Source of the DNA: Chrysoperla carnea
Taxonomy: Eukaryota > Arthropoda > Insecta > Neuroptera > Chrysopidae
Assembly (NCBI RefSeq): GCF_905475395.1
Contig: NC_058341.1
Coordinates: forward strand, 67,711,501-67,775,500
DNA length: 64,000 bases
Reading direction: 5' to 3'
The notes beneath the pieces were generated by a model. It was not told the DNA's origin, did not search any database, and was given only the letters and a program-made list of their open reading frames with translations. Positions 1 to 64,000 of this stretch are shown in pieces (positions within the stretch are counted from its first letter, which is position 1; each line of letters opens with the position of its first letter). The position numbers and the translations under genes are program-made.

Positions 1-1277
1 AATCTAATTATTAATCTTTGTAATCAATATTTTCACAGTTAATAATTATCACTTGAATTAAAATACTTGCCAGTATATTGAAGTACAATGCTAGATGTTT
101 TCTATTAAATGCCGGAAAATTATTCAAGTAATCTGTAATATAAATTAAAAAGAGATGATTAAAATTATTCGATTCGATTCACAAAATGATAAAATATTAT
201 TATCTAAAGTAATAAATAATAAATAATTAAATTTTATTATTATTTGATTATTTGTTAGAAAAATAATAAGTTCTTTAGAAATATATCTATATATTATACT
301 TACAAAATTAACCTCTAATATTTGAAAACACTTAAAGTTTTTACAGTTTTTTCACAACACAATGTCAAAAGTTTACAAATAATATTTATATATGTAATAA
401 ATTGAAGAAAAAGGAATAATTATATAAAATTAATATTCAAAATTAATTATTCATATGAATACTATATTTCACAACCATTGACTTGAACTGGCTCAGGGAT
501 ATAAGTACTGTGTACTGTATAGTATGAAGACTCAGTACTGTAACTATATTCAGTGTTGATATATTTTTTTATTATTTCAATTCTGTGGCTAACTTCACCA
601 TGTCGTTCGTGCGCGCGCAGCTCACAAATTCACTCTCATCAAAACGCGCCAAAAGAAGTATAACTTCAAAAATGTATCTCATTTGGTTATCAGATGGATG
701 AAGGTCGGTCTTATACCGTCTGTTAAGACTACTCCATCACCCAGTATTTCGAAAATGAAGAGTCTTAGACAATATGTTTATTTGAAGTTTTTTATTTCAT
801 TTGATGCAAGGAACGATTTCCCGAAGTTTATCAATGCATTGAATCATCATTTGCAAGTTACATTAGAAGTAATTGGGCATTTTTTATTATCAGCAAATAC
901 AATATACGTCGATATAAACCAAACATCCTGTAAAAATAAATATACGAAATTCGTAGGCCCTTAAGCTTAATCTTTCTTTTCCAAATGTAAGCCAAGATTT
1001 ATCACATATGGTACTTAGATTTTTTATCATATGTAAGAACAAATAATTTAAGTTACAATATCTTTGTAAAAATCATTTTTTTACAACATTGTAAACAATA
1101 TTTCTGTTAAATATTATATATCTATGCGAGCTAACATACATAGTTCTTTTTTCTATCGCAATACGGAGTCTTTCTTAGCATCAACGTCTCATATGGTAAA
1201 GTTTTAGACTCTACGAGAGGTACGAATAAAGTCATAAAACCAGTCGTAGTTAATTTTTTTCTTGAGTAAATAAAAAA
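1..1277. other. AT-rich intergenic stretch, no gene recognised
   Basis: No reading frame with coding character was seen. The segment at about 655–720 resembles one end of the fold-back elements at 9945–10530 and 14034–14520: it carries the same 'cagatgg(a/g)tgaaggtc' block preceded by 'catttggtta'. It is therefore probably a solo terminal fragment of that family. The 93-residue frame at 683–964 starts inside this fragment and I do not regard it as a gene. Confidence 0.5.
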
Positions 1278-1793
1278 TTGTATGTATTAATTGTACTAGG
1301 TGTAAAATTTCCATTAAATTTTGAACCAAAACGTAAAATACTATTGCTAAGTGCGGCGGTGCTTTTGAAATACATTTATTTTTCTGGTTCCTTCTTTCGT
1401 CGTCAAGTCAACGCTGAAGAAGATTATGTTGAGCCATTGACAACGGTATCTACACCAGTTTCGCCAATTCCCACTACATTATCATCGCATCCAGTAGTTG
1501 TAAAACAACCAGAGTTAAGTACCAAAACAACAGCATCTATTGTAAGCTATGAACCAACGAACTCTGTGAGAGAGATTCGTGAACAGTTTAAACCATCTTC
1601 GAGAGTGTCTAATACAAATTTTCCTAGAAGGCGTTCGGTCACAAAAATTGGTAAACAGTATAACATCTTAATTGATGAGTCTTCATCATCATCTACAACA
1701 AAAACTGAACCAATGCCTGAACCAAAAAATTTTCATCATTCATCTATTGAAAAATCAATTCCAAAAGGGTTCAGCACAGAAATTGAACTCTGA
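1278..1793 (+). CDS. Unrecognised Ser/Thr/Pro-rich reading frame, possible exon or decayed copy
   Basis: An open frame of 171 codons with no ATG near its start; the only in-frame Met lies close to the end (the EPMPEP stretch). The first third is hydrophobic and basic and may be non-coding read-through. From about residue 45 it reads like disordered protein: acidic (AEEDY), then Thr/Pro/Ser-rich, a charged block (SVREIREQF), a basic block (PRRRSVTKIGKQY), a Ser run, and EPMPEPK. It stops at a TGA at 1791. A second frame continues openly past that stop to 1908 (start about 1672), which would fit a frameshift in a decaying gene or chance. I do not recognise the family. It could be a terminal exon, a processed pseudogene fragment, or a chance frame. 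No convincing splice acceptor was seen at the front. Confidence 0.25.
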   Translation: MYVLIVLGVKFPLNFEPKRKILLLSAAVLLKYIYFSGSFFRRQVNAEEDYVEPLTTVSTPVSPIPTTLSSHPVVVKQPELSTKTTASIVSYEPTNSVREIREQFKPSSRVSNTNFPRRRSVTKIGKQYNILIDESSSSSTTKTEPMPEPKNFHHSSIEKSIPKGFSTEIEL

Positions 1794-2257
1794 CCAAAAT
1801 CGAAAAGCCTTCTTAATAAAGTTCAGGTCATTACTGTTTAAAAAAAATCAGCGTCTTAAGTTAAACGAAATCTCTTCATTATTTTGCCGCAAAAATTGTG
1901 GAACATAAATTCAATAAGAATACTTTATTTAAGAAATGTTTTTATGTAGTATTTGTACTTGGATTAACCTAATTTTTTTTGTTTTAAATAAAGTAAAGTG
2001 AAAAATTTATTTTTAATATTTTTTTATTTAAAAAATCAACGTTTTGTACAGTATTCACTTTCATTCTTCCTTTTATCCTCTTTTATCAAATTTTCCTGAA
2101 AAATTAAAAGAAAACAAATATACTCAAAAAAAAGTTAAACTAAAATTTTTAACAATAAAATAACAAATAAAATGTATACAAAGATTAAAGTTTTCCAAAT
2201 TAGAATTCAAAAATCGTTTGCAATGGAGAATATGTGTGTAATTTTGTTAAATGTAAT

Positions 2258-2645
2258 ATGGATTTCAAAATTTTGCATATATGAAACAATGCTATTTAAC
2301 GATAGGTACAATATGGATTGCAGATTTTATCTATTTTCAGGAAAATTTGGTGTGACAGCACTTATCTTGGTAGAAAGGTCTGTCACACCGATTTTTAATG
2401 TATAAAGCCAATAAAATTTACCCTTATCGCGGAATTACTTTTTTTTAAAATTTGTTCGTTTGAGGTCTACTTTCAAAATATCTCGGTGTGACAGCTCAAA
2501 ACTTGACCAAAATATCTGTCACACCAGTAAAATAAAAAAAATCCAGGCAATAAATATATCTACCAGGATAAAATCTGACACAAGTAGTCCATATTGTACC
2601 TATCATTAAATAGTATTGATCCATATGCGAAATTACGAAATCCGT
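2258..2645. repeat. Inverted-repeat element (MITE-like), ~0.39 kb
   Basis: The arms at about 2258–2330 and 2565–2645 are reverse complements with a few mismatches; both contain 'ataggtacaatatgga' on one strand or its complement. The interior holds several copies of 'ggtgtgacag' in both orientations. No reading frame of interest is inside, so this is a non-autonomous element or fold-back. No clear target-site duplication was found. Confidence 0.65.
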
Positions 2646-2829
2646 GTAAGTGCAGTTTTACTGTCACGGTCTTCAGGGTAAAAATGCGAATGCAATACTT
2701 TCTTTGTATGAAGAATTAAAAATAGCTCCCAATTAAATGGAAACGAAACATTTTAACCAATAAGTAAAAAAATTATTTTAAGAACGGGATAACATCATTC
2801 GATAATGTAATTTTTGCTTATGTCTAAAA

Positions 2830-3070
2830 ATATTCCCAGTGGATAAAATATTTAATAAGAGAATAAGTCTTATAAACTAAATTCTGAGAAACTCTGAAAT
2901 TCTTAACGTTTTTGGACTGCCTAATTTAGAGTTATCCAGACTTATTAAGCCTGAATTTGACAGTACAAAAACGTTGAGAAGAGTTCTTAAGACTTTTTTT
3001 TAGAGTTCCTAAGACTTTCAGAGTTTCTAAGACTTATTCTTTCTTCAAATATTTTTTCCACTAGCGTAGA
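2830..3070. repeat. Imperfect palindrome (MITE-like), ~0.24 kb
   Basis: The left half contains 'gaataagtctta', 'gagaaactctgaa' and 'aacgtttttgga'. The right half contains their reverse complements in mirrored order ('acaaaaacgttgag', 'ttcagagtttc', 'taagacttattc'). The whole stretch folds on itself with mismatches. It is non-coding. Confidence 0.6.
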
Positions 3071-3194
3071 TCTGTGTATATTTAAAACTTTCATTCAATT
3101 GTTTAAAACTAAACTATACATTGTATTCAGTCTTTTTATTTTATATTTTTGTTTTTTTATTATATCCTAATATTACCAAATATTCCTTTTTTAA

Positions 3195-3800
3195 CGATTT
3201 CAAAATTTGGGTACAGGTGTTCATAAAATCACCTAATTAGTCTATTTCCGGTTGTCTGTCTGCACGTGCGTCAACGTTAAAAATAAAAAACGAAAAGAGA
3301 TATCAAGTTGAAATTTTTAAAGCTAGCTCAGGATATAAAAAGTGAGTTTCAGTTCGTAAATGAGCAACATTGGTCAAGGTCTTGGGTCCGAAGGACGCAT
3401 CTAGTAAACTATTATAGATAGAACAAAAATTTAAGAGAAAAAAATGATTCTTATAAAATAAAAAAAACTTTTGTTTGAAACATTTTTCGTAAATATATCT
3501 GTTTACCCGAGAGGGCGCAAATTAATAATACAAAACTTTGATGTCCATTTTCTTCAAAACCATAAAACATGGGCAGTTGAAAATTTGCAGGTAGCTTCAA
3601 CTAACTTGTGAAAGATTCTCGAAAAACGAAAAAAAAATTCTAGAAAATACTTTTGAAAATTATCCAAATTTTCAAAAACCAAAACAAATGGTGCCCGAAA
3701 GGCAGCCATAATTTGTTAAAATTAATTAAAAATAATGTAAGCACTGACATTCGACACTTTCTATACAAGGTATTTCAACAATTAACATATTCAATTGCTT
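3195..3800 (+). repeat. Family A dispersed repeat, diverged copy
   Basis: This is a diverged copy of the commonest repeat in the window, here called family A. Diagnostic blocks are 'ggtgttcataaaatcacc', 'atttccggttgtctgtctg', 'aaaaacgaaaagagatatc', 'ttgtttgaaacattttt' and a final 'caaggtatttcaacaatta'. The middle carries a variant segment ('gatgtccattttcttcaaaa') also found in the partial copy near 8930–9125. It lies downstream of the lysozyme-like gene. Confidence 0.7.
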
Positions 3801-4058
3801 GTTTCCACTTGTTTTTAATCCAATTTATCTAAAAAATGTATTTCCATGTCGTTATTATGATTGAGCATAGAGTTACAAGTTTCGGGCCCATACAAATTAA
3901 AGACCGTTTGCACAGAAAAATTTTGTTGGGATTTTTGTACACAATAACATGACAAACCGATCTCAAAATATTTCATTTTTGCGAATGAATTAAGAGTTTT
4001 AGATGTTATCCCGCCATATTAGTAATACATATTCTCCATTTTTGTATACACTTAAGAA

Positions 4059-7000
4059 TTAATCACTATCGTAACTGCGCATTGGTGGTGTTTCAGGACA
4101 AAATGATAGATAACCATCAAGGTTGCGATTTTTACAACTCAATCTCCAACCATCCCAAGCAAGGAATCCTTCACGTTGTTGTACTAATTTCGCACATTTA
4201 GAATCATCTGTGATGTCATCATTTAATAAATCTGGAAAACAAAAATAAAAATTAATTTATGTAAAAGTTCAAAATATGTTAAATTTATTTTTAACGAATC
4301 AGCGATGATGTTTTAATTAACGGGCAACTTCATAAATTTGCGCAGTGCAAGTAATATACATATAATTTGGCAATGAAATTCCATAAAAAATTAATTCGCA
4401 CAGAAAAATAGCACTTGCGTTAAAACAAAGCTCGACGCGCTTTAATATTGTATAAATGATGTCCCCAAAACAGTTTACATATATTTGCACAGTGGCGGAT
4501 TTTGACGGTGATGGCGCTCTAGGTCCACAGTATCGCAAGGCACTTTTTTTTTTTAAACAAAAATACAGATCCGTCTCAGCCATATTAGACGCCGTTGTTT
4601 TTTTATTATCCCCTAACATGTTGCCGCATTAGGCTAAGATTTCACAAACCTAAATCCGACTCTGTGTTTTCAGGTTCGTATTCAAAAACAAAAAGTTGCT
4701 GTTATGGATTTTAGGGGTGCAGAAAACGATCTTCATGGACATTGCTTTAGGTTAAAAATGATTATTATGTCACTTGTTCAATATTTTGAATATTCAAAGA
4801 ATTACTTTGTAATTACCTCGCCATTGGGACTTTGTATATATTACGTGTTATTTATGTTATATTGCGCAATTTCTTACACACATAAAATTTAGGAAGCGGT
4901 AGGTTTTTCTCATGGACCAGGAAATCTTTTTCATAAACTTATAAATTGATGGACATCCGTTTCTCTCTTATTCTAACAGAAAATGAGTAAATTTTTATTT
5001 TTGGCTTTAATTTTATGTAGTATTGATGGACAAGTAGATCTGTGGTCAAGCGTAGTTTTAGTGAGTTATTTCAGAAAACTGAAAGTTTCATAGATGTTAG
5101 CATCAATTTCATAGATTTTGCATCCTCAATCGTAAGTCTATTACACGTTCTCAAAGCGAGAGAATGAAATGTTAGCTGTTGTATGTCTCAATTCGAAGAA
5201 TTCAACAAAAATTCACTCTTATAGGCTTAATTATTATTATTCAAAATATCAATATACAGTGTGTCGCATTAAAGATGAAGACATCCTCATATTTTCGTTA
5301 TTTATGGAAATATCGAATTGAAATAGTCATGCAGGATGATGGTTAACATTTTTTAAGATACTTAACCGAAATCTGAACTTTAAACTCTACAAATTGACCA
5401 AAAGGGTCGATTCTGAAAAGCGTCAGAGATGGTTAGAAATATCGAAGAAAAATTATTAGAAAAAGTGTCTCAGAATATTTTTGATACCAATAAGTAAACC
5501 GATTTTCATGATAAAATCCACTTTTTTATTGTTTTTATTATTTTGGTCCACACCCACTATTACAAGTTTATTGCAATATTTGAAAACATAACACTATTAA
5601 ATTATCAATTTGTTCAGTTTTTACATTCCATAGCACACTAGTTATAAAAGTTTTTTAATTTTATAACTAATGTGCTATGGAATGTAAAAACTGGACAAAT
5701 TGACAGTAGGTTGAGTTTAAAGTTCTGCTTTCGCTTAAGTATATCTTAAAATATGTGACCCATCATGTGTGACTGCAAAATTTCACATCGATATTCCTAT
5801 AAATAACGAAAATATGAAGGTGTCTTCATCTTAAATGCGACACACTGTCTATCGATATTTACAAAATATTGATATGTGTCAGAAGATATTTTAATACGTA
5901 CCGATGGTCGTATTTCAAAATATGGTTTACCGATATATCGATATTGAAGTTATCTTTTACACACCCTATAAATTGCTGACAAATAGACTGATGAACATGA
6001 CGACATGATAAATATTTTGTTTTACCATTTGGCTTTGGAGCTCTAAAAAGATTGCTAATTCATTTGTATACCCTGTACTCATATATAAAATATGTGCCAA
6101 GGTATACTAATTTTATACTAGTTTGTAACGAAAAAAAATTCTAGATAGGAATACATTTGCAAATTTTTGAAAACCAAAACAAAAGACGGCCATAAGTTTG
6201 TCATAATTGTGTTGGTATTTGTAATCTTTTTTAATTTATTAAAAACAAGTGAAAACAAACAATTGACTGAGTTAATTGTTGAAATACCATGTATAGTCAG
6301 TGTTGATTTCTTTATCACATTACATATACCAACATGTGACACATACATAACTGATAATCAAGTATAGTACATATTATAAAATTTCCGCCCTAATTGTCGC
6401 CCTCACGGGTAAACAGTGATGTTTACGAAAAAATGTTTCAAACTAAAGTTGTTTAATTTTTGATAAGGAACATTTTTTACATTTAAACTTTTATTCTATC
6501 TCTAACGGTTTACAAGATGGGTACTACGGACCCATGACCCAATTGACCCATGTTGCTCATTTACGAACTTGACCTCACTTTTTACGTCCTAAGCACGCTG
6601 TAAAAATTTCAGCTTGATATCTCTTTTCGTTTTTGAGTAATCGTGACCACAGACGGACGGACGGACGGACAACCAGAAATGGATTAAGGTAGTTCCTCCG
6701 TGACCGTCCAGTCAAAAAGTTTTGGACTAATACTATCATTCAGTGTATCAACTGTGCTATGACTATTATACATATACAATATATTATTTTCAACAGACTG
6801 TAGTTACACACAATTATATCTTCTATTCGTATACACACACATACTTTGATATATACTTTTACCATTAGTTTTTATATGCTTTCCACAAAAATCATCGCTA
6901 AAACGAGTTATTAATTTAAGTTTTTTATCGAAACTATATGGTAAATAATTTTTATTTTTATTTATATATTTTCTAAATATAGTATTCTACATTATATTAG

Positions 7001-10000
7001 TTTTTCATAGAGATGGTGGACGTCATTCATTGGTAAATAAATATAATATTTGTAAATTTGTGTATTTTTATACACTTCTCCCATGTACACGTACAAATTG
7101 CGTCACTTTTAATTGCTAATATCTCATGTATGGCATGGTAAATCATCTTCTAATTTTAACAGCAAGTGTATTATGAATTAAATATTTTATATTCTGAGTT
7201 TTGAGAAATTCTTGGAATATCACTTTCGTGTAGGTACTACCTTAATTAGGTGATTTTATGAACACCTATACCAATTTTTTTTTTGTAGCATCAATATTTT
7301 TAGGCGTTACAAACTTGGGACTAAACTTATAATACTATGTATATTTCATATATACATGGTATAATAATGTAACCACTGATATTCAACACTTTATATACAA
7401 GTATTTCAACAACAAACCGCGCGATGATTGATTTCACTTGCTGCACTTAAAATTAAAAAAATTGTTAATATTAATTCAGTTTATGTCGAATACGTTACTT
7501 AAACGAAATATAAATTAAATGAAAATTTCCATGGGTTTTAATTAGTTTGATTACCGAAGATAGTAATCAATGTCAGGGTAGTATTAATCGAATGTTCAAG
7601 GCTTCACAAATTTATTTAATCATTTTCCATTTGGACAGATAAAACCAGTCACGGAGGAGCATACAATAATCGCTTTGGAAATAACTTAAGTACAAAAATA
7701 GATTTTAAAACAAAATTTCCCAATAATTATTATTGAAATAATTACGATTAAAATTATTTGTGTTTTTATAAGTACACTACTAAACAAAAGTGGGAAAATA
7801 AATTGTGATTAGTTCTTTTAATTTATCAAAATAAATTTTCTGGATTCATTACAAACGCTATCGTTTGCATTCAATCTTCTTATTGTATATAAGGAAATTA
7901 TGCAGCTTTTGCCTAGACAGCCCATGTTGTTATAAAATATTTGCTTAGGGACTGTTCATAAAATACATCACTAAAACTCAGCATTTTTAATTCCAACTGT
8001 GCTCATGTTAGTAATCGTTACGTTATGGTAGATCCCGAATATAATATCGCCATGTTAACTATCCAACCATTCAACTATCCAAAAAACCGAACCCAATGTA
8101 GTCCTTCGAATTAACTTTGATTGATTGAATTAATTGTCAGATGTAATCTTATGTTGATTGCTTAAAAATGTTTACTAACATTAATAGTCCTTTTGTATTT
8201 AGATTTTTATTCTCAAAATCAACCCCTCCACTTTGACGATCCACAAATTATTTGAGAAGATGATAAATGGTAAGTAATCAGGTAGGCTAAATTGGAACTA
8301 CTGAAAAAGCGGTACACTTCCTGAATTTGAATTCCGCCTGATTTTATCTGATTTGAATTTGAAAGTGGAAAGTACAAGTATTGCCACCTGGCATTCGAAA
8401 TTGTAACTACTGAGTTCGGGGCATCTTCTGATTTTAATTAGTACGAATTATTATCGCCAGTTGGCGAGTTGCAACTCCCAGCTATCAATACAACCAATTA
8501 TTTAGTAAAAAATTTGAAGGAAATTAAAGGATTGTGATTTCCAAAATGAAATCAAATGCATCTTCAGTAAATAGCTCCTTTTTTTTTATCAAGAAACAGT
8601 TTCTGGCTTGGCAATTAAATTTTTGTGAATAAAAAGAATGCAGTTATATTATAAAAAATATGAAAACTGTCTCATATTCAATCTTACGGCAGTCAAATTC
8701 TACATTGCAAAACGCGATGTAAATCTGGTTTTTGGGTGTGTTATTTGTGCCTCTTAGGGGAGTGTGAAACTACGTTTTGCAAGCAAAAAAAAAAAAAAAA
8801 CTTGTGCTATTTACGTAATCCGTGAAAAACCGCAAAAATTTCGGACTTTTTCGGAACTATGAGCTTTTAGTTGTTACTCTTTTTTGAAAGTATATTAAAT
8901 ATAAACAATTGAAGCCTACCCACAGTTAAACCGTGAGAGATAGAACAAACGTTTAAATGTAAAAAATGTTCCTTATTAAAGAAAAAAAAAAACAAAAACT
9001 TTATTTGAAACAATCTTTCGTAAACATCATTGTTTTCTCGTAGGGGGCAAATTAGGGCAAAACTTTGTTGTCCATTTTCTTCAAAAATATAAAAGATAGA
9101 GAGTTGAAAATTTGTAAGTAGCTTTAACTAGTGAGCCTTATGAAAAATTTAAAAAGAAAAAGAAAAGTATTCTAGCAAATGCTTCGAAAAGTGCGATGTA
9201 AAGCTGCTTTTTGGGTATATGAAATTTAGACCCCTTAGGGAAGTGTAGAACTACGTTTTGCAAGCAAAAAAAAAGTGCTACTTGCGTAATACGTAAAAAT
9301 ATTTTTTTACACTCTTCTATGGGGTCCAAATAACATACCAAAAAAGCAGCTTCACATTGCGTTTTGCGATTTTTTTGTTTTATTTTTATAAGATTTTACT
9401 GGCGTATCTGTACAGGTTTCAAATGCAAAATTTTTGACAAACAGTGTACATAATTGTAATCGCATAGAAAGATAATTTACAATTCGCTCCACATATAATC
9501 AGCATAGATGTTCAAATTACATTCAAGGTTATTTAATAACTAGAAAAAAAAATAAATTCATAAAAAAACCAAAACAACTACTAACCTTCGCATTTAATAT
9601 TACAATGACCACCAGCTTTGCCTTTTTGACAATAGTCTTTGCTATTTATCTGAAAATTTAATTAAAATTGAATCTAAAAATTATTTCAAATTACCCATTA
9701 AGAACGTTACCTGAAATATTCCGAATTTCTGGCTACCACTGGGTCCAACACCAACTTTCGTTGTATCTCTACCACTTTCACTGTCAACCATACAGGCCCC
9801 TGTAATATTAAGAAATTTCATTAAAAAATGTATAAAACTAAAGTTTTGTATTCATAAAAACAATATTTGCTAGTACCGATAAGCAGAACTCAATTTAAAA
9901 ATTTTTAAAATTATGAGTTTTTATACTAAGGTTCTGTCATTTATGTTAGATAGTACAAGATACGAATTAAGGTCGACCTTCACCCATCTGTTTACCGAAT

Positions 10001-12057
10001 GAAAGTTATTTTTTATGAAATGTAAAATATTTACAAATATCCCTGTTGTGGGTTGCCCTAAAAAATATGGTCCACAACTTTTAATAAAAATATCAAAACT
10101 TGGAAAGCTTTTAAACTTTATTTTTTGACTGATATTTTGTGGACAATCATATAGCACCGTATTTGCAATAAAATTATCTTTATTTATATATGTGAGGCAA
10201 TGAATTAACAGATGAACGTAATTACTATTCACAACTTGAAAAAAATTCGAAAATAGTGAACAAAAAGAGGCAGACAGCATAGCTGCTGCATATTCTTTAT
10301 GGCTTTTACTTTCGAGTAGATCAATATTCGTTAGATATGTAAGTCAGTGAAAAATTTCAAAAAATTTTACTCTTGATATTTTCACTAAAAGTAGTCTTGA
10401 CCACATTTTTTTACGCAACCCATTGCAGGGATATTTGTTAACATTTTATATTTCATAAAAAATAACTTTCATTCGGTAAACAGATGGGTGAAGGTCGATC
10501 CTAGTTGGGATCTTAGACTAAGAATATTGCCTATTCTTTTAATAATTTGCAATTATACTTTATAATGAAAAGTAAAAAAATTTGTTAAAATTGGTCCTAG
10601 GCTCATTTCTGTATTCAACGAATTTTTGTTATAAAAGTCATTCGCCGTAACTTAATTTGATTAATATTAAAATTAGAAACATTTTTATTTAATTATTAAT
10701 TAACTAAAATCAACGAATTAGACTATTTTACCAAAATTTCGTGAAATATTTTTATCAGACACCAAAAATCCATATCAAAAGTATGATTAATATCAATTTA
10801 TGGTTAATAGTACAACAAAATTATTTAAAAATCATGGTAATACGGAAAAAACGGTGTTGCATCTTTAATATTTGGCACAGTTGATTATTTGGTTGTAACA
10901 ACTTGGTACCGAAAAATTGACACTCGGATCGAAGGGGGAGGACTTAATCCTTTTATTGAGGGTCTAGTAAAAACCAATTTTTTGACAAATTACAAAAAAA
11001 ACCATTCAAACAAACAAAAATTTCGAATTTCTAGCTCCATCAATGATCCAGATATCAATGGTTTAAGTATGGCGTATATAAATTATAAAATTATGTATGA
11101 AAATGATATTTAAAACTAGTGAAAACAAACAATTGACTGAGTTAATTGTTGAAATACCATGTATAGACAGTGTTGATTACCTATTACTTTACACATATAC
11201 CTATACATGTCACACATTCATAACTGATATCCCCATATAATACATACTATACAATTTACGCCAAAATTGTGCCCTCACGGGTAAACAGTGATGTTTACGA
11301 AAAAATGTTTCAAACAAAAGTTGATTATTTTTTTATAAGGAACATTTTTTACATTTAAACTTTTGTTGTATCTCTTTCTTTTTTTTATAATGGGAGTTTA
11401 ACCTCCGTTTTTGCGACGGATGTCTAATCACAGAGGCCACCCACATCATTATTTGTTAATCTTTATTTATTAAATTACAAACATATTTACAATTACATTT
11501 TTGATGTGGGTGGAGTCGGTTACTTCGTTCTTATCCAAGCGATGACAATGTGATCAATTCTGCACTCCCATTAATTATAAATTGTTCACACTGCCACTGC
11601 CTGGATTCGAACCCGCAACCTAAGTCTAAATAGTCATACGTTCTAAAACTAGCGCCTTGTCGCCTTGGCGCCGTGTCAAATTTCAAGGATGCGACACATT
11701 TTTCTAATTATAGATATCTAATTTTCTTGTACCATCTATCAATATCTGGATGACCGAGCTTTGCTCGGTATTCTTAAAAAGACACAAATTTTATCACTAA
11801 TAGAAGACCGTTTTAAATGTCTCCACACAAATACCAATTTGAATGTCCCGGTAATGTATTTTATTTCATTAACTACGATATACACCAATAGATGTCAGGA
11901 AGAGTCATATTTTGCGATGTATGTTTCAGTTTTTCATGAAAAAACGAATAAAACGACGTTTTTTTTAAAATGAAACCTTGGTAGATCGACTTATCGCCCC
12001 AAAAAACCCCTACATACTCATTTTCATAAAAATCGTTGGAGTCATTTCCAAGATCGT

Positions 12058-12135
<78 letters not shown>

Positions 12136-12203
12136 ATATATATGATATATATATATATATATATCATATATAATATCATATATATATATATATGATATAT
12201 ATA

Positions 12204-12258
<55 letters not shown>

Positions 12259-12835
12259 ATATATATATCAACGATCTTGGAAATGACTCCAACGACTTTT
12301 ATGAAAATGAGTATGTAGGGGTTTTTTGGGGCGATAAGTCGATCTACCAAGGTTTCATTTTAAAAAAAACGTCGTTTTATTCGTTTTTTCATGAAAAACT
12401 GAAACATACATCGCAAAATATGACTCTTCCTGTAATGGTACCTACATTATTTATTTAGTCCATTTTATATTAATATAAAAAATAATGTAGGTACCATGAT
12501 GGATCCTAATCTATCGATCTGTATCGATAGTTGTATACAATTGTAATTCTTCGATACGTCATATATTTTATTTTTAATTATTCAATGGCGAAGAGTTTCC
12601 ATCAGATAGTTTGTTTTAGTACGGTAAAGTAAAGTGGTAGTAAATGTTTCGTAAGACCCTTGTTGATAAATTATTAAATATAAGGTAGACAACCAAAACT
12701 TACGTGCAAGGTCATAAATTTCAGACATAAACATATAATTTTAAAAACAATGGATTAAGTAAAATTTACCAAAATTGTTGAGTCATTTAATGAAATATTA
12801 TTAAATTTAGTTTTTCTTATTAAAAATAGTTGATA

Positions 12836-12922
<87 letters not shown>

Positions 12923-15900
12923 ACATTTGGCGCCAATTTTCACGATTACCTAACGTTGGGTATTATTGATTATAAAATAGCTTGGTGGTTAGAGTCAAAT
13001 TTTAATTAATATTAGTGTCTCAAGTTATAGTAAAAGAATATTTTTTATTCTCACAATAATTTCTTCGTATTTCAATGATGTTAGATGATAAACATATTGT
13101 CAAATACATTTTGTTAAAATATATTCCTTTTCAGACCCACAATAAAAATATTTAGCTAAATTTTTTAGATGAATTAGGTATGCAGTTTTTAAGACTAAAA
13201 ATAAAACCTTAAAGATAAATAAATCAACAATAAAAATAGTTGATTAATACCTGAAACATAAAAATTGAATATTAAAAATAAATCCTAAGGTAGAATTTTC
13301 GTTATAAATAAAAATACGCACACCCTAGAAAGAAAAAAAGGATTAGTATTAAGGCTTAATAATTACTCTTAAATTGTATTGTTGACTTAACACGAAAACT
13401 GTTAAATAAAAAGGAATTGACTTTAGAGTTATATAGACTGAGTGTCAAACGATTTTAAGCGTGTCAACATCTGAGGTAGTTGCTTAGGTCCAACCATTGT
13501 AGATTCGTAAGAAAAAATGTAAAGTAATGCGTGATAAGCATTTTTTTTTAAGTCAAATGACGATATTTTATGTAAAACATTTTGTGATATGAAAATTTGT
13601 TATTCAATGTATGTTTTTTGATAAATGTCCTTATATTCAATGTATATTTTTTTGTTAAATGTCCCTATTTTCTTTTGATAAATGTATTTTTTTGATAAAT
13701 GTCCCTAGCTGACCTAAGCAATTACCTCAGATGTTGGCATGTTTCTCACTGTACGGAAAGATAGGCGATGCTTATAGTCTATATAAAATTATAAAGTCAA
13801 TGTTAAAAGGTCGAAATATAAAATAAATAAAAAATGCAAAAGTAATGAATTTAAAATACAAGCAAATATAGATCTGAAATAGAAAAAAAATTGAAATTGG
13901 TGTACCTGAAACAGACTAAATAATAAACTGAAATTAGAGAATCCTGTAAAAGAAAAACTAAATTATTTTAAATACAAATGAAAATGAGTAAAATTGAAAA
14001 AATAAAAATGAAATAGTACAAGAGACGGTAGAAGGTCGATCTTCGCCCATCTGATAGCCAGATGAGACATATTTTTTATGAAATTTATTGATTTTTTTTA
14101 TAAACATGCCTCTCATAGCTTTTCTATCGAAAAGTGTTCATGGCTTTTTTTATTTAAATTAATTTTAATCAATGAACGGTTTTTTTCAGGCAAGCCTTTA
14201 TCTCTATTTTCGTAATTAATGAATTATTTTTCTTCTGAAACATATCAATTTCCAAATCGGTGTACATCTGTTCATATCATATGAACAGATAAGCCAATAT
14301 AGGCAAGTACACCGTTCTGTTAACCATTCGAAATTGGTTTCCCAAGAAAGATAATTTAATTACGAAAATAATGATATATTTGCTGAAAAAAACGATCGTG
14401 GAAAAATTGATTAAAATCAATTTAATTAAAAATAATCATGAACACTTTTCGATAGAAATGTTTAAAAATCAATAAAATCTCATAAAAAATATGTCTCATC
14501 TGGCTATGCGATGGGTCAATATTATATTAATCTTATATTATTTCTTAGACCAAAAAGGAAACTATATGAAAATTACAAATTAAATTAAGGTAGAAAATAC
14601 CTGTGTAAAGTGTAAATAAAATTTTATACCATCTCTAGAAAAAATGGAAATAGGCTACTAATGAAACACTTTCAAATTGTGTAATTTTTCATTCCATATT
14701 TATTTTATATTTCCGCCTCATTTAAAACTAAAATTTTTTATTTTACAGATTTCTTCTTGCCAACAATTGAATTTAAGAATAATTTTTAAGGGTTTAATAA
14801 TAATTTATTTATTTTAAGCTTAATATTAATCCTTTATTTCTTTGCAGGGTACATAACGATATATATAACGATAATCCTACCTTAGGATTTATTTTTAATA
14901 TTTAATTTTTCTGTCCCAGATAAAATTAATCAATTGGTTTTTTATATACAGGGCATTATTAGGTGTATTGTTTATTTATTATCTTTAAGGTTTTATTTTG
15001 ATTATTTTTTTATGCTTAAATGATTTAATGCTACTGAAGCCAAAGAAATCAAAACTGGGCTAGCTAATAAATTTTTTAAGTTCCTGAATCGGATATATTT
15101 TAACAGAATGCTTTATATAGGCCACAGAAATATTTATTTTAAATTTGTAGCAAATAGAATAAGTTAAAAACTAAATTCACAAAAATATACAATAATTAGA
15201 GCATTATGAATTTACACATCCCTATAGATTATAAATGTGAAAGTAAGGATGTTTATTTGTTTGTTTATTACCCTTTCACGCAAAAACTAGCGAATGGTTT
15301 TTTATGAAACTGTACAACAAAATAGTTTATATATCAGGATAACACATGAACTTTAATTTATAAAGATATATTTAAAGAAAATAAATTTAAAAAATTTAAT
15401 TTAATCTGCCATTTTACTGCTCCATCTATGATCGTCATTTTGAATCATAAAAGATTTCTGTAAAAATTTAAAATCGTAAATGTAAAACAATTCATATATA
15501 TTCATATATTTAAGCTGTGTAAAACAATCCCTACGAAATGTTATAGAAGGAGATGAGTGAGATCAAGAGAGGTGGAGGCTATAAAACGGTGATTTTTACT
15601 TTTGAGTTATCAGAAGCGAAATTAGCAGTTCTAAAAAACAATCCATACCCGAATCCGTACTATTGAACTACTTGGCATGTCTCCAAAATCGACGAAAATA
15701 TATTTCAATGTTCACTTGTTGCATTTTATCAATAATTTTTATTTAAAAATAATTTGAAACGAGCGCCCAGTGAAATGTATTTTTGCCGTTTTTTGACAAG
15801 ACAGAGGATGTTGTAGGTTTGTTAAATATGTTTTAAAATTATAATGTTAAAATTAAAACAATGCGTCATTAAATTCAAATAAATATTAGTTACATAATTA

Positions 15901-18148
15901 TAATATAAAAAAAAATGATAAGATTATTTAATAAAATTCGTAACGCAGAAGCTGCGTTAGCTAAGCGAATTCTCTCAGAGATTGAAAAAAAAAAACATTT
16001 TTCTTAAAATCGAATATTGCATTTTTAATTTCTCAAGAATTTATATTTCGAAAACTAAGCGTTTAGAGAAAGTCGCATGAGTACTTTTTTGGTTACTGTA
16101 CCAAAAATACAAAAATATTTTTATTTTGAAAAAATCAAAATTTTGTGCTTTGCGCTTTGTACTAATGATATGCAACGTCTAATACAACATTTAATAAACT
16201 GGATGGCTGATTCTTAGGCTACTCATACAATAGAAGGACCATTTGACAAATAATATGAAATATCTGACATAAGAAATTGTTTATTTGCGTATTTAAAATA
16301 TAACATACTGTTCTTTGGCAATCACGAGACCAAAAAGCGTAACTCAATAACAAAGTAGGTACACATGTTACTATTTAAAATATTATTTGATAACGCAGTT
16401 AAACTTCCACGACGTTTGAATTCGCAAGGAACTTTGTTTTTAAAATAAGCCCATCTATTATTGCGATATTGATTCACATCAAGCTTTCAACTACCTATCT
16501 CATTGCACTTTCGGAAATTTCACCGGTAGGGTTTGTATCTAAGTACTGAATCTCTTGCCGTGAAAACCAATTTTTAATGGTACCTATAATAGTTATTTCA
16601 ACTTTTGGTCACTGCACTCTTCCAATATAGAGAAAATACAATATAGAGAAACACCAACAATATTGTTACTTGCCAACGCCATATTGACAGTGTGTGGCAT
16701 TCAGCACCAGATGGCAGAAAGTGGAACTAAATTTAAATGACTAGACTAGGCAAGTAGTTAAACGGTATCGATCTAATTCATTTGCTTAGATGTTTGATTG
16801 AATGGCTGAATATAGCTCAGTTGGCCGCGACATATATACATGTACCATTACGCTTAACAAAAACTAATTACATAAAGTTTATAGACTACAAGACCATGCT
16901 AAAGTTTTTCGGATGAAATGACCAGGGATTCATGCTGAAAAAGAAGCTCCTACATGTAAAAGTAAGTTTAACCACCATGGCGTCAGTTTTGCGCTGTACA
17001 GGTGAGAATTGAATGACACACCACTTCGTGCCTCATTCCTACACCAGCAAATATGTACGGCGTTGCTGGATACTGACTGTATAAATTCGGTAACTTCGGT
17101 ACCAGAAGTAACAAAAATTTTTGATCTCCCGTCAGTTTCCGAAGCCTTACGTGATTTATATCTGTACGGCATTTATATAATTCGCTTCGAATACTTATGC
17201 AGAGTTAGTATCCAGCAACGTCGTACATATTTGCTGGTGAGATATTAAGAAGGGTGACATTCAATTCTCACCTGTTCTCATCCTGTACCGCGCAAAACTG
17301 ACGCCATGGTGCCTAAACTTACTTGTACATATAGGAGCATCTTTTTATACTATGTATATGAAATATACCAAGGTATATTAAGTTTAGTCCCAAGTTTGTA
17401 ACGATAAAAATATTAATGGTATAAACAAAATTTTAGTATAGGTGTTCATAAAATCATCTAATTAGTCCATTTCCGGTTATCTGTCTGTCTGTCACCTGTC
17501 CGTCTGTCATCACGATAACTGAAAAACGAAAAGAAATATCATGCTGAAATTTTTATAACATGAGCTCGTAAATGAGCAACATAGGTCAATTAGATCTTGG
17601 GTCTGTGGGACCCATTTTCTAAAACGTTGGAAATAGAACAAAAGTTTAATACAAAAAATATTCCTTATTTTGAAACATTTTTTCGTAAACATCACTGTTT
17701 ACCCGTGAGAGCGCAAATTATGCGCAAATGGTATGGTATATATACTATATGGGAATATCAGTTATATATGTGTGACATTTATGTATGTGTAATGTGAAAA
17801 AGTAAGCAACACTGTCTATACTTGGTATTTCAACAATTAACTCAGTCAATTGTTTGCTTTCACTTGTTCAACATGATTCTTGGTGTGTCATTTCACTTAA
17901 AAAATTTTAGCATATGTTTGTAGTCTATTAAGCATACAATTAAAATATTCTTAATCCAGACTAAAGGTGTAAAATCATAAAATATAATACTCACATTGTG
18001 GTATAAAGGTTTTATCAAATTTATTAAAAACTAATTCATCTTTAAAACCACATCGTGTATACACTTTTGCATCACTTAATTTAAATAAATAACAAAATAT
18101 TATTGAAATTAAAACAAAATATTTAAAACTATATAAATATTTTAACAT
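4059..18148 (-). CDS. C-type lysozyme-like secreted protein, four exons, catalytic Asp replaced
   Basis: Coding exons on the minus strand: 18148–17995, 9799–9711, 9649–9586 and 4231–4059, joined in phases 1, 0 and 1 with GT–AG introns, giving 159 residues. Residues 1–27 are a signal peptide ending SDA, before mature KVYTRC. All eight C-type lysozyme cysteines are present (33, 54, 88, 97, 101, 115, 135, 147), with the signatures PQWACMVDSESG, FGIFQINSKDYC, CNIKCEDLL, ITDDSKCAK and GFLAWDGWRLSC. The catalytic Glu aligns to Glu59. The catalytic Asp (GSxDYG in active enzymes) aligns to Lys76 in GSQKFG, so muramidase activity is probably lost. There is also a 12-residue tail after the last Cys. 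Active enzymes cleave peptidoglycan; copies lacking catalytic residues are known as lysozyme-like proteins in immunity or sperm biology. The role here is inferred as binding or other. The 8.2-kb first intron and 5.4-kb last intron are filled with repeats. Confidence 0.93.
5257..5847. mobile_element. Mariner-like MITE, family B copy 1
   Basis: The terminal inverted repeats begin CAGTGTGTCGCATT and end in the reverse complement, with the same 'aagatgaagacacc' block inside both ends. The ends abut TA on the left and a degenerate TC on the right. The centre (about 5615–5695) is itself a nearly perfect stem built around 'ttccatagcacactagtt' and its complement. A second copy at 62782–63480 has the same ends and the same central stem. 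It is non-coding. It lies in the last intron of the lysozyme-like gene. Confidence 0.8.
6236..7368 (-). repeat. Family A repeat, inverted copy split by an insertion
   Basis: Family A in reverse orientation: 6236–6686 begins at 'caagtgaaaacaaacaattg' and reaches the 'acggacggacaacc' block; 7243–7368 resumes with 'attaggtgattttatgaac' and ends at 'tatatacatggtata'. The 556 bases between are foreign to the family. Just upstream (6066–6235) lies a rearranged piece of another copy in plus orientation. Confidence 0.8.
6687..7242. mobile_element. TA-flanked non-autonomous insertion within family A
   Basis: The insertion interrupts the family A copy exactly between 'ggat' and 'attagg'. It begins AGGTAGT and ends ACTACCT, a short terminal inverted repeat, and TA is present on both sides (6685–6686 and 7243–7244), as expected of a Tc1/mariner-type target duplication. 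The empty site can be read from other family A copies. The interior is AT-rich without a transposase frame. Confidence 0.75.
7369..8690. other. Intronic AT-rich stretch with a family A tail fragment
   Basis: Part of the last intron of the lysozyme-like gene. About 7370–7440 resembles the tail of family A ('actgatattcaacactt', 'aagtatttcaac'). Beyond that I see no gene, no exon-like frame and no structured repeat. Confidence 0.5.
8700..9365. repeat. Composite of hairpin-element halves and a partial family A copy
   Basis: About 9185–9365 is an inverted repeat: the left arm carries 'gcgatgtaaagctgc' and 'accccttagggaagtgt', and the right arm has their diverged complements ('acactcttctatggggtcc', 'gcagcttcacattgcg'). 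About 8700–8830 is a related half ('cgcgatgtaaatctgg' and 'cctcttaggggagtgt', ending in an A16 run). Between them, 8930–9125 is an internal piece of family A ('gagatagaacaaacgtttaa', 'ttgaaacaatctttcgtaaa'). Confidence 0.6.
9945..10530. mobile_element. Fold-back element, family C copy (~0.58 kb)
   Basis: Long inverted arms (about 9945–10125 and 10355–10530). The left arm contains 'cttcacccatctgtttacc' followed by 'gaatgaaagttatttttt'; the right arm is the near-exact complement ('ggtaaacagatgggtgaag'). The interior has no transposase. It lies in the first intron of the lysozyme-like gene. The same end sequence occurs at 14034–14520 and as a solo piece at 655–720, so this is a family. Confidence 0.75.
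11114..11375 (-). repeat. Family A repeat, inverted partial copy
   Basis: It begins 'tgaaaacaaacaattgactg', matching the reversed tail of family A, and continues through 'ccctcacgggtaaacagtga' to 'aaacttttgttgtatctct', where the SINE-like copy begins. The outer half of the family is missing, so the repeat is truncated at the SINE junction. Confidence 0.75.
11390..11690 (-). mobile_element. tRNA-derived SINE, copy 1
   Basis: On the minus strand 11613–11603 reads GGTTCGAATCC, a perfect tRNA B-box, with an A-box-like segment around 11690–11650 upstream. A conserved body follows ('ccgactccacccacatca' on the minus strand, and its imperfect repeat 'gatgtgggtggcctctg'). The same body recurs at 24770–25015 in the same orientation. 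Known SINEs of this kind are Pol III-transcribed and mobilised by LINEs; the activity of this copy is unknown. Confidence 0.75.
11898..12432. repeat. Long palindrome with an (AT)n spacer
   Basis: The left arm 11898–12060 and right arm 12267–12432 are almost perfect reverse complements: 'aggaagagtcatattttgcg' and 'cgcaaaatatgactcttcct' mark the outer ends, 'ttccaagatcgttgat' and 'atcaacgatcttggaa' the inner ends. The ~205-base spacer is (AT)n with scattered 'gat/atc' interruptions. Only a few differences separate the ~165-base arms. Just outside the left arm is 'accgagctttgctcggt', another small hairpin. Confidence 0.9.
12434..12496. repeat. Short inverted repeat beside the palindrome
   Basis: 'aatggtacctacattattt' is mirrored by 'aataatgtaggtacca' about 30 bases later. 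It is a compact hairpin immediately adjoining the large palindrome. Confidence 0.7.
12840..12916. repeat. (TA)n microsatellite
   Basis: An uninterrupted TA dinucleotide run of roughly 75 bases. The Tyr/Ile 'proteins' read through it in other frames are artefacts. Confidence 0.98.
13437..13757. mobile_element. MITE-like inverted-repeat element nested in the fold-back
   Basis: The left end contains 'catctgaggtagttgcttag' and the right end the complement 'ctaagcaattacctcagatg'. The centre holds a short degenerate tandem array of 'ttgataaatgtccct' units (about 13610–13710). Confidence 0.7.
14034..14520. mobile_element. Nearly loop-less palindromic element, family C copy
   Basis: The entire ~0.49-kb segment is one imperfect palindrome. 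The outer ends are 'cccatctgatagccagatga' and 'tcatctggctatgcgatggg'. The centre, at about 14278, is 'tgttcatatcatatgaaca'. The terminal 'ggtcgatcttcgcccatctg' relates it to 9945–10530. It is non-coding. Confidence 0.75.
15219..15628 (+). mobile_element. Non-autonomous Helitron-like copy 1, decayed 3' end
   Basis: It begins 'tccctatagattataaatg' followed by 'tgaaagtaagga' and 'ccctttcacgcaaaaactag', the start shared with copies at 23556 and 28131. The 3' end has lost the usual 'gcgaagcgggtgggt' hairpin and CTAG terminus, now 'agcgaaattagcag'. It lies inside the lysozyme-like gene's first intron. Confidence 0.7.
15640..16940. other. Intronic AT-rich stretch, no feature recognised
   Basis: No exon, transposase frame or clear repeat was recognised. 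A 'tatagctcagttgg' string near 16810 looks like a tRNA A-box, but no matching B-box or cloverleaf follows. Confidence 0.5.
16942..17343. mobile_element. MITE-like inverted-repeat element, ~0.4 kb
   Basis: The arms at about 16942–17070 and 17205–17343 are complementary: 'atggcgtcagttttgcgc' on the left is mirrored by 'gcgcaaaactgacgccat' on the right, and 'ccagcaaatatgtacg' is mirrored by 'cgtacatatttgctgg'. Two overlapping ~80-residue frames on opposite strands are by-products of this symmetry, not genes. A family A copy starts immediately downstream. Confidence 0.8.
17345..17875 (+). repeat. Family A dispersed repeat
   Basis: A nearly full-length copy from 'tatactatgtatatgaaat' to 'tcaattgtttgctttcactt'. 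It contains the 'ccatttccggttatctgtc' block and 'acatcactgtttacccgtga'. It lies about 120 bases inside the lysozyme-like gene's first intron, close to the first exon. Confidence 0.85.
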
Positions 18149-18666
18149 TTTTTAAAATTTTTATTTTTTTGTTACTAATTTATTAAAAAATAAACATGTA
18201 CATCAATTAATTAATTATTATTATTAGATATTCACAAATCTGATGAACACGTGTTTGTTGTTAAAATACAATGTTTATAAAATAAAAATGTACCTACTAG
18301 ATAGGTATATTATTACAATGTTAAAATTATTGTTGTAACTGATAATGATGTTGCTTGTCTCTGATATTAAAATAATGTAGTTAAAATAGAAATTAAAACA
18401 TAATATTTTATTTATTTATGTATGCACAGGCAATCGACAGTAAAACATACAGTTCATGTTTAATAATAATGTTAATACAGTGGAACCTGATTAAATGAAA
18501 CGTCAAGGGACCTACAAATTTGTCTCGCTTATGAAGGTATTCCACTTACCCAGTGTCTCAGATATCCAGGTATAAAGAAATATCTGTCTTATTTACAGGG
18601 GGTTCCAAGTAAAAAAGATCAGAAGACAAATTATTTCAGTTATAAAGGTTTAATTATTAAATAAAA

Positions 18667-18917
18667 TCTATACTAATTATAAAGATGAAGAGTTTGTTTG
18701 TTTGTTTGAATGCGATAATCTCAGGAACCGCTGGTCCGTTTTGAAAATTCTTTCAGTTTTGGATAGTACATTTATCGAGGAAGGCTATAGGCTATAGGCG
18801 TGCGCTGCGATATTTTACATTAAATAAAAAAAGAGCCGGAGAAGTGAAGGCTTTAACACGGTGTTCTTTATCAGTATTTATTTTTAAGCCCAGCGAAGCG
18901 GGTGGGTATTAAGCTAG
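18667..18917 (+). mobile_element. Short Helitron nested in the Tigger element
   Basis: It starts TCTATACTAATTATAAAG and ends with the hairpin 'gcccagcgaagcgggtgggt' and then CTAG, placed between a host A and T, as Helitrons do. At 251 bases it is non-autonomous. The 5' end differs from the 'TCTCTATATATT' copies elsewhere, so it is a different subfamily sharing the 3' end. Confidence 0.85.
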
Positions 18918-19320
18918 TAACGCATGAAATAATGAGTTTTAATCTTCACAGGCAAAGTTTTAACACGCTTCAAACATTTTCGAGTTTTAGATTTAGAATT
19001 AATATGATACGCAGCTTTTCAGTTCCTGTCATGTTAGCACCCAGAAGTATTGTAACATGCTCTTTACTAAGTTTTCCGCCATAACAGGACTCACCTTTTA
19101 AGGTGAAAGTTTTATCGCGTAGACACTTATAAAACTTATAAAATAAACCTGCTTCGTGTGCGTTAAAAATATCATCAACAGAATAATTGCGCAGAAGAAC
19201 AGGCAGTTCTTGAATTCATTGGCTACGTTTGTTAACATCAACAGCGTTACTTTGTCCACAAATTGCTTTGAAAGTTATACCGTCTCTTATTTTAACCCTT
19301 CCAACCAACCATTGCTGTTA

Positions 19321-20085
19321 CAGTAGAACTCCAATTATCCGAACTCCGACTATCCGAATCGCCGATTATCCGAATCACTTTCAGAAAAAAATTTGTCCAA
19401 AAAAAGTCTAAGAATCTGATGAAAATGAGAAACAAGAAAATGGAGAGGATGAATATGATGAAGATGCGTTGCCACTAGAGGAAATAAGAAAAATGATTGT
19501 AAAAATTCCTGGTTGTACAGAAGTAAGTGCTGAAGATGTAGGAGAGTGGATGGCTTGTGACACGTCTGACCCTGGTTTTCAAATTCTCAATGACGATGAA
19601 ATTGTTGAAAGTGTGAGAGAAGATGTTGAAGTGGAAGTGGAAGAAGAACTTTCTGCTGATGTTGAAGTAGACGCTGGACCATCAGCAAGTGAAGCATTTG
19701 CCGGCCTCGAAACTGCTTTGAAGTGGATGGAGCGTCAGCCCGAGTGTGACCACTTGCAACTGCTCACCGTCAAGCGAATGCGTGACCTGGCTGCCCGAAA
19801 ACGGATGAAGACCGCAAAACAGCTTACATTGACGGAGATGTTTAAAAAACAATGATTTTTATTTCTAAACTTGTACATAAGTACATTTTATTTATATTTA
19901 AAACATGTGAAAATATGATGTTTCTTTCATTTAATTCAATAAAAAAATAGTGCAATATCAAAACGTAGCTTTTTTTCTCTCGGCTAAAAAATGGCAATTT
20001 TTTTTAAAAAACTCCGATTCTCCGAATATTTGATTATCCGAATGGGTCCTGGTCCCCATTAATTCGGATAATTGGAGTTCTACTG
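19321..20085 (+). mobile_element. Internally deleted Tigger element nested inside the older Tigger
   Basis: The terminal inverted repeats CAGTAGAACTCCAATTATCC and complement are flanked by TA on both sides (19319–19320 and 20086–20087). Subterminal 'ttatccgaa/ttcggataa' repeats occur at both ends. Only the transposase C-terminus remains inside. Removing it would rejoin the outer transposase's 'NVPVTA' region, showing the insertion came second. Confidence 0.9.
19469..19855 (+). pseudogene. C-terminal remnant of a Tigger/jerky-like transposase
   Basis: An open frame of 128 codons starting at TTG; in-frame acidic sequence extends upstream to a stop near 19408. It reads LPLEEIRKMIVKIPGC, an acidic stretch (EVEVEEELSADVEVD), then ETALKWMERQPECDHLQLL and KRMRDLAARKRMKTAKQLT, ending LTEMFKKQ. 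The last part matches the C-terminal pattern of CENP-B/Tigger transposases (ALKWLE…LLLVKRLRDLAA…KRK…ITDFF). The DNA-binding and catalytic domains are absent, so it is an internal-deletion remnant. Its frame being intact suggests it is younger than the host Tigger. Confidence 0.8.
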
Positions 20086-20496
20086 TACTGGAACATTTTT
20101 GTTACGTATAAGTTGCTTGACCCATGTTAGCAAACACTGTTCTGATAAACGTACACGATTGAGTTTTCCTTGTTCTTCAGAATATTGTGATTGAATTTTA
20201 TCTTTATTCTGAATTATTATACAAAGAGAAGATTTTAGCACATTAAATTCGATAACGACTTCATCACGCGTCTTTCCAAATTAATAAACAGATATTATCT
20301 TCAATTTTTCGGCATTTTTCAAATAAACATCCGTATGATAGTAAAGCAAGACTAAAACTGAAAGAACAAAATTAGCTGAGTGCGGAATCTGTGGGTAGAA
20401 TAAGAATAAGTAAGCAAACAAAGAAACAAAACGCATATAATGCATATAAAATTCACTCGCTGTTTCAGTTAGAAATAACCATGACGATAGAATCGA

Positions 20497-20905
20497 AAGC
20501 ACTGGCGTAGCTCGCCTTGGAGGGGCCCCGTATCAAAATTATTTGGGGGGCCCAAATGAAGAGTGAAGATTTCTAACAAAAGAAACAATTTGCTTGCATT
20601 AAATTAAAATAAATATTTATTGATTATAAGTTTTCACTTCCTCCTAGAAATTGAGCTTGCCAAACAATTCAAATTAAATATACACTTTTCTTGCCTTTTT
20701 TCAGCAAATTGATTCATTGAATCATGTATAGCTGAAGACGATTGCAGTTTTTCTAAAATGCTTACGAGAATGGTCTCTTAAGTGACATTGTGGATAACAT
20801 TTTACTAATTTTTGCTTGTATACGTAAGGGGCCTCTGTAGCTCGGGGGCTCCGTATCATTGATACGGCTGATACGGCGGTAACTACGCCCCCGATCAAAA
20901 GAACA
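20497..20905. repeat. GC-rich-ended insert in the Tigger element
   Basis: The left end 'actggcgtagctcg' with 'aggggccccgtatc' and the right end 'gatacggcggtaactacgcc' (preceded by 'gggggctccgtatc') form a loose inverted relation, against AT-rich surroundings. It is probably a separate small DNA element. The boundaries are uncertain and no target duplication was confirmed. Confidence 0.4.
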
Positions 20906-21039
20906 AATTCCAGATATAGAGGTTTGCATCGCCCCAATAACAGAGGTAATTCAATGCCAAAGAGTTGAAATCTAATCATGAGTTCCAGTTATGGAGGTTT
21001 CTCACTTATCCAGGTGCCACTTATCCAAGTTTTACTGTA

Positions 21040-23550
21040 CTTAGTTGTTTATTGTAGTTATTTTTTTAAATAATACCGTAAAATATTTTTTTTTAGGGTT
21101 CTGTTCCAAATAATACAAACACTCTGGCTCTAAAGGTGTTTCTTATATGTCAATTCTTTAGTATTAATAAAGACTTTTTTCATAAAAAATTCACAAGAAA
21201 GTAAACTATAATTTAAGAATAAATACTTCTATCAATTTTCTATTATGGACACATAAAATTTGAATCTAACAGAATTACCATATTGGTATAAGAGTCCATA
21301 ACAGAAGAAGGCACCCATCGTTCGAACATTATATATAAATAAACCAATTAATTTGCGGAACAGATGACAAAATTGCTATCAGCAAAACAAAAAATGCGTT
21401 GTTATAGAAACATAGCGTTTTTTTGCTTACGGCTAATCACCAATGCCTAAAAAACCGAAAAAATTCGCAAAAATCAAACAAACGATTTTCTTGCGATAAA
21501 AAAAAATTGACGTCCAAGAAAGATTCTAGATCTCAAAAAATACCTATCGATTGACGTAAGTCCGATTTAGATACGTAGATGCCCGAAGAAAAAATGAGCG
21601 AAAATAGTAGTTTTTACATTTGCTCATACCTCTTTTTCTTTTTTTATTTCAAAGTTGGTATTATGTGAAGCTATGAGTAATAGGTTCACAAATCTTTCAT
21701 TTTTGCGAAAAAAGACACTTTTTGTAAAAACTTTCCCCTTATTTTTCGGGGCTTAATCTCTTCGTCTAGAATTCTTCGATCATGATATTTTAACAAGAAT
21801 GGAATTTTTTTAAATTTTTGATGCCGAAATAGGGCAACGAAAAAGTGCAGGATATCTTATAACTGATTGTCAGATTGAATAGTCCATAAAATGTCACATC
21901 CAACGAGAAAGGAAACGTACAGCCTTTAGATTTAGAATCTTCAGTTTTTTTAACAAAAAATTTTGAAAATTTTTCGAAATATCGCATTTTTTCGAAATAA
22001 GACACCTTTTGTAAAAACTTTCCTTTTGTTTTCCGGGGCTTAATCTCTTCGTCTAGAATTCTTCGATCATGATATTTTAGCAACAAGTGACATTTTTTAA
22101 TTTTCGATGCCGAAATCGGGCAATGAAAAAGTGCAGAATATCTTATAGCTGATTGTGAGATTATTTATGAAATAGCTTATAAAATTTGATAATAAAATAC
22201 CGCTCCCAACAAGAAAGGAAACGTGCAGCCTTAAGAAAAAAATTTTAAATCATTTTTAGTAATTTTATGTTGTAAAGGATCATGAATCCATTTCAGTATG
22301 AAACAAAAACCCCACCTCTAAAAAACTAAAGACTTTTATTTCAAAACAGTAATTATCATCAAATAATTTTAAATTAAAACATCTTTCCCATTAAATTACT
22401 TTTTGAAGTCGATATCAATTAATCGATTTCTAGTTAATGATATAATGTTCATGAATATGAAATAACTGAACCATTTATGAACTTCCAGACTTATACTTAA
22501 TTACCGGTATATGATTTTTGGGAAATACTTTATTTTATCTTTTGCTAAGATGATGATAAACTAATTGAACTTGAAACTAAATATTCGTTTTTTTAATGGT
22601 ATATCATTATTCTATCATTGTATGATTGACATTATCAAAATGTCACTTTGAATTATTTATTTATAAATTAATTTTTGTAATTCAATCTTGATCAATTAAA
22701 TATCAATTTTATATGGTGTATACTGGTTAAGAACTTTGTACTTATAATTTATAATATTTACTGCAAATAAAAACTGAAGATACGAGAATATCCCATAATG
22801 ATAACAGCAAATAATAACTCAATATACAGATTGTCTCGAAAAGGTCTTTACAACACTCTACCAGGCTAGCATTCAAAACAAATCGATTTGACTATACTTA
22901 TTTCATCACAAAGTTGCTTTGCTTGGGCACTAGACGACCATAAAGTTGAAATTTTAAAATAGGTTTTTTATAAATTTGTTTTATATATGCCAATAATAAA
23001 TTTATTATTTTTCGATTTATTTAACGATATTTTTTTTGTGTTTTTCGATTTTTTTTTTTTTTTTTTTTGCATTCAAATTACATTATTTCAAATATACATT
23101 CGAAACTGCTAGGACTTCTTGAGCATGTTTTCAGTATTTAAATAAAGTAAATTGAAAAGTTTCAAGCATTAATTTTAGTTCCCGTGGTAAATTCATCAGT
23201 TTTTGTGCTGAATAAAACATTTAAAAAAATACAAACAACTTTCTTTCCATTATAACTCCGTTAATTTTCGTGCAAATAACTTGAAACTTTTTCATTTCAA
23301 GGTTTTTTATAGTATTTTAAAAAGTGTACGGTGTATTTTTTTTCAAAAACCGCCAATAACTTGGAAAGTATTGACTTTTCGAAGTATAGGTACTTTTTAC
23401 ATACAACTTTTGATCTAGAGGGTAAACGAAACTTAGTCCCAAATTTTCATAAAAATTAAGGCTATAGATAAAAATTTAGAGATTTCGAAAGATGCGAAAA
23501 AAGTGCTCCATTTGAAAAACAAAAGAAACTAAATCTCCTATGATGATGGA
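21040..23550. repeat. Intergenic AT-rich stretch with a diverged tandem duplication
   Basis: About 21700–21935 and 22000–22240 are two diverged copies of one ~235-base unit at a ~295-base spacing. Both contain 'ggggcttaatctcttcgtct', 'agaattcttcgatcatgata', then 'gaaaaagtgca' and 'agaaaggaaacgt'. A T18-type homopolymer lies near 23050. No gene was recognised; the 98-residue minus-strand frame at 21790–22086 crosses the duplication and is not convincing. Confidence 0.6.
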
Positions 23551-23555
23551 CTTAA

Positions 23556-24018
23556 TCTCTATATATTATAAATGTGAAAGTAAGGATATTTGTTTGTTTG
23601 TTACGCTTTCACGTAAAAACTAGCGCATGGATTTGAATGAAACTGTACAACAATATAGCTCATACATCAGAGCAGCACATGAGCTATAATTTATAAAGAT
23701 ATATTTAAAAAAATTAAAAAATTAAATTTAATCTGACATTTGACTGCTCCTTCTATAATCATAATTTTGAACCATAAATTACAGATTTCTGTAAAAATTT
23801 AAAATAGTAAATGTCAATAAAATCATGGCCATCTTATCTGGTATACTCAATGAGTTATGACTATTTCACACTTAAAATAATTGAAAACTTTGCATATATT
23901 TATGTTTTGTAAAACAATCCCTTCGAGTGTTATGGAAGGAGGATAAGTAAGATCGTGGAGGAGATGAAGTAGTGGTTTTTACTTTTAAGCCCAGTGAAGA
24001 GGGAGGGTGTCAAGCTAG
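23556..24018 (+). mobile_element. Non-autonomous Helitron copy 2
   Basis: It starts TCTCTATATATTATAAATG after a host A, has the paired 'gtgaaagtaagga / cgctttcacg' block, and ends 'aagcccagtgaagagggagg' then 'caagCTAG'. The terminal hairpin is slightly decayed (gaagaggg for gaagcggg). About 0.46 kb, with no coding capacity. Confidence 0.8.
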
Positions 24019-24736
24019 GATAATCTAGATTGAAAATGATTAAATGCGTATATTTTAGTTTTTCCAAATTTCGCACCATAAGAAAAAGTGCTATTAAATT
24101 AGAGAGTGGGTTGATTAAATTGAAGATAGGGGTGAAAAAGCATTTATTTTCCAAAAATTTCGTAAACTAATAAAAATTTTTGTTTTTTTCTATATAACAT
24201 AATCAATAGCCTATACTAATAATGTACAATATCATCGAAAAAAATCATATTAAAGTTGGTAACTTTAAGAGATAAACAAAAACGGTATCAATATTTATTT
24301 ATTTTCTTAGAAATTCCCAATATAAATAAAAATTCCCGATATCAACATAAAATAATTTATTTAAAATTTATGTGCAATTGTTAAATGACATTAAATGTGA
24401 AGGTTTTCTTTAAAAAAATTTATTTGCATGAATTAATACTAAAAATTATAATGAAACAAATGAACATTTAATTCGTTCTCACTAACTTTTCCTCATAATT
24501 ATTACTTAGAAATAATTTGTTAAATTTTCTCGTAACAGAAATTTTTCGTTTATAATTAATATAGATGGAAGCTTAGTGCAAATGTTCTGTGCACCCATAC
24601 CTTCACTTTGAGAGGCGCTGCTATGGTGACAATCCTTACAGGGCTACCTACTCAGAAGTATAATTTAGTGAGTCTGTTGAGTTTGTCGATTTAAATGCCT
24701 GAATCACTGAAATGGCAAGGCTATGTATTTTATCAT

Positions 24737-24737
<1 letters not shown>
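24019..24737. other. Intergenic AT-rich stretch, nothing recognised
   Basis: No reading frame with coding character and no clear repeat structure were seen. Confidence 0.5.

Positions 24738-24766
<29 letters not shown>
24738..24766. repeat. (TAA)n microsatellite at SINE tail
   Basis: A short run of TAA trinucleotides that abuts SINE copy 2. On the SINE's own strand it would be a 3' (TTA)n tail, a common arrangement for SINEs. Confidence 0.8.
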
Positions 24767-24767
<1 letters not shown>

Positions 24768-24769
24768 TT

Positions 24770-25015
24770 AATAAGGAGGTTTAACCTCTGTTTCTCTGAC
24801 ATTAACGTCTATAACAGAGGCCACCCACATCATTATTTTTTAATCTTTATTTATTTTAAACTACATCCCAAACATTTAAATTTTATGATGTGGGTGGAGT
24901 CGGTTACTTCGTTCTCATTCAAACGACGACAGTGTGATCAATTATACCGCCCCATTAATTATAATTGTTCACATTGCCGCTGCTTAGATTCGATTCGCGC
25001 CTAATTTTAAACTGT
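24770..25015 (-). mobile_element. tRNA-derived SINE, copy 2
   Basis: Same body as 11390–11690: 'gaggtttaacctctg', 'agaggccacccacatcatta', 'gatgtgggtggagtcggtta' and 'cttcgttctcattcaaacga'. The B-box region (minus strand 'gcgaatcgaatc') is mutated from GGTTCGAATCC, so this copy is older or inactive. It reads on the minus strand and ends in the (TTA)n tail. Confidence 0.75.
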
Positions 25016-28000
25016 TATGATTGTTCTACTTGTGTCAGGTTTGCGAAAAAAAAGAAATCCAAGTCTTCTACCCCAATTACCTAAGCGAAAAAATTCTTTA
25101 CTGTCTTTAATATTATTAAAAAAAAAAAAATTAAAAAACTTAATAAAAAATATTTTGACAGACCGACAGGTGGACAGGCTTACCACACATGTTCATCGGA
25201 AATGGCTGCGTTGAGTTTTAAATAAATTGAAAGGTCGTGTGGGTCGTCCCTAAGCCATAATTATTGGTATCATGCTTTACTGTACTTTCTTCTACGTTAC
25301 AGCATGTAGACAGTCAGATTGACAAAGAAAAAGGCTTTTTTGAAGTAATAGATAGGCGATACGCATGTCCTAATTAATTAACTCTTCTCAGGGACAAAAA
25401 AAAGTATAAAAGGGAATGCCTAACATCTATTTAATCAGAATCTCATTAGACTTTAAAACAGAATCTCTTGAACTGTAAAATTCATTAGACATTAATCTAT
25501 TAGTCTTAACGTTGTAATAGTTATACTTAATAAATAAGTAAGTATTTTATTCACAATTAAATCGTTTGTTTTAATTAATTGAACAGTGGCTAACTTACGT
25601 TAACGATTTCTCCTTAGTTAACAATTACTTCTCATTTCTTAAGTCAAAGTTTTGGAAGAGTACCATAAGCTATTGCCGTGGTGACAGCGATTTTCCCTAA
25701 AAACAAGTGACGTATCCAAATTCTATTTAATTACTGGAAAATCCCGGTTATGACAATATATAAGCGAAAAACTGACTGAATGACATATCAACGCACTGCC
25801 TAAAATACTGTGAACAGGATCGTTAAAATTTTCATGTCGATTTCTTTGACACTCTAGGTGAGCCCCGAGGAAGGATTTTTGGAAATTCAACTCTTAAGGT
25901 GTTGAAAAGCGGATGAAAGTTTATATGAAAATACTCATTTTTAAATCGACAACAAAATCAATTTTTAAAATTCTTTCATCGTTAGAAAGTTACATTATCA
26001 GCGAGTAGCATAGTCTATTTTTTAGTTTCAAATAAATTAGGATTCCGCACTATAACATTAAAGGCTATAACGCGGTAGTCTTTGTTTTTAAATTGCCTGA
26101 CTTTTGGAAATTTAACTCTTAAGGTCGCGAAAAAGCGGATGATAGTTAAAACAAAATACATGGTCTGTATTTTATGTGTTCAAAAAAACTAGAATTCCGC
26201 AAAAAATAAATAACTCAATAAATTGTGAACAAAAAGGAGCGATAAGTGGGGCAATTTCAGAAACTTTGCATATCGATCAAATAATTCCAGAGATTATTCT
26301 TTTTTTTTCTTCACAAATCTACCTGACGCCCTTATGTCGTATGGGAACCCTTCTCCTAAAAGCTCCTGACTCGATTGTGATATAAAATCATTAAATCTTA
26401 TTTCTTATATTTATCAGCTAATTAATTAATTTTCCATAGCTATAAATATATAAATTATGCAGTTTTTTAATTTAATTTATTTTTTGTAATATTATTATTA
26501 GTATAAAAATATAATTAACTCTAGTTTTTATAAAATCATACTTTAGACTCTTTCTACATAAAATAATAAAAATTTTTATTTTAAAGAATAAAATTTTTGG
26601 AACGAAGTTCCTTAACGCGGCCACGGTGAACCAACTGGCAGATACCGTCACGTAACAATGTGACATATGCTTTCTGTGTGCGTGTGTGTACCATATCCAT
26701 GGTAACCACGATATGTTCTTCTTCTTATTTTATTTTTGTTTAGTATAGTACAAAAATGGCAAAATTCAGTGCACTATATTTTTGTCCGCTGGGAACAATG
26801 CCTACTTGACACTAACCAAATAATCTATTACTATTTTGTTGGCTGTTATTACGAACATCAATTTATAAACGTAAATTATTTATTATACTTAACTTCATTT
26901 ACATGAGTAATTAAAAACAGATTACCTATATTTAACGTTTACATTTGTTTTTGTACAGTTTCGTAAGAAACTTCGTTCCTAGCGGGGTCCCACGACCGAT
27001 ATCTTTTTTCATATAAAAAAGGCAAAATTTAATGATAATTATTCGAAAAAGGAAGACCAAAGTTACACTTCCGAAAAACCAGAGACTCCAGTGCAAAACC
27101 GAAGAGTAATTAAAAAGTATAATATTTGTTACAATCCAAATAAAAAATATTTTTATTTATGTATTTATTTATTTATTCATTATAAGGAAAAGTATTTTTA
27201 ATCCAAATTACCATAAAACTTAAATGCTTAGGTCAAATAATTTTAATTTCAATCGCAATAAATTCAATTCATGATTCTTAGTAATCAAAACAATCACAAT
27301 GAAAGTTTTAAATTATTGACTGCTTAAAAATTTGTGTATTGTATGATAATTAATTAAAAATTAATAGAAACATATTTTATTTTACCGTCTAGCAGTCATT
27401 ATCAAAAAAGATAAAGTAATGTACGTAATAACTTTACTGTAATTTTAACAATTATTTTATTTCAACAAATTTATCAATTTTTTATTTCCTATACAGCTTT
27501 AATAAAATTTATTATGGTTCAATATGTCTAATAATCTTTGAATACGTAACTTTCTGAAGAAAATTTTGATCGTATGTTATATATAGGTTGGACCATTTTA
27601 ATCTATTTTATCTAATAGTTCGTTTTGTAATTTACCAATCAAAAGTTGCTGAGTTTGATGGGGGACATCATGTTCTGACTTCTGATTAAATCTACTTCTC
27701 CGAATTTCTTTAGTAGTCATTTTAGATTCTAAAAGGTCAGAGATAGAATAACACTTTAAATTAGGATCAATCCTTTTAAAAAAACTAATATTTTTTAATT
27801 AAAACATTTTTTTCAAAAAAGAAAATTTTGATGGAATACGACTTAAAAATATCTTATAATTAATGCGTTTAACCGAAAGAATATACGCTAGCTACATAAA
27901 AATGCTTTAACCAATAGTTTCCAAGGGCAATAGAGGACATTCTCGCCTGTGCTCATGACCTGAAATTCTAGATTCAGATTCATTTGACTTTGATCTTCAA

Positions 28001-28125
28001 ATAATCTTGAAAATTTACCTGGGCTTAAAAATTATTAACACAAACAAATGATCTTTATTATCATTGACGCCTTTTGGCTGAAGTATTTTTCTGTAGCTAG
28101 CGTGTTTTCTTTCGATTAAATAAAA
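25016..28125. other. Intergenic AT-rich stretch with degenerate repeat pieces
   Basis: About 25770–25930 and 26030–26165 contain 'actgactgaatgacatatca', 'tggaaattcaactcttaagg' and 'ttttggaaatttaactctta' strings, in two partly repeated units that look like remnants of a larger non-autonomous element. Nothing else, including the ~65–70 residue frames here, has support as a gene. Confidence 0.45.
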
Positions 28126-28130
28126 TCTCT

Positions 28131-28619
28131 TCTCTATATATTATAAATGCGAATGTACGCATGTTAGTTAGTTAGTTAGTTAGTTTGTTCGTTTGTTTGT
28201 TACGCTTTCACGCTAAAACTAGCGAATGGTTTTTAATGAAACTGTACAGCAATATAGCTTATACTTCAGAATAACACATGAGATATGATTTATAAACATA
28301 TATTTAAAAAAAAAATTAATTAATTTAATTTTACATTACCATAAAATGCAGATTTTTGTAAAAGTAGTCGTTTAACATTACCATAAATTACAGATTTCAG
28401 ATCATAGTCAATGTAAAATATTTCACGGCCATCTTTTCTGATATACTCAATGAATAATTACGACTATTATACATTTAAAAAAATAGAAAATCATTCATAT
28501 ATTTTACCTGTGTAAAACAATCCTTACCATTATATCGAGTGTTATAGAAAAGGGATAAGCGAGAGCAATCTATCAATATTTACTTTTAAACCCAGCGAAG
28601 CGGGTGGGTATCACTCTAG
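28131..28619 (+). mobile_element. Non-autonomous Helitron copy 3, best-preserved ends
   Basis: It begins TCTCTATATATTATAAATGC and ends with the intact hairpin 'cccagcgaagcgggtgggta' followed by 'tcactCTAG' before a host T. A short (GTTA)n array lies at about 28163–28185. About 0.49 kb, with no coding capacity. Confidence 0.85.
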
Positions 28620-28852
28620 TAATGTCATATTTTTAAGTCGTATTTCCTCCAAAAGCTATAAGGATTATCGACAAAAAAGTTTTAAATTAAAAATATTAGT
28701 TTTTTTATGAGGATCAACTATCTAATTTAAAGTGTTATTCTATCTCTTACCTTTTAGGATCGAAATTGACTATTAAAGGAACCCCGGGGAATTAGATTCA
28801 ATCTGATACCAGAACATGAGAGTTTGATGGCCCCCATCAAACTCTGTTACGA

Positions 28853-29312
28853 TTTTTATACCATGTATATATGAAATATACATAGTATATTAAGTTTAGT
28901 CCAAAGTTTGTAACGCTTAAAAATATTGATGCTACGCACAAAATTTTGCTATAGGTGTTCATAGAATCACCTAATTAGTCCATTTCCGGTTGTCCGTCCG
29001 TCCGTCCGAAAAAAGATATCATAGGTCAACTGGGTCTTGTAAACCGTTAGAGATAGAACAAAAGTTTAAATGTAAAAAATGTTCCTTATAAAAAAATAAA
29101 CAACTTTTGTTTGAAACATTTTTTTGTTAACATCACTGTTTACCCGTGAGGGCGCCAATTAGGCGGAAATTATATCGTAGGTACTATACTTGAATATCAA
29201 TTATGTATGTGTCACATGTATGTATGTGTTATGTGATAAAGAAATCAACACTGACTATGAATGGTATTTCAACAATTAACTCAGTCAATTGTTTGTTTTC
29301 ATTTTTTTAAAG
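28853..29312 (+). repeat. Family A dispersed repeat with small internal deletion
   Basis: It runs from 'tataccatgtatatatgaaa' to 'gtcaattgtttgttttcatt'. It contains 'ccggttgtccgtccgtccg' but then skips directly to 'aaaaaagatatcataggtca', losing the segment that in other copies reads 'cgataactcaaaaacgaaaa' onward. Confidence 0.85.
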
Positions 29313-30219
29313 TACTTTTTGGTAGGTTAACTACACGACGAGCTATTAGCCATAATAGATTAAAATGATCCCACATGCATAAACAATTTTTAATCTAAAG
29401 TCAAAAGTTGATCCAAATTACCAATTCAATTAAGTTTAAAAAAATTTATTCTAAGCGAAGTATTCAAAGGCAGAAGAGAAGCTTTTAATATTTTATTTTC
29501 AACAAAAATCACGGCATTTTTTCGAATTCACTTAAGATAAATGACAATGGCTCTGGTTGTATCAGTCGTGTGTGAGATCTGATAGCAAAAAGTAATATAG
29601 CATTGATTCTCATCGTCATAAGCGCAACTTTAATGTATAAAGTTAATCAGTGATTATATTACCAATATCAACTACGTTTTAATTAATTATTATTAATGTA
29701 AATGATTGTTTTTAACAAGTAAATAATTATTATATAACAACGACATATGAATTAAAAAACAGGTTTATTTTGTTTGTTGTTCTTTTTTTTGGATCTCATC
29801 AAATTCATATGTACCTAATTATGTAATTTATATTAAAACATGAATGGGTATGAATTTAAAAGGATAGACCAATAACTTTCTGTTTAAATAAATTATGCTA
29901 GGCTAGTCGTATTGAAGTTCAAATTATAGATTTCCATCAGAAAATTGAACAGGCCAGTTTATTGTCTATTGTTATATAAAAAAAAATACGATGGTGAAAT
30001 AAAATTTGTAAAATCATTGTTAAAAATTTGGTTTTTAGCGGTAATTTTCATTGTTTTGATGTTTTACTTTTTTCCAAAAAAAAAAAAAAAAAAAAATTAG
30101 AAGGCAAATTAGTATTTTAACAAAATACATCGTTTTAAATTAGTTTAATAAAAACAACAAACTCTCAAAAAAAGGTTCCATCCGAACTACGGCCTCTCAT
30201 ATTTTATACTTACATGAAA
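29313..30219. other. Intergenic AT-rich stretch, nothing recognised
   Basis: Only an A22-type homopolymer run near 30078–30098 stands out. No gene is seen. Confidence 0.5.
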
Positions 30220-30433
30220 TATTGATTTTTGGTTTCGCTAAAATTTTTTTAAAACTATTGATTAAGGTAGTTATGATCATGCTGATCAAAAGTCCTTATG
30301 GGCTCAACCCTCAAAAACCATACCCTTCCGAGCTAAGGCTTTTCAAAGATTATGCTTACATCAAGAGCTCGGAATGGAAGTGTTTTTGAGGGTTAGGTCC
30401 ATAAAAACTTCAACCGAAACCAAAAATCAATGT
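30220..30433. repeat. Inverted-repeat hairpin element, ~0.21 kb
   Basis: The outer ends 'attgatttttggtttcg' and 'cgaaaccaaaaatcaat' are perfect complements. Inside, 'aaccctcaaaaacc' with 'ccttccgagct' is mirrored by 'agctcggaatgga' and 'gtttttgagggtt'. It is a MITE-like fold-back. Confidence 0.8.
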
Positions 30434-33400
30434 ATTGTGTGCGGGGTTCTTTATAATTTACAGAAATAAATACATATATCTACAAAATTAAAAATAAAAT
30501 ACTTGAAAACAAATTACAATCGCATAAGAACACAAATTTTTTGTGGTACAATGCTCATCTGTACGGAAGCCTGAATGGCTCACAAACAATTTATGAGAAA
30601 GTCACGCTACACTAGCTTATTTTTTAAATGTGTACTACCCACAAGTATAAAACCAACTTTTAAAAAGCCACTAGTTCACTTTCAACAAGTGCACTTGTGA
30701 CTTGTGGTATTATGGAAACGAACCTTTTTGAAGATGTCGTGGATCTTTTGGTGATGATTATCCTTTAATTAGACACTACCGTAACTGTCAGAAATAATTA
30801 ATAATTATTTGTCCGGATTTAATAATAAAATGATAATGTTTATAATTTGTCTTATCTGGTTAGTTCAAAATTTTCTTTAGTATCATTTTAAAAATATAAT
30901 GCTTTAATTGTTGATGTTTTTCTGATGATCTGGGGTATTAGGTACTTATTGTTGTTGTTTACTTATAATTATGCATACGATATTATAAAAAGTTTTATTT
31001 TGATTTTCAGGTTGAAAGTTATAATTTTGTATCAGAAAGATAATAATTACACAGATAATAATAAAATGTTTAATGATCTTTAAAATAATTCTGTTTCAAC
31101 TTCTGTTTACTTGTGGTATTCTGGATATTGTTCATTTTAAAGTGTGTTCCGCATACAAATTAATTTATTTTTTAACTTTAAATTCAGTGTATTTGCTTTA
31201 AATCTACAACCGACTTTTCATCTACTACTATTACTATTTTTTCATGGATAGAATATAAGGGAAGAATATAGAATGAACTTCACAGGTGATAGTCCATTTA
31301 CTCATTTGATGTGAATTAAAACAGATATTACTACGTTAATTATGGTAGAATTTTGAGTATTTCCAGTTCTGTAATGTAAAATCAGCTTAATTAAGCTGGT
31401 CACACCGTGCGTGAGTTTTATAGGAGGCGTTTCCATGGTAACGATACACTACTTTGATTATAGAATTTTTTGTCACATATTCATATATAAATGAAAAAAT
31501 AATTCATCTAAAATATATTTCAATAATTTTTTTTTTATAATAACAAATCCATAACTGTAATATTATATGAAAAATCAATTTTTTTTTTTAATAGTAAAAA
31601 ACCACAATTAATTGAAAAATCACTTTAAAAAAAATTTTTTTGTTTTAGTAATTTTAAGTAAACTTCCGATTAAAAAACATGCAACTCTCTATTAGTAAAT
31701 TTTGAAATTTTTATAAGAAGTAAAGTTTAGATGAATAATATTAACTAAAAAAATTTACTGCCAAGTGCAAACCTTTTTGTTTTAATATTTTCAATTTTTG
31801 TATTTTCGAACGTTGAACGCCTGTACATATCTTATAACACTTAAAAAAAAATTCTGTAAATAATTTCACAGTTCTAACCATATTTTGTTTTTTGCATCTT
31901 TTGAAATGAATTTTTTGAAACTCATTAATTTAAAATTCGTTTCAAAAAACGTACATCCCAAAAGTCTCATTAATTACTTCCCGACATTTGACCGCTCTGA
32001 AATCCGTTTTAAACCTTTTTAATATTATCGAGGGATGAGTACGAAATAAAGTTATTAGTTAATAGATCTCAATTCAAAGCTACATATCAATTTGTAACCT
32101 GCTATCTTTCATAATTTCGGAGAAAATTTCTGAAAACTAAATTTGTGGTTGGCGTTCACCAACTTAAAGCGTTTTGCAATAACGAGTTCTAATCTTTTAT
32201 AGTTTTGGGCAAAATTGTTGAAAAATTTATTAGCGATCGGTGTACACCAACCTAAAGCTTTTTGTATTTTCCAATATACATTTTCGAACGAGCATTGAAA
32301 CAAAAATATAATATGATCAAAGTAATAATATGATATTATCAAAGTAGCTTTGTTTGGTAAAATTCCAGCCAAAAGAACAGTTGAAAGAAAAAAAATTAGC
32401 TGGATGCATAATTTTAAAACTTGGGCTGCAATTTCATTGGAAGAGGTATGTAGAGTACCAGGCACGGATCTAGTCCTCAAAAAAGGTTGTGAGCAAAGAC
32501 ATCCGAAAGTCCGTCAAGTGAGTTACATGGGATCAGATACCGACTCTAGTATGGTGTTTTCACATTCCCTTTTCTATTTCATCTTCCAGAGTCAATATTT
32601 ATTTATAACAGTTAATTCACTATCGTTGATGAATTTGCGGTACATCTGAACCACTTTTTTAACTGTCCCGATATCGATATCTAAATCCCTGCCAATTAAT
32701 TTGATTTACGTAGAAAAATTCCTAACTAAAATATGTCGAATACCTCCGAAGTCAATCTCTGTCCGAAATCATTAATAACGGAAATTAAAAGATTTATGTA
32801 AATTGATTACTGAAAGTACTATTCTGCCAATTTCTCCTGATAATTGAAACTGTTCGTTTGCCTTGGAACTGTACGTAGGGATTTTAATGTAACATCCAAC
32901 TGTTTTACTTGTTCTAACGCCTCGAAAATAATTGCTTGAATACTTTTTATTTTATTTTATTAAGGCTTTGGATACAATATCGTCAGCCTATCCACCTCAA
33001 TAGACTGTGAAAGTGTGATGCCACAAGTGTATTACGGTTGTGAACATGTCCATCGTGTCCATATGGTTGGATCCGCGCCTGCAGAGTTCCGAAAAAGTTA
33101 AAAATATGTACTAAAGTAGTCTCCAACATGCCTTAAAGGAATATGGAAGCATACATAGATACGTTGAAACAAAAAACCTAAATATTTTAAGTATCCATTT
33201 CCTAGTCTGCAACTACTGAGCAATCTTACATTAAAAATATACTTGGTTACTTGAGATACTTTTTAGAATGCAAAAAAATTATTATGACCGAATCCGGATT
33301 GACTAGGTTCCAGTGTAGGTACATATATATACCTACTCACAATCCATATAATAAATTCATACGTCCATGTCTTAGTTGGTTAAAAGAATGAAATGTCATT

Positions 33401-34520
33401 GATTTATTTACCAAGTTGAATGTAACAAATATTGACTTATGTATGTACACGATTTTGATAATGAAATGATTATACTGGAAAAAAAAGAAAACCCGACTAA
33501 AAACGTGTTCCGTATTTTCCAAAATAATATACATGAGATTTGTAGGATATTTTTCGCTCTTTAATTTTGATCATGAGACATTTTTGTCTAAAATGCACTG
33601 AAAATGAAATACTGAAAAAAAAGCAGGAAAATTTTATAACGTCACGCGATGTTTTGTTATAATATTTTGCCTACTTCTAAAAGGAAATATAAACAAACAA
33701 ATTTTTACAGTTTTAATATTGATTTGAATGCAAATCGCAAAACAAAACAAATTTTCCCAGTTTTAACATTTATTTGAATGTAAATCGCTATTATTAAATG
33801 TTAAGACGGTTAAGGTTGTTAGAAAATGGTCGGGGTAAAATACAGTGGGGATTTTGGTGGTAACCTAGTTTTCCCAGCATGTTTTGAGTGGAAGTCACGC
33901 CAAACGGCCCAATATTTTTGTAGGCCGCTATTATTTTCTCTTATTTTATTCATTTATTTTATGGTCAAATGGTTGTTCACATTTTTTCAATAGGTCGTTT
34001 AATGGACTGGTTCCGTTTCCCAATTTCAAAGGTTTTTAAAATATAAACATTGTAGGTTACACTTAAATGAAGCCACTCGCGAAGTTTCGTAAGAGTTTTA
34101 TTCAAGAAACCATACCTCCCTCTGTACTGAAGACTATAAGCTAAAACTAAAAGAAACTGTGGTTTCACTTTTCCGCTCAATTATTTAGTGCGGCTGAGTA
34201 CACTTCCTTCATAGATATGCCATGCACTACTTCACCAACTCATCACAGCTGAACCGTTCCTTGCAGATGCCTGAATTTGCCTCCATTATTCCTCCCTCCC
34301 AAAAAGGGACTAGGCGCTCCCCTGAGAGGGCAACTTTTTTTTACGAAGTTTTTACACTCTAATAAATAACTGTGGAAAATTTTAAAGATGCATGAATTTT
34401 TTCCTTGGGATATTTTAATTTCATTGTTCTACAAAGGTACCACTTAGATATAAAGTTGTTTACTTTAAAAAAGAGGTTAATTGAAACGTTTTTTGTTTTT
34501 ATTTTCAGAAATAAAAAGAA
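30434..34520. other. Intergenic stretch upstream of the LRR gene
   Basis: Mostly AT-rich with no host gene recognised. About 32375–32460 (plus strand) encodes ERKKISWMHNFKTWAAISLE, resembling the C-terminal (R)RRKxSWLxNLRxW segment of endonuclease/reverse-transcriptase LINEs, so a tiny LINE fragment is likely. At the far end 34501–34508 'attttcag' looks like a splice acceptor preceding the LRR gene's start codon, which implies an untranslated exon somewhere in this stretch; I could not place it. Confidence 0.4.
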
Positions 34521-34521
34521 G

Positions 34522-37500
34522 ATGCAGCGGCCATTTTTACTAACATCATTACAAATATTATTTCAAATGATTGTTGTAACAATATGCGCCAAAATAAATC
34601 ATTTAGATTTGATATCAGCAGCCTCAACACAAATCATTCCATGGCGGTGTCCAGAAATCGCACAACAACCAGCTGTTGAATGTTCGTGTGATATGCCTCA
34701 CACGCTACGTTGCAATGGTGACCGTCCAGAAGCAATGCAAATTATTGGTCGAAAATTGCGTTCATTACCACCTGTAGCCTCAGTCTCATTATTGGATTGT
34801 ACAGTTCAAAATGTTAGCGCACTGCCTGGACCACTGTTTGAAGGTGTTGCATTACATGGTTTAGTGGTGTCATCGGGAGCAATTAAGGATGTTCATAAGC
34901 ATGCATTCATGGGCTTAGCATCTCCGTTACAAGCGTTAGGTTTACCAAATAATCAATTGAGTACAATACCAACGGCAGCTTTAGCGGCATTACCAACATT
35001 AGATCGTTTAGATTTATCACATAATCTATTGCGAAAGTTGGATAACTCATCATTTAAGGTAAAATCAAAAATACAATTCAAATCTAAGTACTCTAGAAAA
35101 ACTTAGGGCGTAGCTGAGAGTTTTGGGATAGAAATTTCATAACTTTTTTCCAGATGGATTCATTTATATCAAAATATCGGACAGCACCAATTTCAAAAAT
35201 TATATTTTCTCCGTGTTCGTTAGATCTTTAGGAACATTCATCCCAACAAGAAACAGTCTAGAAAATATTCTGCCTCCGTAATTAGCTCTAACAGGTTTTT
35301 TGCCTTGGTGGAAACATTTTCAGTTTCTGAACACAGATGCGAGTTCAACTCACTATTGATCAGTTGTTTTCTATGTAAGAATGAGTCAAAGCAATAAATA
35401 GCTTAATAATGTGGATCATAGGTCGTTTTTCTTCTTTTGATGAAAGGATACCATTCTCGAAGTTTGTAGAAATATTTTTAGATCACCCTGTCCATTATGT
35501 CCATGTAATAAGTCCACTTATATTCGGGAAAACATCCTTTTCTAAGATACATGGTGTTCAAATTTTGGAAGCAAAAGAAAATTTTTGTGAATATGGCCAA
35601 GCCCAGTATTTAGAATAATTGGAAATTTGACAGTATCCTCCATGACAAAGATCCTTCTACTCCATTCATCTTAGAGTTTCACCTCGGAATCTAACGAAAT
35701 AAGCTGAATTTTTTCAGAAACCTTTATTTTGATAGATTAAATGACTCAAAAGTCACGTATGGTTACGTGTGCGTTGAGACAACATTTGTACTATCAAAAT
35801 AAAGGTTTGTAAAAAAAATTAACTTATTCCATTTGATTCCGAGGTTGACCACTTTTTTTGACTAAGATGGTGGGTTATTCATGATTAAGGATTAATTTCG
35901 ATAACCAGCAGTAAAGTTATGGTTGTGCATTCATCCTGATTCAAGAAAAAAATTTGCATCGCTACTACAGATTTATGCAATGCCCCACGCCTGGGAAATT
36001 TTCTAAACAGCCTTTTTGGCAATATTCACAATATAATTTTAATTAAACAAATTGTGTATCTACATTCTACACGGTAAGATTTTTTTGTGGATATCACTCT
36101 TTCAGTATCAGTGTAAACGCCATATTGTGTACTGTATAGAGGGAATAGTAATATTAGCAATAGTTATGGAGGACAATGCAGTATGGACGTCAGGTCTATA
36201 CTGTTTGACGATATGCTCAATAATTCTGGTGGATAGCCCTATTCAATACTGTGATATTACTTATGCTAACATAGATATTACTTATTAAGTATATGTCTGT
36301 ATGTCATACCATGAAGTATTGTAGTAAACGCCATACATTTCTTACCTTGAAAGGAGGATGCTTTCTCGACTCTAAGTGTACTGAGAAATTGTTATAATTT
36401 AAACGTTATCTACCCATTTGATGAAGTCCTGCTTTAATAATTTGAACCACTCTATAGAAATGAGATAATTATTAATTTTGTTCCATTTTTTTTACTAACA
36501 ACATGATTTTAAGAAAATATTTAAACTTTTTTTTCTTATTTTTACAGAGTCTAGAAAATTTAACATTTTTGGATCTAAGCGATAATAAAATCTCCGAAAT
36601 TAGCGAAGATGCTTTCACAACACTACCACAATTAAAAACACTACGTTTACGTGGAAATGGTTTAACAATTACTACAATACAAACATTAAAACCATTACCA
36701 GGTATCAATGATTTGGATTTAAGTTCAAATTCATTAATTGGACCATTAGGTCGCCGCTCAATATCACCAATGCCAACATTACAAATTTTACAATTATCAC
36801 ATAATGCAATAAGCAGTTTAAAAAAGGGTGCACTGAAAGGTTTCATCAGTTTAGTAACATTAATGTTACATCACAATCAGATTGATGTCCTAGAAGATCA
36901 TGCTTTTGAGAATTTATCAAATTTAACTCAACTCGATTTATCACATAATCGTATTGTGGCTGTATCCGGAGCATCGTTGGCGCATTTACATAATTTACTT
37001 GATTTAGATTTAAGTCATAATTTTTTACGTGCAATTACCGCCGATTTAATATTGCCACTAGAGAATTTAAAATCGTTAAATTTAGACGACAATGATATAT
37101 CGATAATCGCAAGTGATGCATTTCAACCAAATGTAAAATTAACAAAATTAAATTTAGCAGATAATCCACTAAATTGCGATTGCAGTTTAATTGAATTCGC
37201 TGTATGGTTATCAAATTCCGAACAATTATCATCCGAGGATAAAAAAACAATAATTTGTATGACTCCACCATCATTAGAAAATGCTTTATTATCTGAAATC
37301 AATTCAGAAAATTTACATTGTGGAGAGGATGAACATGAACCAATTATGGCTCCGCCACCACCAAGTTCGTTAATCGACGATGTTCCTGTCGCAAATATTC
37401 GTGTTACATTACGTAATTTAACGTATACTGCAAATCAAACCATTTTTGAATGGTCTATAGATGAAAATACAACAATTCCTTATACATGCGACAGTTTATT

Positions 37501-38374
37501 TATTTACGAAGATCTCCAAAATATTGGAGAAATGTTAATTGAAACACATAAAATCACTTGCAATAACAGTGATGATAATTTTAATCATATAACGTTAATT
37601 AATGAAAATATGGATTTAGAAATGAATCATAAATATCGTTTTTGTATTGTATTATTCGAGGGTAATTCACATTCTGATGATATTTCATTAATTGTCGGTT
37701 GTAGTGATATTATAACATTATTAAATGAAAATACAAAAAATATTAACGAAAATTTGGCAAGTATACCAAAAAAAATTACTGAAATTGAAAATATTTTTGT
37801 TGATTTTACAATTGGTAATATAATCGTGAATGTTAAAATGCGTGGTATAAAAAATTTATGTATATTAAATATTGAATTATTTAAAAATGCACAATTAGTT
37901 GATAATCAATATGTAAATTGTACAGAATCACATTATATATTTACTGGTTTATTAGATCATGGACCATATCAAATATGTGCATTAATTATTTTACAAAATA
38001 ATACTGACATTAATAATAATGAGGAATACATAAACTCACAACAACCAATATCGACCACAGCGACATCTCTAAGTCGATATTGTGTACCAGTTGAAATAAG
38101 TGGTGGTGGTAATCATTTATGGTCAACAACAGATAATACAAATCGTATAAATTTTAATAATATGACAAATGTAATTTTAGTTATAATATGTGTAACATTA
38201 TCAATAACTTTATTAATATTAATATGGGGTGTAAAACGTTTATTTAGTAAACCAAAAGTACAAAGTAATACTTTAGAGAATCCACATCATCAATATTTTT
38301 TACCACCGTCATCAGTCATTGAAGATGAGCAACATTCACGTTATGTTAAATTACATGCTACTACCAAATTATGA
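34522..38374 (+). CDS. Leucine-rich-repeat single-pass membrane protein
   Basis: Coding exons 34522–35058 and 36548–38374, joined in phase 0 (…NSSFK | SLENLTFL…), give 787 residues. The ATG at 34522 follows a splice acceptor and starts a signal peptide (about 1–23); the longer upstream frame has only a TTG start and crosses that acceptor. Next come a cysteine-rich N-terminal cap (CPEIAQQ…CSCDMPHTLRC), about ten 24-residue LRRs (xLxxLDLSHNxLxxL), and an LRR C-terminal cap (NPLNCDC…IICMTPP…LHC). Then a region with one or two diverged fibronectin-III-like folds and many N-glycosylation sites, a transmembrane helix near residues 718–741 (ILVIICVTLSITLLILIWGV) and a ~45-residue cytoplasmic tail ending ATTKL. 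Such proteins act as cell-surface adhesion or receptor molecules; ligand and exact orthologue are not determined. Mutual fit of repeats across the splice supports the model. Confidence 0.92.
35681..35846. repeat. Hairpin MITE in the LRR gene intron
   Basis: The left end 'acctcggaatctaacgaaat' with 'aaacctttattttgatag' is mirrored by 'ctatcaaaataaaggttt' and 'tttgattccgaggt'. The ~55-base arms enclose a ~55-base loop. It sits inside the 1.49-kb intron 35059–36547; the rest of that intron shows nothing recognisable. Confidence 0.8.
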
Positions 38375-38499
38375 AATTTTTTTAAAAGTTTGTTGTGCAA
38401 CTTTTATTTTATGTATCCGGGTACTTTTAGAGAAGCCAACCTTGAGAACTTCAAAGTGTTATTGATTCGGATGTCCAATTTTGCTAAATATAAGTTACT

Positions 38500-38895
38500 T
38501 GCTTGATACCCGCCCGCTACGCTGGGCTTCAAAGTAGAGACCATCGCGTTATCCATTACACTCGAAATAGAGGTAGGAATTGGTTTACATAGATAAAATA
38601 TATGTAATGTTATATAGTCTTGATTCATGGAGTGTATCAGTAAAGGTGCCCATAAATTGTATCAAGAAATAAATTCCATGAATTGTATTAGAGAAATCTT
38701 TAATTTACGGTTCAAATTAATGCTCATAGATGGTGTAGTGAAATGTCATAGACTAAATTTCATTTTTTTTTAAATATCTTTATAAACTATAGCTCATGTG
38801 TTATTCTGATGTATGATCTATATTATTATTAACAAGCACATAAACAAACAAACAAACAAACATCCTTACTTTCACATTTATAATATATAAGGATA
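38500..38895 (-). mobile_element. Non-autonomous Helitron copy 4, reverse orientation
   Basis: On the minus strand it ends 'agcccagcgtagcgggcggg' then 'tatcaagcaag' (a decayed CTAG) and starts near 38890 with 'tatattataaatgtgaaagt'. It contains the (GTTT)n tract and 'catcagaataacacatgagc' found in the other copies. It starts about 125 bases after the LRR gene's stop codon and may overlap its 3' untranslated region. Confidence 0.75.
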
Positions 38896-41150
38896 AAGAT
38901 AAGTACCTATAGGGATTTAAAAGCAGAACTAAAAGATCGAAAAAGTTAAATTAAACGGTATGCTTTAAAAACGTGCCTTATTTTGTTCAAGGTTGGTCTC
39001 TCTAAATTAACCCAGGCTTGTCAGAGCCTAATTTTATTATATAAAATAAAATATTACTAGTCTACTACGTTCTTAAAATACTCCTTTTGTATTTTCAAAA
39101 TTCTGCCACGAGGTTATGTCACCTCCAAATCGTTCGTCTTTTGTACGGGAACTTCTTTGGGATCTACTTTACGCCCCCTATGAAAATCTGACGCGGTGAA
39201 AATCTGAGTTACTTTAAAAAAAAATGTATTGTTAACCCTTTTGCACGCAGCCACCCTCATCGCCCAAACTGCCAGATTAATTCATCCAAATACCATTATC
39301 AGAGATACGTGGAAGTGTATAAGGTACGAGTTATTCCATTGGACTTTTTTTACATTTTCTAAGGCCTGTAAGAACTTTTTCCGCCGCTAAATTGAAATAC
39401 TTTCTAGGACCTTTTTTATAAAACCATCTAAGCTAAAAAAATCCAATAGGTCTCGATGACGGTCGACTTACTACGTATTTATCAACGTGGGTGCTACTAC
39501 TCTGACTAATTTCGAGGAGCATTCTTTCCTTAGATACAGTCGACTGAAAATAAAGGGTTAAGGCTAAAAAATAAATTAGGTTCTGACAATATTCCATATT
39601 GTGATAGAAATTAAAAAAATTAATCATTTTGTAAATATTATGTATAGTAAAACATTGAAAAACAAATTATTCATAATGTGTAAATAATACAATTAATATA
39701 CTTTAGGAGCTACACATCTCGTACCCGATCAGTGTCAATTTCTAGCACCCGAGTTTTTTTTTTCTATTTTAAAGCGCTGAATTCAGTTTTTGCAGGCGCT
39801 TTGCTATAAAGTTGTGTCAAAAATTGTTATAAACAATTATTTTAAGCAAATAGGAAATTTGTATTCATATGGCTTAAAAAAATTTTTGCCAAGTATTTTG
39901 GCACATTTTAAACAAAAAAGATGTCTGGCAACTATTTTGTAAAAACCAAAGGCTCCGATAAAAAAATTGCACAAGTTTCAAAAATTTACTTCAAAGCGAA
40001 CATTAAATAAAAAGATTTTTTTTTTGTAGTTTTAAATATGTAATATGGTACTTAGAGACCATAAAATTTTTTGTAAAACCCATAGTTAGCGAGGAAAAAA
40101 TTGGCAAATTTTCAAAAATTTACTTTTTATAACTAGTTTTCCATAAACTACGAGGCAACAAAATTTATTTAAAAAAAGTCTCCAGAAAAACACAGGCAAG
40201 TTTAAAAAATTCGTATTTTTAGGAATTTTTTCCTGGGTTTACAAAAAAATTGCAAGGCACCTTTTTTACTTAAAATCAGCCAAAAATACTGAAGAAATTT
40301 TTATTTTTTAACCCATAGTTTTTAGAAAAAAATTTGTAAAAAAAAAAAATTGCTAAAGTTTTACTCGGAATCTATGAGTTTTAGAAAAAATGCAAGATAC
40401 ATTTGCTTATAATAGGCTGAAAAATTTTTATCAGCCAAAAATGTCATTTCTGTATTTCTTTATAAAAATTGTTTCTAACGATTTTTACATAGATTTAGCA
40501 CATTCGAAATGGAGTCAAGCAAATTTGAAAAGTTCAGCGAATAAAACTACACAAAAAACTTGGGTGTATACATGGGCATCCATCTGTTACGGAAAGTGGT
40601 GCGCCTAAACTTTTATGTTTTAGAAAATTCTATGACTGAATTTATGAAATTTCTTAAAAAATTAAATTTTTATTTTATTTCAGGGATTTATTTATTGTAT
40701 ACAAAATAACGTACTAAAATTTAAAAAAAGTAATTATTCTAGAGTAGCTTACGTAAGCAGAGTTGAGAATGTACAATGTTTTACTGTAGTGTAATGGTTG
40801 ACATTTATACCAATCGGTTTTTTCCAAAATGGAGAAAAATAAACCAAATAATATCAAATAATAATGAAAATAAATTAAAATTTGGACAAAAACAAAAATA
40901 CAAAACAATTAAGCTTTTATTTAAAATGCAACGTATCGTCTATATTGATTAAGACTTTATCAAGCAATTTAAAATTAAAAATGCCTATTTAAAATCAGAT
41001 ACAAACCAAAAAGACATAATAGTATAATCAATAATTAAATTAAAACATGTTAATTGTTTATCCTATTAAATTACAAAATTAAGGAAACATGATAATAATG
41101 ATGAATTAAATTTATCAAATTTTAAAAAAACTCCGAGAAATTTTCCTGGT
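38896..41150. other. Intergenic stretch, nothing recognised
   Basis: No gene or structured element could be supported. The 39800–40400 part is full of short A/T runs and repetitive 'aaaaattt' strings that give spurious frames. Confidence 0.5.
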
Positions 41151-41335
41151 ACGGAATCCTAAACTCGCACTTGAAACATATCTAAAAACACTCTCCATTA
41201 AATTACCTTTCAAACGAAACAAAAAACATAAAAAGCGGTTCATCCGTTTAGGCGCTACGATGCCACAGACAGTCAGACAGGCTCATGCACATAGCGCTCA
41301 AACGTATAACATTCCTTTTTTGTTTCCGGGGTTTA
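41150..41335 (+). repeat. Retroposon 3'-tail-like repeat, family D copy 1
   Basis: 'cggttcatccgtttaggcgc', 'tacgatgccacagacagtca' and 'tttccggggtttaaaa' are shared with a second copy at 54455–54625. This arrangement, a 'ttcatccgtttaggagctac' block, CAGA-type repeats and a 'gggggttaaaa' end, resembles a widespread insect retroposon tail. Family assignment is from memory and unverified. Confidence 0.55.
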
Positions 41336-41492
41336 AAAGTTTGAAACTTTATATAAGTGTTTTTTGTTTGCATCTAATGTTAAATAGTAATGATTTTCAA
41401 TTTTCAGTTGTTTGATAAAGTCTAAATCAATAAAAACGAAACGTTGTATTTTAAATAATAGCTTATAATACAATGAACAAGTAGGAAAAAAG

Positions 41493-42199
41493 TGTCGAAA
41501 GTGAGGATCCGAAGCAGCACCGATTTCAATGAAATTTTTTGTAACGTGTTTATAGGATACAAAAGAACATTCAGCCAACTTAACCTAGTCAGACAGGGGC
41601 ATTGAGCCCCAGCGGGAGGCATATGTAGCTCAAATTTTTTTGAAATGCTTATTTTGGCTTAAAATTGTCATATAGTAGGTATTTTTGATCAATGATTACA
41701 AATCTGGTGTTAGATAAACGGATTCTGTTACGTATTCCGAAAATCGTGCAATTTTTAGCCTAGAATTTAACTTTTTTAGAACAAAAACTGCAAATAAAGT
41801 ATTTACTGTCCAAACTGTGCTCTAGGAGGTATTTTTGGTTGTTGATTACGAATCCGATGTCAGATTACACGGATTCTGTCACGTCTTCCGAAAATCGTGC
41901 CATTTTTGGTAAAGAATTTAATTTTTTTTCACCAAAAATACCAACTAAGTGTTTATAAAAAATGACACGATTTTCGGGAGACGTCATAGAATCCGTGTAA
42001 TCGGACATCGAATTCGTATTCAGCGACCAAAAATACCTACTAGATGACAATTTTAAGCCAAAATAAGCATTTCAAAAAATATTTGGGCTACTTATGCCCC
42101 CTTCTGCTACATTAAGTTGGCTGAATGTTCCTTGGGGTCCTATAAACAAGTTACAAAAAGTTTTATTAAAATCGGTACTCTTTCCTCACTTTTCCCATG
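41493..42199. mobile_element. ~0.7-kb fold-back element with peptide-encoding arms
   Basis: The arms are about 41493–41770 and 41890–42199. The left arm has 'aagaacattcagccaactta' and 'gcttattttggcttaaaatt'; the right has the complements 'taagttggctgaatgttcct' and 'aattttaagccaaaataagc'. Each arm, read outward, encodes a related peptide (…LSWLNV…PINxLQK…LKSVL…). This might be a vestige of a coding sequence captured in inverted orientation, or an accident of an open frame. Confidence 0.7.
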
Positions 42200-43082
42200 C
42201 ATACTGGCTAATTAGTTGTACTATTAATTTTTTTGTGATTTCCTTTTTGTCCTTCGCATTAAGCTGCATAATTATTGTATGTATTGATATCCGATGTGGA
42301 TTAAAAAAAATTTTTTCTCCTGTCTTTCGACAAAGAGAATATGTGCGATTGTACCAACAAAATATGAACATGTATACGACAGGACAACCAATATTTTATC
42401 GTATTTATCAAGAATCTATAAAATCTCTCACTACAGCATACAGCAAACTCAACTCCAGATAGCGTCAACTCCAATCTTTATTAACTTTGATTAATATTTG
42501 ATTAATTTTAACATAAAGTACTAGTCCAATTATGCTAATTATATTATTGTAAATAAAAGTATTATTATATTAATCACGCTAAATAAAAAATTGCGCTTAT
42601 CACAGATTTAAAACAAAATGTAATTAAGTATATTTCTTACTAAAAAACAATCTTTGTGCCATTTTCCTTTGCTTCATAATTTATATTAAAAACTTAAGAA
42701 TAATGTTAATATCTAATTTAAAATGATCTGTAATGTGCTTTAAGTATTGAGATTTTTGTTAATATTGTTATTGTAATTAAAAATAAAAAGCTCACTGCCT
42801 ATTTGAATAAATTTATATTTTTAGATAATGTCTTGTATTATTTTTTTACCAATCTCAAAAAAATTGTGATATAATCTATATTAGGCCCATAGAATAGCGG
42901 AAAAGGATATGGGTTACGTGTTGTTTTTAGTTACAGGTCACAAGTTTGTTTGATCTCTGGAGGAGGGGGGTTATTCACATAATAGACTTGCCGAGTCCAC
43001 TCACTCGGAACCTGAGGGGTGGAATTAAACAAATTCGGCTGGAAATTTTGTTTTAATTTCTTTTAAGCGATGTAAGTCGTAA
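42200..43082. repeat. Intergenic stretch with a dispersed repeat shared with 54.2 kb
   Basis: About 42905–43080 on the minus strand matches about 54205–54350 on the plus strand: 'gtctattatg(t/c)ga', 'cctccagagat', and 'ctgtaactaaaaacaacac' are common. The remaining DNA, including the continuation of the 122-codon frame from 42094 to 42462, has no recognised content. Confidence 0.5.
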
Positions 43083-43940
43083 ATGGTGCCAAAGAATACA
43101 GATACATAAAGAACAACAGTTCTATACAAATATACGAACTCACCATTTGGTATTTTGAACTTCTTCTCATGCTACAGCCAAAAAAAAAATACATTGGTTT
43201 TTTATATTCACCGATAGATGACTCTATGGGCATATTTTTATTTTTTTTGTCTCATCATAGGCGTGCATTTAAAATACCGTCCCTAAAAATTCAAGCAGTA
43301 AAATTGATTATATTTTTTCCTTAAATCAATTTAATACAATCACCTCTAAAAAAATTAAAAAAAAAAAACTATGTTCTGTATAAATTAGGTAAACGAATGA
43401 TTGTTTTTACTGTACCTGACTTAATTAATTTATATAAAAAATATAATAGAAATTTTCTTTTTTATAAATTAGAGGTAAGAAAACATAATAGTTATATTTA
43501 TTATAGAATTTATCTATTTAGTTTTGTTATATAACTGAATTAAATAATTTTTATTAAGAATAAAATTGTTTATTATTACCTAAAACTGAAAAACTTTTTT
43601 CAGATCATTCACATTTTGCATTCATTATTTTTTAACTTAAATGATATTATAAAGTTTACTTAAGTTTAGTTTTTACAGAGGTGATCGTATTAAATTGATT
43701 TAAAGAAAAAATGTAATCAAGTTTGTTGCTTGAATTTGTACTGACGTTATTTCACAATGAAATATTATAGAAATAAATAAATGCACGCTTATGATGAGAT
43801 AAAAAAAAAAAATATTATGCGCATAGAGTTATCTATCGGTGAATATAAAAAACCAATGTATTTTTTTTGGTTGTAACATGAGGAGAAGTTCAAAATACCA
43901 AATGGTGAGTTCGATCTGTATTCTTTGCTAAAACCATGGA
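43083..43940. mobile_element. Long inverted-repeat element, ~0.86 kb, upstream of the zinc-finger gene
   Basis: The left arm starts 'ccaaagaatacagat', then 'aactcaccatttggtatttt' and 'ttggttttttatattcaccg'. The right arm is the mirror: 'cggtgaatataaaaaaccaa', 'aaaataccaaatggtgagtt', 'atctgtattctttg'. The arms are about 250–300 bases each, with a diverged AT-rich centre. No transposase. It ends about 275 bases before the zinc-finger gene's ATG, so it may lie in or near its promoter. Confidence 0.8.
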
Positions 43941-44214
43941 TATAGAAATATTAAAATCTAAAACACGAAATATCATCGTTCTATTTGAATTTCCCGCAAA
44001 TGAGAGACGCAGCCAATCAAAAGTAGGCACATTGATTCCCCCCTGAGTGATACACCCCTTTGTCTAAAGTAGGACTTTATACTACATCCGTACTATAATT
44101 ACTAGATCCGTGGATTCGGCCCAATATTTTATCTATGATTCGGCCCTTTTTGTTCAAACATCCGTTGGGTTATATATTCTATGTTCAAACATTACGAACA
44201 CAATTAATAAAAGA

Positions 44215-47200
44215 ATGGACGGTAAGTTTTTTTTATTTATTTATAATATTTATTTAAATGATAATATAAACAAAATATAGGTGAAAATGTGAAAAATGAA
44301 GAATTCTGTTTAAAATTAGAAATCAAAGAAGAGGTTAATGACGAAATATTATATGAAGTGGATTCGAAAAATAATGAAATATGTGACTATATTAGTGATA
44401 ATAAGTTACATTCAGAATTAATTTTAAAAGATGAAAGCTATGATGAAATATTTGAAGAAGCTGAAACTGATTTAAATTATCATGAATTGTTAAAGGAAAA
44501 TTATTTTTGTGATAAAATATTTACAGCTGAAATTGAATTACGTAACAATGAAAAATTGCTCAAGCATAAATTGTATTCATGTGATGTGTGTGATGAAAAG
44601 TTTAAGCAACAACATTATTTAATTGTTCATAAACGAATTCATACTGGAGAAAAACCATTCTCTTGTGATGTTTGTGAAAAAAAATTTAACGGAAAACAAC
44701 ATTTAGTTGCACATAAACGATTACATACTAGAGAAAAACCATTCTCTTGTGATGTTTGTGAAAAAAAATTTAACGGAAAACAACATTTAGTTGCACATAA
44801 ACGATTACATACTGGAAAAAAACCATTCTCTTGTGATGTTTGTGAAAAAAAATTTAACGTAAAACAACATTTAGTTCGACATAAACGATTACATACTAGA
44901 GAAAAACCATTTTCTTGTGACGTTTGTGAAAAAAAATTTAACGGAAAACAACATTTAGTTGCACATAAACGATTACATACTAGAGAAAAACCATTTTCTT
45001 GTGACGTTTGTGAAAAAAAATTTAACGTAAAACAACATTTAGTTGCACATAAACGATTACATACTGGAAAAAAACCATTCTCTTGTGATGTTTGTGAAAA
45101 AAAATTTAACGTAAAACAACATTTAGTTCGACATAAACGATTACATACTAGAGAAAAACCATTTTCTTGTGACGTTTGTGAAAAAAAATTTAACGGAAAA
45201 CAACATTTAGTTGCACATAAACGATTACATACTAGAGAAAAACCATTTTCTTGTGACGTTTGTGAAAAAAAATTTAACGGAAAACAACATTTAGTTGCAC
45301 ATAAACGATTACATACTGGAGAAAAACCATTTTCTTGTGACGTTTGTGAAAAAAAATTTAACGTTAAACAACATTTAGTTGTACATAAACGATTACATAC
45401 TGGAGAAAAACCATTCTCTTGTGACGTTTGTGATAAAAAATTTGTTCACTCACAACTTTTAATTCGACATAAACGAACACATACTGGGGCAAAACCATTT
45501 TCATGTTATATTTGTGAAAAAAAATTTAAACACCAATGCGTTTTAGTAGCACATGAACGAATTCATACTGGAGAAAAACCATTCTCTTGTGATGTTTGTG
45601 AGAAAAAATTTAACATAAAACAGAATTTAGTTGTACATAAACGAATTCATACTGGAGAAAAACCATTCTCTTGTGATGTTTGTGAAAAAAAATTTAACGT
45701 AAAAGAACATTTAGTTCGACATAAACGATTACATACTGGAGAAAAACCATTCTCTTGTGATGTTTGTGAAAAAAAATTTAACCAAAAACAACATTTAGTT
45801 GCACATAAACGATTACATACTGGAGAAAAACCATTCTCTTGTGATGTTTGTGAAAAAAAATTTAACGTAAAACAACATTTAGTTCGACATAAACGATTAC
45901 ATACTGGAGAAAAACCATTTTCTTGTGACGTTTGTGAAAAAAAATTTAACGTTAAACAACATTTAGTTGCACATAAACGATTACATACTGGAAAAAAACC
46001 ATTCTCTTGTGATGTTTGTGAAAAAAAATTTAACGTAAAACAACATTTAGTTCGACATAAACGATTACATACTAGAGAAAAACCATTTTCTTGTGACGTT
46101 TGTGAAAAAAAATTTAACGGAAAACAACATTTAGTTGCACATAAACGATTACATACTGGAGAAAAACCATTCTCTTGTGACGTTTGTGATAAAAAATTTG
46201 TTCACTCACAACTTTTAATTCGACATAAACGAACACATACTGGGGCAAAACCATTTTCATGTTATATTTGTGAAAAAAAATTTAAACACCAATGCGTTTT
46301 AGTAGCACATGAACGAATTCATACTGGAGAAAAGCCATTCTCTTGTGATGTTTGTGAGAAAAAATTTAACATAAAACAGAATTTAGTTGTACATAAACGA
46401 TTACATACTGGAGAAAAACCATTCTCTTGTGATGTTTGTGAAAAAAAATTTAACGTAAAACAACATTTAGTTGTACATAAACGATTACATACTGGAGAAA
46501 AACCATTCTCTTGTGATGTTTGTGAAAAAAAATTTAACGTAAAAGAACATTTAGTTCGACATAAACGATTACATACTGGAGAAAAACCATTCTCTTGTGA
46601 TGTTTGTGAAAAAAAATTTAACCAAAAACAACATTTAGTTGCACATAAACGATTACATACTGGAGAAAAACCATTCTCTTGTGATGTTTGTGAAAAAAAA
46701 TTTAACGTAAAACAAAATTTTGTTCGACATAAACGATTACATACTGGAGAAAAACCATTCTCTTGTAATGTTTGTGAAAAAAAATTTAACGTAAAACAAA
46801 ATTTAGTTGTACATAAACGATTACATACTGGAGAAAAACCATTCTCTTGTGATGTTTGTGAAAAAAAATTTAACGGAAAACAACATTTAGTTGTACATAA
46901 ACGATTACATACTGGAGAAAAACCATTCTCTTGTGATGTTTGTGAAAAAAAATTTAACGTAAAACAACATTTAGTTCGACATAAACGATTACATACTGGG
47001 AAAGAATCATTCTCATGTGACGAATGTGAAAGAAAATTTAACTCAGAACACCATTTAATTAAACATAAACTAAAAAAACATACTACAGAAAAACCAGCAG
47101 CGTGTGATGGTCATAATAAAACATTTAAGTTTAAGAAGAGTTTAGTAAAACAAAGACTTGTACATTTAAGACCACCAACACCTCCATACGTATGTGAAGA

Positions 47201-47279
47201 TTGTGACCTAATTATTACCAATCAAAATGAATTAAAAGATCATAAACATAAAAATATTGTTATTTTAATAAACAAATAA
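44215..47279 (+). CDS. C2H2 zinc-finger protein with ~30 near-identical fingers
   Basis: Coding exon 1 is seven bases, ATGGACG (44215–44221); a 59-base intron (44222–44280, GTAAGT…ATAG) follows, and exon 2 runs 44281–47279. The join gives MDGENVKNEEFCLKLEIK…, 1001 residues. Exon 2 has no in-frame ATG near its beginning, which supports the mini-exon. Residues ~1–95 are acidic and may be an effector or interaction region. Then come about 30 canonical fingers of 28 residues (FSCDVCEKKFNxKQHLVxHKRLHTGEKP pattern), encoded by an 84-base repeat, a degenerate finger (AACDGHNKTFKF…), and a final C2H2-like motif (YVCEDCDLIITNQ). It likely acts as a nuclear DNA-binding regulator; the target is unknown. 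Fingers 11–12 and 20–21 are copies exactly 756 bases (nine fingers) apart, showing segmental duplication. AATAAA follows the stop. Confidence 0.95.
44570..47035 (+). repeat. 84-bp coding minisatellite (zinc-finger array)
   Basis: Tandem 84-base units, each one finger plus linker, near-identical at the DNA level, including at synonymous sites (alternating 'tcttgtgatgtttgtg' and 'tcttgtgacgtttgtg' types). Units differ mainly at three codons: the residue after FN (Gly, Val, Gln, Ile), occasionally the Gln/Glu–His/Asn pair, and the residue before the first zinc His (Ala, Arg, Val). Linkers vary among TGEKP, TGKKP and TREKP. Confidence 0.95.
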
Positions 47280-47850
47280 ATATTTATTTATTAAAAATAA
47301 AAAAGTTATTATTTTAGAATATCGTTTATTTAACCCCCAGCGTACCCGTATTCCGGTATTCTATAACTTTTTGACGATGACGGTTGATATCGTTGTTGGT
47401 AGAGGTCGCTCTGTATTTATACTAGGGACAATGGGGGCTAGTGCCAGGGTGGCAAATTTTACAGGGGCGACAAAGTTCGGAGTGTGAAAAATAGTACATT
47501 ACACACCTAGAGAGCAAAAGTAAGAAATGTCTCAAATCTCATATTCATTGTCGCATGAGGTGAAGCCAAGGGTGAACAAAATGTGATCTCTTTACTTGCT
47601 CCCGTGGTGTGTATCTTTTTTTCACCCGCCTTTGGCGGAAAGCGAAAACTTTGTTTTGCACTGTGGGTAGAAAGTTGACACTTTCTTCAAGAATATGAGA
47701 AAAAATCTTCTTCACGTTATCGAAAATGCTTTGATAAGTTTAATCGTGTTGAAAATATCTTCAAATTATAATAAATAAAATTTTTTTCAATTCAGAACAT
47801 AATTTTCAAACTGTCAATATTATTGGGTATATTTTTTTTATAAAGAAATA
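47280..47850. other. Intergenic stretch 3' of the zinc-finger gene
   Basis: AATAAA motifs at 47275–47280 and near 47296 are candidate polyadenylation signals for the zinc-finger gene. About 47495–47595 carries a repeat ('gtacattacacacctagaga', 'aagaaatgtctcaaatctca', 'gtcgcatgaggtgaagcc') seen again at about 52165–52265, on the far side of the LINE and in the same orientation. Confidence 0.55.
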
Positions 47851-47853
47851 CTG

Positions 47854-48315
47854 TTGGTCGCTAAATCTATCTCCAATTCTGCGTTAGATCTAGAAATGGG
47901 AGTTAAACCAGTTGAATATTTGTGTGTGCGGAGAGCTCTAATAATTAACATTAGGGTCAAACAGGGTAAAAAATATTGTAAAAGGCTGTGTAAGGGTGAA
48001 AACTGGAACGATCACTTTTCTAGGAAACTACATGAGTTACGATTATCTAACTTGAGCAGTGAGACCGGAAATCTTCAAGCTAAAAAATCTATTAGATTAT
48101 TTTCTTTGACCGAGTTAATCAATGACGTCAAATCCAAAGACAGTTTAAGCCTATTTAGCAGGCTCAACCACTATCAACAAAGATCTAAGTATTTACACAT
48201 CACGAATAGAAACAAAAGGCACGTTACTGCCAAGTTCAGGCTGTATGGCTTCAAATGGAACTCTAGAAAGTCGGTGGTGCAAGAGTGTGCGTCAATTGTG
48301 CACTGCAGCAGATAG
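47854..48315 (+). CDS. Unrecognised basic reading frame, probably mobile-element derived
   Basis: An open frame of 153 codons beginning at a TTG; no ATG suits as a start except a Met about 16 codons in (LEMGVKPVEYL). It is Lys/Arg/Ser-rich (KQGKKYCKRLCKGENW, NKRHVTAKFRLYGFKW) with scattered Cys. It is less AT-rich than the surroundings, as is the 160 bases after it ('aagtgggtccctagcactta', 'cgttgagaacgatctgtcac'), which looks like the 3' untranslated region of a retroelement. I suspect the C-terminus of an older LINE or retroelement ORF, cut off upstream. No conserved motif was recognised. The adjacent truncated LINE inserted downstream of it. Confidence 0.3.
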   Translation: MVAKSISNSALDLEMGVKPVEYLCVRRALIINIRVKQGKKYCKRLCKGENWNDHFSRKLHELRLSNLSSETGNLQAKKSIRLFSLTELINDVKSKDSLSLFSRLNHYQQRSKYLHITNRNKRHVTAKFRLYGFKWNSRKSVVQECASIVHCSR

Positions 48316-48510
48316 CGTATAACATCTATTAGAGCAGAGATTAATAAAACAAAAGAGAGGGACACGCAAGTGGGTCCCTAGCACTTAGGCCAAGAGTCCT
48401 ATGTGCCCTCGTTGAGAACGATCTGTCACCCTAAAACGAGGCATCTTCGTATAAGATGCGTTACACTGGTTAGTTAATATTGCATTTTTGAAAAATTATT
48501 AACTTCAAAT

Positions 48511-48523
48511 ATGTTTTGATTCA
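48511..48523 (+). repeat. LINE target-site duplication, left copy
   Basis: ATGTTTTGATTCA here is repeated exactly at 51820–51832, bracketing the LINE. Confidence 0.92.
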
Positions 48524-51500
48524 GGCATTGCAGAGAGAGCAACATTGAACTCATTATTGGATGTGACGCCAACGCGCACTGCGAGGCGTGGGGCAGCACA
48601 GACAATAATGGGAGAGGGCTCGATCTTCTGGAATATCTTACAGAAGAAAACTTGGATTTCCTGAACAGAGGGTCGGAACCGACCTTCGTCACAGCGGTAA
48701 GACAAGAAGTTTTAGACCTCACACTTTGCAACAGGAATGTGAGGAGCAGAATCAGAAATTGGAGAGTTTCTGAGGAACCATCGCTATCAGATCACCGGCT
48801 CATTAGGGCCCAATTAACGGAGATCTTGAAAGAAACTGAATGGAGAAGAAATCCCAGACAGACTAACTGGATAGGCTACGTAGAGGATCTTAAATCCCTG
48901 CTAACGGACTTTCAGGGTAGGTATGGAACGCCGGAGGATCTTGAAAACACGGACCGTGTGCTCAGAGATGCAATCCAGGCTTCATATGAAGAAAACTGTC
49001 CTTTGAAAAAGGTGGGACTGCAAGGTCACCATCTGAAATGGAGCAAGGAGTTAGAACACCTGAAGAGAGGGGTGAGAAAGCTTTTTAACAGGGCAAAAAA
49101 AGCGAAGACCGAGAGAGCTTGGTCGACCTATAAAGCTAGTCAAAAAGTCTACAGAGACCTTTTGAGGAAAAACCAGAGGGACTCTTGGAGAGATTTCTGT
49201 ACCAACACGAAATCTATGTCGGACGTAGCGAAGCTGTCAAAAGTTCTCGCCGGGAATAAAACCGAGGGGTTAAGGTTTCTGAAAAAAAGTGATGGTACAT
49301 ACACCTCCTCAGCACAGGAAACCTTACCGAATCGGAGTAGAAGGAAAAATTGGTCGCTGGCAGCGAAAATTGTAAAACCAGAACTGGTTAAAAGAGCGGT
49401 AAATTCTTTCGAAGCCTTTAAAGCACCAGGACCTGATGGAATATATCCGGTGCTTCTGCAGAAAGGCCTGGAAGTCTTCCTCGGGAAATTGACGGGCCTG
49501 CTTAGAGGCTGCATCGTGCTAGGCTTCACACCAAGAGAGTGGAAGGGGACTAAGGTTGCCTTCATACCAAAGGTTGGAAAGAAGGATTACACTCAAGCCA
49601 AAGATTATCGTCCTATCAGTCTGACTTCGTTCTTACTAAAGACCCTGGAAAGATTGGTGGACTGGTATCTGAAGAGAGAGACCCTGCGGGTCAGTCCCCT
49701 ACATGAGGAGCAACATGCCTATCAAACAGGCAAATCGACGGAAACGGCCTTGAATTCAGCTGTTAGCTTCATAGAACAACAGATACAAAACAAGGGAGTT
49801 TGCCTAGGAGCTTTTCTGGACATCGAAGGAGCTTTCAACAAGACCTCGAGGAGATCCATTGAAGCCGGAGCTAGAAGACATGATATACCTGAAGAAATAA
49901 TCCGATGGATCATGAGTACGCTAGACAACAGACAGCTGACTGCGGAATGGCAAGACAGTACAGTGAAAGGAACTGTGTCTGAAGGTTGCCCGCAAGGAGG
50001 GGTGTTGTCGCCTCTCCTATGGAGTTTAGTTGCGGACGAACTGATAGAAAAATTGAACCGTTTTGGAGTCAAAGCTATCGGTTATGCAGATGACATTGTC
50101 ATCCTGGTAAGAGGATCCTTTGAAGAGACACTGCAAGATATCCTTCAACAGGCGCTCGACCAGACGATGGATTGGTGCAATGAGAATGGTCTCAGCATCC
50201 AACCAGAGAAAGTTGGCATCCTAGTCTTCACTAGGAAATACAAGCTGAAACCTCTGAAAAAGATGAGGATCGGAAATAGACAGGTCGACTATTCGACGGA
50301 GATGAAATATCTGGGCATTATCCTGGACAACAGACTCCGATGGAACAAACACCCGGAAGCCACTTGTCGGAAGGCCATAGTTACCTTCTGGCAATGCAAG
50401 AGAGCCTTCGGCCTAAGATGGGGACTGGGACCAGAGCAGCTAATGTGGATTTACACGGCTATCATAGTTTCCAGGTTCGGTTATTCTGCCTTGGTCTGGT
50501 GGAGTAAAATAGAACAGACAACTGCCGAAAGACAGCTGGAGAGAATCCAGGCTCTCTTTCTGAGAAGTATATGTGGAGTCAGGAAAAGCACTCTGACAGC
50601 TGCCCTTAGAGCTCTGTTGGATGTACCACAGCTTTCTCTGACCATCAAAAGTACAGCAATGAAGTCTGCATACAGACTACACTGTATAGGACAATTGAGA
50701 AGATGGAATAGTGACCTGTCCAAACTTTTCAAAGGTAAACTGTTGGCTCTTAAAAACGAACCACAGGACAAAATCAGAACCCTATCGATGGAGGAGCAAC
50801 TCTACAAGATATGCCTTCCAACGAGAGAGGACTGGAAGGTCAGCAGAGGACCAAAACATGGCCAAATTTGGTTCACAGACGGCTCCAAAACCGCAGAGGG
50901 TGTTAGCGCAGGGTTCTTCCCAAGAAGGGCTAATGGCACATCCATCAAGTTGGACAGTTACAATACTGTATTCCAGGCGGAGCTGGTAGCCATCATGAGA
51001 TGTGCTGACTACCTCCAATTGGCCAACTTGAGGGATGATGTGATTAGCATCTGCACAGACAGTCAAGCAGCACTCAAAGCGCTATCAAACTGTACAGTGT
51101 CATCGCAACTCGTCAAGGAGACTAGAAACAGTCTAAAAAACCTGACGAGGAACAATAAAGTCAATATTACCTGGATCCCCGGACATACTGGCTGGAACGG
51201 TAATGAGAGAGCAGACAAGCTGGCCAAACTGGGAACCACCATGGCTCCCACTCAAGAAAAGCTTGCGAGGATGCCATACCAAGAAGGTCTTAACAGATTA
51301 GAAGATAATCTGAAAAACCAACAATTAAAGGCATGGACCAGCTACGAGGGAGGGCGAATCGCCAAAAGCCTGTTGGGTGAGGGAAACTCGCTCGGTAACA
51401 GAGCCGAGGAGATCTTGAAACTAAACAGAGCTGATATCAGAATCATCGTAGAATTACTCACAGGGCATGATAACCTGAACAAGTTCCAACATCAGATCGG

Positions 51501-51819
51501 AAAAAGACAATCTCCTGCGTGTGACAGATGCGGAATTTCAGAAGAAACATCGATCCATTTTCTCTGTTACTGCCCGGCGCTCACACAGCAGCGAAAGAAA
51601 TGGTTTGGTCCGGCCATAGTCGAACCAGAAGAAATTAGGAAACTCAGCGCTAGGCAGATCCTGGGTTTCTGTACATCAGTTGGTTATAATAGCCACTGAA
51701 ATGCGTAGCGGGGATAGAGTACAAGGGTCTATTTGGCTAAGTGCTCTGAACCATTGCTTCGAGGCCCGATGCTCGAGCATGGCCCGCTAACCTCTATACT
51801 CATACTCATACTCATACTC
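48524..51819 (+). mobile_element. 5'-truncated non-LTR retrotransposon (LINE) with target duplication
   Basis: The element is bounded by the 13-base duplication ATGTTTTGATTCA and ends in a short (ACTCAT)n hexamer tail instead of poly-A. The 5' end is cut within the endonuclease domain, as happens in incomplete target-primed reverse transcription. Its GC content is visibly higher than the host DNA. The exact duplication and open frame point to a recent insertion. Confidence 0.93.
48526..51699 (+). CDS. LINE ORF2 fragment: endonuclease end, reverse transcriptase, RNase H
   Basis: Open from the truncation point (an in-frame TGA in host DNA lies at 48517) to the stop at 51697–51699, about 1057 codons. 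First comes the C-terminal half of an AP-like endonuclease: IELIIGCDANAHCEAWGS, GRGLDLLEYL, and LSDHRLI. Then the reverse transcriptase: FKAPGPDGIYP, KDYRPISLTSF, EGCPQGGVLSPLLW, and the catalytic GYADDIVILV (YADD at 50082). Next an RNase H domain: IWFTDGSKT, FQAELVAI, CTDSQAALKAL, and WIPGHTGWNGNERADKLAKLG. Last, a cysteine motif CDRCGISEET…HFLCYC. The RNase H plus this terminal Cys motif suggests the I/R1/LOA group; clade not settled. The N-terminal endonuclease and any ORF1 are missing, so it cannot move by itself. The other catalytic residues look intact. Confidence 0.95.
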   Translation, partial: HCRESNIELIIGCDANAHCEAWGSTDNNGRGLDLLEYLTEENLDFLNRGSEPTFVTAVRQEVLDLTLCNRNVRSRIRNWRVSEEPSLSDHRLIRAQLTEILKETEWRRNPRQTNWIGYVEDLKSLLTDFQGRYGTPEDLENTDRVLRDAIQASYEENCPLKKVGLQGHHLKWSKELEHLKRGVRKLFNRAKKAKTERAWSTYKASQKVYRDLLRKNQRDSWRDFCTNTKSMSDVAKLSKVLAGNKTEGLRFLKKSDGTYTSSAQETLPNRSRRKNWSLAAKIVKPELVKRAVNSFEAFKAPGPDGIYPVLLQKGLEVFLGKLTGLLRGCIVLGFTPREWKGTKVAFIPKVGKKDYTQAKDYRPISLTSFLLKTLERLVDWYLKRETLRVSPLHEEQHAYQTGKSTETALNSAVSFIEQQIQNKGVCLGAFLDIEGAFNKTSRRSIEAGARRHDIPEEIIRWIMSTLDNRQLTAEWQDSTVKGTVSEGCPQGGVLSPLLWSLVADELIEKLNRFGVKAIGYADDIVILVRGSFEETLQDILQQALDQTMDWCNENGLSIQPEKVGILVFTRKYKLKPLKKMRIGNRQVDYSTEMKYLGIILDNRLRWNKHPEATCRKAIVTFWQCKRAFGLRWGLGPEQLMWIYTAIIVSRFGYSALVWWSKIEQTTAERQLERIQALFLRSICGVRKSTLTAALRALLDVPQLSLTIKSTAMKSAYRLHCIGQLRRWNSDLSKLFKGKLLALKNEPQDKIRTLSMEEQLYKICLPTREDWKVSRGPKHGQIWFTDGSKTAEGVSAGFFPRRANGTSIKLDSYNTVFQAELVAIMRCADYLQLANLRDDVISICTDSQAALKALSNCTVSSQLVKETRNSLKNLTRNNKVNITWIPGHTGWNGNERADKLAKLGTTMAPTQEKLARMPYQEGLNRLEDNLKNQQLKAWTSYEGGRIAKSLLGEGNSLGNRAEEILKLNRADIRIIVELLTGHDNLNKFQHQIGKRQSPACDRCGISEETSIHFLCYCPALTQQRKKWFGPAIVEPEEIRKLSARQILGFCTSVGYNSH

Positions 51820-51832
51820 ATGTTTTGATTCA
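51820..51832 (+). repeat. LINE target-site duplication, right copy
   Basis: An exact match to 48511–48523, directly following the hexamer tail. Confidence 0.92.
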
Positions 51833-52304
51833 AGTTCAAAATTTACTGAAACTACCAATTGAATATCCTAACATACACAACAATTTTGGGGGTCCATTTA
51901 GGCCACTTTGGGAATTGTATTAGATGATTGTCATGGAACCGAAGGAGAAAACTGAGGCACAAATATTAAAAAACTAAAATCCGTTTAAGGTTGAAGATAT
52001 TTTCAACATATCTAACCCAACAGCTATAAAACAATTGACAACCTATTTAAAATATATTTTAGATAACATAGACGCCTACCTGTATTATAATTAAGCATAT
52101 CAATGTGCCAGTTACACTCATCAAAATTTCTTAATAATTTCAATAAATTAATTATTGGTATTAAAGGGAATAAATAGTATATTACACATCTAGGGAGCAA
52201 AAATATAGAATGTCTGAGATCTCATGATCCTTGTCGCGCGAGGGGAAGTCGAGGGTGACAAACATTTCCTGTTAATATCTTACTCAATAAGTTTAGTTAA
52301 TTTT
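51833..52304. other. Intergenic stretch downstream of the LINE
   Basis: About 52165–52265 repeats the segment at 47495–47595 ('ctagggagcaaaaatataga', 'gtctgagatctcatgatcct', 'gcgaggggaagtcgagggtg'). Otherwise nothing is recognised. Confidence 0.5.
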
Positions 52305-52600
52305 TTGTATACCATGTATATAAATGTATCAAGGTATATTAAGTTTAGTTTGTAACGCTTAAAAATATTGATGCTACAAACAAAATTTTGCTATACGTGT
52401 TCATAAAATCCATTTCCGGTTGTCCGTCCGTCTGTCTGTAAACATGATAACTCAAAAACGAAAAGAGAAAAAATGTTTTAATGTAAAAAATGTTTCTTAT
52501 CATAAAATAAATAACTCTTGTTTGAAACATTTTTTCGTAAAAACACTGCTTACCCGTCAGAGCGCAAATTAGGTTAGAAACATTATATAGTATGTATACA
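52305..52600 (+). repeat. Family A dispersed repeat, shortened copy
   Basis: It begins 'tataccatgtatataaatg' and has the 'tccatttccggttgtccg' block and 'ttgtttgaaacattttttcg'. It is broken off at 'tatatagtatgtatacata', where the hairpin at 52601 begins. Two internal segments present in other copies are missing. Confidence 0.75.
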
Positions 52601-52918
52601 TACCGTTTGAGAAGCATCTAGGGATAGAACTTTATGTCTGTAGTATGACTGAATACAGAATACATAGGTTTAGTAATGCATCTAAAAGAGTAAGGACTAC
52701 AGATACGATAAACAGATACGATAGGTCAAGCTGTTGTATTCATCCAGAGAGTGGGAGATTTGTTGCATACAATATTATTAAGACTTGACCTATCGTATCT
52801 GTTTATCGTATCTGTAGTCCTTACTCTTTTAGATGCATTACTAAACGAATGTATTCTGTATTCAGTCATACTACAGACATAAAGTTCTATCCCTAGATGC
52901 TTCTCAAACGCACGGTAT
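52601..52918. repeat. Near-perfect hairpin, ~130-base arms, ~53-base loop
   Basis: Arms 52601–52730 and 52784–52918 are complements differing only by a 3-base indel near the outer end ('taccg-tttgag' against 'taccgtgcgtttgag') and a short substitution ('catagg' against 'cattcg'). 'gaagcatctagggatagaac' marks the outer and 'gatacgataggtcaag' the inner part of the left arm. The loop is 52731–52783. It is far better preserved than the other fold-backs in the window. It is non-coding. Confidence 0.92.
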
Positions 52919-54200
52919 ACAGGTGACTATTGTTTATACTTTAAATTACGTTACATATATTATGCATGTGTTTTTTTTGTTAATCTTTCTTTATTTAGGT
53001 CAGGTTAGGCTGTTATATTGGCTGTCCATGTAGGACAACTGTGGTAACAGAAGCAACCTTCGACTATGAATACACTTTGTATTCATATCTTTCTTAATTA
53101 CTTTTTCGCTATGGTTAGTCAACCATACTCTAGAACTTTCTTTGAATGTCTCGATATTATGGTTGTTTCTGTCACACACATAAACGGCCTGCTTTACTTA
53201 ATCTATAGATTGTGTATTTTGTGCTTTAACGTGAGAGAGCTCGGGTACTGCGCCCCCGATACATTTTAGGTAAGATAGGTAATTTAATTATCTACAATAA
53301 AAGTTATTACCATTTTTGGTCTAAAGTGCACGATTATGGAGATATAGCCTAAAACGGTTTTCCTTAAAATGGAGGCACTTCCCCCGCCTATTAATGTAAT
53401 ACTGAACATATTTAAATAATAAAATAAGTCTTGCAGTGAGATAAGTTCATAATCATGAAAGAAAATGTAGATTGTGTATTTTGTGCATTTGACCTTCTAC
53501 TGCGTCTGGGGGAGTGTTAGCCTCTTCGGATTGGTCTGTCTTTTTCAATATTGACTTAAAATGGTCATTTGAACACTCTGTGTAAATTTCAGCTTTTATA
53601 CTTTAACGTGAGAGAGCTCGGGTACTGCGCCCCTGATTACCTGATACCTACCGAAGGCACCGTTAGTCAAGGTTTGTAGCCCCCAAAGATTGTTCCCTAC
53701 ACCAGTGAGAATACGCAAAAAAAATTTCAGCTTTTATACTTTAAAGTGTGTCTGGCAGGCGCTGGCACTTAGTCCATTATGTATCTGTATTCTTTGATGG
53801 TGCACTTAGGGATACTGGTGCTATGAAACTTTTTCTACCGTAGATATTGTAGGTACTATAACTTAAAATAAAATTTTGTTGCAAATGTTTGCGAAAAAAT
53901 GCCTAAAAGATGCTATTTTTCAATTGAATTTATTTATTTATAAGGGTGTAGGAAACAAAATCGCTAATTAAAGCAGGCATTTCACTCTTTCGATTCCCGT
54001 CAAGCAGATTGTGATCGGATAAAAAATCAGACCTTGGGGCCTGCCTAATGTTAACAATTTTTTTCAGACATTTAGTGCAAAATGGAATTGTGCAAAAATT
54101 ATCAGGCTGAATGAAATGTTCCAAAGTTTATTTTTTCCGTTGAAGTTTCAGCTACGAGGTAGAGAGAAAAACAAATAGTTCTATAGAAACAGTGTTCTAG
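52919..54200. repeat. Intergenic stretch with a local duplication
   Basis: 'ctttaacgtgagagagctcg' followed by 'ggtactgcgcccc' occurs at about 53223–53258 and again at 53600–53635, and 'agattgtgtattttgtgc' occurs at about 53207 and 53469. It is a small diverged local duplication. No gene is supported. Confidence 0.5.
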
Positions 54201-54204
54201 TGCA

Positions 54205-54625
54205 CCATTTACGAGTTATATCGCTTACAAGGAAGTAAAATAAAATGGACTATGTAGGTCTATTATGCGAGTACCTTCTCCCCTCCCCCTCCAGAGATAA
54301 AAAAATATTCTGGTCTGTAACTGAAAACAACACTTAAAATCCGTAACTTCATGGGCCTTCATAAGATATAATTTTATCGGATGTGTTCTTCGCTATGTTT
54401 CAAGAAAATCTATTCAGCCGTTTGAAGATCATCACCTATTTTATGATTGTTATCCCGTATGCAACGCTAAACTCGAACTTAAAGAACAGCATAGAATATT
54501 GTCGAACAAATTATCTTCCAAACAAAAACAAAATCAAAATTGGTTCATCCGTTTAGGAGCTACAATGCCACAGATACACAAACACATTAAATTTATAACA
54601 CCCTTCTTTGTTAGTCGGGGGTTAA
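54205..54625 (+). repeat. Composite repeat: segment shared with 42.9 kb plus family D copy 2
   Basis: 54205–54350 matches 42905–43080 in reverse orientation. 54455–54625 is the second family D copy: 'ttggttcatccgtttaggag', 'ctacaatgccacagatacac' and 'gtcgggggttaaaagga'. Together they could be parts of one LINE-type 3' region. No reading frame was found. Confidence 0.5.
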
Positions 54626-55836
54626 AAGGAGGAAGGTTGTTTGAAAAGTAGAAATCGCTTATTTAGCTTATTTGAATTAAATGGGGCCGTGGAGGATGCT
54701 CAAAAGAAAGACTTTCACCTAGTTTATTATGTTTATAGTGCTCCGAACCAATATATGTTTATTATTTTATAATTTTTAATCCTCTGCGCCTAATACTCAA
54801 CATTTTATTTGTATCCGTCTAACGCAGTATAAAATGCGTGTTTCGCATGTCTCACTGTGGAGAACAAATGCCTGAACTTATTTTAACAAATGAGGAATTG
54901 TTAGAAGTATGGTAACGGTACGGGTAACATACGATAGACAACAAATGCGATGCTCATAGGAATCGGATTTACGGACGTAGGATGCCATAATGACTTCCAG
55001 GTTGATATGTTATAGAGAGCAAACACGCAAACTAATTTCAACAAACGAGGTATCTGTAGAAACGTGAAGACAGTCCGGGCAAGAAAAGATGAATTCCTAA
55101 GAATATATGGGTATTGCGGTCTCTTCGTCGCCATATTTTCCACGAAGTTCTTCTACTATGTAGCCAAAAATTCTTTAATTATTTAAATGAATGGCGTTTA
55201 AAATAAAAGTTTTAAATAACTTTTTAATAAATCTATGAATGAAAAATTTTGCCGGATAAATTTATTGTTTAATAATTAGTAAGTGGTCATTGTGTCCGAC
55301 AAATTTCCTGTTGCATTTTTTCAGACCCATAGCTTAAATATGACGCTATCGTACTTATTTGAGCACGCAGCACTTTCGAAAAAAGCCGTGGTAGTTTGTT
55401 AGACTCACGAAGTTTCAAGCATGTATTAATCATTATACAAATCACCCTTTCTGTCCCACGGTCTAAATAAATTAATCACCTTCGAAAATCCGAAACCAAT
55501 AGAAAACATATATTTTCTACCTACTCGGCTATTTAATCATCTAGTAGTAAATATAAGTAGACCTCATTTAGCCTTTCTTTATAATTTACACAAAATAAAA
55601 AACGATCTTTATTTTCTTTAGGTTTCGGGTTGATGATAACTTATTTTTTCACCGTAAGTAGTTAAATTTTTGTTAGTTATTAAAAATTTTTTGTCTAGTT
55701 ATTTAAAGGCATTTATTATGTTTATATCTAATTATCTTTTGAGCCAACCAGGAAACAGGATACTTGAAATCACAAGAGTGATAAAATAGTTGTTTATGTT
55801 CATTATGATGTTTCAGTTAGTTTGTATTTATTTACC
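54626..55836. other. Intergenic stretch upstream of the receptor gene
   Basis: Nothing recognisable. The 80-residue minus-strand frame at 54901–55143 has no supporting features. A promoter for the gene starting at 55837 would lie here, but no core element is distinctive. Confidence 0.45.
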
Positions 55837-58800
55837 ATGATTAGTTTGTGCATTTTTGTGTTAATTTTGTTATTTAATCCAATCAATGGAGAATCTAAAA
55901 AAAATAATTCAATCAAAATTGGTAAGAAAATTAAAGTATTTTGTTTTTTATATCTTTAAGATTAAAAAAAAATACATTTTCCAATTTACGAAGGATCGTT
56001 TTATAGTCAAATCAATTTCTAACACAATCAATTTGTAATTATTATTCCCGGTCTACCTACATCGTGAACCTACTCATTAATTATAATTTAATTTAATTTG
56101 CCGATCCCGGATCTGCAAATTCTAAAAAAAAATCGCAAATCGAGGCTCAATAAGATCAGGGCTATTTCGAAAACTGGGATTGTTGGAAAAATTCAATATA
56201 ATTTATACATAAAATAAAACACCGAAAAAACACCATTCGAATCTATGTATTCAAGCGAAACTGTACATATAAAACATACAAGCTATTTTTTTTTAGTTGA
56301 CATATTCTTGAAATTCGAAAAATAGCTTTTATCGATGAAAATGCTTCAAACGAAAAATGTTTGGTGAGTAGGCGCACAACATACACAGACATTAAACGTG
56401 ACTTAGGTTTTCAAGCTCACTTCATATTTGGTAATCGATAGATGAACACTTTAAGAAATTTAAAAAAATAACATTTTTGATTCGTAACATTTTTCCGCAA
56501 ACCGTACAGTTTAGGCAAAAACAGACAAGTTTTACCCAAAATTGTTATTTCGTATAATTGTTTCTGCGAAATCAAGGCACAATTTGGAAAAAATTATCCA
56601 ATAAATCCAATAAAAGTGGTTTGTTTTTCTATAAAGACCACTTTATTTCAAATTGAATGAACAAACGTACAAAAAGCTAGATTTTTGCTATCAATTATAA
56701 CTGCCTAAACTACTCGGTTTACACCAAGCCAAGAACAATAAATTTCATTTCAATATTGTAATTATTTATAAAGAACAACTTTCTAATTTAAAGCAATCAT
56801 TTAATGTTTATCAGTTATGAATCAGAGTGAGTTTTTAATTGAACCTGAAAACGATGCCGAGTAAGATCCAATTCGATGCTAATATTTTTCGTTCGATTAA
56901 ATTTATTTATCATATGTCAACTTAAAAAAAACACCCTGTAAATGGTATGCATGAAAGGGCGGCAATTCTTATTTTTGCACCGAGTGGGAAAATAGCTAAA
57001 TCGGGCCCGTTTTATAGATTGTTGTAATATCGTCAAAAATCTCACATTAATATTTTTTCAGATAGTACTTAAATATAAATTAAAAAATTTGAAAAAAAAT
57101 ATGGTTTAACATGAAACAATTTACTATCGTTGGAAATTTATCTTAAAGTTTTCTCGAATTTACGTTTTCATTGTAAGCTAAAAAAATGTTTAGATAATTA
57201 GCGTAAAATTTTTTGGCTTCGTGGAGACATTCTTATTTATATACTTAAGATCACGTCAAAAGCGCTTAAAAAATTTTAATACTTTATTTATAATAACTTT
57301 TTTAAGTAAAAATTAATAACCAAAAATTATATAATTATATAAGAAGGACTACTCGAAGCCAAAAAATTTTACGCCAATTATTTAGCTTACAATGAAAATG
57401 AAAATTCGAGAAAATTTCCCTAAACGGTTTATGTTTCTAAACTATTTTTCATAAAGTCGATGGTTTCCGAAATATTGGCCAAAAATTTTTTATGTATACA
57501 TAGTGTTAATTAACGCAAACCCAGCACTTCTGAAATTGGCGTTAGAAGGGTCTTAAACTAGATGCCAAAACCTTCCTATTTTTTAGTTTTTTTTCCTTTG
57601 TTTATGAAATCGCTTATTTTCAGTTATTTTAAACGGCCTAACACGAAAAATATCATAAATATTTTATAAATTAAAAATATTAAAATAAAATTATAATAAA
57701 TATTTTTAATTTTTTTAAATATTAAAAATTTTTACGTAAACTTTGTACAGAGCCTTTTTTATAAACTCGCGAACGTAAAATTAACTCACGAACAAATTTT
57801 ATAATAGCTAAAACTGCCTCACTAACTTAATAGTTTACAAAATATTTGAAAAAAACCTATTTTCACGAGAAAATTTCTTTCATAGATCATTTCTTGCGTC
57901 CAAATAAAGGTTATCCGAGTGAAAAAAACACTTTGATTTTTTAAGCTGATCGACTGTTTTTATACCATGCATATATGTAATATGCAAGGTATACTAAGTT
58001 TAGTCCCAAGTGTGTAACGCTTAAAAATATTGATGCTACGCACAAAATTTTGGTATAGGTGTTCATAAAATCACCTAATTAGTCCATTTCCGGTTGTCCG
58101 TCCGTCCGTCTGTGGACACGATAACTCAAAAACGAAAAAAGATATCGAACTGAAATTTTTTCAGCCGAGTTCAGTCGAGTTAGTAAATGAGCACCATAGG
58201 TCAATTGGGTCTTGGGTCCGTAGGACTCATCTTGTAAACCGTTAGAGATAGAACACAAGTTTAAATGTAAAAAAATGTTCCTTATAACAAAATAAACAAC
58301 TTTTGTTTGAAACATTTTTTCGTAAACATCATTGTTTACCCAGGAGGGCTCCAATTAGGCGGAAATTTTATAGTATGTACTATTATTGAATATCAGTTAT
58401 GTATGTGTCACATGTATGTATACTCAATGTCACAAAAAATGCTCGTTTTAAAACATTCTAAGTGTTACTATTATAACATAACATATGATGCGTACGCTTA
58501 GAATGGTTTTAACTGTGGCACTTTTTCTGACAGTGAGTGTATGTGTTATGTGATAAAAAAATCAAAACTGACTATGCATGGTATTTCAACTATTAACTCT
58601 GTCAATTGTTTGTTTTCACTTGTTTTTATATTATTTTTCTAGGCTATAATAGAGTGCTAAACACAAAAGCTCTCTTTTTTAGGTCGAGTAACAAGTAATT
58701 TATGAACTCCCAAATAAGCAAACAAATATAATAACTTCGGTGTAAAATAAAAATGTAAAATATATTAGAGAAAACGTACCTATACTACTATAGGGCAAAA

Positions 58801-61154
58801 TGTTTCCACTCAAAGATGTTCCTCACTCGTGTTTCTGAATGCTGAAACATGGTGTTGTTTATTAACTTATATATTCATCGACACTAAGACTGCAATAATA
58901 ATTTATTTTTGTTGAATATCGATTCATTTACCATTTATAAACAAATTTTAATTATTTTTTCTAGATTATACAACATGTAAAAAGTTAATAACTAATCATG
59001 GCTATGGTTACAAAAATTTTTACGAAATAACTGAATTAGAAAATCATTCGCCAAGATACATTCTAGATTTACATTTTGCAGTCCAAGCAGCAAGGGATGC
59101 TCATATTCTATTAACACCATCACCAGATGTTACTATCAACGATCCAGTCTATGAAATAGTTTTGGGTGGTGGTTTAAATACATTTACTGATATTCGACGG
59201 CAAAAACATCGTAATACAAAAACCACAGCACAAACAAAAAATTTATTATCACGGCATGAATTGAGACCATTCTGGTTGCGCGTGTCTACAGGTAAAAATA
59301 AAAAATTATTATTTAAAAAAAGAAAATGAAAAAACTGTTTTAGGCCACAGCCAAGATAATCACGGAAACAAAGCAATGAAGTTCGAAAAATTTGAACAAT
59401 AAGTCGGATTTGAATGCGGTTTTCTGCATTCGATTCATTAGAGCGTCAGGAAATTTTGTGACCCAAATTGATTAATAAGAAATTAAAAATACGCAATATG
59501 CATTTTATAATTATACCATGCATATATGTAATATGCAAGTATACTAAGTTTAGTCCCAAGTTTGTAACGCATAAAAATATTGATGTTAAGAAAAAAATTT
59601 TGGTATAAATTTTCATAGAATCACCTAATTAGTCCATTTTCGGTTGTCTGTCCGCCTGTCCGTCTGTCTGCCAACACATAACTCAAAAACGAAAAGAGAT
59701 ATCAAGATGAAATTTTTACAGCGTACTCAGGACGTAAAAAGTGGAGTCAAGTTCGTAAATGAGCAACATAGGTCAATTGGGTCTTGGGTCCGTAGGACCC
59801 ATCTTGTAAACCGTTAGAGATAGAACAAAAGTTTAAATGTAAATGTTCCTTATAAAAAACTAAACAGCTTTTGTTTGAAACATTTTTTCGTAAACATCAC
59901 TGTTTACCCGTGAGGGTGTAAATTAGGCGTAAATTGTGTAGTATGTATTATACGGGAATATCAGCTATATTAGTTATGCTTGTGTGGCATGTATGTGTAA
60001 TGTGATAGAGTAATCAACACTGTTTATGCATGGTATTAAACAATTAACTTAATCAATTGTTTGTTTTCACTTGTTGTATTTTAAATTCACCATAAATAAA
60101 CTAAATTCACAATTCGGTTAATAGTGATGAAAATGATTCCAAACTTGTTACCCGGTGGTTTTTGGGGTCGCTGAACACGAATATTGCGGACCTGTTTGTT
60201 TTTGAAAATTGATGGACTGCCGCTGACACTTGAAGGGGTTAGCGACCAAAATGATCCCCCTAAGGTAGAAGTATGACAAAATATCAACAAAATATAAATT
60301 TTTTTATTAACTTTCCTAGCAGTACTTGCGGAATTAACATTTGGGTCAATTTCAAAACTTCAAATACTTATTAAGAGACGGGTAAAGATAGAGGCTCGAG
60401 ATTTGGTTCAAAATACGTATTTTTGAAATCAATAAATCAAAAATCCCAAAAGACCGCCTTTTTCCAAATTTTTTCAAAAAACTCGACAATAAGAGATCGT
60501 TCCGGTGCAAATTTTTGTGAAACTTTTTTGGATTTTCGTTCATGATAACATTTCTAACCCGCCCCCGATGATCACGAAGTGTATACCTTAAAAATTTTTC
60601 TTTCTGTTTACTTAGATGGGTTAATTCAAATGGGCAACGAAGGGGAAGAACTTGCATTTGTATCTTGGAAAGATCCCGATCCATTACCAATTCGATATGT
60701 AAGTTTTGGTACATGGACGAATGTGGAGGCTGAATGGATGTTTGATTGTAAATTACCAGTATCGAATTATACAGAAGAAGGAAGTATATTACTTGATGTA
60801 CCTAAAAATATTCCAACGGCCCAAAAATTATATAACGATTTATTTAATGAATACGACCCATATGTTATGCCACAATTTGTAAATGAACCATTAATATTGT
60901 TGCTGAACTTTAAACGGCCACGAATTTTGAATATTAACGAGCAAAAATCTATGATTCGATTACAAGCCATTGGTGATTTGGTAATAAATAATTTCAAATA
61001 ATTTCTAACAATTGAATATGTTTTGATTTTGATTTTTCTTTTTGTAGAAATGGCATGATTCAAAGTTAAAATGGACGCCCAGTACTTATGATAATATTAC
61101 ATTTATCAAATTAAAAAACAGAAATATTTGGTTGCCAGAAATTCATTTGTATAA
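55837..61154 (+). CDS. FAMeT-domain / Cys-loop receptor-like protein, 5' part of gene
   Basis: Exons 55837–55921, 58965–59291, 60616–60980 and 61048–61154 join in phases 1, 1 and 0; all introns are GT–AG and the last donor (61155) leads out of the window. 294 residues are readable. Residues 1–18 are a signal peptide (MISLCIFVLILLFNPINGES). Residues ~30–184 match the farnesoic acid O-methyltransferase-type domain (Methyltransf_FA): YKNFYEITELENHSPRYI, DAHILLTPSP, YEIVLGGGLNTFTDIRR, RPFWLRVS, VSWKDPDPLPIRYVSFGTW, and EAEWMFDC. From ~203 it becomes the ligand-binding domain of Cys-loop channels: TAQKLYNDLFNEYDPYVMP, LKWHDSKLKWTPSTYD, and NIWLPEIHLY, like the nicotinic WxDxRLxW and IWxPDIxLYN motifs (Glu for Asp here). 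The Cys-loop, channel helices and stop lie beyond. The product is probably a membrane receptor with an extra extracellular domain. The FAMeT domain's enzymatic role is disputed. Confidence 0.88.
57957..58625 (+). repeat. Family A repeat in receptor intron 1, with nested insertion
   Basis: A full-length family A copy from 'tataccatgcatatatgtaa' to 'gtcaattgtttgttttcact', within the 3.0-kb first intron (55922–58964). A ~120-base element interrupts it at 58421. The rest of the intron shows no gene. Confidence 0.85.
58421..58540. mobile_element. ~120-bp palindromic MITE nested in family A
   Basis: The left end 'ctcaatgtcacaaaaaatgc' and right end 'ggcactttttctgacagtga' are imperfect complements, as are 'acattctaagtg' and 'gcttagaatggt'. 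Compared with the uninterrupted copies ('catgtatgtatgtgttatg'), the insertion lies at a TA, again mariner-like. Confidence 0.7.
59512..60076 (+). repeat. Family A repeat in receptor intron 2, full-length
   Basis: A clean copy from 'tataccatgcatatatgtaa' to 'caattgtttgttttcacttg', about 0.565 kb. It occupies much of the 1.32-kb intron 59292–60615. It is a good reference for the family's layout. Confidence 0.88.
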
Positions 61155-62275
61155 GTAAGTTCAAACCTTAAGGGGTAACGATATTTCTTGTTCATATGGG
61201 CACGGCCATGTTTTCTTCCTACTGCTGACATCTGGCGTCGAGAAGAAAACATGTATATAATGCTACCTACATTTTGACATTATGAAAACGAACTTTTTTG
61301 AAGACATCTTGTGCAAAATGCAAAATTTTTATCAGGTCTGATTTAAAATCAAAACTTACATTAAAATGTAAGTCGACGCCCGATCGTAATAATCTACTCT
61401 TACATATAAATTTAAATAAATAAATAACAAATTTCTACATATTTTTTAAAATTTGTATATAATTCTATTTTATTAAAAAACTAACCCCATAAAAACCAAG
61501 TTTTTAATATAAAGCTACCTACATTAGGGAAAATAAATCAGGTTAGCGTTTTCACGTATAAAATTTTATATAATCAATTGGTAATCAGTTAAAAGTTACA
61601 GATCTGACCCAATTTGAGTAAAAATTGACTCAAATTATAACTTATTTATCATATATAAATGTAAGTCGGTACCCGATCAATATTTTTATAGAAAATTTAT
61701 TTGTAAATAAACTTAGCTTACATAGAAATGTAAATTGGCGTCAAATCGTTAAAATTTACGAGTACAGATATACAATTATTACTATAAAATATAATTATAA
61801 CACATGATAAATAAAATTATAACCTATTTTATTTCGGAAATTGACTGTTTACCTAAAGTAAATGGAGAACATATTTGAAATTGTAGATGTTGACTGCTAT
61901 GCCATTTCTTGTCACCAAAAATATTTTAATAGTTTATACACGAATTTCCTAATAGTACATATTAGTCCTAATACAAGAACCAAAGTTTAAAAAATTTATA
62001 ATATTATATTTTTATTGAAGTTCCTATCGAATTTTCGAGAAATTTTTAATAAAAAAATGCTTATTCATATTACAAATTGTATTTAGAAGGGCTATAGACT
62101 TTGGTTTTCATATTTTATAAAACGAATTTAAAATATTAACAAAAAATAATAACCTCACATAAGATCGATACATAAATTTGTAAATTTTTTTTATTTTGAT
62201 TAAAATTTACAAAATTTAAGTCTTTAATGCATGCAAATTTTCAGGTCATTTTATTGAAGGCAACATAGAAAATAC
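61155..62275. repeat. Receptor intron 4 (5' part), with a thrice-repeated motif
   Basis: Assuming the gene continues, this is intron. A motif 'cttacatt/a…aatgtaagtcg(a/g)(c/t)(g/a)cccgatc' appears at about 61357–61387 and 61650–61677, with a diverged version at 61717–61747 ('cttacatagaaatgtaaatt'); each contains a small 'cttaca…tgtaag' dyad. About 61235–61270 and 61510–61525 share 'gctacctacatt'. No exon for the Cys-loop was found. Confidence 0.45.
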
Positions 62276-62529
62276 CATGGAGGTTATAAAGAAGGAGAAC
62301 GATCGCTATGTGCTAAAGCATTATTAGCGCACCTGTCCCTGAAAATTTGTAGAATTTATAGTTCATTTTTCAGCCACCAGCCGCGCTGTCGTCGGTAAGT
62401 AGTATATTAGCGCACAACAGCCCGCATTTAATGAGACAACTTAGCGATCCCAGTGCCTCACTTATTTTGTCCATATTTTGGGGACAATATTTTTTATTGC
62501 GATCGTTCTCCTACTTTATAACCTCCATG
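62276..62529. mobile_element. hAT-like MITE with 8-bp target duplication
   Basis: The 254-base element starts CATGGAGGTTATAAAG and ends in the complement, with inverted repeats of about 30 bases ('aggagaacgatcgc' and 'gcgatcgttctcct' inside). GAAAATAC flanks both sides exactly (62268–62275 and 62530–62537). An 8-base duplication with CA…TG ends fits the hAT superfamily. It has no coding capacity. Confidence 0.9.
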
Positions 62530-62781
62530 GAAAATACTTTGTTTAAAAAAATGACGATAATCTTCATATGACTATAACTCCTTAAGCAATATCTAAAAGC
62601 AATATACGATACTATGATAGGATGTTATTCTAAAAATATTTCAGACCAATAAACAGAAGCTAAGGTGTACATCTAGCATATTTTTAATATGAATACTCTT
62701 ATTTGTTTACAGGAACGAATATAAATATTTTAATCGAATTTTGTGTAGAGTTATTTCCACAAGTACCGAATACATACAGTA

Positions 62782-63480
62782 CAGCGTGTCGCATTTAAGA
62801 TGAAGACACCCTCATATTTTCATTATTTACAAAAATATCGATTTGAAATTTTTGCACAGTCATACAGGGTGGGGGGTCACATTTTTCAAGATATTTAACC
62901 GAAATTCGAACCTTCAACTCAGCCTACTACATGTTGACAAATAGGGCCGATTCTTAATATTTTGTTTAACGTCAGAATGATTAGAGATATCGAAAAAAAA
63001 TTACTAAAAAAAGTTTAGAAAATTTTTATCTTGTCCATATATCGATTTTTATGACAAAATTCGCGTTTTTAATTTTTTCATTATTTTGGTCTACACAATT
63101 ATTTATTGAAATATTTGAATACATAACACTGTTAAATTATCAATTTGTCCAGTTTTTACATTCCATAACACACTAGTTATAAAAGTTTAGTTTTTATTTT
63201 TATAACTAGTGTACTATGGAATATAAAATTTGGACATATTGATAATTTAAAATTGTCATGTAAGTCGTTATAAGGGTATAAAACAATATTCTAAACAGCT
63301 TTTTCAAATAGTTTTTTTCGATATCTCTAACCATCTCTGACGCTAGACAAAATATTAAGAATCGGTCCTATTTGTCAATTTATAGTAGGCTAAGTTTAAA
63401 GTTCTGATTTCGACTAAGTATCTTAAAAAATGTTACTTATTCCTCTGTATGACTGGGCAAAATTTAAATGCGACACACTG
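62782..63480. mobile_element. Mariner-like MITE, family B copy 2
   Basis: The ends are CAGCGTGTCGCATTTAAG and a right end '…aatgcgacacactg', flanked by TA on both sides (62780–62781 and 63481–63482). The internal stem around 'ttccataacacactagtt' (about 63155–63240) matches that of copy 1 at 5257–5847. At 699 bases it is longer than copy 1 (591), with extra sequence near 63245–63330. Confidence 0.88.
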
Positions 63481-64000
63481 TATATAAATTTCAAAACAAA
63501 ATTATAATGAATCTACGTTTCATGGGTTCAATTATTCAATCCGCCAAAAAATTTTGTTATTTTTAAAATGTTATTGACGTTTATAAGGAAATAATCTAGG
63601 TAAATACTTTTAAATAGTAAATAGTCGAACGAGGTCTAAGGCCCGACATACACGTTTCGATATACCGGACAGGTTTACCTGAACAGGTCACTTGTATGAC
63701 TGCTGGCATATCTGTGCAGGTGTAGCGACCAATGCAGGCGATCGGATAAGAATTGAAATTCAATTTTTATTACCGGCACAAGCGAAGATACCTGATAGCA
63801 TGTGTGAGTGGTCCGGCAAACCTGCGCAGACATAAAGTTAGGTGTGGCTTATTCTTGGGTAGAGAACAGTCTTTCATGGGGAGACATAGTAGTTCTCGTA
63901 ACTTTATTTGTCTTTTGAATTGGGGAAGTTGCAAGTGATACTAGTTTTTGGTTGAATTCTTCATTCATCCGCAAGTAATTACGGTAATATAATGGCTCTA
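63481..64000. other. End of window, possible incomplete element
   Basis: From about 63640 the DNA becomes GC-richer with 'ggcccgacatacacg', 'ccggacaggtttacctgaac' and 'ggtccggcaaacctgcgcag', hinting at a separate inserted element that continues past the window. No exon of the receptor gene was recognised; the 61-residue frame here is unsupported. Confidence 0.35.

Follow-up and report, generated by a model that had tools for sequence, protein, structure and literature searches.

In the bacterial channel DeCLIC two mobile jelly-roll lobes precede the core, pack against the ectodomain from outside and affect gating, according to excerpts of its structural description (PMC9897478). According to the same excerpts, no eukaryotic homolog has been observed to carry such extra N-terminal domains on a pentameric ligand-gated ion channel (pLGIC) (PMC9897478). 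For FAMeT proteins, an insect survey reports, in its excerpted text, the pfam12248-DUF3421 type only (PMC10015273). Our literature searches returned no description of a FAMeT-receptor fusion. PF12248 is listed beside PF02931 and PF02932 among the 83 Pfam families of a 2016 "GABA-A receptor" protein set, a noisy list taken here from excerpts that include Table 1 (PMC4992803, Table 1). Thus similar proteins may already sit unremarked in UniProt or other databases.

We analyzed a window of 64,000 bases of the Chrysoperla genome (559 Mb, 337 contigs), located at C5:67711501-67775500; positions are given on the window scale unless a contig is named. Based on splice sites and reading frames in this one genome, we found a single host gene of nine exons on the + strand (C5:67767337-67779309), which encodes a product of 589 residues and ends in TAA. 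Exon 1 (55837..55921, donor GTAAGA) carries the ATG and a signal peptide (MISLCIFVLILLFNPINGES...) with its hydrophobic peak centered on residue 10. Exon 2 (58965..59291, acceptor TTCTAG, donor GTAAAA) encodes the FAMeT domain from its start through its middle part. Exon 3 (60616..60980) contains the end of the FAMeT match (to 60752), a 23-residue linker with the N-glycosylation motif NYT, and the start of the ligand-binding domain (LBD, from 60822). Exon 4 (61048..61154) continues the LBD from loop D to loop A (KWHDSKLKW...IWLPEIHLY), and its region was also a PF02931 match in the search of the own genome (C5:67772515-67772664). Intron 4 (61155-64659) is interrupted by the window end at 64000. 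In 60 kb fetched downstream, reading frames and splice sites revealed exons 5-9, also on the + strand (64660-64879, 64947-65133, 65614-65766, 67409-67575 and 67651-67809 on the window scale; C5:67776160-67779309), which supply the rest of the LBD, M1-M4 and the TAA stop.

Exons 1-4 are entered in phases 0, 1, 1 and 0 and exon 5 in phase 2, with GT-AG borders. The initial annotation had described four exons with matching phases and no stop between them, and this was borne out: spliced, they encode 294 residues plus 2 bases. The 294 residues it gave make up half of the 589-residue product. The spliced frame contains one stop, the terminal one, and the other two frames contain 49 and 45; in 2000 base shuffles the mean was 48.7 stops and the minimum 28.

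Since the end of the FAMeT domain and the start of the LBD both lie within exon 3, which sits inside a single stop-free frame of 147 amino acids, the fusion does not depend on a guessed splice. The earlier claim of a fusion within one exon (60616–60980) holds in this respect. Two unrelated domains at a locus where introns are long and dispersed repeats occur might suggest that two neighboring genes, or sequences joined in assembly, were mistaken for a single gene. However, the FAMeT end and the LBD start are separated by 70 bases in one stop-free exon frame, the remaining LBD and M1-M4 follow in phase, and the whole gene takes up less than 12 kb of a 76-Mb contig. These observations largely refute such an artefact, which we consider very improbable. 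From its sequence the locus is very probably a real gene with the architecture signal peptide, FAMeT, LBD and M1-M4.

The search of the own genome also found a copy of exon 1 on another contig, at C4:612004. The copied region spans 55568-56002, exon 1 included, in pieces of about 260 and about 80 bases with about 82% identity. Exon 1 and its copy differ at 5 of 85 bases, and 3 of these 5 differences alter an amino acid; thus exon 1 is without a clear sign of constraint. We found no protein-level match to the gene in C4:613501-622000, where weak short DNA matches look like chance, and the own-genome search listed no other protein-level match near the copy. The copy therefore looks like a duplicated 5' piece and was rejected as a paralog. 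We infer that exon 1 belongs to the gene.

Pfam searches with the 294 residues identified Methyltransf_FA (PF12248) at residues 39-183 (E 4.7e-42) and Neur_chan_LBD (PF02931) at residues 207-294 (E 9.7e-17), both above their curated cut-offs. This agrees with the initial annotation of a signal peptide followed by a FAMeT domain and the start of a nicotinic-type LBD. The FAMeT match corresponds to 58994..60752 on the + strand (coordinates derived by hand from the residues) and is split by intron 2, with C33 and C182 at its two ends. With the full 589 residues PF12248 scored E 9.9e-42 (142.4 bits, cut-off 24.2) and PF02931 extended over residues 207-391 (E 3.8e-24, 85.8 bits, cut-off 26). Neur_chan_memb (PF02932, E 0.021) and the NCBIfam LIC model (residues 206-512, E 9.6e-16) fell below their cut-offs, and the Pfam scan found no DM9/DUF3421 in the product. 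Four hydrophobic peaks correspond to M1-M4, including the M2 pore helix, with a short M3-M4 loop of about 55 residues between hydrophobic spans. When the membrane half was searched alone, 44 of the 45 matches were nAChR chains (best E 2.2e-5; the remaining match, E 0.98). M2-M3 align without gaps to an nAChR beta chain, and M4 aligns in a weak second stretch. The receptor ectodomain alone likewise matched nicotinic-type chains (best E 8.4e-15, among the best 60 of 147 matches).

The initial annotation had called the protein a Cys-loop receptor and proposed that the Cys-loop and the membrane helices be sought downstream. Five channel exons with M1-M4 are there, and so is the Cys-loop stretch, but both of its cysteines are missing. 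The product has cysteines at residues 5, 33, 182, 441, 454, 485-487, 519 and 555 and none in the receptor ectodomain (residues 183-440), which has thus lost the pair of the Cys-loop as well as that of loop C. Two ectodomain cysteines 13 residues apart, the mark of the Cys-loop, are replaced by Asn331 and Phe345, as counted without gaps from the conserved Pro339; MAFFT puts a one-residue gap there. In the same genome C-x13-C is kept in 14 of the 14 other pLGIC exons with a readable stretch. This yardstick derives from 52 LBD matches, 30 of them with a locus, one being the present gene; 15 of the other 29 loci were without the stretch, and 22 matches were left unread. Vicinal loop-C cysteines, by which nAChR alpha subunits are defined, do not occur in the product. 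Before M2, NYAK with Ala at -1' takes the place of the GEK motif, whose Glu marks a cation-selective nAChR pore. The absence of ectodomain cysteines, of the loop-C pair and of the -1' Glu indicates a divergent Cys-less pLGIC subunit. As judged from these residues, the product is a pLGIC subunit but does not qualify as a Cys-loop receptor when the term is used strictly, and the earlier label does not stand.

The M2 stretch has Ala at -1', Gly at 2', Phe at 6', Leu at 9' and 13' and Met at 20', and the -4' Glu is kept. In the phmmer alignment aromatic residues occupy the positions of Y93, W149 and Y190 of Torpedo nAChR alpha, while conservation fails at the Cys-Cys and Y198 positions and W55 was not seen, the loop C alignment being uncertain. 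The neurotransmitter site, to which these residues contribute in nAChR alpha, is therefore kept only in part. A homomeric channel with its own, new specificity, whose hydrophobic pore would be opened by a ligand bound to the cap or to the aromatic pocket, would be consistent with these aromatics, with the complete set of M1-M4, and with the 9' Leu and the -4' Glu. However, the vicinal cysteines and Y198 are gone, and the residues at -1', 2', 6' and 20' would make a homomeric pore unusually hydrophobic. We regard this channel as improbable. The -1' Glu is missing elsewhere too: Tribolium Tcas-alpha9 is described as lacking the GEK Glu in excerpts of a study of that species (PMC2064938).

We found one other FAMeT locus in the genome (C1:88.999-89.005 Mb), which looks like the ordinary FAMeT plus DM9 type; none of the at least 14 DM9 matches in the genome lies on C5. 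When the FAMeT alignment was run against genome_contigs, 35 stretches fit a pattern and one was a relative, the bacterial sequence L058, in which the FAMeT frame overlaps a caspase-like frame. The same alignment found no relative in viral_contigs. For the full product the sole viral_contigs candidate (L060) was rejected as chance, since by eye none of the listed surrounding frames looked receptor-like.

The fold was predicted on the bacterial FAMeT relative and not on the Chrysoperla domain, to which the relative has 21% identity (30 and 34% when the exon pieces are compared separately). Two of the five models exceeded pLDDT 60 and the other three lay at 30-35; without the window rows the relative's sequence gave no folded model (pLDDT 37). 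The low-confidence model is a galectin-like jelly roll. Its galectin matches have 5-14% identity among the matches listed, and the galactoside-binding signature was not evident by eye in the comparison with galectins. A PDB sequence search with the FAMeT domain gave four matches, none meaningful (best E 0.88), and a PDB search with a four-sequence FAMeT profile gave no match. In a literature search for FAMeT and galectin, FAMeT terms appeared in none of the 20 papers among the matches listed. We think it somewhat more likely than not that the cap has a lectin-like fold.

A galectin-like jelly roll suggests that the domain binds something as a cap and is not a methyltransferase. Should the FAMeT part instead be a farnesoic-acid methyltransferase tethered to the receptor, hormone would be made at the membrane, as the family name might imply. 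Knock-out and overexpression of silkworm FAMeT6 have reportedly been tested for effects on juvenile hormone titer (PMC10380277), which would count toward such an enzyme. However, the domain would sit outside the cell, and the predicted fold of the relative is galectin-like. Excerpted accounts further state that methylation by FAMeT in vitro was never reliably shown (PMC10015273) and that fly CG10527 was concluded to be uninvolved in methylation (PMC4361637). We consider a tethered enzyme very improbable. The window FAMeT domain has GGG where three aligned relatives have GGW, and with this Trp missing, binding by the Chrysoperla copy may be lost.

Both halves of the protein have lost conserved residues, which could equally reflect a subunit drifting out of function. 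Divergent, poorly conserved nAChR subunits do occur in insect genomes, according to excerpts of the Tribolium study (PMC2064938), and here the fusion would be real and the channel role gone. Against such decay, the 589 codons contain no internal stop, the splice sites fit throughout and the LBD still scores as strongly as reported above. We judge decay unlikely, though it deserves more weight than a homomeric channel.

The explanation that we favor overall, and hold to be somewhat probable, is an intact fused gene for an accessory pLGIC subunit with a partner- or glycan-binding cap. The subunit would be secreted and then inserted into the membrane, with a nicotinic-type core and an extra folded N-terminal FAMeT domain. 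This domain would form a cap outside the cell, directly ahead of the N-terminal helix of the LBD and near the top of the pentamer; its extracellular placement follows from the established topology of pLGICs. The cap would be a galectin-like jelly roll that binds a glycan, matrix or a partner protein and not a methyltransferase. The subunit would join ordinary alpha subunits as an accessory non-alpha partner in a heteromeric receptor, a role that seems most likely because it has lost the cysteines of loop C, the disulphide of the Cys-loop and the pore acids at -1' and 20'. Binding by the cap would then tune assembly, placement or gating. The sequence allows us to propose an accessory subunit with a specifically modulatory or tethering cap tentatively, at somewhat less than even chance. 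The cap idea is plausible in that it fits both the predicted galectin-like fold of the relative and the bacterial DeCLIC precedent.

At the level of sequence, the Chrysoperla gene is a counter-example to the absence of N-terminal domains from eukaryotic pLGICs as stated in the DeCLIC excerpts (PMC9897478). The fusion also breaks the rule, as given in the excerpted insect survey, that FAMeT in insects comes in the FAMeT-DM9 type only (PMC10015273), and it suggests that FAMeT serves for binding and not as an enzyme. Because nAChR subunits are insecticide targets, as the abstract of the Tribolium study notes (PMC2064938), an accessory subunit that carries one more domain on the outside might also matter in practice. 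A bolder reading, which we think rather unlikely, is that this Cys-less nicotinic-type subunit is the first pLGIC from an animal to have a folded sensor domain at its N terminus, and that its galectin-like FAMeT cap would read extracellular host-matrix or microbial glycans and signal to the channel as an independent counterpart of the DeCLIC design.

Compared with nAChR subunits, especially divergent insect ones, the Chrysoperla product shares the order of LBD and M1-M4 and similarity over both halves, but it has FAMeT in front and neither the Cys-loop cysteines nor the loop-C pair. With the FAMeT proteins of insects and crustaceans, which combine PF12248 and DM9/DUF3421 (for example fly CG10527), it shares the Pfam family at a high score; in contrast to them it is without DM9 and is joined to an ion channel. 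The likeness to galectins lies in the predicted fold of the PF12248 relative, and the difference in the low identity given above for the matches listed. DeCLIC and other bacterial pLGICs, as described in excerpts of the DeCLIC study, likewise have one or more folded beta domains before a core without a Cys-loop (PMC9897478). In contrast, the Chrysoperla cap is one FAMeT copy in an animal gene with a signal peptide and a nicotinic-type core, and the likeness of the caps is one of arrangement.

A second copy of exon 1 of the FAMeT-pLGIC gene, together with the region upstream of it (window 55568-56002), was observed on another chromosome at C4:612004 (L054). This copy of the window segment is made up of pieces of approximately 80 and 260 bases with 82% identity. 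Within exon 1 itself the two sequences differ at 5 of 85 bases and the donor site is intact in the copy. We found no protein-level match to the remainder of the gene within C4:613501-622000, next to the exon 1 copy. Another gene at C4:612004 may be using a common signal-peptide exon.

A few kb 5' of the gene a non-LTR retrotransposon carries an open frame of 1059 aa on the forward strand (window 48520-51696), which encodes an endonuclease, a reverse transcriptase and an RNase H. A short dispersed repeat of approximately 200 bases was also observed in introns 1 and 2 (58104-58299 and 59648-59859), with several further sites in the window and downstream.

Two other coding regions were found on the forward strand. 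At 44265-47276 a single frame of 1004 aa (zf-H2C2_2 match, E 6.7e-218) consists of C2H2 zinc fingers in tandem, and the high similarity of these fingers suggests recent internal repeat growth or conversion. At 34396-38371 two adjacent frames encode leucine-rich repeats (LRR_8) and are probably exons of a single gene.

Additional divergent pLGIC exons (L024, L038 and L057) are clustered at C2:59750780-59760133. Their ectodomain motifs are altered, and C-x13-C is present in both of the exons that contain the Cys-loop stretch (L024 and L038).

Finally, a FAMeT domain occurs in a deltaproteobacterial MAG (L058, 1415-2963), where the frame encoding it and a caspase-like (Peptidase C14) frame overlap. 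FAMeT is therefore not limited to arthropods.
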